Part shown: one piece after another, positions 1 through 64,000 of the stretch
How positions within the stretch are numbered: position 1 is the stretch's first letter
Layout of the letters: the number at the start of each line of letters is the position of its first letter
Source: Novosphingobium sp. PC22D
GTDB taxonomy: Bacteria > Pseudomonadota > Alphaproteobacteria > Sphingomonadales > Sphingomonadaceae
Length of the DNA: 64,000 bases
Assembly: GCF_002556635.1 (NCBI RefSeq)
Contig: NZ_MWMO01000002.1
Coordinates: 62,001 to 126,000, forward strand
Reading direction: 5' to 3'
Notes under the pieces: generated by a model
Databases searched by the model: none
What the model was told of the DNA's origin: nothing
Seen by the model: only the letters and a program-made list of their open reading frames with translations
Made by a program: the position numbers and the translations under genes

Positions 1-1712
1 ATCTCCTTGCGGCACTCGTCGCCCTCACAAGCGCGGCTTCCCTTCACGCTCAGACCCGCGATGAAGCCCGGGCCGATGGGAAAGACTTTGCCACCGAGCT
101 GCTGGGCGAGGCGCGCGATGCCGCAACGACCAATCCTGACGCGGCGCGCGTTCCCAATTTCGATCCGCAAGCGACGCGCGACCTGCAGGATCTTGCGCGC
201 GATCCCGACCAGATCGAGGCCCGCGGACGCAGCGCCGCGACGACCAGCACGCCTATGCGGACGATCCGCGACAGCATGGCCAATCGCGCAAGGTTCGAGC
301 CGAACGAGATCGAGGACGTGATTGCCCGCAGCCTCGCGATCAACGAGACGCCGCTCGACTACACCAGCGGCATGGCAATTTCGGGCCGCCAGGGATCGTG
401 CGTGCCGCTGCCGCCCGGTTCGGGGTCGGCGGGCACATATACCGCAACCTGCAATACGGGCACACGGATCGATCAGTCGGCAGGCCAATGCACGGTCCCG
501 CTCGTCGCCAGGGTCAGCCAGCAACCGCAGTATCATTACCTTTGCAGCCCATTGGGCAGCTTCAACCTGTCAGGTGAGCCGGATTGCGAAGAATTTTCGG
601 GCGCTCTTTGCCGGGTTACCGGACACCGCAATGGTCCTTGCCTACAGTGGGGTTGGTCCGGCGGGCGCAAGTGGTGCACCGAGCCGGGCGATCCGCTTAC
701 CGAGCTAACCTGCGACGAAGAGGTCGCAGGACAAACGCCCTACCGGATAACCACCGCGACCACCGTCACAACGACCCCTGACGAAAGCCAGTGCACAGGT
801 CTTGCGGACAATAGCGATTGCACGCTGGACGCAGAGATCTGCACCGATAGCGATCCGCAGACGCGCGTGATCGACGGCGTCTCTGTCACCAGGCCCTGCT
901 GGGAATGGCAACGTAGCTACACCTGCATTGCGCGCGAAGCGGCGACCGACTGCTCCGACCTCGAAAGCCAAGGAACCTGCCGCTTTGTCCGTGAGGAATG
1001 CCTTACCGACGAAGACCCTTGCGAGACCTGGGAGCGCATCTACGAGTGTCCGCTTCCCGGTACCGACAGTTCCACCCAGTATGTCTGCGACGGCGATGTC
1101 TATTGCATCGATGGTAGCTGCGAAACGATCGAGCGCACTGCGAACGACGAGTTCAAGGATGCGGTCACCGCGCTCCATGCGATGGACGAGGCCCGCGGCC
1201 AGTTCGATCCTGAGACGCTGACGCTGTTCCGCGGCACGCGCAACACCTGCTCATCCAAGGTTTTCGGGGTGCTCAACTGCTGCAAGGGCAAGGGCTTCCC
1301 ACTCATCCCCGGGATCAGCCTTTTGGTCGCGCTTGGCTGCAGCCGCGAGGAGGTGCTGCTCCACGAACGCGATGCGCAAGGGCTGTGCGCTTATGTCGGG
1401 ACCTATTGTTCGGACAAGTTCCTCGGCGTCTGCCTGACGAAGAAGAAGGTCTACTGCTGCTTCGAGAGCAAGCTTTCGCGGATCCTGCAGGAACAGGGCC
1501 GACGCCAACTGCCCAAGCCGTGGGACAAGCCCAAGGAAGAGCAGTGCGAGGGTTTCACGCTCGACGAATTCGCCCGGCTCGACCTCAGCCAGATGGATTT
1601 CAGCGAGGTCTATGCCGAGTTCACCGAGGCTGCGCGGCTCCCCGACGAGCTCGAGACCAGCATCCTCATCCAGCAGAAAATCGAAGACTATTACGCAAGG
1701 AGTGGCCAATGA
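1..1712 (+). CDS. traN: TraN, F-type mating-pair stabilisation protein (5' partial)
   Basis: TraN is the outer-membrane, cysteine-rich protein of F-type conjugation that stabilises contact with the recipient. The reading frame is open from the window edge (codons start at base 3), so the first ATG at 255 is internal and the start lies outside the window. The visible N-terminus is the end of a signal peptide (hydrophobic LLAALVALTSAASLHA, then Q). The body is full of cysteines, with repeated CxxxxxC and CxxxxC spacings and paired Cys-Cys, as expected for disulfide-rich TraN. About 570 residues are visible, close to the 600 of F TraN. Its stop overlaps the traF start (ATGA), so the genes are translationally coupled. 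The rest of the transfer operon should lie to the left. Confidence 0.88.
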   Translation, partial: LLAALVALTSAASLHAQTRDEARADGKDFATELLGEARDAATTNPDAARVPNFDPQATRDLQDLARDPDQIEARGRSAATTSTPMRTIRDSMANRARFEPNEIEDVIARSLAINETPLDYTSGMAISGRQGSCVPLPPGSGSAGTYTATCNTGTRIDQSAGQCTVPLVARVSQQPQYHYLCSPLGSFNLSGEPDCEEFSGALCRVTGHRNGPCLQWGWSGGRKWCTEPGDPLTELTCDEEVAGQTPYRITTATTVTTTPDESQCTGLADNSDCTLDAEICTDSDPQTRVIDGVSVTRPCWEWQRSYTCIAREAATDCSDLESQGTCRFVREECLTDEDPCETWERIYECPLPGTDSSTQYVCDGDVYCIDGSCETIERTANDEFKDAVTALHAMDEARGQFDPETLTLFRGTRNTCSSKVFGVLNCCKGKGFPLIPGISLLVALGCSREEVLLHERDAQGLCAYVGTYCSDKFLGVCLTKKKVYCCFESKLSRILQEQGRRQLPKPWDKPKEEQCEGFTLDEFARLDLSQMDFSEVYAEFTEAARLPDELETSILIQQKIEDYYARSGQ

Positions 1713-2539
1713 CGCGCCGCCAATCACTGCCGATGCTGGCCCTCCCAGCACTGGCCATGTGTCTCGCTGCACTGCTTCCCGTTCGGGCAGTTGCCCAGGA
1801 AGCGCGCCTGGCAGAGCCAGCTGCGTCAGCAGACAGCCTCTACTGCGAGCAGCGCAGGCTCGGCTATTGGTTCTATTGCGTAAAGCCGGTGCCGGCAGAG
1901 GAGCCGCAGATGGCGCAGCCACCGGCCCAGTTAACCGCAACGCAAGAACTCGACGCGGTCACGGGGGAACTGCGCGAACTCAAAGCGCGTGCAATCCTCT
2001 ATCCGACGCCGGAAAACGTCACCGCCTATATCCGCTTCCAGCGTGCCCAGCTCGACCGGGCTTCGCTGTTCTCCGATGTCTGGCAGCGCGCGATCTGGCA
2101 GGATCCCGAGCTCGACTACACGCTCGAACGGCCGGTCGGCGCGCTCGCCAAGAAGCAATGGCAGGACGCGCGCGCTGCCGACCGCGATGCGGTGATGGCC
2201 CGGCTCTCCGAGCGCTATGGCCTGTTCTACTTCTTCGCCCAGACCTGCGGCGCTTGCGAAGTGATGAGCCCGATCGTGCGTTCGGTGGCGGACCGCTGGC
2301 ATATCGCTGTCCGGGCGATCTCGACCGATGGCGGACCGTCCCGGCACTTCCCCGACTACAAGGTCGAAAGCGGCCAGCGGCCGCGCATGGGGCTCGAACC
2401 CGGCATCACCCCGGCGCTCGTGCTGTGGGACAGCGTGGCCAGGCGCCCGATCCCGATCGGGTACGGCGTGCTCTCGGCCGACGAGCTGCAGGACCGCATC
2501 TACCTCCTCACCTCGAAGGAAGCCGGACATGATTACTAG
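1709..2539 (+). CDS. traF: TraF, thioredoxin-like conjugal pilus assembly protein
   Basis: Periplasmic F-type assembly factor with a thioredoxin fold, thought to help disulfide formation in the cysteine-rich TraN/TraU/TraH set. The ATG at 1709 overlaps the traN stop; an open frame further upstream lies inside traN and is not used. The 276-residue product starts with a signal peptide (MTRRQSLPMLALPALAMCL...), cleaved near AVAQ. Late in the protein there is a FFAQTCGACEVMSP active-site loop: CGAC keeps the thioredoxin CxxC, which F TraF itself lacks, so this copy may be redox active. It ends 11 nt inside traH. Confidence 0.9.
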   Translation: MTRRQSLPMLALPALAMCLAALLPVRAVAQEARLAEPAASADSLYCEQRRLGYWFYCVKPVPAEEPQMAQPPAQLTATQELDAVTGELRELKARAILYPTPENVTAYIRFQRAQLDRASLFSDVWQRAIWQDPELDYTLERPVGALAKKQWQDARAADRDAVMARLSERYGLFYFFAQTCGACEVMSPIVRSVADRWHIAVRAISTDGGPSRHFPDYKVESGQRPRMGLEPGITPALVLWDSVARRPIPIGYGVLSADELQDRIYLLTSKEAGHDY

Positions 2540-3965
2540 CATCCGCAATGCGGCGCTCACCATAGCTGCCGCCGGCATGGTCGCGTCCCCCGTCGCCGCA
2601 AACGTCGGCGACAGCATGGACCGTTTCATGGACGACATGGGCGCGGCGGCCAATGTCACCGGGCCGAGCGCGTTCGAAGGCCAGTCGGCGGGCTATTACA
2701 GCCTCGGCAATGTCTGGACGCGCTTCCCGCAAAAGACGACCAACATCGCCAATCTCCAGCTTCCGCGTGCCCGCGCTGGTTGCGGCGGTATCGATATCTT
2801 CGCCGGGTCCTTCTCCTTCATCAACGCGAGCGAGATGGTCGCATTGCTCAAGGCCGTCGCCAACAATGCGGTGGGGTTCGCCTTCAGCCTCGCGATCGAC
2901 ACCGTCTGCCCCGAATGCTCGAAGATCATGCAGGAGTTCAGCCAGAAGGCGCAGCTCATGAACAATCTCTCGATCAACTCCTGCGAGATGGCGCAGGGAC
3001 TGGTCGGCGGCGTGTGGCCCAAGGGCGATCTCGCCGACAAGGCGATCTGCGAAGCAATCGGCAATTCCGAAGGTATTTTCACCGACTATGCCGCAGCCAA
3101 ACATGGTTGCGGAACGCGCGGCCAGCGCGCCTCGACCAACGAGGGCGCCGGCGCCGACTATGCTGACGTCAATCCCGGTGTGCCGCGCAATTACACCTGG
3201 CACGTCCTCAAGCAGAGCGCCTTCTTTAACCCGGATGGCACCTTCGACCGCGATCTTGCCGAGTATGCGATGACGCTCATCGGAACGGTGATCTACGTGC
3301 CGCCCCGCGACGACGAGCCGGGCAAGTTCGTGCCTTTCGCAGGCGACGCCTCCTCGACGCTGGTGACCGCACTGCTCGACGGGACACAGGGCCAATCGGT
3401 GCGGGTGTTCCAGTGCGACGAGCCCGACCAGTGCCTCAACCCCACCTTCCAGCAGATGAGCCTCTCGAGCGCAAAGGCGATCCGGCCGCGCGTTGCCCGG
3501 CTCATCGGCAGCATGGTCGAGGCCATCCGCAGCGACACAGCGATCGGCGACGAGGAGAAGGAGCTGCTCCAGGTGGCATCGGTGCCGCTCTATAAGATCC
3601 TCAACGTTCAGGCGGCCTATGGTCGCGGGATGGCAACCGACGACCGCGACACGCTGGCCGAGATCGCCAGCATCGATCTCCTCTATGCCATTCTAGAACG
3701 CATCACCGCAGAGGCTGGACGCTCGATGGCGAGTTTCATTGCGGCCGACGAAGCCAAGCTCGCGATCTGGCGCACTCAGGTTGCCGAGGTGCGATCGAGC
3801 CTCGCCCAGCGGCAAGCGACCGGACAGGCGCGGGTCTCGGCGATCATGCAGATCATCGAGAAGACGGCGATGATCGAGAATATGCTCGCTGCCTCGATGT
3901 CACCGTCGATGGCCGCCGCGCTCGACTGGTCGCGCGGGATGCAGTCCCGCTCCATCGTTCCATAA
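2529..3965 (+). CDS. traH: TraH, conjugal pilus assembly protein
   Basis: Periplasmic/outer-membrane component of F-type pilus assembly. The start ATG at 2529 overlaps traF by 11 nt. The 478-residue protein (F TraH about 458) has a short signal peptide (MITSIRNAALTIAAAGMVAS) followed by the conserved N-terminal segment with GGYYS-like and GCGGIDIFAGSFSFIN motifs. The GCGGID...FAGSF block is highly typical of TraH. Several cysteines (CPECSK, NSCEMAQ) suggest disulfides made with the help of neighbouring TraF. A 12-nt gap separates it from traG. Confidence 0.93.
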   Translation: MITSIRNAALTIAAAGMVASPVAANVGDSMDRFMDDMGAAANVTGPSAFEGQSAGYYSLGNVWTRFPQKTTNIANLQLPRARAGCGGIDIFAGSFSFINASEMVALLKAVANNAVGFAFSLAIDTVCPECSKIMQEFSQKAQLMNNLSINSCEMAQGLVGGVWPKGDLADKAICEAIGNSEGIFTDYAAAKHGCGTRGQRASTNEGAGADYADVNPGVPRNYTWHVLKQSAFFNPDGTFDRDLAEYAMTLIGTVIYVPPRDDEPGKFVPFAGDASSTLVTALLDGTQGQSVRVFQCDEPDQCLNPTFQQMSLSSAKAIRPRVARLIGSMVEAIRSDTAIGDEEKELLQVASVPLYKILNVQAAYGRGMATDDRDTLAEIASIDLLYAILERITAEAGRSMASFIAADEAKLAIWRTQVAEVRSSLAQRQATGQARVSAIMQIIEKTAMIENMLAASMSPSMAAALDWSRGMQSRSIVP

Positions 3966-3977
3966 GGGTCAGGCAGC

Positions 3978-6689
3978 ATGGTCGAGATTTTCACGGTCGG
4001 CGGCGGCGAGTATATCGTCAATGTCCTCAACGCCGTTGCCGCCTGGACCGGCGCGGGCGGCTACAAGAGCCTCATTCAGGTCGCGCTGGTGATGGGCATG
4101 GTGCTCGCGGTCATCGTGGTCGCGTTCAACCAAGACTGGCGGGCCTGGCTCAACTGGTTCCTCGGTGCGACACTCATCTACATGTGCCTGATGGTGCCGC
4201 GCATGGACGTCCATGTGACCGACCGGGTCAATCCCAGCCTTGCACCGGCAACGGTGGCCAATGTCCCGCTCGGGCTCGCCCTGATGGCAAGTTTCACCAG
4301 CCAGGCGGGGGACTATCTGACCCGCTCTGCCGAGCTCGTATTCGGCCTGCCGGACGACCTCAACTACTCGAAGAACGGCATGATCTATGGCGCACGGCTG
4401 CTCGAATCGACGCGCAGCTTGCGCATTTCCGATCCGGAGTTTGCTGCGAACTTCGACGAGCATGTCCGGCAATGCGTGTTCTACGATCTGCTGCTCGGCC
4501 GCTATTCGATGAAGGAGCTGTCCGAGAGCGATGACATCTGGGCAACGATCGCACCGGGGAGCGCGGCGCGCGCGCAGAAATTCCTGACCCGGCAGGCCGA
4601 CGATAGCGTAACGGCCTCGATCATCACTTGCCGCGAAGCCTACTCCGCGCTGTCGGGGCAATGGGCGAGCCTCATTGACGAGATGACGCTTGTCGCGGGG
4701 CGCCAGCTCTATCCACGCCAGACCGAAGCGCTCGCCAAGGCCAAGCTCATGGCCGACCTCCCGATTGCCTACCAGTATCTCACCGGCATCTCGCGCAGCG
4801 CGAGCGACATCTTCCGCCAGGTGCTGACGATCAATGCCATGAACCAGGCCATGCATGGCTTTGCAGGGGCGAGCGGAACGGGCAGTATCGACGTCTTTGC
4901 GCAGACCCGGGCCGATATTCAGACCGAGCGGACCTATTCCTCGATCGCGCACAACGCGATGAAATGGGTCCCGATCCTCAATGTCGTGCTGACGGTAGTG
5001 TTCTACGCGCTGTTCCCTGTCCTGTTTCCGCTGTTCCTGATGCCGCGGACCGGACCCATTGCATTGAGAGGTTACGTCACCGGCTTCTTCTACCTTGCGG
5101 CGTGGGGACCGCTCTTCGTCATCCTGCACATGATCCTGATGTTTAAAGGCGCGGGCGATATCGCCGCCGCTGGCGGCAGCACAGGCCTCAGCCTAGCGAC
5201 TTTTGCCGGCATGAGCGACGTCAACAGCGATATCGGCATCTTGGCGGGCTATCTTGTCGCCTCGATCCCGTTCCTTGCCGGCGGGGTGGCACGTGGTGCG
5301 CTGGCGATTTCGGGCCAGGCAACGAGCTATCTCAACCCAAGCCAGAACGCGGCCGAGGAAGCCTCGCGCGAAGCGAGCACCGGCAATGTCTCGCTCGGCA
5401 ATTCGAACATCGACAATTCGACAGTGTTTTCCCGCCAGTTTGCGCAGGGCAATCTTGCACCCAACATCGCCTATGGCGCGGCACAGACGCGTGGGTTCGG
5501 CGACAGCGGTACGCAGACGACCAGCTTCCCCGATGGCGAGTTCGCTGCTGTCCCGAATTCAAGCTATCCGTTCACGCCGACTCTCGGGCAGGACTTCACC
5601 GGCCGCCTCGGAACGATGGCGAGCCAGAGCCGGACGCAGAGCGAGACCTATGCCAACCTCGCCCAGCAATCGACGAGCTCTGCGCTCACCCGGTTCAGCG
5701 AGATCCGCAACGCCTACAGCCAGGGTCAGAGCTCCGACACGGTCAGCGGCGTCGGCACGAACGACAGCATCGGCACGGCATTCAGCGAAGTCGACAATGC
5801 CTCTAGGACGCTCCAGCAGCAGTTTGGCCTGTCCCGGCGCGCGTCAGACGACATTACTATTTCTTGGTTCCTTAACGGCGAAGCAGGAGCCGGAGCAAAG
5901 GCCGAAGGCGGAGTACTAAACGCGCAGGCTGGCGTCCGCGGTGGCCGAAATCAGTCGTGGACCGACAGCGATATCGGGATCGCCTCGGAAGACCGTGGCA
6001 GGATCATGGGCACGCTGCGGCAGCTTTCGGATAGCCGTAACTGGTCGAACACGCGTGAAGGCTTCCTGCGCGAGACGAGCTCGAGCTCGGTATCGCAGGT
6101 GTCGACCAGTTCGTCGGGTCTCAGCCGATCGCTGACAGAAGCCGAAAGCTATACGCGAGAGGCGCGTCGTGCCGAAGAGATGGCCAGCCGCCTCGAGAAC
6201 CAGGCCAGCTGGTACGAGGCCAACAGCGCCGCAGGCACGCTGAACCTGAGCCAGGCCTATCGCGAATGGGGCATGGCTGAGATGGAAGCCAATCGCGACT
6301 ATTACGGGCCGGTTCGGTTCGACGACATCGAGTTCCAGATGAGCGCCCGCGGCCAGCAGCTGCAATCGCGGTTTGTCGAGAGCTATGCTGATCGCCTGCA
6401 AGACGACATCGAAGCCGACCTTTCGCTGCCGGACTTCGCTCCTGTCAGCCGCCCCGGGATCGGAAGTGCTGAGCAGGTACGCGCAAGAGGAGCCGTGGGT
6501 TCTGCGGGTGGTCCCTCAATGCCCGATACTCCTGATCGGTCTGGCATCACAGATGAGGTCGAACGGGTGCGCCGACAGGGTCGTGGCAGGATTGGAACCG
6601 TGCGAACTTATCTTGATCGCCAGACGGAAGGTGCCACGGGCGCGAGTGAGGAAGCTGCAGACGACGTCAAAGAATGGAGCAATAGATAG
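3978..6689 (+). CDS. traG: TraG, F-type pilus assembly/mating-pair stabilisation protein
   Basis: Large inner-membrane protein of F-type systems; its N-terminal membrane part works in pilus assembly and its periplasmic C-terminal part in mating-pair stabilisation and entry exclusion. The 903 residues match F TraG (about 938). Hydrophobic segments lie near residues 35-55 and 60-75, with a cluster at about 330-460 (FYALFPVLFPLFLMP, FYLAAWGPLFVILHMILMF). The C-terminal half is hydrophilic, Ser/Gln rich and predicted helical. Its TAG stop is directly followed, with no spacer, by the stop of a gene on the other strand. Confidence 0.92.
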   Translation: MVEIFTVGGGEYIVNVLNAVAAWTGAGGYKSLIQVALVMGMVLAVIVVAFNQDWRAWLNWFLGATLIYMCLMVPRMDVHVTDRVNPSLAPATVANVPLGLALMASFTSQAGDYLTRSAELVFGLPDDLNYSKNGMIYGARLLESTRSLRISDPEFAANFDEHVRQCVFYDLLLGRYSMKELSESDDIWATIAPGSAARAQKFLTRQADDSVTASIITCREAYSALSGQWASLIDEMTLVAGRQLYPRQTEALAKAKLMADLPIAYQYLTGISRSASDIFRQVLTINAMNQAMHGFAGASGTGSIDVFAQTRADIQTERTYSSIAHNAMKWVPILNVVLTVVFYALFPVLFPLFLMPRTGPIALRGYVTGFFYLAAWGPLFVILHMILMFKGAGDIAAAGGSTGLSLATFAGMSDVNSDIGILAGYLVASIPFLAGGVARGALAISGQATSYLNPSQNAAEEASREASTGNVSLGNSNIDNSTVFSRQFAQGNLAPNIAYGAAQTRGFGDSGTQTTSFPDGEFAAVPNSSYPFTPTLGQDFTGRLGTMASQSRTQSETYANLAQQSTSSALTRFSEIRNAYSQGQSSDTVSGVGTNDSIGTAFSEVDNASRTLQQQFGLSRRASDDITISWFLNGEAGAGAKAEGGVLNAQAGVRGGRNQSWTDSDIGIASEDRGRIMGTLRQLSDSRNWSNTREGFLRETSSSSVSQVSTSSSGLSRSLTEAESYTREARRAEEMASRLENQASWYEANSAAGTLNLSQAYREWGMAEMEANRDYYGPVRFDDIEFQMSARGQQLQSRFVESYADRLQDDIEADLSLPDFAPVSRPGIGSAEQVRARGAVGSAGGPSMPDTPDRSGITDEVERVRRQGRGRIGTVRTYLDRQTEGATGASEEAADDVKEWSNR

Positions 6690-6893
6690 CTACAGCACGA
6701 AATCCTGCAGGATGACGAACGCCGCAAATGCGACGACGACCAGCCCAAGTAGCCAGAGTCCGCGTCGTTCCCAAGGATCTGCTAGAGCCTTCTTCCAGCT
6801 GTATTCCATACGCCGATTTTCGGAGATGGCACGGTCGATCTCTCGTAGACCCTTCCAGTCCGTCTGGTCGTTTTGCTCCTTCTCGTCATCCAT
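6690..6893 (-). CDS. Small single-pass membrane protein
   Basis: A 67-residue protein with an acidic N-terminus (MDDEKEQNDQTDW...) and one C-terminal membrane span (GLWLLGLVVVAFAAFVIL) ending in QDFVL. The ATG at 6893 is chosen because a GGAG ribosome site lies 8 nt upstream; ATG and GTG codons at 6899 and 6902 sit too close to it. Its stop abuts the traG stop tail to tail. No family is recognised. The position at the edge of the transfer region and the topology would fit an entry-exclusion or TA-associated peptide, but that is only a guess. Confidence 0.6.
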   Translation of the reverse strand: MDDEKEQNDQTDWKGLREIDRAISENRRMEYSWKKALADPWERRGLWLLGLVVVAFAAFVILQDFVL

Positions 6894-6913
6894 TTCCATC
6901 ACTCCGGCCTACA

Positions 6914-7053
6914 TAAAGTCGCAAATTTGATGCATTATCGGTTATAAGCCAAGTTACGTCTCGATATTGACACATTAGGTTCCTTCATGTAAAGACGCAA
7001 AATCGCTACACAAAGCTCCATATCGGAGATAATGTCTCGATAATGCCACATTA
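6914..7053 (+). promoter_or_regulatory. hipBA promoter with duplicated operator module
   Basis: Two 64-nt copies, 6914-6977 and 6990-7053, are offset by exactly 76 nt. Their ends are conserved: TAAAGwCGCAAAwT at the left and GTCTCGATAwTGmCACATTA (18 of 20 identical) at the right, while the middle has diverged. The second right-hand element covers the hipB start codon at 7043. The stretch is clearly more AT-rich than its surroundings. TATCG/CGATA half-sites also occur (7021-7025 with 7038-7042). Known HipB proteins bind repeated operators in their own promoter; here this is inference. Confidence 0.55.
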
Positions 7054-7402
7054 TGATTCATCAGACCTGCGCCCTCTATCGGTGCTGCTATCCGACCTCG
7101 GGAAGCAGATCGAAGCATATCGCATATCACGCAATCTCAAACAGGCCGAGCTTGCGGAAATGGCAGGTATCTCGCGTTCAACGCTCGCCCGCCTGGAAGC
7201 CGGTAATGGCGGGACCATCGATAGCCTCGCCAGGATAATGCGTGCGCTCGAAATTGAAGACCGCCTGCTGGATGTCATGCCGGACGCCAAGCTGAGCCCG
7301 CTCGATCCCCGGTCCGATACTGGCAAGGCGCGGCAAAGGGTGCGCAAGTCTTCTGAAGGTGAGGCTGGCGAGGAATGGAGCTGGGGTGACGAGGCTCCAT
7401 GA
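7043..7402 (+). CDS. hipB: HipB-like antitoxin, XRE-family regulator
   Basis: A 119-residue DNA-binding antitoxin expected to bind and silence HipA and to repress its own promoter. A HTH_XRE domain covers residues about 17-72 (GKQIEAYRISRNLKQAELAE...GISRSTLARLEAG...). The C-terminal tail is charged and probably disordered, which suits a protease-sensitive antitoxin. The nearest ribosome-site-like GGAG is 14 nt upstream of the ATG, so a weak start or a slightly later start is possible. The gene overlaps hipA by 4 nt (ATGA). Confidence 0.8.
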   Translation: MPHYDSSDLRPLSVLLSDLGKQIEAYRISRNLKQAELAEMAGISRSTLARLEAGNGGTIDSLARIMRALEIEDRLLDVMPDAKLSPLDPRSDTGKARQRVRKSSEGEAGEEWSWGDEAP

Positions 7403-8694
7403 CGCGTGCCGTAGTCAATCTCTGGGGTCGTCAGATCGGCGCCGTCCTGTGGGATGAGGATCGCGATGTCGGGGTTTTCGAATACACTCCGGAATTCAGC
7501 CGCAGCGGTATCGAAGTCGCCCCGCTCACAATGCCCCTGCGAAGTGGCGTCTACGACTTTCCCGCGCTGAATTACGAGACTTTCAAAGGGCTTCCGGGCA
7601 TGCTGGCCGACAGCCTACCCGACAAGTTTGGTAACGCCCTGATCAACCGTTGGCTTGCCGAGCAGGGCCGCACAGCCGACAGCTTCGATCCGGTCGAGCG
7701 TCTTTGCTATACCGGTCGCCGAGGCATGGGCGCGCTCGAATTCGAACCTGCCACCGGTGAGCGCCGTGAACAGGGTCGGTCGGTCGATATCGCTCCGCTT
7801 GTCGAGCTCGCCAACAGGGTCATTGCCGCGCGTGAACAACTGGCCGGTGTGCTCAAGGGAGAGGATGACCACCGCGCACTCCAGGAGATCCTGCGCGTCG
7901 GCACCTCCGCCGGCGGCGCCCGGGCCAAGGCCGTCCTCGCCTGGAACGAGGCGACCGGAGAATTCCATTCAGGGCAGCTGACTGCAGGGCCCGGCTATAC
8001 GCAATGGCTCGTCAAGTTCGACGGCGTGTCGGGCAATGCTGACAAGGAACTTGCCGACCCGATGGGCTTCGGCCGGCTTGAGTACGCCTGCTATCTGCTA
8101 GCCCGAGAGGCTGGCATCGACATGGCTCGCTCTCGCCTGCACGAAGAAGGCGGGCGGGCACATTTCATGACCCAGCGCTTCGATCGCACGCCTGACGGTA
8201 AGAAGCTCCACATGCAGTCGCTTTGCGCGATGCGCCATCTCGATTTCAACTTGGCCCGCGCCTACAGCTACGAGCAGGCGATCGAGACAATCCGCATGCT
8301 CGGTTTCGGCCGCGAGGCGATCAAAGAGCAGGTACGCCGCGCGCTGCTCAATGTCTTCATTCGCAACCAGGACGACCACACCAAGAACATCGCCTTCCTC
8401 ATGAATAGCGCGGGTCGCTGGAGCCTCTCGCCCGCATTCGATGTCGTCTATGCCTACAATCCTGACGGGGACTGGACCAACGAGCACCAGATGTCTCTGG
8501 CCGGCAAAACCGACGGTTTCGAACTCGATGACTTGCTGGAATTCGGAAAGTTCGCTGACCTTAAAACGATTGAGACAAAAGCGATCATATCCGAGATCGG
8601 TGCCGCAGTAGACCGCTGGTCTCAATTTGCACGAGACGCCGGAGTGCCAGGCGCCATGGCACAAAAGGCAAAGCGAGGATTCAGATCATTCTAG
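7399..8694 (+). CDS. hipA: HipA-like serine/threonine kinase toxin
   Basis: Type II toxin of the HipA kinase family; studied members phosphorylate glutamyl-tRNA synthetase and induce dormancy. The 431 residues include the N-terminal subdomain (GLPGMLADSLPDKFG), the GTSAGGARAKAV loop corresponding to the phosphorylatable/ATP-binding loop, the catalytic NQDDHTKNIAFL segment (N-x-D-x-H-x-K-N) and the metal-binding LSPAFDVVYAYNP motif. All key residues appear intact, so the toxin is probably active. It is the second gene of the hipBA operon and sits in the ICE cargo hotspot directly before the phosphorothioation genes, where it may help retain the element. Confidence 0.87.
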   Translation: MTRAVVNLWGRQIGAVLWDEDRDVGVFEYTPEFSRSGIEVAPLTMPLRSGVYDFPALNYETFKGLPGMLADSLPDKFGNALINRWLAEQGRTADSFDPVERLCYTGRRGMGALEFEPATGERREQGRSVDIAPLVELANRVIAAREQLAGVLKGEDDHRALQEILRVGTSAGGARAKAVLAWNEATGEFHSGQLTAGPGYTQWLVKFDGVSGNADKELADPMGFGRLEYACYLLAREAGIDMARSRLHEEGGRAHFMTQRFDRTPDGKKLHMQSLCAMRHLDFNLARAYSYEQAIETIRMLGFGREAIKEQVRRALLNVFIRNQDDHTKNIAFLMNSAGRWSLSPAFDVVYAYNPDGDWTNEHQMSLAGKTDGFELDDLLEFGKFADLKTIETKAIISEIGAAVDRWSQFARDAGVPGAMAQKAKRGFRSF

Positions 8695-8862
8695 CAGGCC
8701 AATAGGCAGGCGAGCAGAAGTCTGTAACTCCTTGGCCGTCAACAGCTTCAGGAGATTTGGGAAACTATCGGACCAACCCCGATCCCCGCCGAAAGCGTAC
8801 GAAAAGCATCGGTGCGAGAATTGCTCTTCGGTCATGGCGATCCGCCCATCGAAACCTGCGAC

Positions 8863-9999
8863 TCATGCGATGACCTTCATTCGGTCAGCAGCTTCAGCGA
8901 TGCACTGTAGCGCCATCGCGATCTCGCCCTTGCAGGTCGTCGGTGCCGTACTAAGACGAACGACCTCGGCGGCTTCATTCGCATCGAGTCCCATCGCACG
9001 GAGAACGTGGCTTGGTTCGGGAATTCCGGAAGTACAGGCCGAACCGCGCGCCAAGGCCACGTCAGGCTGCAGAAGAGCAACGAGCCTCTCCGCATCAACA
9101 CCAGGTATCCTGACGCAAAGGTTGCCAGGGTGGCGGTCTTCGCGATTACCGATCGTCTCCATTTGAGGGAACAGGCTTTGCAGCCCCGCTTCCAGTTCCA
9201 GCGTCAGGGATCTCCATTCGGCAACAGCACGATCATCGGGTAGCAGCCGGCATGCTTCGCCGAGGCCCGCGCACAATGGGGTCGGAAGGGTTCCAGCGCG
9301 CAGACCACCTTCCTGATCACCGCCATGTATCAATGGTTGAAGCCGGGACCTCACCTCGCGACTAACATAGAGAGCGCCGATACCTTTGGGGCCAGAAGCC
9401 TTGTGCCCTGACAGACTGAGGAAATCGACACCAAGCTCCAAAACATCGATCGGCAGCCAATAAAGCGCCTGCGCAGCATCAGTATGTAATAGTGCTCCGG
9501 CGGACCGACATAGCTGAGATATCTCCTTGATTGGCTGGACAACGCCCATCTCGTTGTTCACGAGCATTATGGACACAAGCAGGGTTTGATCGTCTACCAA
9601 CTTGGAAAGCCTGTCGAGATCGACCCGTCCTTCACGATCGACAGGAGCAACCACCAGTTCAGCTCCCTCGCGAGCCACCTCTCTTGCCGGCGCAAGGACG
9701 GCCTTGTGCTCAATGGCGCTTACGATAACTTTTTTCCGATTCGGGTCAGATCGCGTCAGCCCCCGTATCGCGAGATTGTTCGCCTCCGTGGCGCCGGAAG
9801 TGAATATGATCTCATCGGCATCTGCGTCGACAGCATGCGCCACATTATTGCGAGACGCTTCGATCGCATCGGCAGCAGTCCAGCCTGCCGCATGGTCCGC
9901 GGCGTGAGGATTTGCATAGTGCTCGGTGTAATAGGGCTGCATCGCAGCGACGACCTGGGGATGGGTCGGCGTGGATGCCTGATGGTCCAGATAGATCAC
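8863..9999 (-). CDS. sspA: Cysteine desulfurase of the phosphorothioation system (SspA-like)
   Basis: A PLP enzyme that removes sulfur from L-cysteine and would pass the persulfide to SspD for DNA backbone modification. The start is set at the GTG at 9999 (VIYLDHQASTPT...) with a GGGAG site 6 nt upstream; the open frame continues upstream without a better start. The 378 residues contain the PLP lysine K200 in SLSGHKASGPKG and catalytic C322 in ARGSACTSG, both intact. It resembles IscS/NifS, but its position, divergent from the sspBCD-like genes, argues for SspA rather than housekeeping IscS. A shared 130-bp intergenic region holds two palindromes. Confidence 0.85.
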   Translation of the reverse strand: MIYLDHQASTPTHPQVVAAMQPYYTEHYANPHAADHAAGWTAADAIEASRNNVAHAVDADADEIIFTSGATEANNLAIRGLTRSDPNRKKVIVSAIEHKAVLAPAREVAREGAELVVAPVDREGRVDLDRLSKLVDDQTLLVSIMLVNNEMGVVQPIKEISQLCRSAGALLHTDAAQALYWLPIDVLELGVDFLSLSGHKASGPKGIGALYVSREVRSRLQPLIHGGDQEGGLRAGTLPTPLCAGLGEACRLLPDDRAVAEWRSLTLELEAGLQSLFPQMETIGNREDRHPGNLCVRIPGVDAERLVALLQPDVALARGSACTSGIPEPSHVLRAMGLDANEAAEVVRLSTAPTTCKGEIAMALQCIAEAADRMKVIA

Positions 10000-10054
10000 G
10001 CTCACCTCCCGTTGTTCTCTTTGCGTTCCACGAACAAAATGCACAAGACACTAG

Positions 10055-10115
10055 CACTGGTGATTGTCACCAGTGACCCTACTCGCTATCATCACTGGTG
10101 AATTTGTCCAGTGAT
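10055..10115. promoter_or_regulatory. Two palindromic operator-like sites between sspA and sspB
   Basis: Site 1 (10055-10075) is a perfect 9-bp-arm palindrome, CACTGGTGA-TTG-TCACCAGTG. Site 2 (10091-10115) has perfect 8-bp arms, ATCACTGG and CCAGTGAT, separated by 9 nt. Both share the half-site TCACTGG/CCAGTGA. They lie in the only shared upstream region of the divergent ssp genes, so they may bind a dimeric regulator that controls both transcripts. The regulator is not identified. Confidence 0.6.
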
Positions 10116-10130
10116 AGGGAAATGGGTGGG

Positions 10131-11111
10131 ATGCGAAGCCTTTTGGACCGCGACGACATCAAGCTGCAGGTGGCCGGACATGAGACCTTTCCCTGCCGAT
10201 ATGGGTGGCTAAAGAAGTCTTACGACGCCGTTTGTGAAGAATTGGCAGTCGAAGATGAACAGCAACAGCATGCTTTTTCCCCAAATGCAGGGATAGGAAA
10301 GTTCGGTGTTGGCAAGAACATGGTCGCTTCGATGCGGCATTGGTCACTCGCCTGCGGAGTACTTGTGCCACAGGGGGAGCGGGTGGGACGGCTCGAATTG
10401 CTGGAGCCTACAGCACTAGGCCATAGAATCTTCGGTGGAGGTGACCCCTATCTCGAGCTTCCGGCTTCTCTCTGGCTTCTTCACTGGCGGCTCGTTGCAA
10501 GCCCTGGGCGGGCCACGACTTGGTATTACTCCTTTAACGAATTTAACGATGCGATATTCACCAAGGATACCCTTGCTGCCCGTCTCTGGGCGAGACTGGA
10601 GGAACTGCGAGAGGTTGGTCGTCTGGCGAACAGCCGGATAGCGAAGAACACGGTCGATAGGGACGCCGAATGCTTTGTTCGCACCTATGTGACCAAGACT
10701 TCGAGGCGAGGAACGATCGAGGATGGTCTCGAAAGCCCGTTCGCTGAGCTTGGGCTCATTGCCTCGATGGCGGGAGGCGCGTTGCAGTTCCGCCGGGGAC
10801 CGAAGCCTTCGCTGCCCGATGAAGTCTTCGCATTCGCTCTTGTAGAGTTTTGGCGCTCGCAGTTTTCCACGCGCGGTTCGCTCTCCCTGGAGACCATCGC
10901 CCATGACCCTGGCTCACCCGGACGAGCATTCCTTCTCGACGAGGATTCCCTAGTCGAGCGTCTAGAGCGGATTGAAGAATTCACGTCCGCTTCGCTGGTG
11001 TGGGACGAAGGCGGCGGATTGCGGCAGGTGTCTCGTCGCAAGGAACTCGACCGAATTGATGCAGACGGCCTCCTCAACCCGCTTTTTGACATCCTGGAGA
11101 AGGCGGCATGA
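10131..11111 (+). CDS. sspB: DUF4007 protein, SspB-like DNA nickase
   Basis: In single-strand phosphorothioation systems SspB nicks DNA so that sulfur can be inserted. The protein begins with the family hallmark VAGHETFPCRYGWLKKSYDA (residues about 14-33) and carries FGVGKNMVASMRHW (about 58-71), the DUF4007 core. The start is placed at the ATG at 10131 because AGGGA lies 10 nt upstream. The in-frame GTG at 10098 falls inside the second palindrome, and the ATG at 10122 has the AGGGA directly against it. It overlaps sspC by 4 nt (ATGA). The length, about 326 residues, is normal. Confidence 0.85.
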   Translation: MRSLLDRDDIKLQVAGHETFPCRYGWLKKSYDAVCEELAVEDEQQQHAFSPNAGIGKFGVGKNMVASMRHWSLACGVLVPQGERVGRLELLEPTALGHRIFGGGDPYLELPASLWLLHWRLVASPGRATTWYYSFNEFNDAIFTKDTLAARLWARLEELREVGRLANSRIAKNTVDRDAECFVRTYVTKTSRRGTIEDGLESPFAELGLIASMAGGALQFRRGPKPSLPDEVFAFALVEFWRSQFSTRGSLSLETIAHDPGSPGRAFLLDEDSLVERLERIEEFTSASLVWDEGGGLRQVSRRKELDRIDADGLLNPLFDILEKAA

Positions 11112-14100
11112 GCAAGACTCTCTCTGATATCACTCGTGTCCGTCGCCGTTTCCAACGCTCCATCCGTGTGGGTGATGATGCTGGTGTTGCTGAGGGCTTC
11201 ATCTGTACTGCTACCGCAGCGCAGGCGCTCGAAACCACCATCGAGCATGTCTCCGCGCTCGGTCATGGGGCCTTCACTTGGACCGGCCCCTATGGTTGCG
11301 GAAAGTCGAGTCTAGCGGTTGTACTTGCCGCTCTGCTCGGGCCAACCGGGCCTTCTCGCGACGAAGCGCTTGAAGTACTCCCCGCAGAACTCCGCGAGCA
11401 GATCGTCACGAAAATGGGATGGGAACCGCAAGGTTGGACCACTCTCTCGATCGTCGGCTCGCGCTCAGATGCGTCTTCGGTCCTTACTTCCGCGCTCGAT
11501 GAAGCGGGCATCAAGAAGGGGCGTGGACCGATCGAGCGCCTCGTCGCCGAAGCCAAGCGCGGAATCGGCACCCTGCTTGTCATCGATGAGATGGGCAAAT
11601 TGCTCGAACATGCTGCCTCCGAAGGGGGTGACGCATTCTTTTTCCAGGAATTGGCCGAAGCAGCGTCGCGCTCGGATGGCCATCTGGTGGTGGTCGGTGT
11701 GCTGCATCAGGCTTTCGATGACTACGCCTATCGGCTTGCACGCGAGACCCGCGAGGACTGGCTCAAGATACAGGGTCGATATGTTGATGTGCCGCTCAAT
11801 CCGACTGGCGAAGAGCAGATCGAATTGCTTTCCCGTGCGATAGAGTGCGACACGCCGCCAAAAGCAATAGCGGGCATATCGGAAGTCGCCAAAGCGATTG
11901 GTGGGGCGCGCGGCGGTTCTGATGCGGCGGAGCGCCGTCTCGCGTCATGCTGGCCGCTCGGGCCGGTGGTCGCGTGCCTGCTCGGGCCGCTGTCGAGGCG
12001 CCGGTTCGGACAGAACCAACGAAGTCTCTTCGGCTTCCTCGGATCCGCCGAACCGTGTGGATTTCAGGACTTCCTCAGCTCGACACCTGTGAAGGGAGCG
12101 GCGGCCTACGACTGCGACTGGTTGTGGGGCTATCTCAGAGCCAATCTCGAGCCATCGATCATGGCGTCTCCGGACTCACATAGGTGGTCGCTCGCGCTCG
12201 ACGCCATCGAACGTTCGGAAGTCGCCGGCGCAAGCAAGCCCGAACTCTCCGTCTTGCGAGCAGTCGCACTCTTGGACCTTTTCCGAGATCGCTCGGGACT
12301 GGTTGCATCCACCGAGATTCTTGCTGCCGCTCTTCCCGATCTGAAGGAAGAGGAAATCGTTGCTGCGCTCGAGGAGCTAAAGAGAAGGTCGGTTGTGATC
12401 TTCCGCAGGCACCTCGGCGGCTTCACCCTCTATGCCGGCTCTGATTTCGACGTCGAGCAAGCACTGGAAGAGGCACTCGGCGAAGTCGTTGGATGCGATT
12501 TTTCCAAGCTTGGCGGAAGCGGTGTTCTGGCCCCCATTCTGGCCAAGCGCGAATATCATGAGACTGGTGCAATGCGCTGGTTCGAGGTGGACATTGCAAC
12601 TTTAGCCGATGCGCAGAAGCGGATTTCAAGTTATCAAGAGGGACGAGGCTCCTCTGGATTGTTCCTACTCCTCGTGAATGAGGATGGCGAAAGTCCGGCT
12701 CAAGTGCGGCGGGTGCTTGACGGGCTGGAGAAGGAAGTTGGCGACCGGCCCATCGCAATTGGCCTGTCGAGTGACAGCTATATGCTTCGCGAACTAAGCC
12801 GAGAGCTAATCGCTCTCGAACGGGTCCAAGCGTCACGCCCCGAACTGAAGGGAGATGCTGTCGCACGCAGAGAGGTCGCGAGCAGACTGGTACGGGTTGC
12901 CGGAGAACTCGAAGACCGGATCCGCCATGGCTTCTCGACCATCTCCTGGCGGATACCGGCGCTTGCTTCGGACGAGATCGGCATTGCTGGAAAGGTCAAG
13001 GATCTCTCCGTCATCGCATCTCGCCTGGCAGCCGAGCTGTATTCGAAGGCTCCGCGCATCCGCAACGAACTCGTCAACCGTACGAAGCCATCTTCGAACG
13101 CGGTCGCGGCCACACGAGCTTTGATGAACGCGATGATTTCGGCAGCGGACGAGCCCAGCCTCGGGATCCAGAAGTATCCGCCTGAGAAGGGACTATATGT
13201 CTCGCTTCTCGAAACCACAGGACTTCACGCCGCAGATCGAAGTGGCGCGCTGTCCTTGCGCGAACCGAAGAACGATTCCGCCAATCTTCACGCCCTTTGG
13301 GAGGAGGCCGATCAGCTCGTAGAGAAGGCGGGACCAGACGGTATCGGTTTGGAGAAACTGTTCGATGGTTGGCAGGCCCGACCCTTCGGCACGAAAGATG
13401 GCCTCCTGCCCATTCTTGGGCTCGCCTATCTGCTCACGCGGCGCGACACTCTCGCGCTATACCTCGATGAAAGCTTCTGCTCGGACATAAGCGATCTGTT
13501 CGTAGACAGGCTGCTCCAGGAAGCCTCGAGCATTCGTTTGCGGTACAGCGAGATATCCAAGCGCGACGCAGCCATCCTGAAGGAAGTGGCCGGTGTTCTC
13601 GAAGGACTGACAGGCGATGAGATTGTGGCGGCTGAGCCGCTATTGGTTGGCAGGAAACTCGTTTCCCTGGTCATGGAGACGCCGGGCTGGGTAAGGCGGA
13701 CTGCGCGCCTTTCTCCTTCCGCCCGAAAGGTCCGCGATCTCGCCATGACAGCACACGATCCGAACAAATTCATGCTCGATGACATTCCGTCGCTAGTGAG
13801 TTCGGCAGGAAAGCCAGAGCAGGTTGCTCGGATATTGAAGGAAGGGCTCAACGAAATCTCCGAGGCCTATCCTGAAATGCTAGCCTCATTGGAGAAAGAT
13901 CTGCTGAGGGAACTGCGCGTCCAGGGGAAGCAGGGTCTCGCAAACCTGCGCGCCAGGGCGGAGAGGGTCACAGGGATCACAGGCAACTTCCGGTTGGATG
14001 CGTTCGCGACCCGCCTTTCCTCATTCGACGGCAGTATGGACGTTCTCGAAGGTCTCGCCAGTCTAGCGGCGAACAAGCCGCCGCGGGATTGGGTCGATCG

Positions 14101-14449
14101 AGATGTGGATGCCGCGCGGATCGAACTGGCTGCTCTGGCCCGTGATTTCCTGCGGGCGGAAGGGCTAGCCCATGTTGCTGGTCGCGAGCAATCGCGCTTT
14201 GCGCTCGCCATCTTTATGTCGGACCCAAAGGGCGCCGGCGTCTTAAGACCGGAGGTCGAACTTGACGCAGGAGAGCTCGATCAAGCGCGGGCGATCGCCA
14301 ATAGCCTCCGCGAAAGAATCTCTGCGGGCGTTTCCCGGGATGTGGCGATAGCTGCTGCTGCCGAACTGGCTTCACTTTTGGCGCAGGAAGACAAGGTTGC
14401 TGAGCCGGAGTCGTGTTCTCCGATCGTGGCGACGGGAGGAGTTTCGTGA
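11108..14449 (+). CDS. sspC: SspC-like ATPase of the phosphorothioation system
   Basis: A 1,113-residue ATPase in the position of SspC, the motor subunit required for single-strand phosphorothioate modification. A Walker A loop GPYGCGKSS lies at residues 60-68 and a Walker B LLVIDEMGK at about 156-164; the remainder is mostly helical with no further domain that I recognise. It is coupled to sspB by an ATGA overlap and to sspD by a GTGA overlap at 14446-14449. The assignment rests on the gene order sspB-sspC-sspD and on the P-loop. Confidence 0.82.
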   Translation: MSKTLSDITRVRRRFQRSIRVGDDAGVAEGFICTATAAQALETTIEHVSALGHGAFTWTGPYGCGKSSLAVVLAALLGPTGPSRDEALEVLPAELREQIVTKMGWEPQGWTTLSIVGSRSDASSVLTSALDEAGIKKGRGPIERLVAEAKRGIGTLLVIDEMGKLLEHAASEGGDAFFFQELAEAASRSDGHLVVVGVLHQAFDDYAYRLARETREDWLKIQGRYVDVPLNPTGEEQIELLSRAIECDTPPKAIAGISEVAKAIGGARGGSDAAERRLASCWPLGPVVACLLGPLSRRRFGQNQRSLFGFLGSAEPCGFQDFLSSTPVKGAAAYDCDWLWGYLRANLEPSIMASPDSHRWSLALDAIERSEVAGASKPELSVLRAVALLDLFRDRSGLVASTEILAAALPDLKEEEIVAALEELKRRSVVIFRRHLGGFTLYAGSDFDVEQALEEALGEVVGCDFSKLGGSGVLAPILAKREYHETGAMRWFEVDIATLADAQKRISSYQEGRGSSGLFLLLVNEDGESPAQVRRVLDGLEKEVGDRPIAIGLSSDSYMLRELSRELIALERVQASRPELKGDAVARREVASRLVRVAGELEDRIRHGFSTISWRIPALASDEIGIAGKVKDLSVIASRLAAELYSKAPRIRNELVNRTKPSSNAVAATRALMNAMISAADEPSLGIQKYPPEKGLYVSLLETTGLHAADRSGALSLREPKNDSANLHALWEEADQLVEKAGPDGIGLEKLFDGWQARPFGTKDGLLPILGLAYLLTRRDTLALYLDESFCSDISDLFVDRLLQEASSIRLRYSEISKRDAAILKEVAGVLEGLTGDEIVAAEPLLVGRKLVSLVMETPGWVRRTARLSPSARKVRDLAMTAHDPNKFMLDDIPSLVSSAGKPEQVARILKEGLNEISEAYPEMLASLEKDLLRELRVQGKQGLANLRARAERVTGITGNFRLDAFATRLSSFDGSMDVLEGLASLAANKPPRDWVDRDVDAARIELAALARDFLRAEGLAHVAGREQSRFALAIFMSDPKGAGVLRPEVELDAGELDQARAIANSLRERISAGVSRDVAIAAAAELASLLAQEDKVAEPESCSPIVATGGVS

Positions 14450-15279
14450 GTAGGCAACGACACGTCCTGGGCCTCTCGGGAGGCCGAGATAGCGCCGCAC
14501 TTGCTGTCCACATGGCCCAGACGCGGCCGGACATCGAGCTGGAGTACTTTTTCACGGACACGGGCAAGGAGCTGCCCGAGGTGTATGAGTACCTCGGTCG
14601 CCTAGAGGGTTTTCTAGGGAAGCCGATCGAGCGGCTTAATCCCGACCGCGACTTCGATTTTTGGCTCCGCCAATACAAGTCATTCCTACCGAGCCCGCGG
14701 ACCCGGTGGTGCACAAGGCAGTTGAAGATCCGTCCTTTCGAACAATGGCTCTGGCCTGCCCTGGATGACGGCGACGAGGTCGTGAGCTACGTCGCGATAA
14801 GATCCGACGAGAACTACCGCGAGGGCTATTCCTCCACTCACCCCAACCTCTCGGTGTTGCTTCCTTTCAGGGAGGAAGGAGTCGACAAGGCGGGTGTGAT
14901 TGACATCCTCGAGGCGAGCGGTCTCGGACTTCCTAGCTACTACGAGTGGCGGTCACGTTCGGGCTGTACCTTCTGCTTCTTCCAACAGAAGATCGAATGG
15001 GTCCGTCTGATGGAGCGTCACCCCGAGAGCTTCGAAGAGGCGAAATCCTACGAGAAGAATGCGATCGAACACGGTTCGCCCTTCACTTGGAGCCAGGGGG
15101 AATCCCTGGAAGATCTCGCGCGGCCAGAGCGCGTGGAACAGATTCGGGAAGAACACCGCAAGCGTCTGGAAAGAGCGAAGGCTAAGCGAGTCCGCAATCC
15201 GCTGCGATCAGACGATAGCGAGATTGATCTCGACGAGCTCTACGGGCAGGCGAAGGTTTGCTTGGCCTGCCACAAGTAA
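14446..15279 (+). CDS. sspD: SspD/DndC-like PAPS-reductase-family sulfurtransferase
   Basis: An ATP-pyrophosphatase-type enzyme that would activate the DNA backbone and deliver sulfur. The start is the GTG at 14446, which overlaps the sspC stop (GTGA) and has GGAGGA 6 nt upstream; a frame opening at 14413 is inside sspC. The 277 residues show the PP-loop LSGGRDS (10-16), RWCTRQLKIRP around C89, and two cysteine pairs, CTFC (174, 177) and CLAC (272, 275). DndC proteins carry an Fe-S cluster on similarly placed cysteines, so a cluster is likely here. It is the last gene of the rightward operon, followed by a hairpin. Confidence 0.86.
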   Translation: MSRQRHVLGLSGGRDSAALAVHMAQTRPDIELEYFFTDTGKELPEVYEYLGRLEGFLGKPIERLNPDRDFDFWLRQYKSFLPSPRTRWCTRQLKIRPFEQWLWPALDDGDEVVSYVAIRSDENYREGYSSTHPNLSVLLPFREEGVDKAGVIDILEASGLGLPSYYEWRSRSGCTFCFFQQKIEWVRLMERHPESFEEAKSYEKNAIEHGSPFTWSQGESLEDLARPERVEQIREEHRKRLERAKAKRVRNPLRSDDSEIDLDELYGQAKVCLACHK

Positions 15280-15297
15280 GAAGACCCGAGAACAAGC

Positions 15298-15318
15298 CGC
15301 TTCGCGTATCGCGAAGCG
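15298..15318. terminator. Hairpin between the convergent sspD and helicase genes
   Basis: A perfect 9-bp-arm inverted repeat with a TAT loop, CGCTTCGCG/CGCGAAGCG, lies in the 49-nt gap between two convergent operons. It lacks a clear T-tract, so it is a probable rather than certain bidirectional terminator. Confidence 0.55.
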
Positions 15319-15328
15319 AAGCCGAGGT

Positions 15329-17488
15329 TCAGATCACGTGCTCGAGATCGTAGGCCGTAAGGATCGGCCGCAGGATCTGATAAGCTTCTGCGCTGTTCAG
15401 GGAGAGGTTTGAAAATTCGGCGACCCGCTTGAGTTCGGATTTTACCAGCTTACGTGCATGCCCCGCCGCATCTTCGTAGCCCTCGGGCAGGACTACGATG
15501 AAATCATGGATGGTAGCGCTGTCCTTGCCGGGTGACTTGCGCAGGATGCGCCCACGCCGCTGGATGAACTGCCGGGGGTCTCGGGAACTCGCAAGGATGT
15601 ACGCGGTACTGCAGGCCGGTACATCGATGCCCTCGTCGAGGCACTTGATAGCGACCATTGCATCGATCAGGCCAAACTTGAAATTGGTGAGGATCGAGTC
15701 CCGCTCCCGACGCGGCTCTCTCGATGTGAAACGCGAGATGCGCCAGCCAAGCCGGTCGAGTTGCTGACTCACGACTTCGATCTGTCGCCCCTCGAGAATC
15801 TCGTCCTCTTCATCGGCGGGATCGGTCTCGACCGTGCCATCCCCGCAATAGAACAGCGTATGGTTCTGTGGCCGCTTACCCGCCAGCACGCTTTCAAGAG
15901 CAGGCAGCTTGTTCACCGCCGACGCTATGACGCGGGCCCTCCGCATCAAAAGGGCCGTCAGGCCTTGGCTTGGCTTGGAACCAGCCGACTTCTCCCGAGC
16001 GAAATGTCTGGCAATTTCATTGGAGAGATCGGCGAATTCGTTCGCTTCGTCGAGCGTGAGCTCCACGATGTGCGGGTGGTACTCATACGGCGTAAGAACC
16101 TCGTCCTCGATCGCCTGCCGTAATGTGTAGCTGAAGACTATGTCTCCATAGTATTCTGTGAGGCGCCGGTTACGCTCCTCATCGAGATAGTGGTGAGGAG
16201 TGGCCGAAAGGCCGATCCTATACTTTGCGTTTTGCGGCAGGAAACCGGCATAGCTTTCGGACGAATGGTGGTGACACTCGTCCCCGATCCATAGGAACCG
16301 GTTTTCCGGTATTCTTGAGATTGCGCTCTGGAACTCCGGAGATTTCATCGTCCGGTTCACGACCACGATCGCTGCAAAGTTGATCGCCGCCATTTCGACA
16401 TCGTGGATGGTCTGGCGAAGATCGTCTTCCCATTCCGTCTTTGAGACGTAGCAGCGGATCGGCTCGATCCCAAAGATTTCCAGTATCTCGCACCATTGGT
16501 CGGCGAGGTTCTGGTAGGGCACGGCGATTACAACGGTCAGACCGGGAATGCTCTTGGCCAGCTGTACTACGGCGTAGCAAGCGGTAATGGTCTTGCCTGC
16601 ACCGGTGGCTAGATCGAAGACGCCTACGAACGCGCCTTTCTCGCGCCAGGCATTGAGTGCGTCCCTTTGGTGGGCGCGTATCTCGAACTTGTAGCCGCCG
16701 ATCGTCTCGGGGAGCCTCGGTCCTCTTTCCTTGGGAGTTACGTCTAATTCGTCTTCCTGACTTTTGAGCCGTTTCAGAATGGCGAGTTCACGCGCAGGAT
16801 CTGGTGGAGCATCCATTCGCTCGGCGACTTCGAGAAGGCGGTCTTCGAGCGCGGTGGGAACGTCGATGACCGCCGTACCGCGACTTTTGTTCTCCCAGAG
16901 GCGCTCGAATGCCGCCCGGTGTTCGGAGAAGTAGGGTTCGAGTTCAAGCTTCCAGGTGGGGAAGACGTCTATGGATTCGTAGTTGTGGGTCGGGAGCAGG
17001 GCCTGAGCGCTTTCGTTCGCTGACCCCGCGAAGACGAACGCATCGCCCGCCTCGTCGGTAATAATCCCGACCTTGTCGTGATACATTCCGTGTGGCCGGA
17101 GCGCCACGCGTATGTCCAGCCTTCCCTCGGCCACAAGCCACGCCAAGGTCTGGAAACGCTGTTCGAATACCTCCCCTTGCGCTTCCTCGATCGCGGCGAG
17201 GAACTGCTCGCCGATCTCCTCAGAGATCCGCTTCTGGTCTTCGCCCCGCTTTATAGCGGCTATGTCGCGAGCATCGGTAAACGCCCCGACGATGAGGCGC
17301 ATTCTTCCACCGTTCGCGGTGAAGGTGCTGAGCGCTTGGGCAGCGTATGTGATCGTTGAGCTCGAGAAGAAGCCCACGGCCCGGTCGTAGCGAACCGCGG
17401 CAGACAGCGCGGGGAAATAGAAATCCTCCAGGATGTTGTCCCGGTCGGATTTGTAGACCCCCTTGGCCTGGATGTTCATTAGCGCCAT
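15329..17488 (-). CDS. PLD-type nuclease fused to a DEAD/DEAH (SF2) helicase, putative phosphorothioation-linked effector
   Basis: A 719-residue fusion. The N-terminus (about 20-200) is a phospholipase D-like nuclease with HGMYHDK (H137, K139) and GSANES; the spacing from K to the next D is one residue longer than the usual HKD motif. From about 265 on it is an SF2 helicase: DLATGAGKT (292-300), DECH (403-406), GLSATPHHY and a C-terminal QFIQRRGRILR arginine-finger motif. It is the last gene of a leftward operon with the DndD-like ATPase and the small Dnd-associated protein. With the convergent sspBCD-like genes this fits an SspFGH-type restriction module that damages DNA lacking phosphorothioates. 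I cannot say which of the F, G and H letters applies. Confidence 0.8.
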   Translation of the reverse strand: MALMNIQAKGVYKSDRDNILEDFYFPALSAAVRYDRAVGFFSSSTITYAAQALSTFTANGGRMRLIVGAFTDARDIAAIKRGEDQKRISEEIGEQFLAAIEEAQGEVFEQRFQTLAWLVAEGRLDIRVALRPHGMYHDKVGIITDEAGDAFVFAGSANESAQALLPTHNYESIDVFPTWKLELEPYFSEHRAAFERLWENKSRGTAVIDVPTALEDRLLEVAERMDAPPDPARELAILKRLKSQEDELDVTPKERGPRLPETIGGYKFEIRAHQRDALNAWREKGAFVGVFDLATGAGKTITACYAVVQLAKSIPGLTVVIAVPYQNLADQWCEILEIFGIEPIRCYVSKTEWEDDLRQTIHDVEMAAINFAAIVVVNRTMKSPEFQSAISRIPENRFLWIGDECHHHSSESYAGFLPQNAKYRIGLSATPHHYLDEERNRRLTEYYGDIVFSYTLRQAIEDEVLTPYEYHPHIVELTLDEANEFADLSNEIARHFAREKSAGSKPSQGLTALLMRRARVIASAVNKLPALESVLAGKRPQNHTLFYCGDGTVETDPADEEDEILEGRQIEVVSQQLDRLGWRISRFTSREPRRERDSILTNFKFGLIDAMVAIKCLDEGIDVPACSTAYILASSRDPRQFIQRRGRILRKSPGKDSATIHDFIVVLPEGYEDAAGHARKLVKSELKRVAEFSNLSLNSAEAYQILRPILTAYDLEHVI

Positions 17489-17496
17489 CGAGCGCC

Positions 17497-17970
17497 TCAG
17501 AATGATATTGCTGCTAAATCCGGCTCCGCCTGCGCGGGCACGAGATAGCCTCTTTCCCGAAGCATGCTCATCAAGGCCCTGTCAGGATATTCCCCGCCTT
17601 CACGCAGAAGGTGGTCTTTGATGATGGCAAGCCCCCCGTTAGCATATTCTTCGAAGATCTCGGCGCAGCGCCCCTCTTCCCCCTCGCGAAGGATGTCGGG
17701 ATCCTCGGTCTCGGCAAGCGCGATCAGGTAGATGAGATTCTCTGCGTCACCGCGCTCGAACTGTTGATAGGAGACATCTTCGACACCCTGCGAGCGATCG
17801 AGCGGGAGACGCCGCTTCTCCGAAAATCCAAGAAGAGCTGCGAAGCAGAGCAACTCACGGATAGTCGGGAAGAGCCTCCTTTCGGAACCCGGAAGCGGTA
17901 TGGCTGCCAGCTTCTGGACATACTCCTCGTAGATCTTGGACCGGTTGATGTTTGGTGCTCTGGCGGTCAT
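17497..17970 (-). CDS. Dnd-associated small protein (dnd_assoc_4-like)
   Basis: A 157-residue soluble protein that looks like the phosphorothioation-associated protein 4 family. The signature is a basic N-terminus followed by RRLFPTIRELLCFAALLGF and RRLPLDRSQ, then a helical segment with the GDAENLIYLIAL stretch. It has no visible catalytic motif and is probably an adaptor. Its start overlaps the stop of the DndD-like ATPase (ATGA at 17967-17970), and its own stop is 8 nt from the helicase start, so all three are one transcript. The family call is from memory of the motif. Confidence 0.68.
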   Translation of the reverse strand: MTARAPNINRSKIYEEYVQKLAAIPLPGSERRLFPTIRELLCFAALLGFSEKRRLPLDRSQGVEDVSYQQFERGDAENLIYLIALAETEDPDILREGEEGRCAEIFEEYANGGLAIIKDHLLREGGEYPDRALMSMLRERGYLVPAQAEPDLAAISF

Positions 17971-19988
17971 CGAACGATCTCCTCGATCCGGGTGCCATCG
18001 GCCTCTTGATCGAACAGAGCAACGGCATAGTCTTTCCCGTTGAACTGACGGGTCTCGCCTTTCTTCCCTTCTCCGGAAGCACGGTTGGTCCGAACGAGGA
18101 CGTATTCCTTCCCTACTCTCGCACGCAGCACGTCAATCACAGCGTTGTTGGCCTGCGAACCCGAGACCATCAGTACCACCTGACTGGCCATGCGTGGCAC
18201 ATGCTCGCCCGTTGTCTCGCGATAGCTGTCATCGAGCTGGCCGAAGGGAGAGTCCAGAACGAGGGGGGCGACCGTGCCACGCAGCAGTCGGTGATCCTGC
18301 GCGTTCTGACGAAGTCGGGCGTACTCGACCAGCGCAGCCGTGAATGCGAGACCGAGTAGCTGGTTTTCGCCACTGGATTTGGGGAGCTGCGTTCCCTCTT
18401 CATTGACGAGAGCCACTGCGTATTCGTCGGTCAGTCTCAGCTTAAAGCTCTTCCGGGTGGTGGCCTGAAGGACTTTGCTGATCTGCGAGCGAAGGATCTT
18501 TCGAGCATCCTCTTCTTCTTCGACGAGTTCAGCTTCGAGCCGCTCCTTGAGCCGTTCGCACAGTTCGTGACGTCGGACGAAAATTCTCGCATCCTCGTCG
18601 TTCTCAAGCAGCTTGTTGAGTTCGCGCTCCTTGTTCGCCTTGGACGCCTCGGAACTGCGGAGATTGTTTTCCAGGGCGCCGATCTGCCGGTTTATCCCAT
18701 CGAGTTCGCCTCGCAGCTCATTCCGCCGCCGCTCGCGTTCGGCGATCTCATCGAAATCGATGCCAGAGAGCTTGTCGGAGATCTCCCCAAGTTCTGCTTC
18801 AATGGCGCTGATCTCGTGTCGAGCTTCGGCTAGTCGCTTGTTAGCTGCGTCCAACCGGCCTGGCGCTTTTTCCCTTTCTCGCTTGAGTTCTTTAAGGGTG
18901 GAGCGAACGCTCGAAAGTCGACTGCGCAACGTCTTGTTTGCTGCCTTCTGTAGGAGACTTCGAACCTTCTCATATTCGGTGGAACCCTTTTTCAGCTCCG
19001 TCCCGCAGATGCATTCTTCCATCTCCAGAATGTCCTGAACGAACTCTTCGTTGTAGGGCGAAGGGATGCGGCCCTTCACATCCTGAGCCTCGAGATGATC
19101 GAATGTCTTTTCGGTAATGCGAGAGGAGACGAGGAAGCGGCCATTGTCGCCGAGCCACTTCAGCAACTCGTCTTGTGCGCTCGCTGCTCTGGTGATAGCA
19201 CGCTTGAGCGAGTTGTTCGCCCTGTCGCGGCTGGCCTGGAGTTCTCGCGCAGCGGCCGAGTTACGCAATTTGGCTTCAATGTCGGCAATCTGCTGTTGCT
19301 TCTGTTCCGCTTGCCCTTTCAGACCGTCGAGTGCTTCCCTGCCGCTCTTGAGCTGGTCCGTAAGCCGGTCGATCTCATTCGAGAGGACTTCGATCTGGTC
19401 GGTCGCTTTGGCTTTAGGCATTTGCCGCCGATAGTACGCAGCCGTCTCTTCAAGGTCCCCGATCGCTGTCTCGATTAGATTGCATCCGAGAATATCCTGG
19501 ACTGCCTTGCGGATTCCGCGCCGGTTCTCCTCGCCGAGGAAGACCTCTGCATGTTCACCGTCGAAAAGAAAGTGTCCCGCCATGGTCTTCGGTATGACCG
19601 TGTTGATAAAGCTATCGGGGTTGTCGATCGAAACGCTGTGGCCATCATCGATCCGCATGATTGAGAACTCACGACCGCCCATGGTGCCGTTGCCGTGGAA
19701 GCGACGGGCACGATAACGCTTGTCGTTGTGCTCGAAGAGGACTTCTACATAGCAGGAATCTCTCCCCGCGGCCTTGGCGTCGTGGTTAACGAGGTCCTGC
19801 TTGCGTTCAAACTTGGCAGTAGTCGTGCCGTAGAAGCACCAAAGCATGGCGTTTAGAAGAGTGGTCTTTCCGACGCCGTTTTCCGCGTGAATCAGAGTAA
19901 CGTTTTCATCCGGATCCATCGAGAATTCGATGGTATGCTCGCCATGGAAGCAGCGAAAATCCTTCAGAGTGATTTCATCGAGCCACAT
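17967..19988 (-). CDS. DndD-like SMC/Rad50-type ATPase, putative effector subunit
   Basis: A 673-residue ABC/SMC-type ATPase with Walker A ENGVGKTT (36-43) near the N-terminus, a long coiled-coil middle and, near the C-terminus, the signature SSGENQLLGLAFTAAL and Walker B LVLDSPFGQLD. A CICGTEL motif (C326, C328) sits between the coiled-coil arms in place of a Rad50 CxxC hook. DndD of the Dnd system has the same plan. Here the gene is not with sspBCD but leads the convergent effector operon, so it more likely serves restriction than modification. An AGGAG site 7 nt upstream supports the ATG at 19988. Confidence 0.78.
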   Translation of the reverse strand: MWLDEITLKDFRCFHGEHTIEFSMDPDENVTLIHAENGVGKTTLLNAMLWCFYGTTTAKFERKQDLVNHDAKAAGRDSCYVEVLFEHNDKRYRARRFHGNGTMGGREFSIMRIDDGHSVSIDNPDSFINTVIPKTMAGHFLFDGEHAEVFLGEENRRGIRKAVQDILGCNLIETAIGDLEETAAYYRRQMPKAKATDQIEVLSNEIDRLTDQLKSGREALDGLKGQAEQKQQQIADIEAKLRNSAAARELQASRDRANNSLKRAITRAASAQDELLKWLGDNGRFLVSSRITEKTFDHLEAQDVKGRIPSPYNEEFVQDILEMEECICGTELKKGSTEYEKVRSLLQKAANKTLRSRLSSVRSTLKELKREREKAPGRLDAANKRLAEARHEISAIEAELGEISDKLSGIDFDEIAERERRRNELRGELDGINRQIGALENNLRSSEASKANKERELNKLLENDEDARIFVRRHELCERLKERLEAELVEEEEDARKILRSQISKVLQATTRKSFKLRLTDEYAVALVNEEGTQLPKSSGENQLLGLAFTAALVEYARLRQNAQDHRLLRGTVAPLVLDSPFGQLDDSYRETTGEHVPRMASQVVLMVSGSQANNAVIDVLRARVGKEYVLVRTNRASGEGKKGETRQFNGKDYAVALFDQEADGTRIEEIVR

Positions 19989-19990
19989 GA

Positions 19991-20173
19991 TTAGTCTCCT
20001 CCCAACGGAGTGGCGCGATCGATAATGTCACGAAGGCGCCGGCGTCGCTCGCTGTCCTTATTCCGGTTTTCGAAGTAGAATTCGCGCTGCAGCTCTACGA
20101 TTTCCGCGATCACGCGGTTCTCTAGTTCTTCGCTTCCATCCGATTGCGTCTCGGCCGCGTCGCCATCCTGCAT
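19991..20173 (-). CDS. Small 60-residue ORF leading the effector operon
   Basis: A hydrophilic 60-residue ORF (MQDGDAAETQSDGSEELENR...) with a helical, charged C-terminal half rich in Glu and Arg (VELQREFYFENRNKDSERRR). Its stop is 2 nt upstream of the DndD-like start codon, so it shares the operon. No family is recognised. Possible roles are a regulator, an inhibitor of the ATPase or a complex-bridging peptide; there is no direct evidence for any of them. The codon composition resembles its neighbours, which supports its being real. Confidence 0.5.
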   Translation of the reverse strand: MQDGDAAETQSDGSEELENRVIAEIVELQREFYFENRNKDSERRRRLRDIIDRATPLGGD

Positions 20174-20588
20174 TTCTCGTCATCCCCCAGAAGCGGTCTT
20201 AGCGCTACATGTGTCACCAATCTATCGATCTGGTAAATAGGGAAATACAGCCGCTCAACACTTGAAGGGCAAATACGATCGCGGTCCCGATCCCCTTCAT
20301 GCTCAAAGTGCCCGTTGTCCTTCGTTCGCGTTTCAACGGAACGGCTCAGATCTCGTCGAACCGACTGGTCCGCGACATCCATCTGATCGCGTCGCAGTCA
20401 TCGTCGGGCACCTTACGAGCATCTGAGGCAGTGAGGTCGTGTCGAAGCTTGAGATTGATACGGAAGTACAGGACGTCCTTGATCGATCCAAAGCACTGAA
20501 AGTTCTAGAGAACGTGGTAGTTCTCGGCCTGATAGACAATGACAACTGCCAACCATCATAGCCCGAGGGTATGAGCGCAAGCGCCGCG
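20174..20588. other. Intergenic stretch with no convincing gene
   Basis: This 415-bp stretch should hold the promoter of the leftward effector operon. A short rightward frame at 20439-20561 (GTG start, 40 residues, VSKLEIDTEVQDVLDRSKAL...) has protein-like composition and could be a gene remnant; GAGGT lies directly against its GTG. Other short frames here lack coding character. Confidence 0.35.
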
Positions 20589-20768
20589 TTAGCAAGTTGG
20601 CCGATCAGCCAAGTAGCGCTCCACCTTCTCTACCGTTCGGCGACGCGGCCTGCGGCCAGCTCGTAGGTCAAGCACGAAGCGCGGATCGCCAACCGCGCGA
20701 CGACCAAACCGTGTCGCCGACATGTGCGATTCTTTCAGGTGTCTCTCAATGCGATCCAGCAATTTCAT
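20589..20768 (-). CDS. Conserved-looking 59-residue protein
   Basis: A 59-residue basic protein, MKLLDRIERHLKESHMSATR followed by FGRRAVGDPRFVLDLRAGR and a helical RTVEKVERYL tail. The pattern LLDRIERHL...SATRFGR.AV.DPRFV.DLR.GR looks like a small winged or HTH-like protein I associate with sphingomonads, often 55-65 residues long. It is divergent from the S24 repressor gene 112 nt away, so the two probably share a control region. Function unknown; DNA binding is plausible from the Arg-rich helix. Confidence 0.65.
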   Translation of the reverse strand: MKLLDRIERHLKESHMSATRFGRRAVGDPRFVLDLRAGRRPRRRTVEKVERYLADRPTC

Positions 20769-20832
20769 AGCCTTCCTCGACTCACTCAGCCCTTGTGTTC
20801 CTGGTTTGTTCTTAGTAGGAAGGTTCCATCGA

Positions 20833-20861
20833 GTCTAGGAGATTTCCTTCTCTCCTGAGAC
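20833..20861. promoter_or_regulatory. Inverted repeat upstream of the S24 repressor gene
   Basis: GTCTAGGAGA pairs with TCTCCTGAGAC, 10 base pairs with a single bulged G and an 8-nt loop. It lies between the divergent 59-aa gene and the repressor gene and may be the repressor's own operator. The repressor's ribosome site (AAGGAA) lies just downstream. Confidence 0.4.
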
Positions 20862-20880
20862 CGTCAGAAGGAACGACACG

Positions 20881-21516
20881 ATGGAACACGTCAGAGAGGA
20901 GCTCGATCGCCTGATCCAGCAGCGACGGCTCGGATATTCCTCGATCTCGCGGATGATCGGACGAAACTCGTCCTACATTCAGCAGTTCATCAAGCGCGGC
21001 TCGCCGCGAAAGCTGGATGATGATGACCGGCGCACGCTTGCCAGCTTTTTCGGGGTCGACGAGCAAGTGCTTGGCGGACCCCCCGCACCCATGCGTGACG
21101 GGTTGATCGAAATTCCCGTGCTCAATGTTGATGCATCGGCGGGCTTTGGAGCGATTGCCGAAAGCGAGACCGCCCATACCCGCTTCGGTTTCGACGAACG
21201 CTGGCTTGCCAGGCTCACCAGAGCAAAGAGTGCTAGCCTTTCGATCATCCATGTCCTGGGCGACTCTATGGAGCCGACACTCAGCGATAGCGACGAGGTG
21301 CTGGTCGATGCGTCGGACCAGGGTTCGCGGCTACGTGACGGCATCTACGTCCTACGCGCCGACGATGCGCTGGTGGTCAAGCGCGTGACGCTCAAGCCAG
21401 GTGGCCGCAAGATCACCATCAGCAGCGACAATTCGGCCTATCCCAGCTGGGACGATGTCGACCGGTCCGAGATCCAGGTGGTCGGCCGTGTCATCTGGTT
21501 CGGACGCGCTGTCTGA
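20881..21516 (+). CDS. XRE/S24 LexA-like repressor
   Basis: A 211-residue self-cleaving repressor of the CI/LexA type. The N-terminal HTH (about residues 10-60, SSISRMIGRNSSYIQQFIKR) is followed by an S24 peptidase domain. The nucleophile Ser is in HVLGDSMEPTLSDSDEVLVD and the general-base Lys in ADDALVVKRV, so the catalytic dyad is intact. Such repressors respond to RecA-ssDNA and in ICEs such as SXT release transfer genes after DNA damage. A control role for this ICE is inferred from location only. Related repressors also occur as ordinary sphingomonad chromosomal genes. Confidence 0.82.
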   Translation: MEHVREELDRLIQQRRLGYSSISRMIGRNSSYIQQFIKRGSPRKLDDDDRRTLASFFGVDEQVLGGPPAPMRDGLIEIPVLNVDASAGFGAIAESETAHTRFGFDERWLARLTRAKSASLSIIHVLGDSMEPTLSDSDEVLVDASDQGSRLRDGIYVLRADDALVVKRVTLKPGGRKITISSDNSAYPSWDDVDRSEIQVVGRVIWFGRAV

Positions 21517-21526
21517 TCCTACCGGA

Positions 21527-22468
21527 TCAGAACCCCGCAAAACGCGCGCGATGCTTGGCAACGAAGTCCGGACGGGGGTGATCCCTCGGATCGACCGGAA
21601 GCCTGATCTTCTGTCCTGAAGGGGGGAAGAGCTTCAACAGGTCGGACGGCACCTTGTTGTGCGATACGAGCAGGCAAAGGTTATCGTCGAATGTGATGAG
21701 ATGTCGGTCGAACAGCCAATGGGCCGTAGCCGAGAGTGCCACGCCGTTGGGTACAACATCGGGTCCGCCATCGGCGACAGACCAGATATGGGCCGCCTGT
21801 GCCTCTGCTTTCCCGCCACCATTCATGATCCGCAATCCCGTGACGGCGCAGGTGCTGTCATAAGCGTCGAGAACCTGATTGCGGAAACTGGCGGCCCGGA
21901 TTTTCTTATTCACCAGGATCTGCTCGATCTGGCGTTCGCCAAAATCATCGGCAAGGAGCGCGGCAGTTGCATCGTCGATGTACCGCTCGTCGAGCTCGAG
22001 CCTGATCCGGTTGTCCGGGTCGAGCGTCTCGCTCAGGCCCTGATTGACGATCGCGACGAAATCATCGCCATCGAGCGTGCGCACCGATTTTCCGCGCAGC
22101 GTCCTCCCAGCATCGCCAGGACGGGCCATCTCGCGAAGGAAGCGTTCGGCAAAGCGTCCGTCCTTGTCGCGGTAGGACACCGCATCATCGAAGGGTAGAT
22201 AGTCCCTGACGCGCGCGTAGTAATGGGTTGGATCAGCCTCATCGGGATCGATCCGCTCAACGAAGGCGGTCGCGATATAAGCCATCCGGCCGCCCGATAC
22301 CCGGGTTTCACGGTAAAGGATCCAGTCGTTCTCGAGCTGGCGGGCCTGAGGAAGATATTGCGAGGGGAAATGATACCGCTCGGTAATGAGGTCGTCGTAG
22401 CGCGAATTGCCGCTGATCTCGAATACACCCTTCACCGGCAACGCTCCGCACTTCTCTCGAACAGGCAT
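21527..22468 (-). CDS. HNH endonuclease (HNH_2-like)
   Basis: A 313-residue protein whose C-terminal third carries an HNH_2-type domain: a CAVTGLRI cysteine, EAQAAHIWSVADGG, VVPNGVALSATAHWLFDRHLI. The N-terminal 180 residues are an unrecognised domain that could bind DNA. It follows traI by 39 nt in the same direction and so may be cotranscribed with it. A perfect 6-bp-arm palindrome (CAGGCA-TCG-TGCCTG, 22462-22476) covers its start codon. Restriction or element-defence activity is likely; specificity is unknown. Confidence 0.78.
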   Translation of the reverse strand: MPVREKCGALPVKGVFEISGNSRYDDLITERYHFPSQYLPQARQLENDWILYRETRVSGGRMAYIATAFVERIDPDEADPTHYYARVRDYLPFDDAVSYRDKDGRFAERFLREMARPGDAGRTLRGKSVRTLDGDDFVAIVNQGLSETLDPDNRIRLELDERYIDDATAALLADDFGERQIEQILVNKKIRAASFRNQVLDAYDSTCAVTGLRIMNGGGKAEAQAAHIWSVADGGPDVVPNGVALSATAHWLFDRHLITFDDNLCLLVSHNKVPSDLLKLFPPSGQKIRLPVDPRDHPRPDFVAKHRARFAGF

Positions 22469-22507
22469 CGTGCCTGGTAACGCGGAAATCGTCCAGGCTG
22501 TCGGTGA

Positions 22508-25432
22508 TCAAATGCCGATTTCAAAAGGCTTTACCCTTTCCTTCATGAGTTCGGGCTTGTCACTTGCAGGCGAAGCGCTGCCAACATCCTTGTCTTGTGA
22601 TAGGCCCTTGGCCGCTGCCGCCTTGAGCCTTTGCGTTACTTCGAGTGCCGATGCTTTCTCGCCGCTGTTGGACTTGATAGCCCGGCCGAGTTTCTCGGCA
22701 TTATCTGCAATCAGCGTAAGGCCGTCGCGAAGCCGGGTGACCGTGACCAGGAAGGTCTGCCGATTGGCGAGATTGCGTTCGCGGCTGTCCATCACCGCGA
22801 TCCCGCGATCAGAGGTCAGTCCCTGCGCCATATGCGCATTGAGGGCATAGGCGAGGTCCATGCGTTTGAGCATGGGGTCGCCGCGGCTCAGGCGGAGCTC
22901 CTTGCCCGCTGATGTCTCCACCAAGACGCCCTTTGTGTCGATGGCCACGATCCTCGCCTGGTCGGCGTTGAACAGCCCGCGCTTATGGTCGTTGTCGGTC
23001 CAACGGATCTTGTCACCCTCGATGATGGATATCGATTTGCGGTCGAAGAGCGACAGCCGGCTATCGTCTGCGCCCGGCCGCAAACGCGCAGGATTGAAAT
23101 TGCGCAGACGCCCCTTCCTGTCCTCAAGCACGAGCTGCTTGCGCGCTTGGTCGATGGTTTTGACGGTGTAGTCGCCTTTGGAGAGTTTCTGGGTGCTGTC
23201 GCGCGAGCGGAAATTGAGAACCATGCCCCGTTGGTATGTGCGAAGGTATCGCAACTCTTCGTGCGTCACATTCACCCGAGAATGAATGGTCAGCCGGCCC
23301 GATCGTGGGCCGAGCTCGCCGTTGGCCTTGAGTCCGCGCTGGACAGCCTCGTTAACCGCAGACCGTAAAGCCCGTCCCGACGCGTAGATCGACGTCCGAT
23401 CCCGATCCGCCGGGCTGAGCGAAAGCCACTTTTCGGCAGCAACAATCGCACTGTCGCCGCGTGCCTCGATGGTTGAAGGAGCAAGAGCCCGGAGCGCATC
23501 GTCGATGCGTCCCTCCTGCGCGGCGGCCTGGGCTCGCCGCAGGATGGGATCGCGGCCGCGCAAATTCACATCCATGTTGGCGCGCTCGATCCCGGCCTGC
23601 TGGACGAGGTCGAAGGGTTTACCCGCATCGACGGCGCCTAGCTGTCGCTTGTCACCGACGAGAACCAGACGATGGACTTCGGCAAGGTTAGCCAGCCGTA
23701 CCAGCTTGGCCTTGTCCTCGTTCGACACCATCGACGCCTCGTCGAGCACCAGGACATGGTCTCCGAGCGCACTCCGAGCCTCGCTCAGCAACGTAGCATT
23801 TCCCGGCTCGTGCAGAAGCCTGCCCCATTGGGCGAGAAAGCGGGCAATGGTCATCGAACGGATGCCGGTGTCGCGCTCGAGCATCTGGACGAGCGTGTTC
23901 TGCACCGCGAGCCCCAGCACCTGCTTGCCTTCCTCTCGGAGCAGCTGGGCGACCGGCTTCATCACGCTGCTTTTGCCCGCCCCGGCTATGCCCTGGATCG
24001 CTACGATCCGGTCACGCGATGAGAGCACAAGACTCGCCGCATTCCTCTGCCCTTCGTTGAGCGAAATTCCGTGGTTGATCGCAGCAACTGCCTGAACCCG
24101 TTCTGCGGCGTCCGGCCGATTCAGGATGGGCAACACCGCACCTCGTCCCTGGTCGACGTTCGCGAGAATGGTGCTTTCAAGGTCAAGCGCCTCGCGGCTC
24201 GCCAACCAGCCTTTGTGTTCGCCTTTGCCGGGCTCAAGTGCGCCGCTTCTGACCAATGCGTTCACACGGGTTTCGACGTGATCCACCGTCGTCGGTAGCC
24301 CAAAATCGAGCGCCGCTTTCAGCAATCCCTCACGGGGAAAGGCTGCCTCGCGCTGCGAGAGATGACGCACCGCGGAAGCAACAGCCTGCGCGGCCGCGAT
24401 GGTCGGTGCATCCTGCTTGAGGACATGGGCAGGGATCAGTGGATCAGTCGGATCGCCCTTGATCCGCTGCGCGAACTCTCTCAGCTTCGCAATTCCGCGC
24501 TGCAGAAGGCTGCCCTTATTCGCGCTGGGAATGTCCTTCGTTGCAGCACGCATCTGCGACGCATCGATCAAACCGGCAAGGTCAATCCCGACTTCCTGGG
24601 CTCTCTGCTGCCATGCATCGAGAAGGCCTTCCCGGTCCCTGACGGGCGCCTTGCTTTTCCTTGTAGCGAGCACAGCAATGTCACGGGTTTTCGGGGTGTT
24701 CTCACCCAGCTGGCGTACCGCGTCGAGGACTTCTTCGCGCCGCGTGGAAAAAGCCATGACCTGCTCGCGGGCGATGCCCGCTGCTTCGAAATTGCCATGC
24801 TTTCCAACCGGCCCCGCCTCGTAGCCCATTTTCTCCACCGCCAGACGAAAGCGCGCCATGGTCATCGAGTTGAGCAGGGTGTTGAACGACCAAAGCTTGT
24901 CATTGCGAAGCGCGCGCCACTTCCCGTCGATGCCTTGCGTGACATTCGCCACGACCGCGTGAAAATGCAGGTTCGGCTCCTGGTTGCGGTTGGTGTCGTG
25001 CTGGAAAAGACCAATCGTCAGATTATCTGTCGCGACCTTCCCGTAGCCAGCCTGACTGCCCATCCGGGTCTGCGCCGCGTTCTTTTCTGCCCAGCGCAAG
25101 GTCTCGATGACGGCCTCGCGATAGGCATCGATAATCCGCTGGTCGCCGCCCACCAGCGCGAGCAGCGACCAGCTTTTCGGGAGTGAGAATGTGAGGTCGG
25201 TTCCCGGCCTGTGGGCCTGGCCCGCATTGCCAACCTGGATGCCGCCGGGCAGTTCTCCCCGCAGCAAGGCATCGAACTGCTCGGCGTTTACGCGGCCCTC
25301 AAAGCCAAGTCGTTCCGCTCCCTTCCCGACCCAGGTTCCGGAACGATCGGCATCAGCGCCGGTGTAGTAATTGTCTGCCGCGAAATAGCTCGCGGCGGCG
25401 GAAGGGGAGCGCACATTGGCGACGGAAAGCAT
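22508..25432 (-). CDS. traI: TraI, MobF-family conjugative relaxase/helicase
   Basis: The DNA-processing enzyme of transfer: it nicks oriT, stays covalently attached and unwinds the strand. The N-terminal relaxase has tyrosines in the YFAADNYYTGAD segment (Y16, Y22, Y23) and the three-His metal site H145 plus HFH 156-158 (EPNLHFHAVVANV). The C-terminal half is a RecD/TraI-like helicase with GIAGAGKSS (about 480-490), VLDEASMV and VGDKRQLGAVD. At 974 residues it is shorter than F TraI (1,756), as is usual for sphingomonad MobF proteins. It is encoded downstream of traD with a 59-nt gap. Confidence 0.94.
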   Translation of the reverse strand: MLSVANVRSPSAAASYFAADNYYTGADADRSGTWVGKGAERLGFEGRVNAEQFDALLRGELPGGIQVGNAGQAHRPGTDLTFSLPKSWSLLALVGGDQRIIDAYREAVIETLRWAEKNAAQTRMGSQAGYGKVATDNLTIGLFQHDTNRNQEPNLHFHAVVANVTQGIDGKWRALRNDKLWSFNTLLNSMTMARFRLAVEKMGYEAGPVGKHGNFEAAGIAREQVMAFSTRREEVLDAVRQLGENTPKTRDIAVLATRKSKAPVRDREGLLDAWQQRAQEVGIDLAGLIDASQMRAATKDIPSANKGSLLQRGIAKLREFAQRIKGDPTDPLIPAHVLKQDAPTIAAAQAVASAVRHLSQREAAFPREGLLKAALDFGLPTTVDHVETRVNALVRSGALEPGKGEHKGWLASREALDLESTILANVDQGRGAVLPILNRPDAAERVQAVAAINHGISLNEGQRNAASLVLSSRDRIVAIQGIAGAGKSSVMKPVAQLLREEGKQVLGLAVQNTLVQMLERDTGIRSMTIARFLAQWGRLLHEPGNATLLSEARSALGDHVLVLDEASMVSNEDKAKLVRLANLAEVHRLVLVGDKRQLGAVDAGKPFDLVQQAGIERANMDVNLRGRDPILRRAQAAAQEGRIDDALRALAPSTIEARGDSAIVAAEKWLSLSPADRDRTSIYASGRALRSAVNEAVQRGLKANGELGPRSGRLTIHSRVNVTHEELRYLRTYQRGMVLNFRSRDSTQKLSKGDYTVKTIDQARKQLVLEDRKGRLRNFNPARLRPGADDSRLSLFDRKSISIIEGDKIRWTDNDHKRGLFNADQARIVAIDTKGVLVETSAGKELRLSRGDPMLKRMDLAYALNAHMAQGLTSDRGIAVMDSRERNLANRQTFLVTVTRLRDGLTLIADNAEKLGRAIKSNSGEKASALEVTQRLKAAAAKGLSQDKDVGSASPASDKPELMKERVKPFEIGI

Positions 25433-25491
25433 TCTGCCTGGTCCTCGTCACGGCTCCCCTCGCGGCCGGTAAACCCCTCCCCATTTCGTCT

Positions 25492-27804
25492 TCACATGTC
25501 GGGCTCGAACTCGCCGAAATCCTTTTCGGGAGGATCTGCGACCGCGCCTTCGCGTAGGTCTTTTTCGACCGGTGTGAGAGGCTGGCGCCCGTTTGCAGCC
25601 GAACGGGCTTGAGGCTTCGAACCATCCTTTTCACCTGCGTCATCACTGGCGGTTCCTGGTTCGGACAGATGCTGTTCCGCGCCCATTGCTGGTGCATCCT
25701 CACCGGTTTGCACTGCGGCGAGAGGTAGCGTTGGACCTGCATCCAGATGCGTAACGGACCGGGTTTCGGCACCGAGATCACCAGCAGCGCGCCCTGCGTT
25801 CCGCCTTTCAAGCGGCACAGGCTCCTGTCGATCTTGCGGTTCATCGGCGATACGGCGCTGCCCCTCCAGGTCGAGTTTGAGCTGCCTTAAATCGACAGGC
25901 TTACCGGCACCGTCATCGTTCGAAGCGGGATGCTCGTCATTCGGTTTCGAACCCGGCTTGGCTTGGGGCGTCGTTGCCGCAGGACCCTGGCCAGGCCTTA
26001 TGAGCGGTTTCTCGCGGGCGATGAATCCCTCGGCAATACGACCACGTGTGCGCGGAATGAGCGAGACCGGCGCAGCGGGAAATCCGTCGGGAAACTTGAT
26101 GTAGGCTGACAACCTCGGAAGGTTCATGAACTGGTCGGGCAGGAGCAGCGGCTCGATCTGCCGCCTCGGCGTCAGGCTGACTGCGTCGCGCGCATTGTTG
26201 TACCCGTAGCTGTAGCCTTCTTCCATGTCGCGCACCTGCCGGTGGCCGATGAAATCGGAGCACCAGGTCGCCGTTTCGCGATCGGCTGTCGCCAGGATGA
26301 GCTTGGTGCGCGCAAGCGAGGACAGTGTCATGGCCATGTTCTCGCCATAGACTTCCTTGAGCTTGGCGAACGCATGCACCCCGGTGACGATCGCACCGCC
26401 AAAATTGCGTGCGGTTTGCAGCCCCTTTTCAAGCGCCGGTAGTCGGTGAAGGGCGCCGAGTTCGTCGATCAGAAACCACATCCGCAGGTCCTGCGTGCGC
26501 TCGAGCGTCATCAGCGTATTCATCGCCGTGTCGAGCCACAGCGTCAGCAACTGAGAAGAGATACTCATGTCGACATAGCGGGCAGAAAGGAACAGGATCG
26601 AGCCCGCCTGGCAGTCGCCTTTGACCCAGTCGCGGACCGAAAAGCGCGGTCCGGATGAGGGCAAAAGCTTGAGCACTTTCGCATTCGCATTGAACACCGC
26701 GCGGATCGATTCCGCCATGCGGGCCGCCTCCGGAGCGGTCAGCGGATCGGCCATGGTACCGCGCATCAGCTTATGCACTTCGGACAGATCTGCGGTCATC
26801 AGCTGCCGCGCCAAAGCCTCGTTGGTCGCAGTGCCGGTACGGGCAAGATGGAGGCACATCTCAACGAACAGCATGCGCGCCGCGAGCACCCAGAACTGTT
26901 CTGAACCACCCCCGTCATGGGGCACTAGTGCTTCGGCAGCGGCATGAAACTCAGCTTCCGTCGTGCAGTCGTTGAACACGCTCCACAGCGGACACCGCAC
27001 ATCGACAGGATTGAGAATGATGTCGCGCGCGGGATCATAGAAGGCTTCGATAAAGGCCCCTGTCAGGTCGAAAATGACCGCGCGCTGGCCGCGTTCACGC
27101 GCTTCGGCAACGAGTTCGGTAAGCGCCACGGTCTTGCCGGTTCCGGTTGTGCCAATAAGCATGGCGTGGCTCTGTTCGAGCCGCCACGGCCAGCTTACAC
27201 CGGCAAGATGTGCGGGTTGGTAGTGGCCCGCTTCGGCGAGCGCCGACGAGCTCGCAAGCCGCCACTTCCAGCCGAACTTGTGTCCCAGTTCCTCGGCCCG
27301 GAATGCCTTGTTGTGACGCTCGATTTCTTCTTCGAGTTCGTCGAGCGAAACAAGCATTGCGCCGCGCTCGTGCTTGCGCTCCTTCGACCGCCCGCCAAAG
27401 CGCTCGGCGAACCACCAGAAGAACACGAAGGCCGGGATCAACAGTACCGCCGAGACCAGCAAGCCGTGCTTCACTGCCGTAAGAAACGCCTCGACCGCCT
27501 CGCGCATCGGCGGGAACTCGCGAACGATAGAAAAGGGGAGGCCGACCCTTTCGCCGTCAAGCAATTCAAGGTTGACCAGTTTGGCCGGATCGAACTCCAT
27601 GAAGGCATAGAGACTGGCGTAGATATGCATCCAGACCAGGTAGATCTGGTGATCGCTCAGAGCCGACCGCACTTCCCAATAGCAGGTGCCGACCGCGACC
27701 AGGCCGGTGACAATCAAAGGCCCCTTCAGGCCCGCTGCAAACATAAAACCGAAGTGGCCGAGCAGCTGGCTCCCGCGGGTGAAGTTCAGGAGATTATGCT
27801 TCAT
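25492..27804 (-). CDS. traD: TraD, type IV coupling protein
   Basis: The inner-membrane hexameric ATPase that links the relaxosome to the transfer channel. The true start is the ATG at 27804 (MKHNLLNFTRG...), 11 nt inside the preceding gene; the open frame upstream is not used. The 770 residues have two N-terminal membrane segments (about 17-37 and 115-135), Walker A IGTTGTGKTVALTEL and Walker B WFLIDELGAL. The C-terminal 180 residues are low-complexity (PATTPQAKPG..., QDRQEPVPL) and end in an acidic FGEFEPDM tail, which in F TraD is the part that contacts TraM. Confidence 0.93.
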   Translation of the reverse strand: MKHNLLNFTRGSQLLGHFGFMFAAGLKGPLIVTGLVAVGTCYWEVRSALSDHQIYLVWMHIYASLYAFMEFDPAKLVNLELLDGERVGLPFSIVREFPPMREAVEAFLTAVKHGLLVSAVLLIPAFVFFWWFAERFGGRSKERKHERGAMLVSLDELEEEIERHNKAFRAEELGHKFGWKWRLASSSALAEAGHYQPAHLAGVSWPWRLEQSHAMLIGTTGTGKTVALTELVAEARERGQRAVIFDLTGAFIEAFYDPARDIILNPVDVRCPLWSVFNDCTTEAEFHAAAEALVPHDGGGSEQFWVLAARMLFVEMCLHLARTGTATNEALARQLMTADLSEVHKLMRGTMADPLTAPEAARMAESIRAVFNANAKVLKLLPSSGPRFSVRDWVKGDCQAGSILFLSARYVDMSISSQLLTLWLDTAMNTLMTLERTQDLRMWFLIDELGALHRLPALEKGLQTARNFGGAIVTGVHAFAKLKEVYGENMAMTLSSLARTKLILATADRETATWCSDFIGHRQVRDMEEGYSYGYNNARDAVSLTPRRQIEPLLLPDQFMNLPRLSAYIKFPDGFPAAPVSLIPRTRGRIAEGFIAREKPLIRPGQGPAATTPQAKPGSKPNDEHPASNDDGAGKPVDLRQLKLDLEGQRRIADEPQDRQEPVPLERRNAGRAAGDLGAETRSVTHLDAGPTLPLAAVQTGEDAPAMGAEQHLSEPGTASDDAGEKDGSKPQARSAANGRQPLTPVEKDLREGAVADPPEKDFGEFEPDM

Positions 27805-28126
27805 GGGATTGGCCTCCCATGTTCGCGTTGACGGGGAGGCCAAGACGCTCGAGGCGTCGCCGGTACGCTTCGTGAGTACGGTCGCGCAAACTCGCATCAG
27901 GATGGCTAGCCAGAAGCGCATCGAGCGCCACCGAAATGAAGATTGCCTGGCGCGCGGGATCGAGCCCTGCGGGGCGTTCTTTCGCCTCGTTATCGCGCTG
28001 CCACGCTGCAACAATGAGGTCACGAATAAAGACGCTGACACTGACGCCATGGTCCGCGGCACACTGGCGAACCCAGTTACCAACGGAGAGAGATACGAAT
28101 GTCTGAAGCCGATCTTGTCGGGTCAT
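27794..28126 (-). CDS. Putative relaxosome accessory protein upstream of traD
   Basis: A 110-residue protein starting at the ATG at 28126 (MTRQDRLQTFVSLSVGNWVR) with an AAGGAA site 8 nt upstream. It is helical and may contain a ribbon-helix-helix-like N-terminus (VGNWVRQCAADHGVSVSVFIRDLIVAAW), as in many mobilisation accessory proteins. It overlaps traD by 11 nt and is the first gene of the leftward traD-traI operon, next to a gene-free stretch that could hold oriT. Function inferred from position and fold only. Confidence 0.62.
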   Translation of the reverse strand: MTRQDRLQTFVSLSVGNWVRQCAADHGVSVSVFIRDLIVAAWQRDNEAKERPAGLDPARQAIFISVALDALLASHPDASLRDRTHEAYRRRLERLGLPVNANMGGQSHEA

Positions 28127-28811
28127 GAAACAGGTTCCTTGTCGGGCCGACGGAACCTGGCTCACCTCGCGGAAGGTGCTGATGAGAATAAATCGTGAAC
28201 AACTCGCAGTCAATCGAAAGATTCAGGCTATATTTCAGAGTGATAGATGGATGTGAGTTGTCAGCGGATCAGCGCAAAGCCGCTCAACTCGCAGACGGGT
28301 TGATTTCGCCCAAAACCACATTCTTTAGCAATAACAGAAAGATAAATCCCGAAATCGCGGGGTAGGGTGTGCTCCTTTGTTCCCAGGTGCGCGAGGAGGT
28401 CCAGGCAATAAGGGGGATTGATCAAGGACGACCTTTCCCGATCTCCATGTTGGAGCGCGAGCAACCAGGCCTGGCACCTCTTCGGGTGCAGATCGAGAGC
28501 ATTTCGACGCCTCCAGCCAAAGACAGCACCTGCGAAAGAGGCAGCGGCCAAGGGCGCGTGGGAAGCAAGGCAAGCGGGGCATGTCGCATGCCCTAGCTTC
28601 CCGCCGCCCGACCCGGTGCCGGTTCGCAAGTGCGCGCGGGGCCCAAGAACAAATTACGCCGCACCCTCAGGAGCGCATCGCAAGTTGCGCGGGACAGAGT
28701 GCGTCCACAGGCCCGCTCCACTTATCGGGTGCCGCCGCAGTGCGGTGGGCAGCCGTCAGAGCAACCGACCGAACCGGGTTTTGTGCTTGATTGGACTACC
28801 CGGCGAACAAG
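28127..28811. other. Gene-free region with nested hairpins, candidate oriT region
   Basis: No convincing gene; the reading frames here lack ribosome sites and coding character. The most notable structure is a nested hairpin at 28560-28602: outer arms GGGAAGC/GCTTCCC and inner arms GGGCATG-TCG-CATGCCC. Two similar direct elements, TCGCAAGTgCGCGCGGG (about 28626) and TCGCAAGTtGCGCGGG (about 28679), follow. A gene-free block with inverted repeats directly upstream of the relaxosome operon is the usual place for oriT. Confidence 0.4.
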
Positions 28812-28845
28812 AAAAAAGGGCAGGAACCGTTCCCGGTTCCCGCCC
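28812..28845 (-). terminator. Rho-independent terminator of the leftward 73-aa gene
   Basis: On the minus strand GGGCGGGAACC pairs with GGTTCCTGCCC (one mismatch) and is followed by six T residues. It sits 11 nt after the stop of the gene ending at 28857. Confidence 0.82.
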
Positions 28846-28856
28846 TGTCGGTAGTC

Positions 28857-29078
28857 TCAAAACTCGTCGAGCATGCCGCCGTGGACCGTGTGGACCACCC
28901 GCGCTGCGAGATGTGCTGGCAAGATGTTGTAGTCACCCTCGTCGAGGGCAAAGTACCCGAGTTCGTGATCCTCGATAACGTGCTGATCGAAGAAGCTGTG
29001 TAGCGCTCTCTTCTCGGCTGTTTCCAGAGCCTCGAAATAGCTCCGGGACGCAACGGCGCAATGCATCGAATAAGCCAT
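28857..29078 (-). CDS. Small 73-residue ICE protein of unknown function
   Basis: A soluble 73-residue protein (MAYSMHCAVASRSYFEALET...) with an acidic, helical middle (ALHSFFDQHVIEDHELGYFAL). The start at 29078 has a perfect AGGAGG site 6 nt upstream. That site is buried in a 7-bp stem with the upstream CCTCCTG and so may be switched. The gene has its own T-rich terminator. I do not recognise the family; it sits among the leftward ICE backbone genes that share the ATCAGGAG leader motif. Confidence 0.7.
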   Translation of the reverse strand: MAYSMHCAVASRSYFEALETAEKRALHSFFDQHVIEDHELGYFALDEGDYNILPAHLAARVVHTVHGGMLDEF

Positions 29079-29084
29079 GATAAT

Positions 29085-29116
29085 CCTCCTGATTTCTGTC
29101 GTGAGACGACAGGAGG
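29085..29116 (-). promoter_or_regulatory. Ribosome-site-masking alternative hairpins
   Basis: Read on the minus strand, CCTCCTG (29116-29110) is perfectly complementary to CAGGAGG (29091-29085), which contains the Shine-Dalgarno sequence of the gene starting at 29078. A second perfect stem, CTGTCGT-CTC-ACGACAG (29112-29096), shares bases with the upstream arm, so only one of the two can form. The pair has the layout of a translational switch. Confidence 0.6.
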
Positions 29117-29193
29117 TGCGCGCGATGGTCTTGTGCATCCCGGGTCAGGGATCGCCCGAATGGGCGACCGCGATAGCGGCGGTGGGGGTAACG

Positions 29194-29234
29194 ATTTTGT
29201 TCGCTGCCGGATGCAATCCGGTGGCGAACAAAAT
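29194..29234. repeat. 41-bp near-perfect palindrome
   Basis: Arms ATTTTGTTCGC-TG-CCGGAT and ATCCGG-TG-GCGAACAAAAT flank a GCA loop. Seventeen of 19 arm positions are Watson-Crick pairs and the two others are G-T pairs in RNA. It lies in the 213-nt gap between divergent genes (29078 leftward, 29292 rightward) and is not followed by a T-tract. Candidate roles are a protein-binding site, a single-strand origin or part of oriT. Confidence 0.75.
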
Positions 29235-29291
29235 GGTGGGGCCCCGCCGTCCTTGAGGCGGGAGGCGCAAGGCCATCATGCTGGGAGAACC

Positions 29292-29423
29292 GTGAGCAAG
29301 AACCCACCACCTCCGCCCCAATATCGAACGCCTGCTGCGTGCGAATTGCCTTTCCTACACCCCGATGACGCAGGCATGGAGACAACCAGGGAGCAAATCC
29401 GAGGGGGACAAAAGGACAGGTAA
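29292..29423 (+). CDS. 43-residue leader ORF upstream of a coiled-coil protein gene
   Basis: A GTG-start ORF (VSKNPPPPPQYRTPAACELP...) with a GGAG site 4 nt upstream. Its stop lies 1 nt before the next gene's ATG at 29425, which implies translational coupling. The N-terminus is proline rich and the remainder polar. The function is unknown. It is short enough to escape standard annotation. Confidence 0.5.
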   Translation: MSKNPPPPPQYRTPAACELPFLHPDDAGMETTREQIRGGQKDR

Positions 29424-29424
29424 C

Positions 29425-29691
29425 ATGCCCCGAAACAGGAGCGCGATTGCAGCTCTACAAAAGCTCGAAGCAGACCGCGAGGCGCTCGACGCCAAACAAC
29501 GCGAGCTCGAAGTACAAGCGGCCAGAGAACTCGGCGAAATCATCCTGGGAAGCGGCCTCGAAAGCTTCTCGAAGAAGGGCCTGAGGAAGGTTGCCGAAGA
29601 ACTCGGGAAACTCGGCGAGGATGCCGCGATCGAGAAACTGACGGGGCGCGGTGCAACCCGTGCTTCGAATGCTGCGCCGGGAACCCAGTAA
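29425..29691 (+). CDS. 88-residue coiled-coil ICE protein
   Basis: Starts at the ATG at 29425 (MPRNRSAIAALQKLEADREA...). The first 50 residues form a heptad-like coiled coil (LEADREALDAKQRELEVQAA), followed by a compact helical domain (LGEIILGSGLESFSKKGLRKV, IEKLTGRG). The pattern reminds me of small coiled-coil proteins common next to sphingomonad conjugative genes, but I assign no function. It is the only rightward gene in this leftward block, and its 3' end meets ssb across a strong hairpin. Confidence 0.65.
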   Translation: MPRNRSAIAALQKLEADREALDAKQRELEVQAARELGEIILGSGLESFSKKGLRKVAEELGKLGEDAAIEKLTGRGATRASNAAPGTQ

Positions 29692-29699
29692 CCACAGAA

Positions 29700-29733
29700 G
29701 AAGAGGCCCTGCCGCTTGCGGCAGAGCCTCTTC
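29700..29733. terminator. Bidirectional hairpin between convergent genes
   Basis: GAAGAGGC-c-CTGCCGC pairs with GCGGCAG-a-GCCTCTTC around a TT loop, 15 of 16 paired positions. It lies between the 88-aa gene (rightward) and ssb (leftward). There is no clear T-tract, so the termination mode is not certain. Confidence 0.65.
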
Positions 29734-29758
29734 GTAGGGGGCACGGCCGGGATCGATG

Positions 29759-30169
29759 TCAGTCGATATCGGGAGCGTCGGTGTTGTCGTTGTCGTCGCC
29801 GGTGTCGTCTCCTTGGCCGTTACCGCGGGAGAGGAAGTCGATCTTGTCGGCGAGGATCTCGGTGCCGTAACGCGTGACCCCGTCCTTGTCCTCCCACTGG
29901 GTGTAGTGGATGCGGCCCTGGACGCTGACCAGCTGGCCCTTGGAGCAATACTGGCCGACGGTCTTGGCGAGGCCGTTGAAGCAGGTCACCCGGTGGAACT
30001 CGCTTTCCTTGGCGGTGTAGCCGTTCTCGTCCTTGTAGGTCTTGCCATCCTTGTCGCGTGCGGGGCGATCGGTGACGACGGTAATCCCGGTGACATTGGT
30101 GCCGCCCTTGGTCTCGCGGGTGTCGGGATCGCGAGCGATGCGGCCGGTGAGGATTGCGATATTGGTCAT
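29759..30169 (-). CDS. ssb: Single-stranded DNA-binding protein
   Basis: A 136-residue SSB that would coat transferred or replicating single strands of the ICE. The OB fold is clear: MTNIAILTGRIARDPDTRET, then FHRVTCFNGLAKTVGQYCSK and LVSVQGRIHYTQWEDKDGV. The acidic C-terminus (DDTGDDNDNTDAPDID) is a shortened version of the partner-binding tail and lacks the final DIPF. The start is the ATG at 30169; the frame upstream runs through a palindromic leader and is not used. Confidence 0.92.
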   Translation of the reverse strand: MTNIAILTGRIARDPDTRETKGGTNVTGITVVTDRPARDKDGKTYKDENGYTAKESEFHRVTCFNGLAKTVGQYCSKGQLVSVQGRIHYTQWEDKDGVTRYGTEILADKIDFLSRGNGQGDDTGDDNDNTDAPDID

Positions 30170-30194
30170 GGTGTAAGTCCTTCGGTTCCTCAAA

Positions 30195-30211
30195 CCGGAG
30201 ACCATCTCCGG
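30195..30211. promoter_or_regulatory. Perfect palindrome in the ssb leader
   Basis: CCGGAGA-CCA-TCTCCGG, 7-bp arms, 26 nt upstream of the ssb start. It could be a repressor site or an RNA hairpin; no T-tract follows in either direction. Confidence 0.5.
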
Positions 30212-30437
30212 CTTGCGAACATCCAGAAGAAGCAGGGCATGGGAGGACTGCACCGCGGGAGCGAAGCTCCAAGGGAAACCTGTTCATGACGGGTGGTGCG
30301 GGCAGGCGCGCGAAGCGCGACCACACGGCCGGAAAGGAACGGGTTGCTGTCCTCAGCTGACCTGATTCAGGACTGTTCGCGAAGAAAGCCGGATGGGTGT
30401 CGGGTGTGGGTCTGAAGGTGCCAAGACCCTGATGCAA

Positions 30438-30707
30438 TCAGCCTGCCCCATCACCCTCCGATGCTGCCAGGAGATCCATGAAGTTGCGGGCTGCTTCCCG
30501 ATCCTCCTCGTTCTCGAACGCCACATCGAGATCGGGGGCGGACCCGAACATGTGCAGGAACGACCACAGCGCAAAGCGCTTGCCCCGGTCCTCCTCAAGG
30601 CCGAGATCGACCCGGCAATACTCGATGCCGGCTGCAAAGGTGTCGGGAGAAACCCCGGAGAGGTCGGTGGTGGCAAAGTAGCGCTGCAGCAGATCGTCAA
30701 GTTGCAT
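30438..30707 (-). CDS. 89-residue hypothetical ICE protein
   Basis: A soluble acidic protein, MQLDDLLQRYFATTDLSGVS... ending NFMDLLAASEGDGAG. The start at 30707 is chosen from protein composition, because the sequence further upstream is Arg/Pro/Cys rich; no strong ribosome site is visible. A second possible start lies at 30743. The all-helical composition and the WSFLHMFGSAPDLDVAFE segment suggest a small regulatory or adaptor protein. Unknown family; it is the next leftward gene after the DUF2493 protein. Confidence 0.62.
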   Translation of the reverse strand: MQLDDLLQRYFATTDLSGVSPDTFAAGIEYCRVDLGLEEDRGKRFALWSFLHMFGSAPDLDVAFENEEDREAARNFMDLLAASEGDGAG

Positions 30708-30777
30708 GACCGGTCCATAGTCGGGTCTGCGCCGAATGCACATCCGGGCAATGCAGTTGCAGACTGTAAAGGCCCCC

Positions 30778-31713
30778 TCAGGACCCGGGAGAGGTGCCCA
30801 AGGGGCCGCGACGATCAACCACGGTGATCCGGCGCGTCTTGGCATCGATCACCAGTCGTTCGGTGACGCCATTGCCCGGAAAGGCGACGACGTAACGCGG
30901 ATTGAGCGAAAGCATCTGCTCGTTGCGCTTGAACCCGGCGCGGGCACCAAGTCGACGATCAAGCGAATAGGTCAGCTGCTGGACTTCGCGGCGCTCGGCC
31001 CAGCTCGCGGCGAGGCGATCGGCACCCTTGCCGTCACCACCATGGACCAGGAAGAGATCGGGAACCACATCGCGAACCTTGTCCAGCGTCGCCCAGATGT
31101 TGTCCGCATAGGTGCGCGCGTCCTCTGCGCTCTCGAAGCTCTGGCGACCACCGGCGAAGACGATTGGAATTCCGTCCGGGATGAGGGCATGACGACGGTT
31201 CTCGGCGCGTGCGCGGAGGAAATCGCGGGCATCGATCACAGCCGAGGTAAGGTGGCGCGAATGGCTCGTACGCGAGCCAGAAACAGGCTTCCACGAGGAA
31301 CCGGTCTCGTCACGGTAAAGTGCTGCGGCAGCCTCCCGCATCTGCTCGAAGGCCAGCATGCTGGCCTCGGCGGCCTGCGCGCGCTCGACCTGCTCTTCCA
31401 GATTGCTCGAATGTACCTCGGACCCATCGGCAGATGCGAGGAGGACCCGGATCTCGTCGCTGGCCCGATCAAGTTGAGCCGACTTGCGGCTGGCTGCGCG
31501 GTGGAAGAGATTGACCACGCCCCAGGCAATGTCCTCGGCATCAGCTTCCAGGGCCGTGTCGGAAAACATCGCGAAGAGGTCGGACCATACGGCGCCAAGC
31601 GTCTGCTCGATCGCGTCCTCGCAGGGAAAGTCGGTTTCGTTAAATGGGGCCGGCCTGATGCTGAGGCCTGAAAGGTCAAGGCCGCTCAGCTGGTCGATGA
31701 AGCTGTCGTACAT
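30778..31713 (-). CDS. DUF2493 (SLOG-fold) protein
   Basis: A 311-residue protein. The N-terminal half (MYDSFIDQLSGLDLSGLSIR...) is helical and unrecognised. The C-terminal 120 residues are a DUF2493/YAcAr-type domain of the SLOG superfamily: IVFAGGRQSFES, LVHGGDGKGADRLAASWA, YVVAFPGNGVTERLV. SLOG proteins bind nucleotide-derived ligands, and such domains are common on plasmids and in defence or conflict islands. The start at 31713 has an ATCAGGAG ribosome site whose AGGAGA can pair with TCTCCT upstream (arms at plus-strand 31720-31725 and 31739-31744). Confidence 0.8.
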   Translation of the reverse strand: MYDSFIDQLSGLDLSGLSIRPAPFNETDFPCEDAIEQTLGAVWSDLFAMFSDTALEADAEDIAWGVVNLFHRAASRKSAQLDRASDEIRVLLASADGSEVHSSNLEEQVERAQAAEASMLAFEQMREAAAALYRDETGSSWKPVSGSRTSHSRHLTSAVIDARDFLRARAENRRHALIPDGIPIVFAGGRQSFESAEDARTYADNIWATLDKVRDVVPDLFLVHGGDGKGADRLAASWAERREVQQLTYSLDRRLGARAGFKRNEQMLSLNPRYVVAFPGNGVTERLVIDAKTRRITVVDRRGPLGTSPGS

Positions 31714-31824
31714 GGGGTGTCTCCTGATCGCTGGGACAAGGAGAGGAGGCACCGTTGCCTCGGCCCTGTCCGCCGGAGCCCGATCAGGGCCGGGGAAAGG
31801 GGCGAGACGCACCGCGTAGCGGGA

Positions 31825-31876
31825 AACCTGCGGCCCTAGGCTGGCGCGGGCAACACGGGCCGACGGGCCGCAGGTT
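31825..31876. repeat. Inverted repeat with 12-bp perfect arms
   Basis: AACCTGCGGCCC (31825-31836) and GGGCCGCAGGTT (31865-31876) are perfectly complementary, with a 28-nt spacer. It lies in the gap between the 146-aa gene and the DUF2493 gene, within the latter's leader. No T-tract is seen. Confidence 0.6.
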
Positions 31877-31932
31877 GCGACGCGCCCCGACCGGCCCAAG
31901 GGCCTCTCCCGGCGGGCAGGGATGAGGCAAGA

Positions 31933-32373
31933 TCAGGAACCGATGGCGCAAGCGGATCGGGAGCGCTCGAAGATCGCTTCGCCATTCGAGAACCGACCGA
32001 CCATGCGCAGCTCGCCGAACAGGTCGATGAACCTTCCTGACACCTGGGCGAGCCAGTGCCGTGCCCTTGCCGTTCTTGGGATGTAGAAATCCGCCTCCCA
32101 GTACTGGGAATCGTCGCGCTCGGCGAGCCAGATCGCGGCGAGCCCGCAATAGGTCGATATGCCGCAATCGGCGAAGGCGTTTCGCAGGAGGATGCGGTTC
32201 TCGCGGCCGCGCCATCCATCGAAGCGCTCGAACGAAGGAAAGGCCGCCTTCGCGGTATCGATGATCTCATCGACGAGGCACTCGTAGGCCCAGTCGACAT
32301 CTGCGTCTTCGCCGTCATCGAGCAGGCGAAAGGCAACCACGGAGCCGATCGGATAGCTGACGGAACGTCCCAT
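31933..32373 (-). CDS. 146-residue hypothetical protein
   Basis: A soluble protein, MGRSVSYPIGSVVAFRLLDD..., with two cysteines near the middle (FADCGISTYCGLAAIWLAER) and YWEADFYIPRTARARHWLAQ. An AAGGAG site 6 nt upstream supports the ATG at 32373. It is only 11 nt from the ArdC stop and so shares its transcript. Unknown family; seen as part of the leftward ICE backbone. Confidence 0.72.
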   Translation of the reverse strand: MGRSVSYPIGSVVAFRLLDDGEDADVDWAYECLVDEIIDTAKAAFPSFERFDGWRGRENRILLRNAFADCGISTYCGLAAIWLAERDDSQYWEADFYIPRTARARHWLAQVSGRFIDLFGELRMVGRFSNGEAIFERSRSACAIGS

Positions 32374-32384
32374 CTCACTGCTCC

Positions 32385-33314
32385 TTAGGCTGCATCAGCG
32401 AGATCGATGTCGGCCTCGCTTTCGCTTGATTGGTATCCGCCCAGTCCGAGCAGCAGGCTGGCCGCTTCTTCGGCCTTGGCCGCGGCGGTGAGGATCGCGC
32501 GCTCGTCCGATTTGAGGATCTTGAGCCAGGACGCGATGTAGCTGGCGTGATGGTCGAGGTGGGTGACCGGAAGCCCCAGTTCAGCGCCGAGAATAGCCGA
32601 GGACAGTTCGGCGATCAACTCCTCGGCAGCATAGGCCTCGCTGCCGAAGCGGTTCTTGAGATCGCGGTCGAGCCGCGAGGAATGCCCCGTCCAGTGCGAC
32701 AGCTCGTGCGCGAGTGTCGCGTAGTAGTGGTCGTAGGCTTCGAAGAGTTCGGCTGGCGGCATGGTGACGCGGTCGGGCAGCGGTTCGTAATAGGCCTGCG
32801 CACCATGATGGCGCAGGTTGGCGCCCACTTGGGCAAAGAAGACATCAAGCCGCTCTTCGCGCCCTTCGGGCTCCAGCGCGGCAACCAGCGGCTTGGGATG
32901 ATAGAACTCGGGGAGGCCATCGCACTGGTCGGCGTTGAACACGGCATAGGCCTTGAGCACGCGCCGGTTCTCGGTCTCGGCCTCGCCTTCGGCGTTCTCG
33001 ACCTCCTTGGTGTAGCTCTTGTAGAAGATCGCGATGGTCGATTTCTCACCCTTGCGGACCTGTCCGCCGAGCTGCTGACACTGACGGTACGTCATCCAGT
33101 AGGGCGAGGCGTAGCCACAGCCATCGGCCACCATCCACAACCAGAAGGTGTTCATGCCGCGATAGGGCGTCCCGCAAGAGCGCAACGGCCGCGAGACGGG
33201 CACACCGCGCCATGGCTTGACCCAGGGCTTTGTGCCGTGCTCGAGTTTCTCGATAATTGCGGCGGTAATTCGCTGGGCTGGCGATGTCGAAGCAATGCGG
33301 CGGGACTTGGTCAT
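32385..33314 (-). CDS. ArdC-like antirestriction protein
   Basis: A 309-residue protein expected to bind incoming single-stranded DNA and shield it from host restriction. The N-terminal ArdC domain (AAIIEKLEHGTKPWVKPWRG, RPYRGMN-like PYRGMNTFWLW) is followed by a zincin-type domain with the metalloprotease-like motif HELSHWTGH. The start at 33314 follows an ATCAGGAG site that sits in a hairpin; the frame upstream is not coding. Its position in the leftward ICE block fits early expression after transfer. Confidence 0.9.
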   Translation of the reverse strand: MTKSRRIASTSPAQRITAAIIEKLEHGTKPWVKPWRGVPVSRPLRSCGTPYRGMNTFWLWMVADGCGYASPYWMTYRQCQQLGGQVRKGEKSTIAIFYKSYTKEVENAEGEAETENRRVLKAYAVFNADQCDGLPEFYHPKPLVAALEPEGREERLDVFFAQVGANLRHHGAQAYYEPLPDRVTMPPAELFEAYDHYYATLAHELSHWTGHSSRLDRDLKNRFGSEAYAAEELIAELSSAILGAELGLPVTHLDHHASYIASWLKILKSDERAILTAAAKAEEAASLLLGLGGYQSSESEADIDLADAA

Positions 33315-33321
33315 GGGAGTT

Positions 33322-33357
33322 CTCCTGATGACCGGGGCGAAAATGTCCCGGCTCAGG
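33322..33357 (-). promoter_or_regulatory. Leader hairpin covering the ArdC ribosome site
   Basis: Plus-strand CCTGA-tga-CCGGG (33324-33336) pairs with CCCGG-c-TCAGG (33347-33357), ten base pairs with an internal loop. On the mRNA this ties up the AGG of the Shine-Dalgarno sequence. Confidence 0.55.
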
Positions 33358-33568
33358 AAGAGCAAAGCTCCCTCTCCTCTCGTTCAATGATGACCGTTAT
33401 GCGCCTTAAAGTGCGACATTCGGTCGCTAAATCGCGCGGTTCAGAAGCAGCCGACAACGAAAGCTGTGAGTGTCTGCTGTGGGTAAGTGGTCGTCCCGTT
33501 GAGGCAGGTCTGCGCCCAGTCGCAGCAGAACGATCATACTCGCCCGTTCTCCTGAACCCGCGGCGAGC

Positions 33569-33976
33569 TCAAGAGACGCCACCATCAGCGATCCCATCGA
33601 TAACACGGCAATCGGCCATTCGGCCCCCCTCGCAGGTGGTCGCGACTTGCTGCAGCTCCTCCCGCAGTCGGAGGAGCCTTGCAATCCGCGCGTCGACGTC
33701 GGCGAGGTGGTTTCGAGCGATCGCAGCAGCGGCGCCGCAGTCCCTCTCCGGTTGCTCGGATAGTGAGATCAGGGACCGCAGCTCGTCGGTCGAGAAGCCG
33801 AGCTCCCGCCCATTGCGAATGAAGCCGAGCCGCCGGACATCGTCTTCATCATAGGTGCGGCGGCCAGAATCGGTCCGGGTTGCCCGAGGCATCAGCGCAA
33901 TCTCTTCGTAGAAACGGATCGTGTTGATCTTGGTCCCCGTCCGCCGTGCCAGGTCCCCAATCATCAGCCTCGCCAT
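33569..33976 (-). CDS. MerR-family metal-responsive regulator
   Basis: A 135-residue MerR regulator with an N-terminal winged HTH (MIGDLARRTGTKINTIRFYE) and three C-terminal cysteines, C80, C115 and C123, matching the C79/C114/C123-type metal site of CadR/PbrR/ZntR proteins. Cd, Pb or Zn is the likely inducer. It is divergent from a CDF exporter gene and would distort the 19-bp-spacer promoter at 33987-34017. The start is placed at the ATG at 33976. Confidence 0.88.
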   Translation of the reverse strand: MARLMIGDLARRTGTKINTIRFYEEIALMPRATRTDSGRRTYDEDDVRRLGFIRNGRELGFSTDELRSLISLSEQPERDCGAAAAIARNHLADVDARIARLLRLREELQQVATTCEGGRMADCRVIDGIADGGVS

Positions 33977-33986
33977 CGCCTCGCCC

Positions 33987-34017
33987 TTGATCCTCCAGTG
34001 ACTGGAGGTTCTATAGG
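33987..34017 (+). promoter_or_regulatory. MerR-type promoter with 19-bp spacer
   Basis: -35 TTGATC (33987-33992) and -10 TATAGG (34012-34017) are 19 bp apart. The perfect palindrome CCTCCAGT-G-ACTGGAGG (33992-34008) fills the spacer. This is the textbook layout of MerR-activated promoters. Confidence 0.88.
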
Positions 34018-34024
34018 CTCCCGC

Positions 34025-34663
34025 ATGAGTGATTCGAACCAGGAATCCGGCTGCGGCTGTCATGGCGACACGCAGAAAGCAGCGAAAGATCCGGCCTATC
34101 GCCGGGCGCTATGGATCGTCGTCATCCTCAATGTGGGCTTCGGCCTGATCGAGCTGGTCGGCGGCTTCCTCGCCGACAGTCAGGCGCTGAAGGCAGATTC
34201 CCTCGACTTCCTCGGCGACGGCTCGATCACCTTCGTCGGTCTGCTCGCGCTCTCGTGGGCTGAAAGGACCCGGGCCAAGGTCGCGCTCACCCAGGGCATC
34301 TTCCTGGCGCTACTCGGCGTGTGGGTGCTTGGCATGGCCGTGTGGCGGGCGATGAACGCGGTGCCGCCGGAAGCCGAACTGATGGGGGGCATCGGCATCG
34401 CGGCTCTGGCCGTGAACGTCACAGCGGCGCTGGTCCTCGCGAAGTTTCGTGAAGGCGGCGACGCACAGGCGCGGGCGATCTGGCTGTTCTCGCGCAATGA
34501 CGCGATCAACAACGTGGCCGTGATCATCGCGGCCGGGCTGGTGTTCTGGCTCGAAAGCGCCTGGCCGGACCTCCTCGTTGCGGCCGCGATCGCGGTCGTG
34601 TTCCTCCATTCGGCCTGGGAGATCATCGGCGATGCTCGCAAGGAGCTGAGCGAGCCGCGATGA
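34025..34663 (+). CDS. CDF-family metal efflux transporter
   Basis: A 212-residue cation-diffusion-facilitator inner-membrane exporter with about six membrane spans. A metal-binding Cys/His N-terminus (GCGCHGD) precedes the first span. The expected metal ligands of the second span are present as ADSLDFLGD (D61 and D65); the usual His is Asp. The other site reads SRNDAINN. The ATG at 34025 begins 7 nt after the MerR-type -10 box, so the mRNA probably starts at or next to the start codon (leaderless). The stop overlaps the next gene (ATGA). Confidence 0.83.
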   Translation: MSDSNQESGCGCHGDTQKAAKDPAYRRALWIVVILNVGFGLIELVGGFLADSQALKADSLDFLGDGSITFVGLLALSWAERTRAKVALTQGIFLALLGVWVLGMAVWRAMNAVPPEAELMGGIGIAALAVNVTAALVLAKFREGGDAQARAIWLFSRNDAINNVAVIIAAGLVFWLESAWPDLLVAAAIAVVFLHSAWEIIGDARKELSEPR

Positions 34664-36591
34664 AGCCGGCGAGCTTCCTGCGCCAGGCGTTCCTGATGGT
34701 TCTGCTTGCGTTTGCCGCAGTCTCGCCGGCCCATGCACAGACCGCCCCTGCGCAAACCATCTGGCGGCTGCTCGACTACATCGCGGTCGATTACTCCGGA
34801 GCCGTTGCGCAGGGCCGTGTCATCAACGAGGCCGAGTATGTCGAGATGGTCGAGTTCTCGGCCAGTGTGCGGCAGCGGCTGGCGCAACTCCCGCCCACGA
34901 CAGCACGTGCGTCGCTCGTCAGCGAGGCCGAGACACTACAGGACATCATCGCCGCCAAAGCGCCTCCACTTCAGGTGGCCATCTCGGCACGCGCGCTCGG
35001 GCGCGATCTCCTCGCAGCTTATCCGGTGCCCCTTGCCCCTCCCGGGGCGCCAGATCTCGCCCGGGGCGCGGCCCTTTATGCGGAGCACTGCTCGAGTTGC
35101 CATGGTGCAAGCGGGAACGGCCGCGGGCTGGAGTCGGCAGGCATGGACCCGCCGCCGATCGACTTTACAGATCGGGCGCGGGCGCGAGAGCGGAGCGTGT
35201 TCGCGCTCTACCAGGTGATCGAACAGGGGCTTGAGGGCACCGCCATGGAGTCCTTTGCCCATCTTCCGGTGGAGGACCGCTGGGCTTTGGCCTTCCACGT
35301 GGGGCGGTATGCCTACCCCGAGCAACTCGCCGCCCGTGGCCAGCAGGTCTGGGCCAACCCTCGGGCGCAAGCGGCCGTGCCTGACATGCGAGCGCTCGTC
35401 AGCCTCACAACAGCGCAACTCGAGCAAAGCCTCGGTTCGGCTGAGGGCACTGCCCTCACGGCATTCCTTCGCGGAAAGCCGCAAGTCCTTGGCAGCGGCG
35501 CGGAACGCTCACTCGGTATTGCGCGGGACCGGCTGCAAGAGACCTTGGCTGCATACGAAGTGGGTCATTTCTCCAGCGCCGAGGATCTCGCCCTCGCCGC
35601 GTATCTCGACGGCTTCGAGCCGGTGGAGCCGATCCTGACCGCGCGCAACGGGGCACTGATGCGCTCGATCGAAGCCGCAATGGCCGAGCTGCGCTCGAGG
35701 ATCGACGATCAGCAGCCGGTGAGCAATGTGCGTCAGCAGGTGGACGAAGTCCTGCGGCTGCTAGACGACGCCGAGACGGAAATGGCGCCGGAAAACGCCA
35801 GTTCGGCGTCGTCCTTCATCGGGGCCTTCACGGTTTTGCTTCGCGAAGGTCTCGAGGCCTTGCTCATCGTCATCGCCATGATGGCCTTCCTCAGGAAGGC
35901 CGAGCGGCAGGACGCCATGCGCTACGTTCATGGCGGGTGGATCGCTGCTCTCTTGGCGGGCGCCGCCACCTGGCTCGCAGCGACCTACCTGATCAGCATC
36001 AGCGGGGCGAGCCGGGAGCTCACGGAAGGGTTCGGCTCCCTGTTCGCGGCCATTGTCCTCCTCTCGGTGGGCATCTGGATGCACGGCAAGGCACAGGCGG
36101 GTGCATGGCAGCGCTACATTGCCGAACGCATGAGCGCCGCCCTATCCCAGCGGTCATTGTGGTTCCTGTTCGGCCTGACGTTCGTCGTGGTCTATCGCGA
36201 GGTGTTTGAGACCATCCTCTTCTACACCGCGCTCTGGACAGACGGAAACGGCGGCGCCGTTGCCGGCGGCGCGGTGGCGGCGACCGTTCTTCTGGCCATC
36301 ATTGCGGTCGCCATGCTGCGCTACAGCCGGCAGCTGCCGATCTCGACGTTCTTCACCTACAGCTCGATCCTCATTGCGATCCTCGCCGTGGTGCTCGCCG
36401 GGAAGGGCATCGGGGGACTGCAGGAAGGCGGGATCATCGATGTCACCCCGTTCCTCGCCGTTCCACACGTCGACATGCTTGGCCTGATCCCGACGAGGGA
36501 AACGGTGATTGCGCAAATACTCACGGCCGCCGCCCTTGCAGCCGGGTTCTGGCTGAATTGGCGGGCAGCGCAGACAGCGAGGGCAGCCTAG
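34660..36591 (+). CDS. Cytochrome c/FTR1-family metal permease (PbrT-like)
   Basis: A 643-residue fusion. A signal peptide (to about AHA) is followed by a periplasmic c-type cytochrome with CSSCH (C144, C147, H148), then an FTR1-type permease with about seven spans and the two carboxylate motifs REGLEALL (about 395) and REVFETILF (about 513). This architecture is known from PbrT, the lead-uptake protein of the pbr operon, and from other iron permeases. Together with the MerR regulator and CDF exporter it forms a metal module, so Pb/Cd or iron are the candidate substrates; the sequence does not decide. Confidence 0.85.
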   Translation: MKPASFLRQAFLMVLLAFAAVSPAHAQTAPAQTIWRLLDYIAVDYSGAVAQGRVINEAEYVEMVEFSASVRQRLAQLPPTTARASLVSEAETLQDIIAAKAPPLQVAISARALGRDLLAAYPVPLAPPGAPDLARGAALYAEHCSSCHGASGNGRGLESAGMDPPPIDFTDRARARERSVFALYQVIEQGLEGTAMESFAHLPVEDRWALAFHVGRYAYPEQLAARGQQVWANPRAQAAVPDMRALVSLTTAQLEQSLGSAEGTALTAFLRGKPQVLGSGAERSLGIARDRLQETLAAYEVGHFSSAEDLALAAYLDGFEPVEPILTARNGALMRSIEAAMAELRSRIDDQQPVSNVRQQVDEVLRLLDDAETEMAPENASSASSFIGAFTVLLREGLEALLIVIAMMAFLRKAERQDAMRYVHGGWIAALLAGAATWLAATYLISISGASRELTEGFGSLFAAIVLLSVGIWMHGKAQAGAWQRYIAERMSAALSQRSLWFLFGLTFVVVYREVFETILFYTALWTDGNGGAVAGGAVAATVLLAIIAVAMLRYSRQLPISTFFTYSSILIAILAVVLAGKGIGGLQEGGIIDVTPFLAVPHVDMLGLIPTRETVIAQILTAAALAAGFWLNWRAAQTARAA

Positions 36592-37011
36592 CATGTGCCG
36601 CTTGAGGTAGAGGAGGCAAAACGCGGGCTGGAATGCCGGAAACTGACAACGTCCTCGCTAATGATGAGGCGAGCGCGATGTTAGCGGGACGCGAAGCGGA
36701 CCGTCGGCTATCGCCTGGAGTCGCTCCATTTCAGACTGGCAGCTAACGGCCCATGATTTGTCATCGAGTGCAGGCGTGCTGACGGTCGAACTCGGGAAGT
36801 CAATATCGTATTGATGACGCCCGAAAATTAGCGTGGAAAGCCGACGTCGCTGGACCTTAAATAGCCTTTCAGTGCAGCGGACAACATGGCCGCAACGCAA
36901 CCCCCACGTGGGATAAGCTACGCCAGATTTTCTCCGCTTGGACAATTGGGCGCGATCACCCAAGCAAGTTAGCTGTGGAACAGAAGCTGCAGCGTGCCCA
37001 TATGCTAAGCC
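36592..37011. other. Intergenic stretch of 420 bp
   Basis: No convincing gene; the longest frame (36658-36963, leftward) lacks a ribosome site and shows no domain. A 17-bp element at 36747-36763 (CGGCCCATGATTTGTCA) is repeated with 14 of 17 matches at 38626-38642, so the two copies flank the ABC1/UbiB kinase gene. Confidence 0.4.
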
Positions 37012-38532
37012 ATGTTGAAGACCCTTCGTATCGCACGCCGGGACCGGAAGCGCCTGGAGGAAATATTCAGCGTCACTTCCCGCTATGGACTCGGCCTTCT
37101 GCTGGCGCGGATAGGACTGGACCGGACGGGCAGCGACGATGCCGGCGACGGGTCGTCACATAGCCTGCCTCGGCGCACCCGCCTTGCCATGGAAGAGCTT
37201 GGGCCAACCTTCGTGAAGCTCGGCCAGATCCTGGCGACACGCGCCGATCTTCTATCTCCGGAATGGATCGCCGAACTCGAGCAATTGCATAGCAAGGCGC
37301 CGACGCTTCCCTTCGAGGAGTTGCGACCGATTGTCGAGGAGGCGCTTGGTGAGGCGCCCGAATGCACCTTTGCGGAATTCGATACAGAACCGCTGGCGGC
37401 GGCCTCCATGGCGCAGGTCCATCGTGCGACGCTGCACGACGGGCGCGCGGTGGTGATCAAAATCCGCCGGCCCGGCATTCGTCCGAGGGTGGAGGCTGAT
37501 ATCCGGCTCCTTGCGCATATTGCGACCCTTGCGGAACGCGGCAGCACCGAAGCCAAGCGCTTCGGACCGAGCCGGATGATGCGGCAGCTTGCGGACGCGA
37601 TGGTCGAGGAACTCGACTTCACGAATGAAGCGCGCAATGCTGATCGTCTGCGGACGGATTTCGCGAACGAGCCGAGCGTCGTTGTGCCCGAAATCCACTG
37701 GGAATGGACGTCCGAGACGTTGCTCGTCATGGATTACATAAACGGTGTGCCGCCGAGCAATGCGCAGGCTCTGGTCGCTGCAGGGCTCGATCCGACCAGA
37801 GTAGCAGCGCTGGGCGCCGACATGGTGCTCGACATGATATTGGTGAACGGCCGGTTCCACGGCGATCCGCACCCGGGGAACCTTCTCTGCCTGCCGGGCA
37901 ACCATATAGCTCTGCTGGACCTGGGCATGGTTGGTTATGTATCTCCGCGCAGGAGAGAGGAATTCGTCAGCTTCGTGCAGGCGCTCAGCACTGGCAGCCC
38001 CGCGCAGCTCGCCGACGTGCTGACGCGGTGGTCAGTGGGCGACGACGTTCCGGCCGACCGCGTGCTCTCCGCATCCGAACGGCTGATCGCGCGCCATGGC
38101 AGCGGTCGATTGGTTCTGGGCGCCATGGTAACCGACTTTCTGGGGCTGATGCGCGACGAGCGCATGACGTTACCACCCGATCTTCTCCTGATCTTCAAGG
38201 CGCTGATCACGATGGACGGCGTGTTGTCGAAAATTGAACCGGATTTCGACCTGACGCATGCCATGCGACGCTCTTCGTTTCGAATCGCGCAAGCGCGGTT
38301 GTCGCCCGAGCACTGGGCTCCCGTTCTACAGGGCGTCGCCTGGGAATTGCTCAAGATCGGAGATGATGCGCCGCGCCTGATCCGGACAGCGATCCGCCGG
38401 TTGGAGCAAGACAGAACGCCGCCGGCTTCATCGCCTTCGGATCGCAGCCGCGCGAGTGCCGACATTCGCTGGGTTGCAGCTGCAATCGTCTCAGGCGCCG
38501 TGATCATGGCGATAGCGCCCTGGTTTTATTAA
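37012..38532 (+). CDS. ABC1/UbiB-family atypical kinase
   Basis: A 506-residue ABC1 (AarF/UbiB) protein. The family signature is complete: the KxGQ motif FVKLGQILATRADLL, the Ala-rich loop AAASMAQVHRA, the lysine in VVIKIRRPG, the catalytic ELDFTNEARN segment, GRFHGDPHPGNLL and metal-binding LLDLGMVG. A C-terminal transmembrane helix (AAAIVSGAVIMAIAPWFY) would anchor it to the membrane. UbiB proteins support ubiquinone synthesis; as accessory cargo beside a metal module its role is unknown. No ribosome site is evident at the ATG at 37012. Confidence 0.85.
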   Translation: MLKTLRIARRDRKRLEEIFSVTSRYGLGLLLARIGLDRTGSDDAGDGSSHSLPRRTRLAMEELGPTFVKLGQILATRADLLSPEWIAELEQLHSKAPTLPFEELRPIVEEALGEAPECTFAEFDTEPLAAASMAQVHRATLHDGRAVVIKIRRPGIRPRVEADIRLLAHIATLAERGSTEAKRFGPSRMMRQLADAMVEELDFTNEARNADRLRTDFANEPSVVVPEIHWEWTSETLLVMDYINGVPPSNAQALVAAGLDPTRVAALGADMVLDMILVNGRFHGDPHPGNLLCLPGNHIALLDLGMVGYVSPRRREEFVSFVQALSTGSPAQLADVLTRWSVGDDVPADRVLSASERLIARHGSGRLVLGAMVTDFLGLMRDERMTLPPDLLLIFKALITMDGVLSKIEPDFDLTHAMRRSSFRIAQARLSPEHWAPVLQGVAWELLKIGDDAPRLIRTAIRRLEQDRTPPASSPSDRSRASADIRWVAAAIVSGAVIMAIAPWFY

Positions 38533-38645
38533 GCCGTGGTCGGCGAGCCCGTCGAATTTCGGTTGGGTCATTAGCTGAATGGCAGCCTTGTGCGCTCACG
38601 CCGCTAACATCGGACAGTCGGCTTGCGGCCCACAATTTGACACGG

Positions 38646-38679
38646 AAAAGGCGGCCCGTCCCGATTGGGACGGACCGCC
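38646..38679 (-). terminator. Rho-independent terminator of the ParB-like gene
   Basis: On the minus strand GGCGG-t-CCGTCCC and GGGACGG-g-CCGCC form a 12-pair stem with an AATC loop, followed by TTTT. It lies 31 nt after the stop of the ParB-like gene. Confidence 0.85.
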
Positions 38680-38709
38680 CGCCGAGTGATCTGGACCTGT
38701 CAGGAGGGG

Positions 38710-40683
38710 TCAGGCAGCCTGCTCGGCAATTTCGCCAGTTGCTTCGGCGTTGACCGCCTCGTCGCCTCCGTGATCCGCCAGTTCGGCTCCTTCAGAACCG
38801 GCGAAACGCATGATCGGCGGAACCCAAGCCTGCGCCCGTTCCTTGACCTCGGGCTCGCCAATGAAGTTGCCCGAGAAGATGCGTTCGGCAGCGCTCGAAA
38901 GCTCAGCCTTCTTCGAAGCAGCGTACCGACTGACCAGTTCGGGACCTCCGGCGGCATCGAGCGCCTCGAGCGTGCGGGCCTTAGCCACTCGGTCGAAGTA
39001 GTTCGCCGCCGTTGGCCGCCACCAATGCGCCGTCTCGATCTCGAGCAGCGACCCGAGGATCTCGTGCAGTGGCACCGAACGCTCGCGTTCGCAGGCAAGA
39101 CTGGCAATGAGTGTGCGCGAGACGACATGACCAAGCCAGGCCGAGCGCGCCTCGTCGGAAAGCGCCTGGAAGTTGGCGAACCGCTCGACCTCGCTTGTCC
39201 CAGCACGCCAGCTTTCATCGAGCGACCCGGCAAACTCGGCCAAGGCAGCGCTCGCCGGTGCATCCTTGGCCTCGAACCCGGCGGCGGGGCCGGTCGCGAC
39301 AGAGCCGACAAGCGTAGACGCTTTCTTCGCGCGCCAATCGTGCCCATCGGCATCGGCAAGCGTGAAGACCATAAAGTCGAGCGCCAGTGCCGGATCGTTG
39401 GCGAGATGGATCGCCAGGATATCGCGGCGTTGCATCGCGAGCTCGTCGAGTAGGCGCTGCGACAATGAGCTTCCCTTGGGCTTCGCCGCACCACTCTCTT
39501 CAATGGGTTCGACCACGCCTTCGTCGGTGATGACCTCGGTCTGGGTGTAGTACTGCGGGACCAGTGTTGGCTCGCCATTGCGCGAGAGGACGAGGAAGGC
39601 ACCTGCCCCCGATTTCAGCTCGTCGGCAAGCACGGGGGGACGATCATTGAGCGCGCGCATGGCGCGGTCGATCACCACCAGTTCCTTCTCGGCCTTAGCG
39701 ACCTCATCTTCGTCGCTGTCTTCATCTTCTAGCACAGCGGCGACGCGGTCATAGTCGGCCTCGAGCTCGCCGAGCTCCTGCACTTCCTGTTCGGTCATTG
39801 GTGCAGGCTCGCAGGGCAGACGGCTCAGACCTTCGACAAGGTCATGGCTGACATAGGTGCCAAGCGTCGCGCGCACCCAGGCAAGGCCATATTCAAGCGC
39901 GACCTTTTCTGCGGATTCTTCCATGGTCTTGTGCGCGAGGTCTTCGAGCAGCGCGACATCGATCCAGCTCTCGCTGGCATCGTCGTCGAACAGTTCGCGC
40001 TCGATCCGGCCACCTGCGTCGAGATAGGTATCGCGTCCGACGAGCACAGCTCGCGGATCGGAACCACGCACCGTGGCATCAAGCACCATGCGGCGGATCG
40101 TGTCGGGCGTGATCTGGTACCAGGCGTCCTGCAGCTCGGCATAGACATGCGCCTGGCGCTCGACGTCCGAAATCGCGCCATAGGCCTTGGCCATGTCGAG
40201 CGTGATCGTGCCTTCGGCGAGCGCTTCGAAGACACAGGGTGCAAGACTTGCCAAACGCAGGCGCCCTTCGACGAAACGGACGGTGAGGCCGAAGCGGCGT
40301 GCCACGTCTTCGGCGGTAGCGCCTGCCTCGATGATCGCCGCGAAAGCCTGCGCCTCGTCGGCCGGGTTCATCGCGAGACGCTGGAAGTTCTCGGCAAGGC
40401 TGGCTTCGCGCACTTCGCTTTCCTCGCCTTCGATGACGAGGCAGGTAACCTCTTGGTTCTCCGGCAAGGTGCCCTCTTCGGCCAGCGCCTGCAGCGCGGC
40501 GAGGCGGCGACCGCCGGCCTCGACCTCGAACTTGCCGCGCTTTCCTTTGCGCACGACGAGGTTCTGCAGCAGACCGCGCGCAGCAATGTCTGCCCGCAGC
40601 TGGAGGTCGGCCAGCACGTCGTTCGACTTGCGAACGTTGCGCGGGCTCGGGACGAGCTTCTTCAAGGGAATCGACTGGATCAT
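38710..40683 (-). CDS. Large ParB/Spo0J-family protein of the ICE
   Basis: A 657-residue ParB-like DNA-binding protein. The N-terminal ParB nuclease-like domain is visible (MIQSIPLKKLVPSPRNVRKS, ENFQRLAMNPADEAQAF) and is followed by an HTH (TAEDVARRFGLTVRFVEGR). The remainder is a long helical region ending in Asp/Glu-rich stretches. Such long ParB proteins occur on sphingomonad ICEs and plasmids and may help replication, partition or DNA processing. The start is the ATG at 40683 with an ATCAGGAG site; no ParA lies next to it. Confidence 0.85.
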   Translation of the reverse strand: MIQSIPLKKLVPSPRNVRKSNDVLADLQLRADIAARGLLQNLVVRKGKRGKFEVEAGGRRLAALQALAEEGTLPENQEVTCLVIEGEESEVREASLAENFQRLAMNPADEAQAFAAIIEAGATAEDVARRFGLTVRFVEGRLRLASLAPCVFEALAEGTITLDMAKAYGAISDVERQAHVYAELQDAWYQITPDTIRRMVLDATVRGSDPRAVLVGRDTYLDAGGRIERELFDDDASESWIDVALLEDLAHKTMEESAEKVALEYGLAWVRATLGTYVSHDLVEGLSRLPCEPAPMTEQEVQELGELEADYDRVAAVLEDEDSDEDEVAKAEKELVVIDRAMRALNDRPPVLADELKSGAGAFLVLSRNGEPTLVPQYYTQTEVITDEGVVEPIEESGAAKPKGSSLSQRLLDELAMQRRDILAIHLANDPALALDFMVFTLADADGHDWRAKKASTLVGSVATGPAAGFEAKDAPASAALAEFAGSLDESWRAGTSEVERFANFQALSDEARSAWLGHVVSRTLIASLACERERSVPLHEILGSLLEIETAHWWRPTAANYFDRVAKARTLEALDAAGGPELVSRYAASKKAELSSAAERIFSGNFIGEPEVKERAQAWVPPIMRFAGSEGAELADHGGDEAVNAEATGEIAEQAA

Positions 40684-40787
40684 GGGTGTTCTCCTGATGG
40701 AAGGAAGGCGCAGGTGAGGATCACGAGGCCCACAAGCCCAAAGGGCTCCCTCCACTCTCATTCTGAGATTGGGGTCTGCCCTAAGGA

Positions 40788-43700
40788 TCAGGCGGCAAGC
40801 GCGGGGAGGACCGACGAGGCTCTCGACACCGGCACGAACAGCCGCGTGCGGTAGCGGATGATCTCGGTGAAGCAGCCCTTGTTCTTGTACCAGTCGAGCC
40901 GATCGGGCGAGAACCCGGTCAGTTCAAGGCGCTGTTCGCCGCCGACCAGCGAGCGTTTCACCGTGAGTGGATCGTGGCTGGCAAGGCCCAGCGGTTTGCC
41001 GCTGGCCAGGACTAGGTCGCCGATCTGGTCCGGCGCCGGAGCGGTAACTCTGGAGAGGCCAAAGGTCTCGGCGATTGCGGCGAGATCGATATCGAGCACT
41101 TCACGCCCAATGATCGACTGGCCGTCCTCGGCAACGAGCCGAGTGACGCGGACATGATCGCCAGACAGGCGCTTCCACACTGGCAGTAGCAGCCCGGTGG
41201 CGAGATGGACGCGCTCGGTCACCGGCGACTTGGCCGCTTCCTCTTCCTCGGCCCGCCAAGCGCTCGTGAACGCGGTGACGCCAATTTCTTCCCAGTGGCT
41301 CTCACCGAGTGCCTCAAGTGTCCAGTTCGCGGACTTGAGCGGGCGCAGCAGGCGGCGGCGTTCGATCACGGCCCCGTCGTCAGCAATGAGGCGTCGGGCC
41401 GGAACCGACAGTGCGACCATGCCAGAGCGCGCATTGCGCATCGGGATCGCGCGCGGGCCGCCGATCTCGTGCATGCGTACGAGGCGCTGCAAGCGTAGAG
41501 GCCGAAGGTGCCTCGTTACTTCGAGCGAGACGAGGCGGGTCTCGGCTCCGGTCACGGGGTCCGTGCGGAGAAGTTCGTCGGCAAGGACCGTGAAGCGATC
41601 GACCCTGACGGTTTCCAGTCCCTGGTCGAGCGTTCCGGCTTCGCGTGCGGCTTCGATCCGCGCCTCTACCAACCCGAGATATTCGTCGAAGATTCCGTTC
41701 TGGAGCGCGATCGGCAGGGCGAGGATGCGGTTGAGCCAGCGCTGGATCGTGGGGAGATTGTCGGTCAGCCCGCCATCGGGGTTTTCGAGCCGGAGGCCGG
41801 TGCGCTCGACAAAGTTACTGAAGCTCGTGGCCTCGAGCTTGCCGTCATAGAGCAGCTGGAACCAGCGGCTGAGCGCATCGCGCGCGTAATCGCTTTCGAG
41901 ATTGTCTGCCGGGTCGAACAGGTTCTGTCCGCCCGTCTGGCGCTGGCCGCGCGTAAGCGCGCCCAAAGCGTCGAGCCTTCGCGCAATAGTCGAGATGAAC
42001 CGGCGCTCGCCCTTCACATCTGTGGTGACCGGGCGGAACAGCGGGGCCGAGGCCTGATTGGTGCGGTTCGTGCGACCAAGACCCTGGATGGCGTTGTCGG
42101 CGCGCCATCCCGGTTCAAGCAGGAAGTGAACCCGGCGCTGCTGGTTCCTGGCGCCCAAGTCGGCATGATAGGAACGCCCGGTGCCGCCCGCATCCGAGAA
42201 GACCAGGATGCGCTTGGTCCCTTCCATGAAGCTTTGGGCTTCGGCAACATTGGCGCTGGGGCTACGCCGTTCGAGGCGCTGCTCACCATCGCGGCCCAGG
42301 ACAAGCCTGCGGGTCCGGCCCGTGACTTCGGCCACGGCGTCGGTTCCGAAATGTTCAATAATCGCATCGAGCGCAGTGGCGATGGGCGGCAGTGCGCAAA
42401 GCTGTTCGATCAGCGCATCGCGCGCAGCAATGGCGCGCGGGCAGAAAACGGGATTGCCCTCTCCGTCGCTCATCGCCTCGGAGCGAAGATTGCCGTCCTC
42501 GTCGGCGAAGACCTGCATCAATCGTACCGGGAAGCTCTTCGTGAGGTAGTCGATGACATATTCACGCGGTGAGAGATCGATATCGAGCGCTTCGCGTTCT
42601 TCCACGGTAAGGTCGGCAAGGCGCCGGTCGAGCATGGCCTCTGCGGTCGAGACCAGCTGCACGACAACCGAATGATCCTCGCCAAGCGCCGCTTCCATTG
42701 CAGGGATCAGGCTAGGCAATTTCATCGAGAGCAGGAGCTGGGCAAAGAAGCGCTGCTTGGTACCTTCGAAGATTGAGAGCGCCGCAGCCTTGGCGTTGCG
42801 ATTGAGTGTATCGCCGCTGTCCTCGTCGACCACGCGGGTTGCTTCGAGTGCAGCTTCGAGGTTGCGGTGAATGATTGCCCAGGCCTCGGCATAGGCATCA
42901 TAGATTTTCACCTGCGCGTCGGTCAGGCTGTGTTCGAGGATCTCGTACTCTATCCCGGCGAAGGACAGCGCACGGGCGAGATAGAGACCCTGAGCCTTTA
43001 GGTCGCGGGCGACAAGCTCCATCGCCGCGACGCCGCCAGCGCGGATCTCGGTCATGAACGCCTCGTGGGTCGGAAAAGCGGTCTCGGGTCCCCAGAGACC
43101 AAGCCGTGAGGTGTAACCGAGGTTGGCGATATCCGAAGCGCCAGTGGCAGACGCGTAGAGCACGCGGGCGCGCGGGAGATGGTTCTGCAGCCTGAGGCCC
43201 GCCATTCCTTGTTCGGAGCCCTTGACCTTGCCGCGGATTGAAGAGCCCCCGAGCGCATTGGCCATGGCGTGGGCTTCGTCGAAAGCGATCACGCCATCGT
43301 AATCCTCGCCCGCCCAGGCAAGGATCTGGTCGAGCCGCGTATCCTCGGCGCGGCACGAGCGCAGCGTCGGATAGGTGACGAAGAGAATGCCTTCGGACAT
43401 CGTTGCAGGGTGGCCAAGTTTCCAGCGTGAGAGTGGCTGGAGATCGAGCGGCAGCCCGCCAAGCGCTTCCCAATCGCGGCGCGCATCTTCGAGCAGCGCC
43501 TCGTTCTTGGTGATCCAGATATGGCGGCGCTCACCTGCGAGCCAGCGGTCCATGATGACCGCGGCGATCTGTCGTCCCTTGCCCGCTCCGGTTCCGTCGC
43601 CAAGGAAGAAGCCTTGGCGGTATGCGTGCCCGTCTTCGGACAGTTGGAGCGCGGTACCTTCCTGGCTGACCTTGAACAGGCCCGGAAGATCGCGCGCAAA

Positions 43701-45035
43701 TGCCTGGGCAGCGTAGACCAGTGTCTCGCACTGAGCCTCGGATAAAAGGCCATCGGCTTGCCAGCCTGCAGGGAGAAGCGGCCGCACTTCGGGCTGCGGT
43801 GCCGTGACCGAACCCATGGCGACCGATTCCACGAGCGGGGTAGGATGGACCGGCGCATCCTCGAACGCGATGCGGCTGGGCCGGTAAGGCAGGTAGATGC
43901 CTGCCTGTTCAGGCACCGGTGCGGGGTCGGCGAGGACCGAATAGGCAAGATCGATTGTATTTGTTGTGGCTTCTGGTGTCGCTGCGAACGGCGCCACCGG
44001 CCGGACCGGCGTGCGTTGGGTCGAAGCCTTGCCCACAAGGCGCATAGGTTTGCCGACTGGCAGACGATGAATGTTGCCTGATGTCTGCGCGCGGGGCCGA
44101 AGCGCAGTGATAAGCTCGTGGAGTCCGATCAGGTCGGCGGTATCTCCGGTGATCGCTGACGCAGGCGCAGTCGGCGTCTTGTCGAACACGACCAGGCGAA
44201 CGGCGATACCTGTCCCAGTTCGGCGAAACATCTGCTGCAGCCGCACATCGAGGAGAAGCGACGCTTCGTCCTGTGCCTCGGCGAAGGTGGAAGCATCGAA
44301 GCCTTCGGGCATGATGGCGACAATCCTCGCCCCATCGGCAGCGGCCCGGATCGCGCTGCGCAGGTGGCGCTGCGCCGTGCCGCCGTCCTTGCCGCGTTCC
44401 AGGCTGTGAGCGAACGGCGGGTTCATCAGCACGGCAGACGGAACAGGGCCGCGAAGCAGGTCGGCGATAAGTTCCCCGTCATGCGCAGCGATGGTGGCCG
44501 AAGGGAAGACGTGGGCCAGACCGTCTCGTCTTGCCGGATCGATCTCGTTGAGGAGCAGCGAAGCGTTCTGGAGGCAACTCCAGAGAGCAAGGGCACCATT
44601 GCCTGCGGACGGTTCGAGGAGCGTGTCTTGCGCCGAGACAGCTGCGGCCTTCGCCATCAGCCAGGCCAGCATTGGCGGGGTCGAGAACTGCTGGAGCTCG
44701 ACCTGTGCTTCGCTGCGAACGTGCCGCGGCGGCAAGGCTGCTTCGAGCCAGTCGAACCGCGCTTCGGCTTCGTGTACATTCGTCGCCAGATCGATCCGTG
44801 AGGACTCTCGAAGCCAGAGCAGCGCGCCGATCTCGACCGCGTTGTTGTAGTCGTCGATCGTCCAGGCGCTTCCCCAGTCTAAGACGCCAGTCTCTTGGGC
44901 AAACAAGCCGGAAATGTCCGCACGGGCAAGATGACGTCCCGAAGCAAGAAGCTCGGCAATCCTGGTGCCGATGGCGTAGGCCAATGGCACTGACGACAAC
45001 TGCTCGCCAGCTGGAAACAGGTCTGATTGAAACAT
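40788..45035 (-). CDS. Class I methyltransferase fused to strawberry-notch-type helicase
   Basis: A 1,415-residue protein starting at the ATG at 45035 (MFQSDLFPAG...), 10 nt after AGGAGG; the earlier frame contains the ribosome site. An N-terminal N6-adenine-type methyltransferase has EPSAGNGA (141-148) and NPPF (205-208). It is followed by an SF2 helicase with GDGTGAGKGRQI (about 480), DEAH and ATGASDIANLGY, and a C-terminal strawberry-notch domain with GRTNRTNQASAPLF. On ICEs such proteins may protect transferred DNA by methylation or counter host defences. Target sequence unknown. Confidence 0.88.
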   Translation of the reverse strand: MFQSDLFPAGEQLSSVPLAYAIGTRIAELLASGRHLARADISGLFAQETGVLDWGSAWTIDDYNNAVEIGALLWLRESSRIDLATNVHEAEARFDWLEAALPPRHVRSEAQVELQQFSTPPMLAWLMAKAAAVSAQDTLLEPSAGNGALALWSCLQNASLLLNEIDPARRDGLAHVFPSATIAAHDGELIADLLRGPVPSAVLMNPPFAHSLERGKDGGTAQRHLRSAIRAAADGARIVAIMPEGFDASTFAEAQDEASLLLDVRLQQMFRRTGTGIAVRLVVFDKTPTAPASAITGDTADLIGLHELITALRPRAQTSGNIHRLPVGKPMRLVGKASTQRTPVRPVAPFAATPEATTNTIDLAYSVLADPAPVPEQAGIYLPYRPSRIAFEDAPVHPTPLVESVAMGSVTAPQPEVRPLLPAGWQADGLLSEAQCETLVYAAQAFARDLPGLFKVSQEGTALQLSEDGHAYRQGFFLGDGTGAGKGRQIAAVIMDRWLAGERRHIWITKNEALLEDARRDWEALGGLPLDLQPLSRWKLGHPATMSEGILFVTYPTLRSCRAEDTRLDQILAWAGEDYDGVIAFDEAHAMANALGGSSIRGKVKGSEQGMAGLRLQNHLPRARVLYASATGASDIANLGYTSRLGLWGPETAFPTHEAFMTEIRAGGVAAMELVARDLKAQGLYLARALSFAGIEYEILEHSLTDAQVKIYDAYAEAWAIIHRNLEAALEATRVVDEDSGDTLNRNAKAAALSIFEGTKQRFFAQLLLSMKLPSLIPAMEAALGEDHSVVVQLVSTAEAMLDRRLADLTVEEREALDIDLSPREYVIDYLTKSFPVRLMQVFADEDGNLRSEAMSDGEGNPVFCPRAIAARDALIEQLCALPPIATALDAIIEHFGTDAVAEVTGRTRRLVLGRDGEQRLERRSPSANVAEAQSFMEGTKRILVFSDAGGTGRSYHADLGARNQQRRVHFLLEPGWRADNAIQGLGRTNRTNQASAPLFRPVTTDVKGERRFISTIARRLDALGALTRGQRQTGGQNLFDPADNLESDYARDALSRWFQLLYDGKLEATSFSNFVERTGLRLENPDGGLTDNLPTIQRWLNRILALPIALQNGIFDEYLGLVEARIEAAREAGTLDQGLETVRVDRFTVLADELLRTDPVTGAETRLVSLEVTRHLRPLRLQRLVRMHEIGGPRAIPMRNARSGMVALSVPARRLIADDGAVIERRRLLRPLKSANWTLEALGESHWEEIGVTAFTSAWRAEEEEAAKSPVTERVHLATGLLLPVWKRLSGDHVRVTRLVAEDGQSIIGREVLDIDLAAIAETFGLSRVTAPAPDQIGDLVLASGKPLGLASHDPLTVKRSLVGGEQRLELTGFSPDRLDWYKNKGCFTEIIRYRTRLFVPVSRASSVLPALAA

Positions 45036-45043
45036 GGCAATTC

Positions 45044-45088
45044 GTCCTCCTGATGGGGGCATTGGGACACGCCCTCTGCCGGATCAGG
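45044..45088 (-). promoter_or_regulatory. Leader hairpin of the methyltransferase-helicase gene
   Basis: Plus-strand CCTGAT (45049-45054) pairs with ATCAGG (45083-45088) and the inner GGGC/GCCC (45057-45060 and 45071-45074) add four pairs. The mRNA's ATCAGGAGG ribosome site is partly enclosed. Confidence 0.5.
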
Positions 45089-45110
45089 AATTCGAGAAGC
45101 TCTCTCTCCT

Positions 45111-46019
45111 CTACCGCGCCGCTTTGCGGCGCAGCCATGCTGTCAGTTCATCGTTCCAGTCGGTGTCGTGTGATGAGGGTTTGCGAACGTGGATCGTTCG
45201 CCCATCGCGGGCATAAGCGGCCAGGCCACGCGACGCGGCCAGCTCGCCGCCAGCATCATGATCGACGAAGAGATGAAGCTCGGCCACACTCTCGGGCACG
45301 CTGACGAGGCCGAAGCGCTCATTGCCCAGGGTCGCCCAGACGGGAATACCGGTGAGAGCATAGGCCGACATCGCGCTCTCGATTCCCTCAGCAAGGCCGA
45401 GCTTGCCGGAAACCGGAGCGAAGAGACGGGCAGCAGCTTCATCGAGCGCGCCGAGCGCGCGCTTCGGTTTTTCGAAGTCGGCCTTGGCGTCGCCCGAAAG
45501 GAATGTGCGATGGATGGCGATCGGCCCCTCGTCGAGGCTGACTGCCGCAATCATGGCGGGCAAAAAGCGAGTGCGTCCCTTCGGACCAAGCGGCGTTCGT
45601 GGGTGGAAGCGGAGCGCCGGCGATACGGCGAGGATGCCGCGGCTCTCAAGATATGCCTTTGCCGGACTGGCACGCAGTGGCTGCGCATCGCGCCAGATCC
45701 TCAGCGCTGCCGCCGAGGGTTTGCGGGTGCTGGTCGATTCGGGTTCGTTGGTGGTCGCAGAAGCTGAAAAAAGCGCCGGTGCTTCGAAACCTTCACGCGC
45801 CAAAGCAGCCAGCACGCTCTGCTGATCGCATCCCGCGAAACAGTGGAAGAGGATGGCCTTTTGGCCGAGCGTCACACCAAGGGACGGCGTGCGGTCATCA
45901 TGCGCGGGGCAACAAGCCATGCCCTTTGTGCCGGACCATTTGCCCCCTCGCGCTTCGCAGATACGACGGGCGGTCTCGGCAAGCGACCGGTTGGGATGAG
46001 TTTGGACTGACAGGGACAT
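45111..46019 (-). CDS. Toprim-domain primase-like protein
   Basis: A 302-residue protein with a CHC2-like zinc motif at the N-terminus (CCPAHDDRTPSLGV and FHCFAGCD) and a toprim domain in the C-terminal half (LAEGIESAMSAYALTG and LHLFVDHDAGGELAA). This is the plan of single-domain plasmid/ICE primases that start synthesis on transferred single strands. A GAGGAG site supports the ATG at 46019. It is the most upstream of the leftward ICE genes in this block and is divergent from the lytic transglycosylase. Confidence 0.87.
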   Translation of the reverse strand: MSLSVQTHPNRSLAETARRICEARGGKWSGTKGMACCPAHDDRTPSLGVTLGQKAILFHCFAGCDQQSVLAALAREGFEAPALFSASATTNEPESTSTRKPSAAALRIWRDAQPLRASPAKAYLESRGILAVSPALRFHPRTPLGPKGRTRFLPAMIAAVSLDEGPIAIHRTFLSGDAKADFEKPKRALGALDEAAARLFAPVSGKLGLAEGIESAMSAYALTGIPVWATLGNERFGLVSVPESVAELHLFVDHDAGGELAASRGLAAYARDGRTIHVRKPSSHDTDWNDELTAWLRRKAAR

Positions 46020-46157
46020 GCGAGCTCCTCAGCATGCAAAATGGCCCCCTCATCAGCGTTCCTCTCCTCTCCCAAAGGCAGGCATTCGCGGCTTTCCTAC
46101 AGGCACATGTTCTTTTTATGTTCTCTTTCGATTCGAATCAATGGAGCACAAGTCGAG

Positions 46158-46742
46158 ATGACCTGCCTCAATTGTCTGACCGCGCTAGCGGTCGCCTGTC
46201 TGGGGATGATCGCGACCTCCTCACAGCAAGTTCGCGCCCAGGATTTCACCTTGTTCGAGCACGCGATCGTTCCGCCGAAGGCGGACCAGCAGCCGGCAAG
46301 GGAATATCTTCCTGCAATCTACCAGGCCGAGCCAGCAAACGTATCCTACCGGGAAGGCTTGTATATGGCGGCGATAGCCGAGGCTGAACGCCGTTACGGG
46401 CTTCCGACCAACCTGCTTCGTGCTCTTATCTGGGCTGAGTCCCGCTTCAATCCGATGGCTGTGAGTCCGGCCGGTGCTGCCGGGCTGGCTCAGCTTATGC
46501 CGGCCACGGCGAGAGAACTGGGCGTCCGGAACCGTCATGACCCTCTTGCATCGATCGACGGTGGCGCCAGGTACCTTCGCGATATGTTGGACCGGTTCGA
46601 CGCGGTCCACCTGGCCTTGGCTGCTTACAATGCTGGCCCAGGTGCCGTCTCCCGATCACGCGGCATTCCCAACAATGGTGAAACGCCGCAATATGTCCGG
46701 TCTGTGTTGGGACGTTGGCAAGCAATTGGTACGTACAATTGA
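46158..46742 (+). CDS. VirB1/SLT-type lytic transglycosylase
   Basis: A 194-residue periplasmic enzyme that locally opens peptidoglycan for the transfer apparatus. A signal peptide (MTCLNCLTALAVACLGMIAT...) precedes the SLT domain. Catalytic Glu lies in LIWAESRFNPMAVS, followed by GAAGLAQLMPATA and ALAAYNAGPGAVSR. The start at 46158 (ATG) is chosen for the signal peptide; the frame upstream is short and uncharged. It is the first of four rightward genes at the ICE end. Confidence 0.88.
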   Translation: MTCLNCLTALAVACLGMIATSSQQVRAQDFTLFEHAIVPPKADQQPAREYLPAIYQAEPANVSYREGLYMAAIAEAERRYGLPTNLLRALIWAESRFNPMAVSPAGAAGLAQLMPATARELGVRNRHDPLASIDGGARYLRDMLDRFDAVHLALAAYNAGPGAVSRSRGIPNNGETPQYVRSVLGRWQAIGTYN

Positions 46743-46806
46743 CGAAACTACCTGATTTCCGGCTATTGTCTGAAATCATGTGCCGGAATGAAGACGGACA
46801 ACGCCA

Positions 46807-47358
46807 GTGAATGAGACCCCCGGTGAGCCGTTCGACTTTCGCAAGGCGTTGAAGACACAGAAGCGCCGGAAGCTGAGAAAGGAGATCGCGTTGGGTTTGG
46901 GAGCATTCGCGATCGTATTTGCTGGAGGGATGCTGGCACTCAACTGGCCAGTCCATGATGCCAGCCTTGCTAACGACGATCAGCAGCCTCAGGCTTTATT
47001 CCAGCAAGCAAGCTCCCCACAATTCAACATCTGCGGATCCATCCGACGCACATGCGTCGTGGATGGAGATACTTTGTGGCTTGATGGCGTGAAGATCCGG
47101 ATTGCCGACATCGACACTCCCGAGATCAGCGAGCCTCGTTGCGACTATGAATACCAGCTCGGCATGCGCGCGACGCACCGCCTTGTCGAATTGCTCAATG
47201 ACGGGCCCTTTGAACTGAGGACTATCGGGAGCAGAGATGAGGATCAGTACGGTCGCAAATTGCGGGTTGTAACGCGCGGCGGCCGCTCGCTTGGCGATCA
47301 GCTGGTCAGCGAAGGCCTGGCGCGAACCTGGACCGGGAGGCGTGAACCATGGTGCTGA
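46807..47358 (+). CDS. Membrane-anchored thermonuclease-family protein
   Basis: A 183-residue protein with an N-terminal membrane anchor (ALGLGAFAIVFAGGMLALNW, residues about 30-50) and a staphylococcal-nuclease-like (SNc) domain: VVDGDTLWLDGVKIRIADID, DTPEI and DQYGRKLRV. The catalytic residues D, R and E expected for SNase are largely visible in IDTPEISEP, DEDQYGRKLR and GRREP. The GTG at 46807 is the start; the nearby ATG is in another frame. Such nucleases are common in sphingomonad ICEs; the role in transfer is unknown. Confidence 0.85.
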   Translation: MNETPGEPFDFRKALKTQKRRKLRKEIALGLGAFAIVFAGGMLALNWPVHDASLANDDQQPQALFQQASSPQFNICGSIRRTCVVDGDTLWLDGVKIRIADIDTPEISEPRCDYEYQLGMRATHRLVELLNDGPFELRTIGSRDEDQYGRKLRVVTRGGRSLGDQLVSEGLARTWTGRREPWC

Positions 47359-47543
47359 ACCGCGATCAGGAATTGTGGGCCGTCGCACTCTGGGTCGAAA
47401 AGAACCATGGCAAAAAGGGAACCGCGTATATCGCGCAGCAAATCCAGCGGCTATCCAACGAAGGGGACGAGGCAGGCATAGCAACGTGGAAGACTGTTGC
47501 TGAGCGCTTCGATCAGCTTAGCTGCCAAAGCTCTACGAACTGA
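47349..47543 (+). CDS. 64-residue conserved ICE protein
   Basis: Helical soluble protein, MVLNRDQELWAVALWVEKNH..., with a heptad-like LWAVALWVEK and IATWKTVAERFDQL. It overlaps the nuclease gene by 10 nt, so it is translationally coupled. It resembles DUF6961-like small proteins often found next to SNase genes in sphingomonads, by memory only. Confidence 0.7.
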   Translation: MVLNRDQELWAVALWVEKNHGKKGTAYIAQQIQRLSNEGDEAGIATWKTVAERFDQLSCQSSTN

Positions 47544-47554
47544 GGCTCGGCACG

Positions 47555-47659
47555 ATGCGGAAGTGGCTTAAGGTATGGGGCATCAGAATTGAGTTCGCCC
47601 TGCTCGCGTCAGTGTTCCTGACAGGGCTGGTCCTGAGCCTTCAATCCTGCACTGGCTGA
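47555..47659 (+). CDS. 34-residue membrane peptide
   Basis: An ORF with a GAGG site 9 nt upstream, encoding MRKWLKVWGIRIEFALLASV plus a hydrophobic FLTGLVLSLQSCTG end, possibly a lipobox-like Cys. It lies 11 nt after the previous gene and ends 21 nt before the convergent integrase stop. A real small gene is likely but unproven. Confidence 0.5.
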   Translation: MRKWLKVWGIRIEFALLASVFLTGLVLSLQSCTG

Positions 47660-47679
47660 GAAGAAATTCGTTCTTCCGA

Positions 47680-48903
47680 TCAACCATTCGCAAACTTTCC
47701 CATGATGACCTTTCCTCCTGTCCGGAGCTCATCGAGGTAGTCGCTCCACCATTGAGCCATGCGCACGCGCTCTTCCCAATGTTTGCCGCGATGGTAGATG
47801 CCACGCACAACATTGCTGTCGCCATGTGCCAGGGCACGCTCGATCGCATCGGGATTCCAAAGGCCCGACTCGTTGAGGAATGTCGATGCTGTCGCCCGGA
47901 GTCCATGCGCGGTGACTTCTTCCTTCGAGTATCCCATGCGACGGAATGCGGCATTGAGCGTGTTTTCACTCATGGGACGCTTGGAGCTGCGCGCAGATGG
48001 GAAAACATATCCTTCGCGGCCGAGCATCTCGGCCAGATCAGTGAGATAGCCTCTAACCTGCTTGGAAAGCGGGACGGCATGCGCTCGGCGCGCTTTCATT
48101 TTACCGGCAGGGATCTTCCAGACCCCATCGACGAGGTCGATCTCATGCCATTCGGCGTGCCGGAGTTCGCCGGGGCGTACGAACACATGCGGCGCTATCT
48201 GCAAAGCCAACTTCGTCACCATGTAGCCAGTGAAGTCGTCGATTGCGCGCAGCAGCCCGCCTAGCTCGGTGGGCTCGAGGATTGCTGCATAATGCGTGAC
48301 TCTCGGCGTTACGAGAGCGCCCTTCAGCATACTGGTCGGATCGGATTTGCAGCGGGTGGTAGCAACACCGTAGCGAAACACGCGGCCTGCGAACGAGCGG
48401 CATTTCTTCGCAGTCTCGTGCTTACCAGTGGCTTCCAGTCGTTTGAGAGGAGCCAGGACTTCGAACGGCTCGATCTCGTCGATGGGTCGGTTCCCGATGG
48501 CAGGCGCAAGCTTGTCGAGGAAATAATTGGCCTTGACGATCGTGCCATCGGCGCGGCCATTCTGGACCATTATTTGTTCAATATACTCACGTGCGACTGC
48601 CTCGAACGTCTGTGCAGAAAGGAACTCTGCGCGGATTTTCCGCTTCCGCTTCTCAAAGGCCGGGTCGCCCCCAGAAGCAACAGCTCGTCGTGCCTCGTAG
48701 GCCGCGTCTCGCGCTTGCTTGAGGCTGATGTCGGGATAGCTGCCGATGCAGAGCTTCTTTTGCGCTCCGCCGATCCGGTATCGGAATCGCCAAAGTTTGC
48801 CGCCGGTCGGCGTGACCTCAACATATAGGCCGCGCTCATCGGTTACCTTGTACGGCTTATCCTTGGGCTTGAGTGCGCGGAGGCGAGTATCTGTCAGCGG
48901 CAC
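47680..48903 (-). CDS. int: P4-type tyrosine integrase of the ICE
   Basis: A 407-residue site-specific recombinase that inserts the ICE into tRNA genes. An N-terminal DUF4102-type arm-binding domain (MPLTDTRLRALKPKDKPYKV, GGKLWRFRYRIGGA) precedes the catalytic domain. The catalytic residues are visible: R in FVRPGELRHAEW, H-x-x-R in AHGLRATAST, H in ALAHGDSNVVRG and the nucleophile Y in IYHRGK. The start is a GTG at 48903. The gene lies right beside the tRNA-Leu 3' end, the expected attachment site. No excisionase is seen nearby. Confidence 0.92.
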   Translation of the reverse strand: MPLTDTRLRALKPKDKPYKVTDERGLYVEVTPTGGKLWRFRYRIGGAQKKLCIGSYPDISLKQARDAAYEARRAVASGGDPAFEKRKRKIRAEFLSAQTFEAVAREYIEQIMVQNGRADGTIVKANYFLDKLAPAIGNRPIDEIEPFEVLAPLKRLEATGKHETAKKCRSFAGRVFRYGVATTRCKSDPTSMLKGALVTPRVTHYAAILEPTELGGLLRAIDDFTGYMVTKLALQIAPHVFVRPGELRHAEWHEIDLVDGVWKIPAGKMKARRAHAVPLSKQVRGYLTDLAEMLGREGYVFPSARSSKRPMSENTLNAAFRRMGYSKEEVTAHGLRATASTFLNESGLWNPDAIERALAHGDSNVVRGIYHRGKHWEERVRMAQWWSDYLDELRTGGKVIMGKFANG

Positions 48904-48907
48904 GTGG

Positions 48908-48951
48908 GGGCCTTTTCATCTGGGCCTTTGCGAAATGGCCTCAAAAGGCCC
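48908..48951. repeat. Inverted repeat upstream of int
   Basis: Nine-bp perfect arms GGGCCTTTT (48908-48916) and AAAAGGCCC (48943-48951) enclose a smaller GGCC/GGCC element around TTTGCGAAA. It lies between the integrase start and the tRNA and could serve as an arm-type binding site or int operator. Confidence 0.5.
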
Positions 48952-49068
48952 ACAAAAGTGTCTGGAACCCCCGAGAACAGGCGGGACGATCCGGAACGAT
49001 CCAAGGGCCAAATCCCTAGGATTTCTGCGGGTTTTATAGATTATTTGGGAGAACGTGAGAAGAACAAA

Positions 49069-49155
49069 TGGTGCCCAGAAGAGGACTCGAACCTCCACGC
49101 CCTTTCGAGCGCCGCCACCTGAAGACGGTGCGTCTACCAATTCCGCCATCTGGGC
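49069..49155 (-). tRNA. tRNA-Leu(CAG), ICE attachment site
   Basis: An 87-nt cloverleaf with the acceptor GCCCAGA/TCTGGGC, encoded CCA, D-arm GGCGGAATTGGTAGACGC, anticodon stem CCGTC/GGCGG with loop TTCAGGT (anticodon CAG), a variable arm and T-loop GGTTCGAGTCC. The integrase gene lies on its 3' side, so the 3' half of this gene is the probable attR/attachment core of the ICE. Confidence 0.93.
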
Positions 49156-49317
49156 ACGGGCGGCGCGTTGGTGCGCCGCGGGTAGGTGGGGGCCGATAGG
49201 GTCTGGCCGCGCGCTTGTCAACGCTTGCGAGCGTCGTCGGCACGATTGCCCGGTTGCCGTTCGCGGGGGCCTGTGCCAATGGCGCTGAGGCGCAGGGCAG
49301 GAAGGAAGCGATACGGC

Positions 49318-50280
49318 ATGATCGAGAGCGCGACACCCAATCTCACCGGCAAGATCGTCACCGTGCTGGGCGGCAGCGGTTTCGTTGGACGGCATCTCGC
49401 GCAGGAACTGCTGGCGCGCGGCGCGCGGGTGCGGATCGCGAGCCGTAATCCGGAAAAGGCCTACAAGATCAAGCCGCTCGGCAATCTCGGGCAAGTCGCC
49501 ACGGCGCGGGTGGACGTAACCCGGCCCGAAACGCTGGCGCGCGTTCTCGCCGGATCGGACGCGGTGGTCTACCTCGTCGGCGCGTTTTCGGGGAACCTCG
49601 ATGCCTTGCAGGGCAAGGGTGTGGGACAAGTCGCCGCGGTCGCCAGAGAGGCCGGTGTCGCCTCGTTCGTGCACATCTCCGCGATCGGCTGCGACGCGGG
49701 CTCGCCGGTTGCCTATGCGCGTACCAAGGCCGAGGGCGAGGACGCCGTTTTCGCCGCCTTCCCCGAGGCGACGGTCCTGCGCCCCTCGCTGCTGTTCGGT
49801 CCCGACGACAATTTCGTGATGATGTTCGCCAAGCTGATCGCGGCTTTCCCGGCGCTGCCCGTCTTCGCCCCCGAAGCGAAGCTGCAGCCGCTGTTCGTCG
49901 ACGATGCCGCCGAAGCGATCGCCAGCGCCATCGCGACCGATTCGGCCAAGGGCAAGATCTTCGAGATCGCCGGCCCCGAAGTGATCACGATGATCGAGTT
50001 CAACCGCCGGATCGCCGAGGCGCAGTGCCGCCATCGCGCGCTGATCGAGCTGCCCGGCTCGGTGTCCCGGGCGATCGCCGCGGCCACCGGCTGGCTGCCC
50101 GGCGCGCCGATCACCAGCGACCAGCTCGCGCTGCTCGAGGCGGGCAGCGTGGCGAGCGGCAAGCTACCGGGGCTTGCCGACCTCGGCGTGCGCCCTCGCC
50201 CGCTCGAGCTGTTCCTCGATCGCTGGATGGTGCCGTTCCGCAAGCACGGACGCTTCGCGGACACGTCGACCGCGCGCTGA
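49318..50280 (+). CDS. NDUFA9-like NAD(P)-binding SDR protein
   Basis: A 320-residue atypical short-chain dehydrogenase of the NDUFA9/complex-I-associated type. The nucleotide-binding loop TVLGGSGFVGRHLAQEL is at the N-terminus, and the conserved YARTK motif (VAYARTKAEGED) follows. Typical members bind NADPH but may not catalyse a reaction. The ATG at 49318 has AGGAAG about 10 nt upstream. It is the first clearly chromosomal gene beyond the tRNA-Leu. Confidence 0.83.
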   Translation: MIESATPNLTGKIVTVLGGSGFVGRHLAQELLARGARVRIASRNPEKAYKIKPLGNLGQVATARVDVTRPETLARVLAGSDAVVYLVGAFSGNLDALQGKGVGQVAAVAREAGVASFVHISAIGCDAGSPVAYARTKAEGEDAVFAAFPEATVLRPSLLFGPDDNFVMMFAKLIAAFPALPVFAPEAKLQPLFVDDAAEAIASAIATDSAKGKIFEIAGPEVITMIEFNRRIAEAQCRHRALIELPGSVSRAIAAATGWLPGAPITSDQLALLEAGSVASGKLPGLADLGVRPRPLELFLDRWMVPFRKHGRFADTSTAR

Positions 50281-50338
50281 TCCGGGCCGGGCCACCGCAG
50301 GCTCGCTCCTCTGGAGCGACCGCGTCGGGCGGCGATGA

Positions 50339-51010
50339 TCAGACATCGACGTCGGAATAGTGGCTGGGCGGCTGGATCACGTCCATCCGCTCCTTGAGCA
50401 GCGGGCCGAAGCTGGGCCGGCTCTTGATCACCATGTACCAGCCCTTGGCCTGCTCGTGGCTCGACCAATCGAGCCCGCCCAGATAGTCCGCGACCGAGAT
50501 ATGCGCCGCCGCCGTCAGGTCGGCGAGCGTCATCGTCGGTCCCGCCAGCCAGGGGCGATGGTCGATCAGGTAGTCGAGGTAGTCGAGATAGTCGTGGCCG
50601 AACTTCATCGCGTCGCGCAGCGCACCGGCGACCGGAGCGTTGCCCATCAGCCGCTTGATCATCTTTTCCTGGAGCAGCGGCGCGCCGACATCGTCGAAGA
50701 AATTCTCGTCGAACATGGCGATCAGCCGCCGCTGCTCGGCGCGCTGCTGCGCGGTGCCGCTGATCAGCGGCTGGCGGTCAACCGTCTCCTCGAAATATTC
50801 GCAGATCGCCCGGCTGTCGCTGAGCGTGAGGTTGTCGCGCGATTCGTCACGGATCACCGGCGTGCGGCCCGCCGGGTTCATCTGGAAGAGAAGCTCGCCG
50901 TCCTTCCACGGCCACGCGGTGCGCAGCTCGTAAGCGATGCCCTTCTCGCTCATCAGCAGGCGCAGCTTGCGGCTGAAGGGACAGAGCGGAAACTGATAGA
51001 TGTGCCACAT
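50339..51010 (-). CDS. Glutathione S-transferase family protein
   Basis: A 223-residue GST with an N-terminal thioredoxin fold (MWHIYQFPLCPFSRKLRLLM) carrying a CPFS site, and a helical C-terminal domain (DYLDYLDYLIDHRPWLAGPT with MTLADLTAAAHIS). The frame is open far upstream but the ATG at 51010 begins the canonical thioredoxin strand. Substrate unknown; glutaredoxin-like redox chemistry is suggested by the CPFS motif. Confidence 0.85.
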   Translation of the reverse strand: MWHIYQFPLCPFSRKLRLLMSEKGIAYELRTAWPWKDGELLFQMNPAGRTPVIRDESRDNLTLSDSRAICEYFEETVDRQPLISGTAQQRAEQRRLIAMFDENFFDDVGAPLLQEKMIKRLMGNAPVAGALRDAMKFGHDYLDYLDYLIDHRPWLAGPTMTLADLTAAAHISVADYLGGLDWSSHEQAKGWYMVIKSRPSFGPLLKERMDVIQPPSHYSDVDV

Positions 51011-51254
51011 GGCCAAGGGGGATGCCAAAGCCCGCACGCAGCGTCCACCCAGGCGCGCCGCCCGGCAAATCCAATAGGCGTGGATAAAGCCCGGCAACCC
51101 GCGCATCCGGCGGCGTTCGGCGCGCGCGTGTCTCGCGCCGCGAGACGCGCTTGCGATCGCACCGGCGCTGCGCCTAGCGATTGACCGCGCGGGAGCGAGC
51201 GAACAAGCTGCCCGGGACCAGCGCGGCGGATCGCAAAAGCGGGAGAGAAACGAC

Positions 51255-51644
51255 ATGCTATTGAAGAGTATCCGGCTCGGCAGCAACGACCTCGACAAGA
51301 CCAAGGCGTTCTACGACGCGACCTTCGGCGCGCTGGGAGTCGGGCCCTCGAGCGCGCCGCCCGAGTATCCGATCGCGATGTACAGCCTGCCCGGCGGCAC
51401 CAAGTTCGTCTGCGGCCCCGCGCGCGACGGCAAGCCGTGCACCCATGCCAACGGCGGGACGATCATCTTCGAGGCGCAGAGCGAGGACGAGGTGAAGGCC
51501 TGGCACGCGGCCGGGCTCGCCAACGGCGGCGCCAGCGAGGGAGATCCCGAGCCCAAGCCGCAAGCCCGCGGTGCCTTCGGCGCCTATCTGCGCGATCCCG
51601 ACGGCAACAAGCTGGGCGCCTACTACGGTCTCGAAATGGGCTGA
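51255..51644 (+). CDS. VOC/glyoxalase-fold protein
   Basis: A 129-residue single VOC module (MLLKSIRLGSNDLDKTKAFY...), with the DLDKTKAFYDATFGAL start strand and FGAYLRDPDGNKLGAYYG end. Metal-ligand positions are not all obvious. Related proteins are annotated as glyoxalase or bleomycin-resistance-like; the substrate is unknown. A GGGAGAGAAACGAC stretch upstream of the ATG gives a ribosome site. Confidence 0.82.
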   Translation: MLLKSIRLGSNDLDKTKAFYDATFGALGVGPSSAPPEYPIAMYSLPGGTKFVCGPARDGKPCTHANGGTIIFEAQSEDEVKAWHAAGLANGGASEGDPEPKPQARGAFGAYLRDPDGNKLGAYYGLEMG

Positions 51645-51668
51645 ACCGTGGACGCGGCGGCGCCCGGA

Positions 51669-52259
51669 TCAGTGCGAGAGAAGGAAGACCGCGTGCTCGG
51701 CGCGGAAGTTCGCCGCGGCGGGGCTGCAAAGCCGGTCACCCGAGAGGAACCATGACTTCTCGACCCGTATCCCGTGCTCGGCGACGAGATGGCGGAAATC
51801 CTCGATCGTCAGGTGGTGGATGTTGGGCGTCTCGTACCAGGCGACCGGCAGCAGCCGCGTCACCGGCATGCGCCCGTTCCACAAAAGCGAGGTGCGCACC
51901 CGCCAGTGGCCGAAGTTGGGGAAGCTGACGAAGGCCCGCTCGCCGATGCGCAGCAACTGATCGAGGATCCTGTCGGGCCGCATGGTGGTTTGCAGCGTCT
52001 GGCTCAGGATCGCGACGTCCACCGAATTATCGGGATAGAAGGCGAGGTCGGTATCGGCATCACCCTGGATGACCGGCAGGCCGAGCGCGACGCAATGCGA
52101 AACGTTGGCGGGGTCGAGTTCCATGCCGCGCGCGTCGCAACCCTTCCGGTCGCGCAGCGCGGCCAGCAGCTCGCCGTCGCCGCAGCCGATGTCGAGCACG
52201 CTCGCGCCCGGAGACACGTGGTCGGCGATGATCGCGAGGTCGGGACGAAGGCCGGTCAT
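51669..52259 (-). CDS. metW: MetW, methionine biosynthesis protein
   Basis: A 196-residue SAM-methyltransferase-fold protein that partners MetX in many alphaproteobacteria. Motif I is VLDIGCGDGELLAAL and the family block SQTLQTTMRPDRILDQLL plus FPNFGHWRVR is typical. The start at 52259 overlaps the GNAT stop by 4 nt. It is last in a metX-GNAT-metW operon; metX and metW are usually adjacent without the acetyltransferase. Confidence 0.9.
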   Translation of the reverse strand: MTGLRPDLAIIADHVSPGASVLDIGCGDGELLAALRDRKGCDARGMELDPANVSHCVALGLPVIQGDADTDLAFYPDNSVDVAILSQTLQTTMRPDRILDQLLRIGERAFVSFPNFGHWRVRTSLLWNGRMPVTRLLPVAWYETPNIHHLTIEDFRHLVAEHGIRVEKSWFLSGDRLCSPAAANFRAEHAVFLLSH

Positions 52260-52705
52260 GCGCGCCTGTCCGGCATGCCGGGATCGATCCGCGCGGCGAA
52301 GTCGGCCGAAAGGCGCTCCATGTAACGCTCGGGCCGCAGCGGGGAATGAAAGCCGAGCGCGGCATAGACCCCATGCGCGTCGGCCGTCACCAGCGCGAAG
52401 CGGCGCACGCTCGCGTAGTGGGGGTGATCGAGGAACCACCGAACGAGACTGCGGCCGATGCCCTTCCCGCGCGCGGCCTCGTCGACGATCACGTCGGCGA
52501 GCCAGGCGAAGGTCGCCTTGTCCGAGATCACGCGCGCGTAGCCGACCTGCCGCGCCTCGGCGTCGTAGGCGCCCAGGTTGTGCGAATTGGCGAACTGGCG
52601 TTCGAACGCGTCACGCGCGAGCCCCGGCGACCAGTAGCTGTTCGCCAGCCAGCCGTGAATCCGGTCCAGGTCGAACCGCCCGATCTCGTCGCTGAGTTCG
52701 ATCAT
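52256..52705 (-). CDS. GNAT-family acetyltransferase between metX and metW
   Basis: A 149-residue N-acetyltransferase. The acetyl-CoA-binding motif A is [20 protein letters not shown], followed by [19 protein letters not shown]. Its substrate is unknown. Both ends overlap neighbours by 4 nt (ATGA), so it is translated with metX and metW. A role in methionine-related metabolism is possible but not shown. Confidence 0.87.
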
Positions 52706-53808
52706 CCGAGGAATCCCGCAACCACCTGGTCGAGCGCGGGGACGTCGAGAAGGAACGAATCGTGGCCGAACGGCGCCGAAAGCTCGACGAAACTCACCGG
52801 CAGGCCAGCCGCGTTGAGCGCATGCACCACGTTACGCGATTCGCTGGTCGGATAGAGCCAGTCGGTGTCGAAGCTGACCACGCAGAACCGCGCGCTCGAT
52901 CGCGCGAAGGCCTTGGCCAAGAGGCCGCCATGCTCCTCGGCGAGGTCGAAATAGTCCATCGCGCGCGTGATGTAGAGATAGGAATTGGCATCGAAACGGT
53001 CGGTAAACGAGATTCCCTGGTGCCGCAGGTAGCTTTCCACCTGGAAGTCCGCGTCGAAGCCGAAGGTCTTCTCGGTGCGGTCCTGCAGCCGGCGCCCGAA
53101 CTTCTCGGTCAGCCCCGCTTCCGAAAGGTAGGTGATGTGCGCGGCCATGCGCGCCACCGCTAGGCCTTTGTCGGGGCCCTTGCCGCTGCCGTAATAGTCG
53201 CCGTCGCGCCACGAGGGATCGGCCATGATCGACTGGCGTCCGACTTCGTGGAAGGCGATGTTCTGCGCCGAATGGCGCGCGGTCGAGGCGATCACCAGGG
53301 CCGCCGAGGCGCGATCGGGAAAGTTGGCCGCAAGGCTCAGCGCCTGCATCCCGCCCATCGAGCCGCCGACCACCGCGTGGAGCCGTTCGATCCCCAGCGC
53401 ATCGAGCAGCGCGACGTGTCCGCGCACCATGTCGCGGATGGTGATGACCGGAAAGCGCATGCCCCAGGGCCTGCCGTCGGGCGAGAGGCTCGCCGGGCCG
53501 GTCGAGCCCATGCAACTGCCGATCACATTGGCGCAGATCACGTAGTAGCGGTCGGTGTCGATCGGGCGGCCCGGGCCGACCATGCGCTGCCACCAGCCGG
53601 GCTTGCCGGTTATCGGATGCGGGCTCGCCACGAACTGATCGCCGGTCAGCGCGTGGGTAATGAGGATCGCATTGTCCTTGCGCGGCGAAAGCGTGCCGTA
53701 GGCCTCGTAGGCTATGCGCACGTTCTCGAGCGTTTGCCCGCCGTCGAGAGCCAGGGGCGACGCCAGGGCAAGGACTTCGCTGGTCTCGGATAGGGGGACA
53801 CTCGCCAT
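52702..53808 (-). CDS. metX: MetX, homoserine O-acyltransferase
   Basis: A 368-residue alpha/beta hydrolase that acylates homoserine, the first committed step of methionine synthesis. The nucleophile S150 is in [21 protein letters not shown] and the final HD pair in [11 protein letters not shown] complete the family picture. The acyl donor (acetyl or succinyl) cannot be told from sequence by eye. The ATG at 53808 is divergent from hisC by 111 nt; an in-frame ATG upstream at 53841 is also possible. Confidence 0.92.
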
Positions 53809-53919
53809 GGTGGCGTGGAAGTGGTGCAGCGAGCATGCCATGTCAATTGCGCAACCGACCGCGATCGCGCCCGCGCAGGCTGTCCAAGCGGGATAGCCTC
53901 GGCTAAAGGCTGCCTCCAA

Positions 53920-55044
53920 ATGAGCCAGACCGAGTCCCCGATCCCCGCCGCCCGCCCCGTCCCCAAGCCCTGGATCGAGGCGATCCACGCCTATGTACCG
54001 GGCAAGGCAAAGGGCGACGACGGCCGCGTGCTCATCAAGCTGTCCGCCAACGAGAACCCGCTGGGCACGAGCGAGGCCGCGCTCGCGGCGCGCCAAGGCG
54101 CGGTGGCGCCCTCGCTCTATCCCGACCCCGACAGCACCGCCCTGCGCGCGGCCCTGGGCGCCCGCCACGGCATCGCGCCCGAGCGAATCATCATGGGTAC
54201 CGGCTCGGGCGAACTGCTCAACTGCGCCGCGGCCGCCTTCGCGGGACCGGGCGATGAAGTGCTCTACGTCCGCTACGGCTTCTCGCTCTACGACATCGTC
54301 GCGCGGCGCTGCGGGGCGGAGCCGGTCATGGCGCCCGACGCGGACTACGGCACCGACATCGAAGCGCTTCTGGCGGCGGTCAACGACAGGACGCGGGTGG
54401 TGTTTCTCGCCAATCCGAACAACCCCACCGGCACTTATCTGACCAAGAGCGAACTGGCGCGGCTGCACCGCGCGCTGCCCCGCGACGTGCTGCTGGTGAT
54501 AGACCAGGCCTACGCCGAATACGTCGCGCCCGAGGACGACGACGGCGCGCTCGAACTGGCGGCGGAGCATTCCAACGTGCTCGTTACGCGCACGTTCTCC
54601 AAGGCCTACGGGCTGGCGGGCGAGCGTGTCGGCTGGGGCACCGGAGACTCCGCGCTGGTCGAAATCCTCAATCGCATCCGCGGCCCCTTCAACCTTTCGA
54701 ACTCGGCGCAGGCGACGGCGCTTGCCGCCGTCGGCGACGAGGCTTTCGTCGAGCGCAGCCGCACCCACAACCGCGAGGAACGCGCGCGCTTCGTCGACGC
54801 GATCGAGGCGCTCGGCAATCACGGGCTGCGCGCGGTGCCGAGCGAGGCGAACTTCGTCCTCGTCCTCTTCGAGGGCGCGCTCAGCGCCGAGGCGGCTTAC
54901 GCCGGCCTTGCCGAGCGCGGCTACATCGTGCGTTGGCTGCCGGGACAAGGGCTGCCGCAGGCGCTGCGGATCACCATCGGTCTGCGCGAACACATGGACG
55001 CGATCGCCGCCGCGCTGGCCGAGATGGTGGAGACGGCGGGCTGA
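53920..55044 (+). CDS. hisC: HisC, histidinol-phosphate aminotransferase
   Basis: A 374-residue PLP aminotransferase of class I/II. The PLP lysine K228 lies in [17 protein letters not shown], with NPNNPTGT and DQAYAEYV upstream. Located just before tyrA (1-nt overlap, TGATG), so it probably also supplies phenylalanine/tyrosine, as sphingomonad HisC-like aminotransferases often do. The frame upstream of ATG 53920 is not used. Confidence 0.9.
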
Positions 55045-55958
55045 TGTTCGATCACGTCGCGATCATCGGCCTCGGCCTGCAGGGCGGCTCGATCGGGCTT
55101 GCGATCCGCGCCTATCTCCCCGGCGTGCGCACTAGCGGCTACGACATCAGCGCCGCCAACCGGGACGTGGCGCGCGAGCGCTGTCTGGTCGACAGGGTCT
55201 GCGACACCGGAGAGGAGGCGGTGCGCGACGCCGATCTCGTGATCCTGTGCGTGCCGCCCTGCGCGATGGGCACAGTCGCCGAGGGGCTGCGCGACGCGAT
55301 CCCGGCCGACGCGCTGGTGAGCGACGTCGGATCGAGCAAGAAGTCGGTCGCCGACGCCTTGGCCAAGGCGCTGCCGGACCACCTGGTCATTCCCGCGCAC
55401 CCTGTCGCCGGCACCGAGAATTCGGGCCCGCAGGCAGGCTTCGCCAGCCTGTTCCGCAACCGCTGGTGCATCGTCACGCCGCCCGAAAAGACCGACCTGC
55501 TCAAGCTGACCGAACTCGTCGCCTTCTGGGAAGCGCTGGGCGCGACAGTCGAGATCATGGACGCCGAGCACCACGATCTCGTGCTCGCGGTGACGAGCCA
55601 CCTGCCCCACCTCATCGCCTACACCATCGTCGGCACCGCCTCGGATCTCGAGGAAGTCACTCGCGGCGAAGTGATCAAGTATTCGGCGGGCGGATTTCGC
55701 GACTTCACGCGCATCGCCGCTTCCGATCCGACGATGTGGCGCGACGTTTTCATCTCGAACAAGGACGCCGTGCTAACGATGCTCCAGCGTTTCACCGAGG
55801 ATCTCACCGCCCTTCAGCGCGCGATCCGCGTCGAGGACGGAGAGGCGCTCTACAAGCATTTCGAGCGGACGCGCGCGATCCGCCGCTCGATCATCGAGGA
55901 AGGCCAGGACGACGCCCGTCCGGACTTCGGCCGCGCCGACCACGACGGCGACGCCTGA
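55044..55958 (+). CDS. tyrA: Prephenate/arogenate dehydrogenase (TyrA/TyrC)
   Basis: A 304-residue cytosolic NAD(P)-dependent dehydrogenase of tyrosine synthesis. The N-terminal Rossmann fold is [20 protein letters not shown]; conserved segments [27 protein letters not shown] and [12 protein letters not shown] follow. The first base of its ATG is the last base of the hisC stop codon. Confidence 0.92.
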
Positions 55959-56041
55959 AAAATTTTCGCCATCGTGGGATCCGATAGCAGTGCCGCGCTG
56001 TTTTGCGCGCGAACGACCACATCCGAGGCCGCGATATTTCC

Positions 56042-56818
56042 ATGAAGCTCTCGATCCGCTCCGAACTCGACTACGTGCTCCCCGAACGCTGCGACGTGCT
56101 GTTGCAGGTCGAGGCCGCGATCATTCCCGAACAGAAGGTTGTGTCGGCGCATATCGACCTGCCGGGCACTGAGCACTTCGCCCGCGTCCCCGGCCACGAC
56201 ACGATCGGCGACCGCATCTGGCTGCGCCACGGCGGCGATCTGACCGTGACCTACACCGCCGAAGTCGAGATAGAACGGCTGAGCGCGGACATCTCCCAGC
56301 TTTCCGCGGTGCCCCCGCACCAGCTTCCCGGCGAGACGATCCAGTACATCCTGCCTTCACGCTTCTGCCCCTCCGACCGCTTCCAGACGCTGGCCGAGGA
56401 CGAGTTCGGCCATCTCGACGGCGGGGCGAAGATCACCGCGATCCGCGACTGGATCCACCAGCACGTCGATTATGCGCCGGGCAGCAGCAATGCCGAGACC
56501 GGGGCTATGCAGACCTACATCGACCGCGCCGGGGTGTGCCGCGACTTCGCGCATCTGGTGATCACCCTCGCCCGCGCCAGCACGATCCCCGCGCGGTTCG
56601 TGAGCGTCTACGGACTCGGCGTCACGCCGGAGGACTTTCACGCCGTGGCCGAAGTGTTCCTCGACGGGACCTGGTACCTCGTCGATGCGACGGGCATGTC
56701 CTCGTCCGACCGCATGGCAAAGATCGGCGTCGGGCGCGATGCCGCCGACGTCTCGTTCCTCACCTCGTACGGCGCCGCGCACATGCGCTCGCAATCGGTC
56801 GAGGTGCGCGAGGCCTGA
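56042..56818 (+). CDS. Transglutaminase-like cysteine protease-fold protein
   Basis: A 258-residue protein with a transglutaminase core: C166 in AGVCRDFAHL, H200 in PEDFHAVAEVF and D215 in YLVDATGMS form the catalytic triad. The N-terminal 110 residues are a beta-rich domain typical of bacterial family members. Substrate unknown. The start ATG 56042 is preferred over 56003 because the N-terminus MKLSIRSELDY matches the family. Confidence 0.85.
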   Translation: MKLSIRSELDYVLPERCDVLLQVEAAIIPEQKVVSAHIDLPGTEHFARVPGHDTIGDRIWLRHGGDLTVTYTAEVEIERLSADISQLSAVPPHQLPGETIQYILPSRFCPSDRFQTLAEDEFGHLDGGAKITAIRDWIHQHVDYAPGSSNAETGAMQTYIDRAGVCRDFAHLVITLARASTIPARFVSVYGLGVTPEDFHAVAEVFLDGTWYLVDATGMSSSDRMAKIGVGRDAADVSFLTSYGAAHMRSQSVEVREA

Positions 56819-56821
56819 GCG

Positions 56822-57526
56822 CTAGCCGCCGGGCGGGTTGAGCGCGTTGATCGCATCGAGCACGCGCGCTTCCATCACCGGCCGCGCCAGGCCGGGCGGG
56901 ATCGTCTCGCCGACGCGATACGTGATCCGTCCGGGTTTTTTCCAGCGCCGCTGGTAGAGCGGCCCGCTGTCGATCGCGACCGGCACGACCGGCAGGGCGA
57001 GCAGCTTGTAGAGCCCCGCGAATCCCGCTCCGAGCGGCTTGCGCTCGCCGTGCGGCACCCGCGTGCCCTCTGGAAAGATCGCCAGCGGTCGCCCTGCCGC
57101 GATGTGCTCGCGCGCGGCGGCGATCATCTTGCGCAGCGCCTTCGCGCCCTGGTCGCGCTCGACGGCCACAACACCGTATTGCGCCGCCGCCCTGCCCCAG
57201 AGCGGGATGCGCAGCAGTTCGACTTTCGCGAAAATCGCCGGATGCGAAAGCGCGAGCGGCAGTTCTATCGCCTCGAGGAAGCTCTCGTGCTTGAGCGCGA
57301 CAAGCACGCCGCCCTGCGGAATCCGCCCCTCGACCACCACCTCGATGCCAAGGATGTGCCGTGCGCACCAGCGGTGAAGCGCAGCCCATCTCTCGACCAC
57401 TCCGCGAAATGTTTCGCCGCCAAACGGCATGGCGACGAGCGATGCCAGCACCATCGGCACCGTCGCGCCATAGAAGCAGACGGAGAACAGCAGCGTCCGC
57501 ATGACATCGCCGGGGCCGGCCTTCAT
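56822..57526 (-). CDS. plsC: PlsC-type 1-acyl-sn-glycerol-3-phosphate acyltransferase
   Basis: A 234-residue membrane acyltransferase that makes phosphatidic acid. An N-terminal membrane segment (LLFSVCFYGATVPMVLASLV) precedes the active site: LKHESFLEAIE corresponds to the HX4D motif with Glu in place of Asp (a variant found in other alphaproteobacterial relatives), and FPEGTR is intact. The start at 57526 overlaps the YdcF stop by 4 nt. Confidence 0.86.
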   Translation of the reverse strand: MKAGPGDVMRTLLFSVCFYGATVPMVLASLVAMPFGGETFRGVVERWAALHRWCARHILGIEVVVEGRIPQGGVLVALKHESFLEAIELPLALSHPAIFAKVELLRIPLWGRAAAQYGVVAVERDQGAKALRKMIAAAREHIAAGRPLAIFPEGTRVPHGERKPLGAGFAGLYKLLALPVVPVAIDSGPLYQRRWKKPGRITYRVGETIPPGLARPVMEARVLDAINALNPPGG

Positions 57527-58056
57527 GCGTCGAACCAGAAACCGGACACGAGGCGCGCCAGCCACTTGTGGTATTCGAGAAACAGGATGCCGAGGCTGGG
57601 CCGCGTGGTCACCGCATCGGTCACCAGCTTCACGCCCTCGGGAAGCTCGCGCGCGATTTCGAGCGAGGCCCGGCGCATGTGCCAGTCGGACGTGACCAGC
57701 CGCACCGATTTCGCCTGCTTGGCGCGCACCCAGTCGCCCGCCTCCACGGCATTGCTGCGCGTGTCGTAGGCATCGCGCCCCAGGGTCACGCAGCATTGCA
57801 TGAGCGAAGCGCTCACATCGTACTCGGCGCGGAACTCGGCCTCGCGTACTTCGGGATCGACGCCGGAGACGAGCAGGCTCGGCGCCTCCTTGCGGCGCAG
57901 CAGGTCGAGCCCGTGATCGATTCGCCCCGCGCCTCCGGTCAGGACGATGATCGCATCGGTCCGCGCTTCTCCGGCCGGAGACGGCAGGGCGACGGCGAAC
58001 CAGAGGAACCCGAGCATCCAGACGAGAACGGCCGATGCGGCAATGCGACGATACAT
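57523..58056 (-). CDS. YdcF/SanA-family DUF218 protein
   Basis: A 177-residue protein with an N-terminal membrane anchor (AASAVLVWMLGFLWFAVALP) and a DUF218 domain: DAIIVLTGGAGRIDHGLDLL, LLVSGVDPEV and RLVTSDWHMRRASLE. It may act on cell-envelope precursors; the mechanism is unknown. It lies between ftsX and plsC in one leftward operon. Confidence 0.84.
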   Translation of the reverse strand: MYRRIAASAVLVWMLGFLWFAVALPSPAGEARTDAIIVLTGGAGRIDHGLDLLRRKEAPSLLVSGVDPEVREAEFRAEYDVSASLMQCCVTLGRDAYDTRSNAVEAGDWVRAKQAKSVRLVTSDWHMRRASLEIARELPEGVKLVTDAVTTRPSLGILFLEYHKWLARLVSGFWFDA

Positions 58057-58067
58057 GACGAGCGCGC

Positions 58068-59009
58068 CTATAGCATCTTGCGCAGGGCTTGCATCACGGT
58101 GATGCGCGCCGTCAGCATCGCCAGTCCGGTCGCGACGATCGGCACGAGCGCCAGCAGCGCCCAGTCGAGCGGACCGAGCGCGCCGTTGTCGACCATTCCC
58201 GCGCCCAGCCCGGCGAAACGGCGGCCCAGCGCGAGAATCACCACGGTCGCCAGCACCAGCCCCAGAATCCCGCCGCCCATCGCGTCGATCGCGATCGAGC
58301 GCTGGAAGACCCGGGCAATCTGGCTGTCGGTGCCGCCGAGCAAATGCACGATCTCGATCGTATCGCGGTTCGCGCCGAGCGCCGAGCGCGCGGCGAGCAG
58401 CACCGCGGCCGCCAGCGCGACGAACAGGAGCGCGACCAGCGCGACCGCCAGCCATTGCAACGATACGACCGCCGCGAACACCGGCTTGAGCCAGTTCGAC
58501 TGCGCGTCGATCCGCGCAGAAGGCGCCACGGGGCGGAGCAGCGCTTCGATCCGGGAAAGCCGCGCGCGATTTGCGGTGCCGTCGAGCCGCACGTCGATCA
58601 GCGCCGGCACGGGCACGTCGGAGCCTGTCGCCCCCTCGATATCGTCGCCCAGCCAGGGCTCGATCAGTGCGTCGACTTCGGATCGCGGCACCTTGCGCAG
58701 CGACACGACCCCCGGCATCCGCTTGAGCGCCTCGACCGCGGCGTCGGCTTCGCTCTGCCGGACGTCCTCGCGCGCTTCCACGAGCTGGACGGTGACCCCG
58801 CCTTCGAGTTCCGCCTTCGCCGAACTGACCGCGTTGCCCAGCGCCAGCCCGGCGGCGAGCGCGATCACCGTCATCGCCACCATGATCGCGATGACCCATG
58901 GCATCGGCCCGGAAAGCCGCGGCTGCGGGACGATCTCGGTGCCGCCGCCCGCGAAACTGCGCCGCTTGCGGTCCAGAGCCATGCCCAGGCGCATCGGCCC
59001 CAACATCAT
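58068..59009 (-). CDS. ftsX: FtsX, cell-division ABC permease
   Basis: A 313-residue membrane protein with four predicted spans (about 37-57, 178-205, 235-255, 285-305) and a periplasmic loop between the first two. With FtsE it recruits and activates peptidoglycan hydrolases during division. The ATG at 59009 overlaps the ftsE stop (ATGA); a second ATG follows directly. Confidence 0.9.
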   Translation of the reverse strand: MMLGPMRLGMALDRKRRSFAGGGTEIVPQPRLSGPMPWVIAIMVAMTVIALAAGLALGNAVSSAKAELEGGVTVQLVEAREDVRQSEADAAVEALKRMPGVVSLRKVPRSEVDALIEPWLGDDIEGATGSDVPVPALIDVRLDGTANRARLSRIEALLRPVAPSARIDAQSNWLKPVFAAVVSLQWLAVALVALLFVALAAAVLLAARSALGANRDTIEIVHLLGGTDSQIARVFQRSIAIDAMGGGILGLVLATVVILALGRRFAGLGAGMVDNGALGPLDWALLALVPIVATGLAMLTARITVMQALRKML

Positions 59010-59728
59010 CGCGAGACTCTGCGCGGCGGATAGCGCAGGGCACCGGTCGGATCGAACAGCCGCCCCTTGTCGAGCCGCATGATCAGCGACGCCGGAACCT
59101 TCTTGAGCAAGTGCACGTCGTGCGTCGCCACCACCACGGTCGTGCCCTGCCGGTTCAGGGCCTCGAACAGACGCAGCAGCTTGATCGCCATGTCGGGGTC
59201 GACGTTGCCGGTCGGCTCGTCGGCGACGAGCATCTGCGGACGGCCTATGATCGCCCGCGCGATCGCGACGCGCTGCTGTTCGCCGCCCGAAAGCGTGGCC
59301 GGACGCGCGTTCATGCGCCCGGCCAGCCCGACCCATTCGAGGATGTCCGAAACCGGCTTGTGCAACTCCTCGTCGCTGAAGCCCGAGACGCGCAGGGGCA
59401 GCGCCACATTGTCGAAAGCGGACAAGTGGCCGATCAGGCGGAAGTCCTGAAAGACCACGCCGATCCGCCGCCGCAGCTCGGGCAGCTTGCCGCGCGCGAG
59501 GGTGATCGCGTCCGATCCGAACATGCGGATCGCCCCGCGCGACGGGCGCTGCGCGAGGTAGAGCAGCCGCAGCAGCGAGGTCTTGCCCGCGCCGCTGGCG
59601 CCGGTGAGGAAGTAGAAGCTGCCGGGATAGAGCGTGAACGAAAGGTCGCTCAGCACCTCGCGATCGGTGCCGTAGCGAAGGCCGACGTTGTCGAACTGAA
59701 CGATTTCGCCATCGGCGCTCTGGGTCAT
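59006..59728 (-). CDS. ftsE: FtsE, cell-division ABC ATPase
   Basis: A 240-residue ABC ATPase. Walker A TGASGAGKTS (42-51), signature LSGGEQQRVAIARAI and Walker B MLVADEPTGNVD are intact. Partner of FtsX encoded directly downstream. The slightly short tail (GRLFDPTGALRYPPRRVSR) is typical for sphingomonads. Confidence 0.93.
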   Translation of the reverse strand: MTQSADGEIVQFDNVGLRYGTDREVLSDLSFTLYPGSFYFLTGASGAGKTSLLRLLYLAQRPSRGAIRMFGSDAITLARGKLPELRRRIGVVFQDFRLIGHLSAFDNVALPLRVSGFSDEELHKPVSDILEWVGLAGRMNARPATLSGGEQQRVAIARAIIGRPQMLVADEPTGNVDPDMAIKLLRLFEALNRQGTTVVVATHDVHLLKKVPASLIMRLDKGRLFDPTGALRYPPRRVSR

Positions 59729-59866
59729 GGAATTAGGTCTGTATCCGTCTCTGGCGCGACGCGATGAGGCCTATAGCCGTCAATGAGTGTGGAAAAAAGG
59801 CCGTCCGGAGCGTCACCCACACCCGCGTGACTTGTCGCGTCAGCGTCACTGATGTTTAAACGGATC

Positions 59867-60745
59867 ATGATTATCGCCTGCCCTGCCTGTTCCACCCGAT
59901 ACGCTGTCCCCGACAGCGCGATCGGGCTCGACGGACGGACCGTCCGTTGCGCGAAGTGCAGGCATAGCTGGTTTCAGGAAGGACCGACGCTCGCCGAAGT
60001 AGGGGCTGGAGACGCGACTCGGACGCGGCAGTCCGCCGCTGCGGCGACAGCGCCCGCCACCGCTGCCCAACCGCGGCCTGCTTCCGCTCCTCCTCCTCCG
60101 CCCCCTTCCCCGCCCCCGCCGGACATCCGGACCCGCGAGTCCGTAGAGAAGGTCAGCGAGCCGGAGCCCGTCGAACAGGCCGTGCCGGTCTTCGATGCCG
60201 CCCCCGCCCGGTCCGCACGGAGCGGCGAGCGCCCGAAGGTCTACGACGACGTCGAGTCGATTTCCTATGCGGACGAGGCGCCGTCGAGCTTCGACTTCTC
60301 GCCCCCGTTCAAGCCGCGCCGCAACTGGGCGAGGCTCGGCACCTATCTCGCCGTCGTCTTCGCCGTCGTCACGCTCGGCGCGGCCGCGGCGATCGCGCTC
60401 AACGGCGTGCCCGACTGGGTGCCGATCCCGCGCCCGACCTTCGCCGAGGCGCAGCGCGACCTGCAGCTCGACTTCCCGCGCAATCGCCAGGACAAGCGAA
60501 CCCTGCCCAACGGCACCGAATTCTTCGGGGCCAGCGGCACGGTGACCAATATCGGACAGCAGACCCGCAACGTGCCGACGATCCTCATCGTCCTGCGCGA
60601 CGCGCGCGACCGCGTGGTCTACTCCTGGGAAGTCGCCCCGCCCAAGCGGACGCTCAAGCCGGGCGAATCGGTGACGATCAACGAAGCGGTAACCGACGTG
60701 CCCAAGTCCGCGGTCGCCGCCGAGATCGGCTGGAAACCCGACTGA
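59867..60745 (+). CDS. MJ0042-type zinc-ribbon, membrane-anchored protein
   Basis: A 292-residue protein that starts with an MJ0042 zinc ribbon, ACPACSTRYAVPD and VRCAKCRHSW, followed by a Pro-rich linker (PPPPPPSPPPP), one membrane span (LGTYLAVVFAVVTLGAAAAI, about residue 165-185) and a C-terminal DUF3426-like beta domain with FFGASGTVTNIGQ. The start at 59867 (MIIACPACS) is typical; an ATG at 59852 is also in frame. It is divergent from ftsE. Function unknown. Confidence 0.82.
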   Translation: MIIACPACSTRYAVPDSAIGLDGRTVRCAKCRHSWFQEGPTLAEVGAGDATRTRQSAAAATAPATAAQPRPASAPPPPPPSPPPPDIRTRESVEKVSEPEPVEQAVPVFDAAPARSARSGERPKVYDDVESISYADEAPSSFDFSPPFKPRRNWARLGTYLAVVFAVVTLGAAAAIALNGVPDWVPIPRPTFAEAQRDLQLDFPRNRQDKRTLPNGTEFFGASGTVTNIGQQTRNVPTILIVLRDARDRVVYSWEVAPPKRTLKPGESVTINEAVTDVPKSAVAAEIGWKPD

Positions 60746-60873
60746 GTCCCCGGCTGCGGCGGCCCCCGCACGAATTGCGGACTTCTTTGCCGACAACGCT
60801 TGCAGCCGCGAAAACCCTTTGCTAAGGGCCCGCTCCTGCCTCGGGGCGATGCGAAATCAGCCCCTCAGATTTA

Positions 60874-60960
60874 GCGGTCGTGGCGGAATTGGTAGACGCG
60901 CAACGTTGAGGTCGTTGTGGGCGAAAGCCCGTGGAAGTTCGAGTCTTCTCGACCGCACCA
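60874..60960 (+). tRNA. tRNA-Leu(GAG)
   Basis: 87 nt, acceptor GCGGTCG/CGACCGC with encoded CCA, D-arm TGGCGGAATTGGTAGACGC, anticodon stem CAACG/CGTTG with loop TTGAGGT (anticodon GAG), long variable arm, T-loop GTTCGAGTC. It is followed at 60962-60983 by a hairpin. Confidence 0.93.
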
Positions 60961-60961
60961 G

Positions 60962-60983
60962 CATCCTTTGGAAAATAAGGATG
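60962..60983 (+). terminator. Hairpin after tRNA-Leu(GAG)
   Basis: CATCCTT pairs with AAGGATG (7 bp, 8-nt loop), two nt after the tRNA end. The following GTTTC is only weakly T-rich. Confidence 0.5.
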
Positions 60984-61392
60984 GTTTCGGGGGTTTGGCA
61001 CAATCTGGCACACTGCCATCCCCCAGAGATTTCATGAGCGGTTCCAAATGCGCGATGACTGACGAGCTGTCCTAGCCCGGTCCGTCATCTAATTTTGCGC
61101 GGGCAGCCGACGCGACTGTACGGGGTGGCTGCCGGCCCTTTCGCGAGCGACTTCGTATCAGCAAGACGTGGCCCATCATGGCGACGACGATTTCGCGTTT
61201 GCTCGCGCCCGGACCAGGCGCCGTCATAGGCATGCAGCGCGCGAGCGCCGCATTCGACCACGGTATCGGCCGGATACAAAGCGCGCGGCCATCGGCCGAG
61301 TGGATGGGCCAAGGGCTCTCAGCGTGCGAGGGATGGCATGCCTCGTCCCCGAGGGCGAAAATGCTGACAGGCGACAACGAGCCGCACGGAAA
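60984..61392. other. Intergenic stretch of about 410 bp
   Basis: No convincing gene. A leftward frame at 61072-61377 and a rightward one at 61178-61513 overlap each other and lack ribosome sites; neither shows a domain. The TGGCACA heptamer occurs twice near 60997-61012. Confidence 0.35.
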
Positions 61393-61746
61393 TCAGTCGT
61401 GCTCGGGCTGCACGCTTGGATTATGGATCGAGAGTACGGGCAGACGGATGCCGAGAGCGTCGAGCGTGCCGGCGCAATGGACGATCGTCATGGTGAGCAT
61501 CGGATCGGGATGAAACTGACGAGTGTAGCTGGCGACGCGCTGGGCCTGGGCAAGCCAGGCGAGCAGATTGAGTTCGCTGACTGAAAGAAACGGAACGCCC
61601 GGCTCCTGGATCACGAGCGCATTTCGGGCAGCCAGCGAGCGCAGTTTGTCGAACTGGCTGGCATGAAGAGTCGCGTCACGGACTCCATCTATACTCTCGC
61701 CGCCTATACTCTCGCCGCGCAGGATGCGAACAACACGCTGTTCCAT
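61393..61746 (-). CDS. 117-residue hypothetical protein
   Basis: Soluble helical protein starting at the ATG at 61746 (MEQRVVRILRGES...) with the well-formed segments LSVSELNLLAWLAQAQRVAS, FHPDPMLTMTIVHCAGTLDA and LGIRLPVLSIHNP. A 15-bp tandem duplication (61689-61718) gives a doubled GGESI near the N-terminus. The region between this and the receptor gene is 65 nt. No family recognised; the start has only a weak ribosome site. Confidence 0.6.
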   Translation of the reverse strand: MEQRVVRILRGESIGGESIDGVRDATLHASQFDKLRSLAARNALVIQEPGVPFLSVSELNLLAWLAQAQRVASYTRQFHPDPMLTMTIVHCAGTLDALGIRLPVLSIHNPSVQPEHD

Positions 61747-61811
61747 CGCCGAGCGGCGATGCAATGCGATCGGTGCCCGGTGCTGTTCGTACCGTCTGAC
61801 CCGCGCCCGTC

Positions 61812-63866
61812 TCACAACTGCCTCGACAGAGTGAGCGAGACGCTCGCCCCCTGATGCTTGTCGCGCCGTTCGCTGCCCGTGAAGGCACCAATCCGGCTCG
61901 GGCTGTAGAAACGGCGCAGGCGATAGTCGTCGGCTCCGCCAATGGCGCTGACCCTCAGCGTGACCTTGAACCCGGGCAAGGCAGTGGTTTCGGCATAAGC
62001 GCCCCATACGGCCCGCTCGCGCCAGAACAGGCGTTCACCGTTGTAGAAGACCTCACCTTTCTGAGGCGCGGCATAGGTGACGCCCCAGGAGGATTTGAGC
62101 GCGGGCAGATCGTGGCGAAGCTCGGCCGACAGTTCGAAGGGAAGAACATCGTCCATGTTCCGAACCTCGTGCGTCAGCGGATCGCGAAAATGCGAACCGC
62201 GCAGCGTGCTGTCGGCAGTCAGCCGGGCGCCGGGCAGGATGGCATCGAGCGGCAGGGCGGCCTGCGCGGTGAGGCCCCATTGCCGGGCATTGCCGACGGT
62301 CCCCAGCGCCTCGTCGCCCGAGGGCAGCAGGAGATAGCCGAGCATACCCTGATGCCACTGATGGAACGCCTCCAGCGACAGCGCCCCGCCCTTGCCCCAG
62401 CGATGATCGAACCGCAGCAATGCCCTCGTCACGCGTGCGGGGCGCAGTTGCGCATTGCCGCCGAGCGGGCGGCCATCGGCCTGGTCGACCGAAGCGGCAA
62501 AATCGCCGAAGTCGAGCTGGTCGACCGTGCGGCGCGCCCCGAGACGCAGTTGCGTGCTCGAAGACGGCGACCACACCAAGGCGGCTGACGGCTTGAAATA
62601 GGACAGGCTCTGCTCGCTATCGGCATCGCCGGTGACGCGGATACGCGAGAGTTCGAACGCGGTTCCCGCTTCCAGCTCCAGAGTGGACGAAAGCCGCGAG
62701 GTCACATTGGCGAAAGCTTCGCCGCGCAATTCGGAAACGCGCGTCTTGGCGTTGCTGAGCGCGACCGGGATCAGACCGGCTCCGGTGTCCTCCGCATAAT
62801 CGAGATTGCTGGTGAGGCGGTTATAGGCGATTTCCATGCCCAGCTCCGGGCGGAAGGCGGCACTGCCGCCGCGCGCGGCGGTGGCGCGCGCCACCAGTTC
62901 GAGCGGTTTTTGATCGAGTGCGGAGACACCGCGATAGCCGGGCTCGGCGTAATCCTCGTCGGAGCTGTAGGTCTCGAGGCGGCCGAGCCCGACCAGCTTG
63001 GCCGACCACCCTCTGCCAAGCGCGCGCGTCCAGTCGACGCCCAGTTCGCCGCTCGCCTTGTCTTCATCGTAGTCGATGGTGCGCACGCCGGTGGGCGAGC
63101 CGGAGGTTTCGCCTGCAAACAGGTCGATCGTCTGATCGACAAGATAGGGGTCCCAGTTGAGCCTGGCATTGAGCGTCAGCGTGCCGCCAAAGGCATCGCG
63201 CGAGGCCGAGGCGGCAAAGCCCAATTGGGGCGAGCGCCCCGACACCGTCTCGATCCTTGTCCCGGTAAGCGCGCCGCCAGCGTCGCGGAGACGATAGACG
63301 GCATCGGAAGGATAGCGCACGATCTCCCCCGACAGTTCGATGCTGGCCTGCCAGGCACCGATCGCCTTGGCATAGCTGATCGCCGCCTGAGGCGAGATAT
63401 GGCCATCGAAGGTGTGCGCGAGGGTCAGCGTGGCATTACCCGATCCGGCGGCAGCCGCGCGCAAGACGACGTTGGCGACCAGCACCTGTCCCTGTGCCTC
63501 GGCGGTGTCCGAACCGCGCAGGAGCACGATGCGCTCGACGCGGGAGGCGGGGATGCGGCGCAGCACTTCGCCGATACCGCCGGTCTTCACGGTGGGACGC
63601 TGTCCGTCGATCAGAACATTGCCCGCCGCGCCGCCAAAACCGCGTACGAAATCGCCTTCCGACAATGTGAAGCCCGGCGTGCGCTCCAGCATGTCGAGCG
63701 CGGTCTGCGGCTGGAAGGGCGCATAGAAGTCGGCCGGATAGACCGGCTCGGGCTCCACGGCCACCGCTGCGGCCTGGTCTCGCTCCGCGTCAACCGCACG
63801 TGCATGGGAGACAGCGCTCCCCGTTCCCGCCGCTGCTAGGGCAAGGCTTGCAAACAACACAGACAT
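61812..63866 (-). CDS. TonB-dependent outer-membrane receptor
   Basis: A 684-residue receptor with a signal peptide (MSVLFASLALAAAGTGSAVSH) followed by a plug domain (TPGFTLSEGDFVRGFGGAAGNVLIDGQRPTVKT, the GNVLIDGQRP core) and a 22-strand beta-barrel region. The C-terminus ends SLTLSRQL without the usual final aromatic residue. The ATG at 63866 has GGTGA 5 nt upstream. Substrate unknown. Its short plug with the FVRGFGGAAGNVLIDGQR pattern is common in sphingomonad receptors without known ligand. Confidence 0.88.
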   Translation of the reverse strand: MSVLFASLALAAAGTGSAVSHARAVDAERDQAAAVAVEPEPVYPADFYAPFQPQTALDMLERTPGFTLSEGDFVRGFGGAAGNVLIDGQRPTVKTGGIGEVLRRIPASRVERIVLLRGSDTAEAQGQVLVANVVLRAAAAGSGNATLTLAHTFDGHISPQAAISYAKAIGAWQASIELSGEIVRYPSDAVYRLRDAGGALTGTRIETVSGRSPQLGFAASASRDAFGGTLTLNARLNWDPYLVDQTIDLFAGETSGSPTGVRTIDYDEDKASGELGVDWTRALGRGWSAKLVGLGRLETYSSDEDYAEPGYRGVSALDQKPLELVARATAARGGSAAFRPELGMEIAYNRLTSNLDYAEDTGAGLIPVALSNAKTRVSELRGEAFANVTSRLSSTLELEAGTAFELSRIRVTGDADSEQSLSYFKPSAALVWSPSSSTQLRLGARRTVDQLDFGDFAASVDQADGRPLGGNAQLRPARVTRALLRFDHRWGKGGALSLEAFHQWHQGMLGYLLLPSGDEALGTVGNARQWGLTAQAALPLDAILPGARLTADSTLRGSHFRDPLTHEVRNMDDVLPFELSAELRHDLPALKSSWGVTYAAPQKGEVFYNGERLFWRERAVWGAYAETTALPGFKVTLRVSAIGGADDYRLRRFYSPSRIGAFTGSERRDKHQGASVSLTLSRQL

Positions 63867-63871
63867 GATCG

Positions 63872-64000
63872 TCACCGCGCGCCGATGAAGAACTCGACCG
63901 GGACCACCAGCTCGATGGTCTGTCCCTTCACGTCGTCGGGAGGCTTGGGAAGCGGGGCGGCACGCTTCGGCAGTTGCACCGCTTCGTCATCGAGAGCGCG
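63872..64000 (-). CDS. C-terminal end of an upstream gene (partial)
   Basis: A reading frame open to the window edge (RALDDEAVQLPKRAAPLPKP... ending VPVEFFIGAR) whose TGA is 5 nt before the receptor start codon. The terminal VELVVPVEFFI-like strand reminds me of TonB-type C-termini or of a short lipoprotein, but the piece is too short to call. It probably forms an operon with the receptor. Confidence 0.55.
   Translation of the reverse strand, partial: RALDDEAVQLPKRAAPLPKPPDDVKGQTIELVVPVEFFIGAR

Follow-up and report, generated by a model that had tools for sequence, protein, structure and literature searches.

A conserved CTGG-N9-CCAG operator upstream of sspB suggests autoregulation of ssp operons through their own target trinucleotide

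The window analyzed here, a stretch of 64,000 nt from Novosphingobium sp. PC22D (GCF_002556635.1, contig NZ_MWMO01000002.1, positions 62,001–126,000, forward strand), contains an Ssp (SspABCD) DNA phosphorothioation system, with SspA, SspB, SspC and SspD all matched by PADLOC. The cysteine desulfurase gene sspA (8863–9999; PADLOC SspA, 4.4e-131; Pfam Aminotran_5) is encoded on the minus strand, and the other three genes are encoded on the plus strand. The first of these, sspB (10131–11111; Pfam DUF4007, 2.9e-79; PADLOC SspB, 2.9e-97), encodes a winged-helix DNA-binding protein, for which we propose an additional role as autorepressor. It is followed by sspC (11108–14449; PADLOC SspC, E 0, 1211 bits), an AAA+ ATPase according to the literature, which matched no Pfam family and also matched the BrxC model in the PADLOC scan, and by the PAPS-reductase-like sspD (14413–15279; PADLOC SspD, 3.7e-136; Pfam PAPS_reduct), the mechanical ORF start of which overlaps sspC. 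Two restriction genes are located downstream on the minus strand, one pbeA-like (15329–17488; PADLOC PbeA, 1.5e-254) and one pbeC-like (17967–19988; PADLOC PbeC, E 0), followed on the plus strand by a gene for an S24 peptidase-family repressor (20881–21516; Pfam Peptidase_S24). The mechanical ORFs of sspA and sspB extend to 10044 and start from 10098, respectively. Comparison with relatives suggests that sspA starts with the GTG at 9999 and sspB with the ATG at 10131; the latter was preferred to the upstream ATG because that codon is followed by a stop codon in the relative L013. With these starts, the sspA/sspB intergenic region is therefore 131 bp long.

The initial annotation had described two palindromes of the type TCACTGG/CCAGTGA in this region, one with perfect 9-bp arms and the other with perfect 8-bp arms and a wider spacing. 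Both palindromes are indeed present. The arms of the first are located at 10055–10063 and 10067–10075 and are separated by 3 nt; the arms of the second, at 10091–10098 and 10108–10115, are also as described and are separated by 9 nt. The wider spacing, however, only reflects how far the arms match, because the inner bases of the second palindrome are unpaired. The half-site common to all arms is CACTGG; the full TCACTGG is present in only three of the four, as the first palindrome has GCACTGG on its left side. Both palindromes can thus be described as CACTGG-N9-CCAGTG, with one geometry and a center-to-center distance of 38 bp: operator 1 at 10055–10075 (core CTGG-N9-CCAG at 10057–10073), which is kept in relatives, and operator 2 at 10093–10113 (core at 10095–10111).

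The extended site is specific to this locus, as exactly two perfect matches to CACTGG-N9-CCAGTG exist in the genome of 5,024,522 bases, namely operators 1 and 2. With up to two mismatches, the whole genome contains 137 matches, fewer than the 204 found for the backwards control pattern. By itself, the half-site TCACTGG shows no enrichment across the window (8 occurrences versus 6.5 expected), and the core CTGG-N9-CCAG is represented by 90 copies in the genome compared to 82 for its control. The core is thus information-poor genome-wide, and flanking contacts or the promoter context must add specificity.

To what extent the sites are conserved was analyzed for 59 DUF4007/SspB loci obtained by dereplication of 74 loci at 80% SspB identity; the counts exclude loci from the same genome (L001–L010 and L028) as well as short duplicates of loci for which longer flanks had been obtained. 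CTGG-N9-CCAG was found up to 150 nt upstream of the sspB match in 36 of the 59 loci, and the other spacings from 0 to 20 nt in none of them, with the exception of a single locus for 8 nt. For the shorter motif TGG-Nk-CCA, 39 loci had the 9-nt spacing and one to six loci each of the other spacings. Among 4352 combinations of four-base inverted repeats and gaps, CTGG-N9-CCAG ranked first with its 36 loci; the best non-concentric combination reached four. Shuffled upstream sequences yielded a mean of 0.14 loci with the motif and a maximum of two (200 rounds; these shuffles, like those of the start sites below, preserve base composition only), and the control windows at the sspC and sspD starts and in gene interiors yielded none (0/57, 0/47, 0/57, 0/57 and 0/59). 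The site is present even in relatives with an SspB that is only 36–50% identical and with surrounding intergenic DNA that appears unrelated by eye. The hosts are alpha-, beta- and gammaproteobacteria, and the operator is also found on plasmids and on one contig labeled Chloroflexi (L018), a label that may be wrong because L018 is a MAG. Altogether, the window sites share the fixed 9-nt spacing, the promoter position and the presence across the SspB clade that characterize the conserved ssp operator TGG-N9-CCA.

Additional loci were drawn with queries from the CTGG clade when the pattern had already been fixed, and 200 nt upstream of sspB were scanned instead of the 150 nt of the earlier scans. 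The site was detected in 12 of 14 new loci (in L134 at −72). Five of the 14 were 85–100% identical in SspB to earlier loci (L125, L130, L131, L133 and L134); when loci with at least 80% identity to an earlier SspB were removed, 7 of 9 had the site. The repeats L120, L128 and L129 were not counted among the 14, and L106 and L107 were repeats from another draw. The two later loci lacking the site (L127 and L136) fall outside the operator clade described below. A Vibrio-type SspB query gave a lower yield, with the site in only two of the eight new loci examined, as TTGG-N9-CCAA in L108 and as CTGG-N9-CCAG in L111, and neither form in L110, L112–L115 and L119; left out of this draw were L109 (a repeat), L116 (the same gene as L119) and L117 and L118 (fragments at contig ends).

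The variant TTGG-N9-CCAA is present in the Vibrio-type loci L068, L090 and L108 and twice, at a distance of 55 bp, in L089. Both arms are altered symmetrically, and TGG-N9-CCA is retained, as expected for a site that is bound by a protein. On quick trees of SspB with one support measure, the operator states require 3 changes over 57 rows, compared to a mean of 18.3 after shuffling (two rows of less than 200 aa, L027 and L051, had been left out). In the 78-row tree, a single clade of 54 rows encompasses 48 loci with the CTGG form, four with the TTGG form and two without a site (L110 and L114), and none of the 23 valid rows outside of this clade has an operator (L134 excluded). As far as such trees can be trusted, operator presence follows one SspB clade. 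Two origins of the TTGG variant are not claimed, as they appear in the 57-row tree, whereas the variants form one group in the 78-row tree. According to the initial annotation, the interpretation would be refuted if related loci kept the genes and not the palindromes; this combination was looked for, and relatives of the same SspB clade were found to keep both. The initial observation is right but understated: the operator is widely conserved.

In the window, the predicted promoter of sspBCD is intertwined with the two operators. The predicted −35 element TTGTCA (10064–10069, plus strand) is located inside operator 1, the predicted −10 element TATCAT (10087–10092, plus strand) directly precedes operator 2, and operator 2 spans the predicted transcription start; TTGTCA-17-TATCAT has two mismatches to the consensus. 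Similar arrangements were predicted in the relatives. For loci with a divergent sspA, 15 of 18 have a sigma70-like TAnnnT −10 element together with a matching −35 element, with the −10 element beginning 7–13 nt before the sspB-proximal core (shuffled mean 1.2, maximum 5). Of the 11 loci with sspA upstream on the same strand, five have the operator in the spacer between −35 and −10 (0.66 on average and at most three in shuffles). When no sspA is nearby, the two geometries did not convincingly exceed the shuffles: the first was predicted in 4 of 10 loci (1.1 on average and at most four in shuffles) and the second in 3 of 10 (1.5 on average and at most six). The distance between paired operators varies from 32 to 84 bp across loci; thus, cooperative looping is not indicated. 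Taken together, comparative sequence analysis gives good support to an operator with a conserved place, spacing and half-site before sspB that abuts or overlaps the predicted promoter in most divergent loci, and it supports the earlier view of the palindromes as putative regulatory sites of the common sspA/sspBCD promoter.

In some of the codirectional loci, the operator coincides with the end of sspA. In six of the 11 representatives (L041, L072, L075, L077, L078 and L101), it lies exactly over the last sspA codons (ACT/GCT GGN NNN NNN NNC CAG stop), and the operator also covers the last sspA codons in L071 and L100. The sspA stop codon directly follows the operator core in these loci, and in some of them a TAG could double as the start of the −10 element. 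In L040, L053 and L086, the operator also falls within sspA, but in a different register or at a greater distance from the stop codon; in L034, L073, L076 and L102, it is downstream of sspA.

Which protein binds to the operator was approached by counting gene families in the 51 of the 59 loci with at least 9 kb of sequence, for ORFs of at least 50 aa and genes within about 5–10 kb. Of the operator-bearing loci of this size, all 35 encode SspB, SspC and SspD, and 25 encode SspA, while any other non-shadow family among the 40 top families listed is present in at most seven of the 35. Ssp aside, the listed families that recur most are ORFs on the opposite strand of ssp genes, an assignment made from example coordinates, and large genes that probably encode effectors. 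A small dedicated regulator gene that accompanies the operator was not found among the families listed for the flanks of these 35 loci (ORFs of at least 50 aa). The S24 repressor (20881–21516), which the initial annotation had named as a candidate regulator, was rejected as binder because it is not co-conserved with the operator: tblastn matches were confined to the window, to the near-identical locus L011 (partial, at the locus end) and to L096, where the homologue comes without the operator. HipB, the second candidate named there, gains no support from the family count, in which no listed non-shadow family other than sspABCD recurs in more than seven of the 35 loci. The earlier statement that no regulator gene is next to the palindromes is probably wrong as well, as one of the core Ssp proteins is the most probable binder and sspB itself adjoins the sites.

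As an observation on its own, the S24 homologue of L096 is 74% identical; its gene precedes sspA by about 470 bp, shares its strand and belongs to an ssp cluster that lacks the operator. Five further non-operator loci (L091–L093, L112 and L113) have a conserved small ORF with an SGRIVIE-like motif directly upstream of sspB; it is about 62–78 aa long, although the mechanical ORF of L093 comprises 118 aa. Three of the five were scanned; the ORFs of L112 and L091 are weakly similar to RelB/ParD antitoxins (one to each), below the curated cut-offs, and that of L092 gave no match. In L099, an HTH_37 protein is encoded upstream of sspA. As a mere suggestion, some relatives without the operator may use a dedicated regulator instead.

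Among the core proteins, the literature describes SspB as a triple winged-helix protein with a relationship to the DNA-binding domain of FokI (PMC10853773), as the winged-helix DNA-binding component of the system (PMC12839542), and as a dimer in the crystal (PMC9240713). The structural model of the window SspB (pLDDT 85.9) matched the SspB crystal structure 6juf_B with a Z of 29.8. Lower values were obtained for BrxA-like 3bhw (8.4), the winged helices of repressors (about 8) and FokI (7.5), and a value near 8 is weak evidence when taken by itself. BpuJI, which is named in PMC9240713, was absent from the 50 structural neighbours listed. The model thus predicts a modification component with a DNA-binding fold, as in bifunctional enzyme-repressors, although the repressor-domain Z of about 8 is weak by itself.

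We regard the palindromes as two copies of a conserved ssp operator, TGG-N9-CCA (usually CTGG-N9-CCAG), and consider it fairly probable that SspB represses its own operon through paired target trinucleotides; binding and repression by SspB are inferred. The phosphorothioate (PT) modification motif of Ssp is 5′-CCA-3′ according to the literature (PMC9345386; PMC9646914). The CCA in each operator half is thus the system's own modified trinucleotide, which suggests self-regulation through its own target sequence. By our count, CCA or TGG would occur in about 6% of random tetranucleotides, which makes the agreement between half-site and PT motif modest evidence when taken by itself. Mechanistically, a dimer of SspB, a target-recognition winged-helix protein, would bind the two inverted CCA(G) half-sites and would then exclude RNA polymerase. 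As operator 1 covers the predicted −35 element and operator 2 the predicted start point of sspBCD, bound protein would shut the sspBCD promoter. SspBCD would be made only until enough SspB is present, and SspA probably likewise through operator 1. Motif scans revealed no operator copies near the pbe restriction genes; thus, the feedback would determine how much modification, and not how much restriction, takes place. Motif matches outside of the region upstream of sspB, which had been considered as operators at restriction-gene promoters, showed no repeated position by eye, and most were taken as chance.

Presence and absence cannot separate SspB from SspC or SspD, because all three are co-inherited. 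That another core Ssp protein or complex, i.e., SspC (BrxC-like), SspD, SspBC or SspBCD, is the repressor appears rather unlikely, and the 35 of 35 co-occurrence of SspC and SspD with the operator is as favorable to it as to SspB. In the case of SspC, the match to the BrxC model is of interest, since BrxC is reported to have winged-helix domains (PMC12839542), whereas SspC is predicted to form rings around DNA (PMC10853773). For the group as a whole, it counts against this alternative that SspB is the reported DNA-recognition component and that its crystal dimer fits a site with two-fold symmetry (PMC10853773; PMC9240713). In search of specificity residues, we compared the two TTGG lineages: residues changed in both were found in 5 of 72 conserved columns of SspB and in 7 of 139 of SspD, and the same replacement residue occurred in one of the five SspB columns and in five of the seven SspD columns. 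The higher number of shared replacements would speak for SspD as binder, and the comparison of the two proteins did not favor SspB; it would be slightly against SspB, leaning if anything to SspD. To our knowledge, SspD is an enzyme for which no DNA-binding part is known, which counts against it.

Many operons of mobile elements are under the control of host regulators, and an unlinked or host-wide transcription factor could bind the operator instead of SspB. Such a factor is compatible with the gene-family count, which covered genes within about 5–10 kb and ORFs of at least 50 aa. However, the operator accompanies ssp across proteobacterial classes and plasmids, no non-Ssp gene family goes with it among the families listed for the 35 loci, and in its own genome the core is not enriched elsewhere (90 versus 82 for the control), the extended site being confined to this locus. 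We thus regard a host factor as unlikely. Very improbable is a non-regulatory site, at which SspBCD would preferentially enter, nick or modify the DNA and which would adjoin the promoter by coincidence: it would account for the two inverted CCA motifs, which are the PT target, but not for the placement on promoter elements in two geometries or the absence from the control windows. The least probable explanation, an RNA hairpin in the leader that controls translation or attenuation, was rejected because its interior pairs are poorly conserved (the four pairs inside N9 are complementary in only 24–58% of 55 sites, and those outside the core in 27–64%), and the spacing is fixed at 9 nt and the predicted start point of sspB is preceded by the distal operator copies, even though the sspB-proximal site is at the predicted mRNA 5′ end in divergent loci and some flanking pairs are complementary above column expectation ((4,12), 32 of 55 versus 21; (−1,17), 35 versus 22; (6,10), 28 versus 19), an excess that is expected from an RNA stem, but equally from a symmetric protein site.

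Autorepression by SspB would have parallels. DndB of the Salmonella dndBCDE operon likewise belongs to a PT modification system and is autoregulated through two palindromes in its own promoter; it differs in being a dedicated regulator with the site TACG-N10-CGTA, which lacks the GAAC/GTTC target (PMC4507180). The ssp site TGG-N9-CCA, in contrast, contains the CCA target of its own system. DndB was not matched among the eight window proteins scanned with PADLOC, and neither TACG nor CGTA is present within 10000–10130. Palindromic operators are also known from defense operons under BrxR/WYL-domain or C-protein control. These systems use a separate regulator gene (PMC9240713; PMC12707154), and none was found accompanying the ssp operator among the families listed for the 35 loci. 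In M.EcoRII, M.SsoII and M.Ecl18kI, a modification component represses its own gene, as proposed for ssp; these are methyltransferases with a fused repressor domain (PMC12707154), whereas in ssp the recognition subunit of a sulfur-modification complex would act on an operator built from its recognition motif. In CfrBI, too, the modification target is embedded in inverted repeats, which are located where two divergent promoters overlap, but there methylation itself switches RNA polymerase (PMC12707154). For the related BrxA/DUF4007 proteins of BREX, a regulatory role is only said not to be excluded (PMC12839542).

No report on ssp regulation, autoregulation or this site was found in the literature searched (coverage without the 2020 Nature Microbiology SspABCD-SspE paper). 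Within the autoregulation of DNA-modification systems, an operator built from the system's own target trinucleotide would be unusual. If true, autorepression would add a second function to SspB, which is reported as nickase and recognition subunit. With an operator that is conserved throughout most of a large SspB clade, a PT trinucleotide in its half-sites and no linked dedicated regulator found, the question of how the level of ssp modification is set becomes directly testable. A further possibility, which we consider doubtful, is that the operon senses its own PT state: the CCA of each operator arm would itself be a target of SspBCD, phosphorothioation or nicking there would alter the binding of SspB (or RNA polymerase), and the promoter would respond to the extent of sulfur marking in the genome. 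Such a promoter, if true, would help to account for the incomplete modification of CCA sites, of which about 10–15% are reported as modified in V. cyclitrophicus FF75 (PMC8053081).

Several individual loci deserve mention. No phage-borne SspB was confirmed in viral_contigs with this query. In L023, the operator is at the center of a much longer palindrome upstream of sspB with 15-bp arms (GCGGCCAACTGGTGA/TCACCAGTTGGCCGC), and L114, which has no N9 site, contains a long palindrome of another spacing upstream of sspB, TTGGATGCAGT-N7-ACTGCATCCAA. In L066, a plasmid of Thermomicrobium roseum, CTGGTGAGAGGGACCAG at locus position 9405 precedes the annotated start of sspB by 524 bp and might be a distant operator. 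The DUF4007 genes of the Streptomyces plasmids L083 and L084 are located near N-6 DNA methylase genes, without sspC or sspD matches in the flanks examined. Lastly, the PC22D genome itself encodes a second sspB (L095, G000:C54:196064-196945), only 48% identical to the first and with its own ssp cluster, in which a distance of 56 bp separates the operators CTGGATGATGGCTCCAG and CTGGATGATCAATCCAG; with operators at both clusters of the same genome, cross-talk between the two ssp loci is possible.
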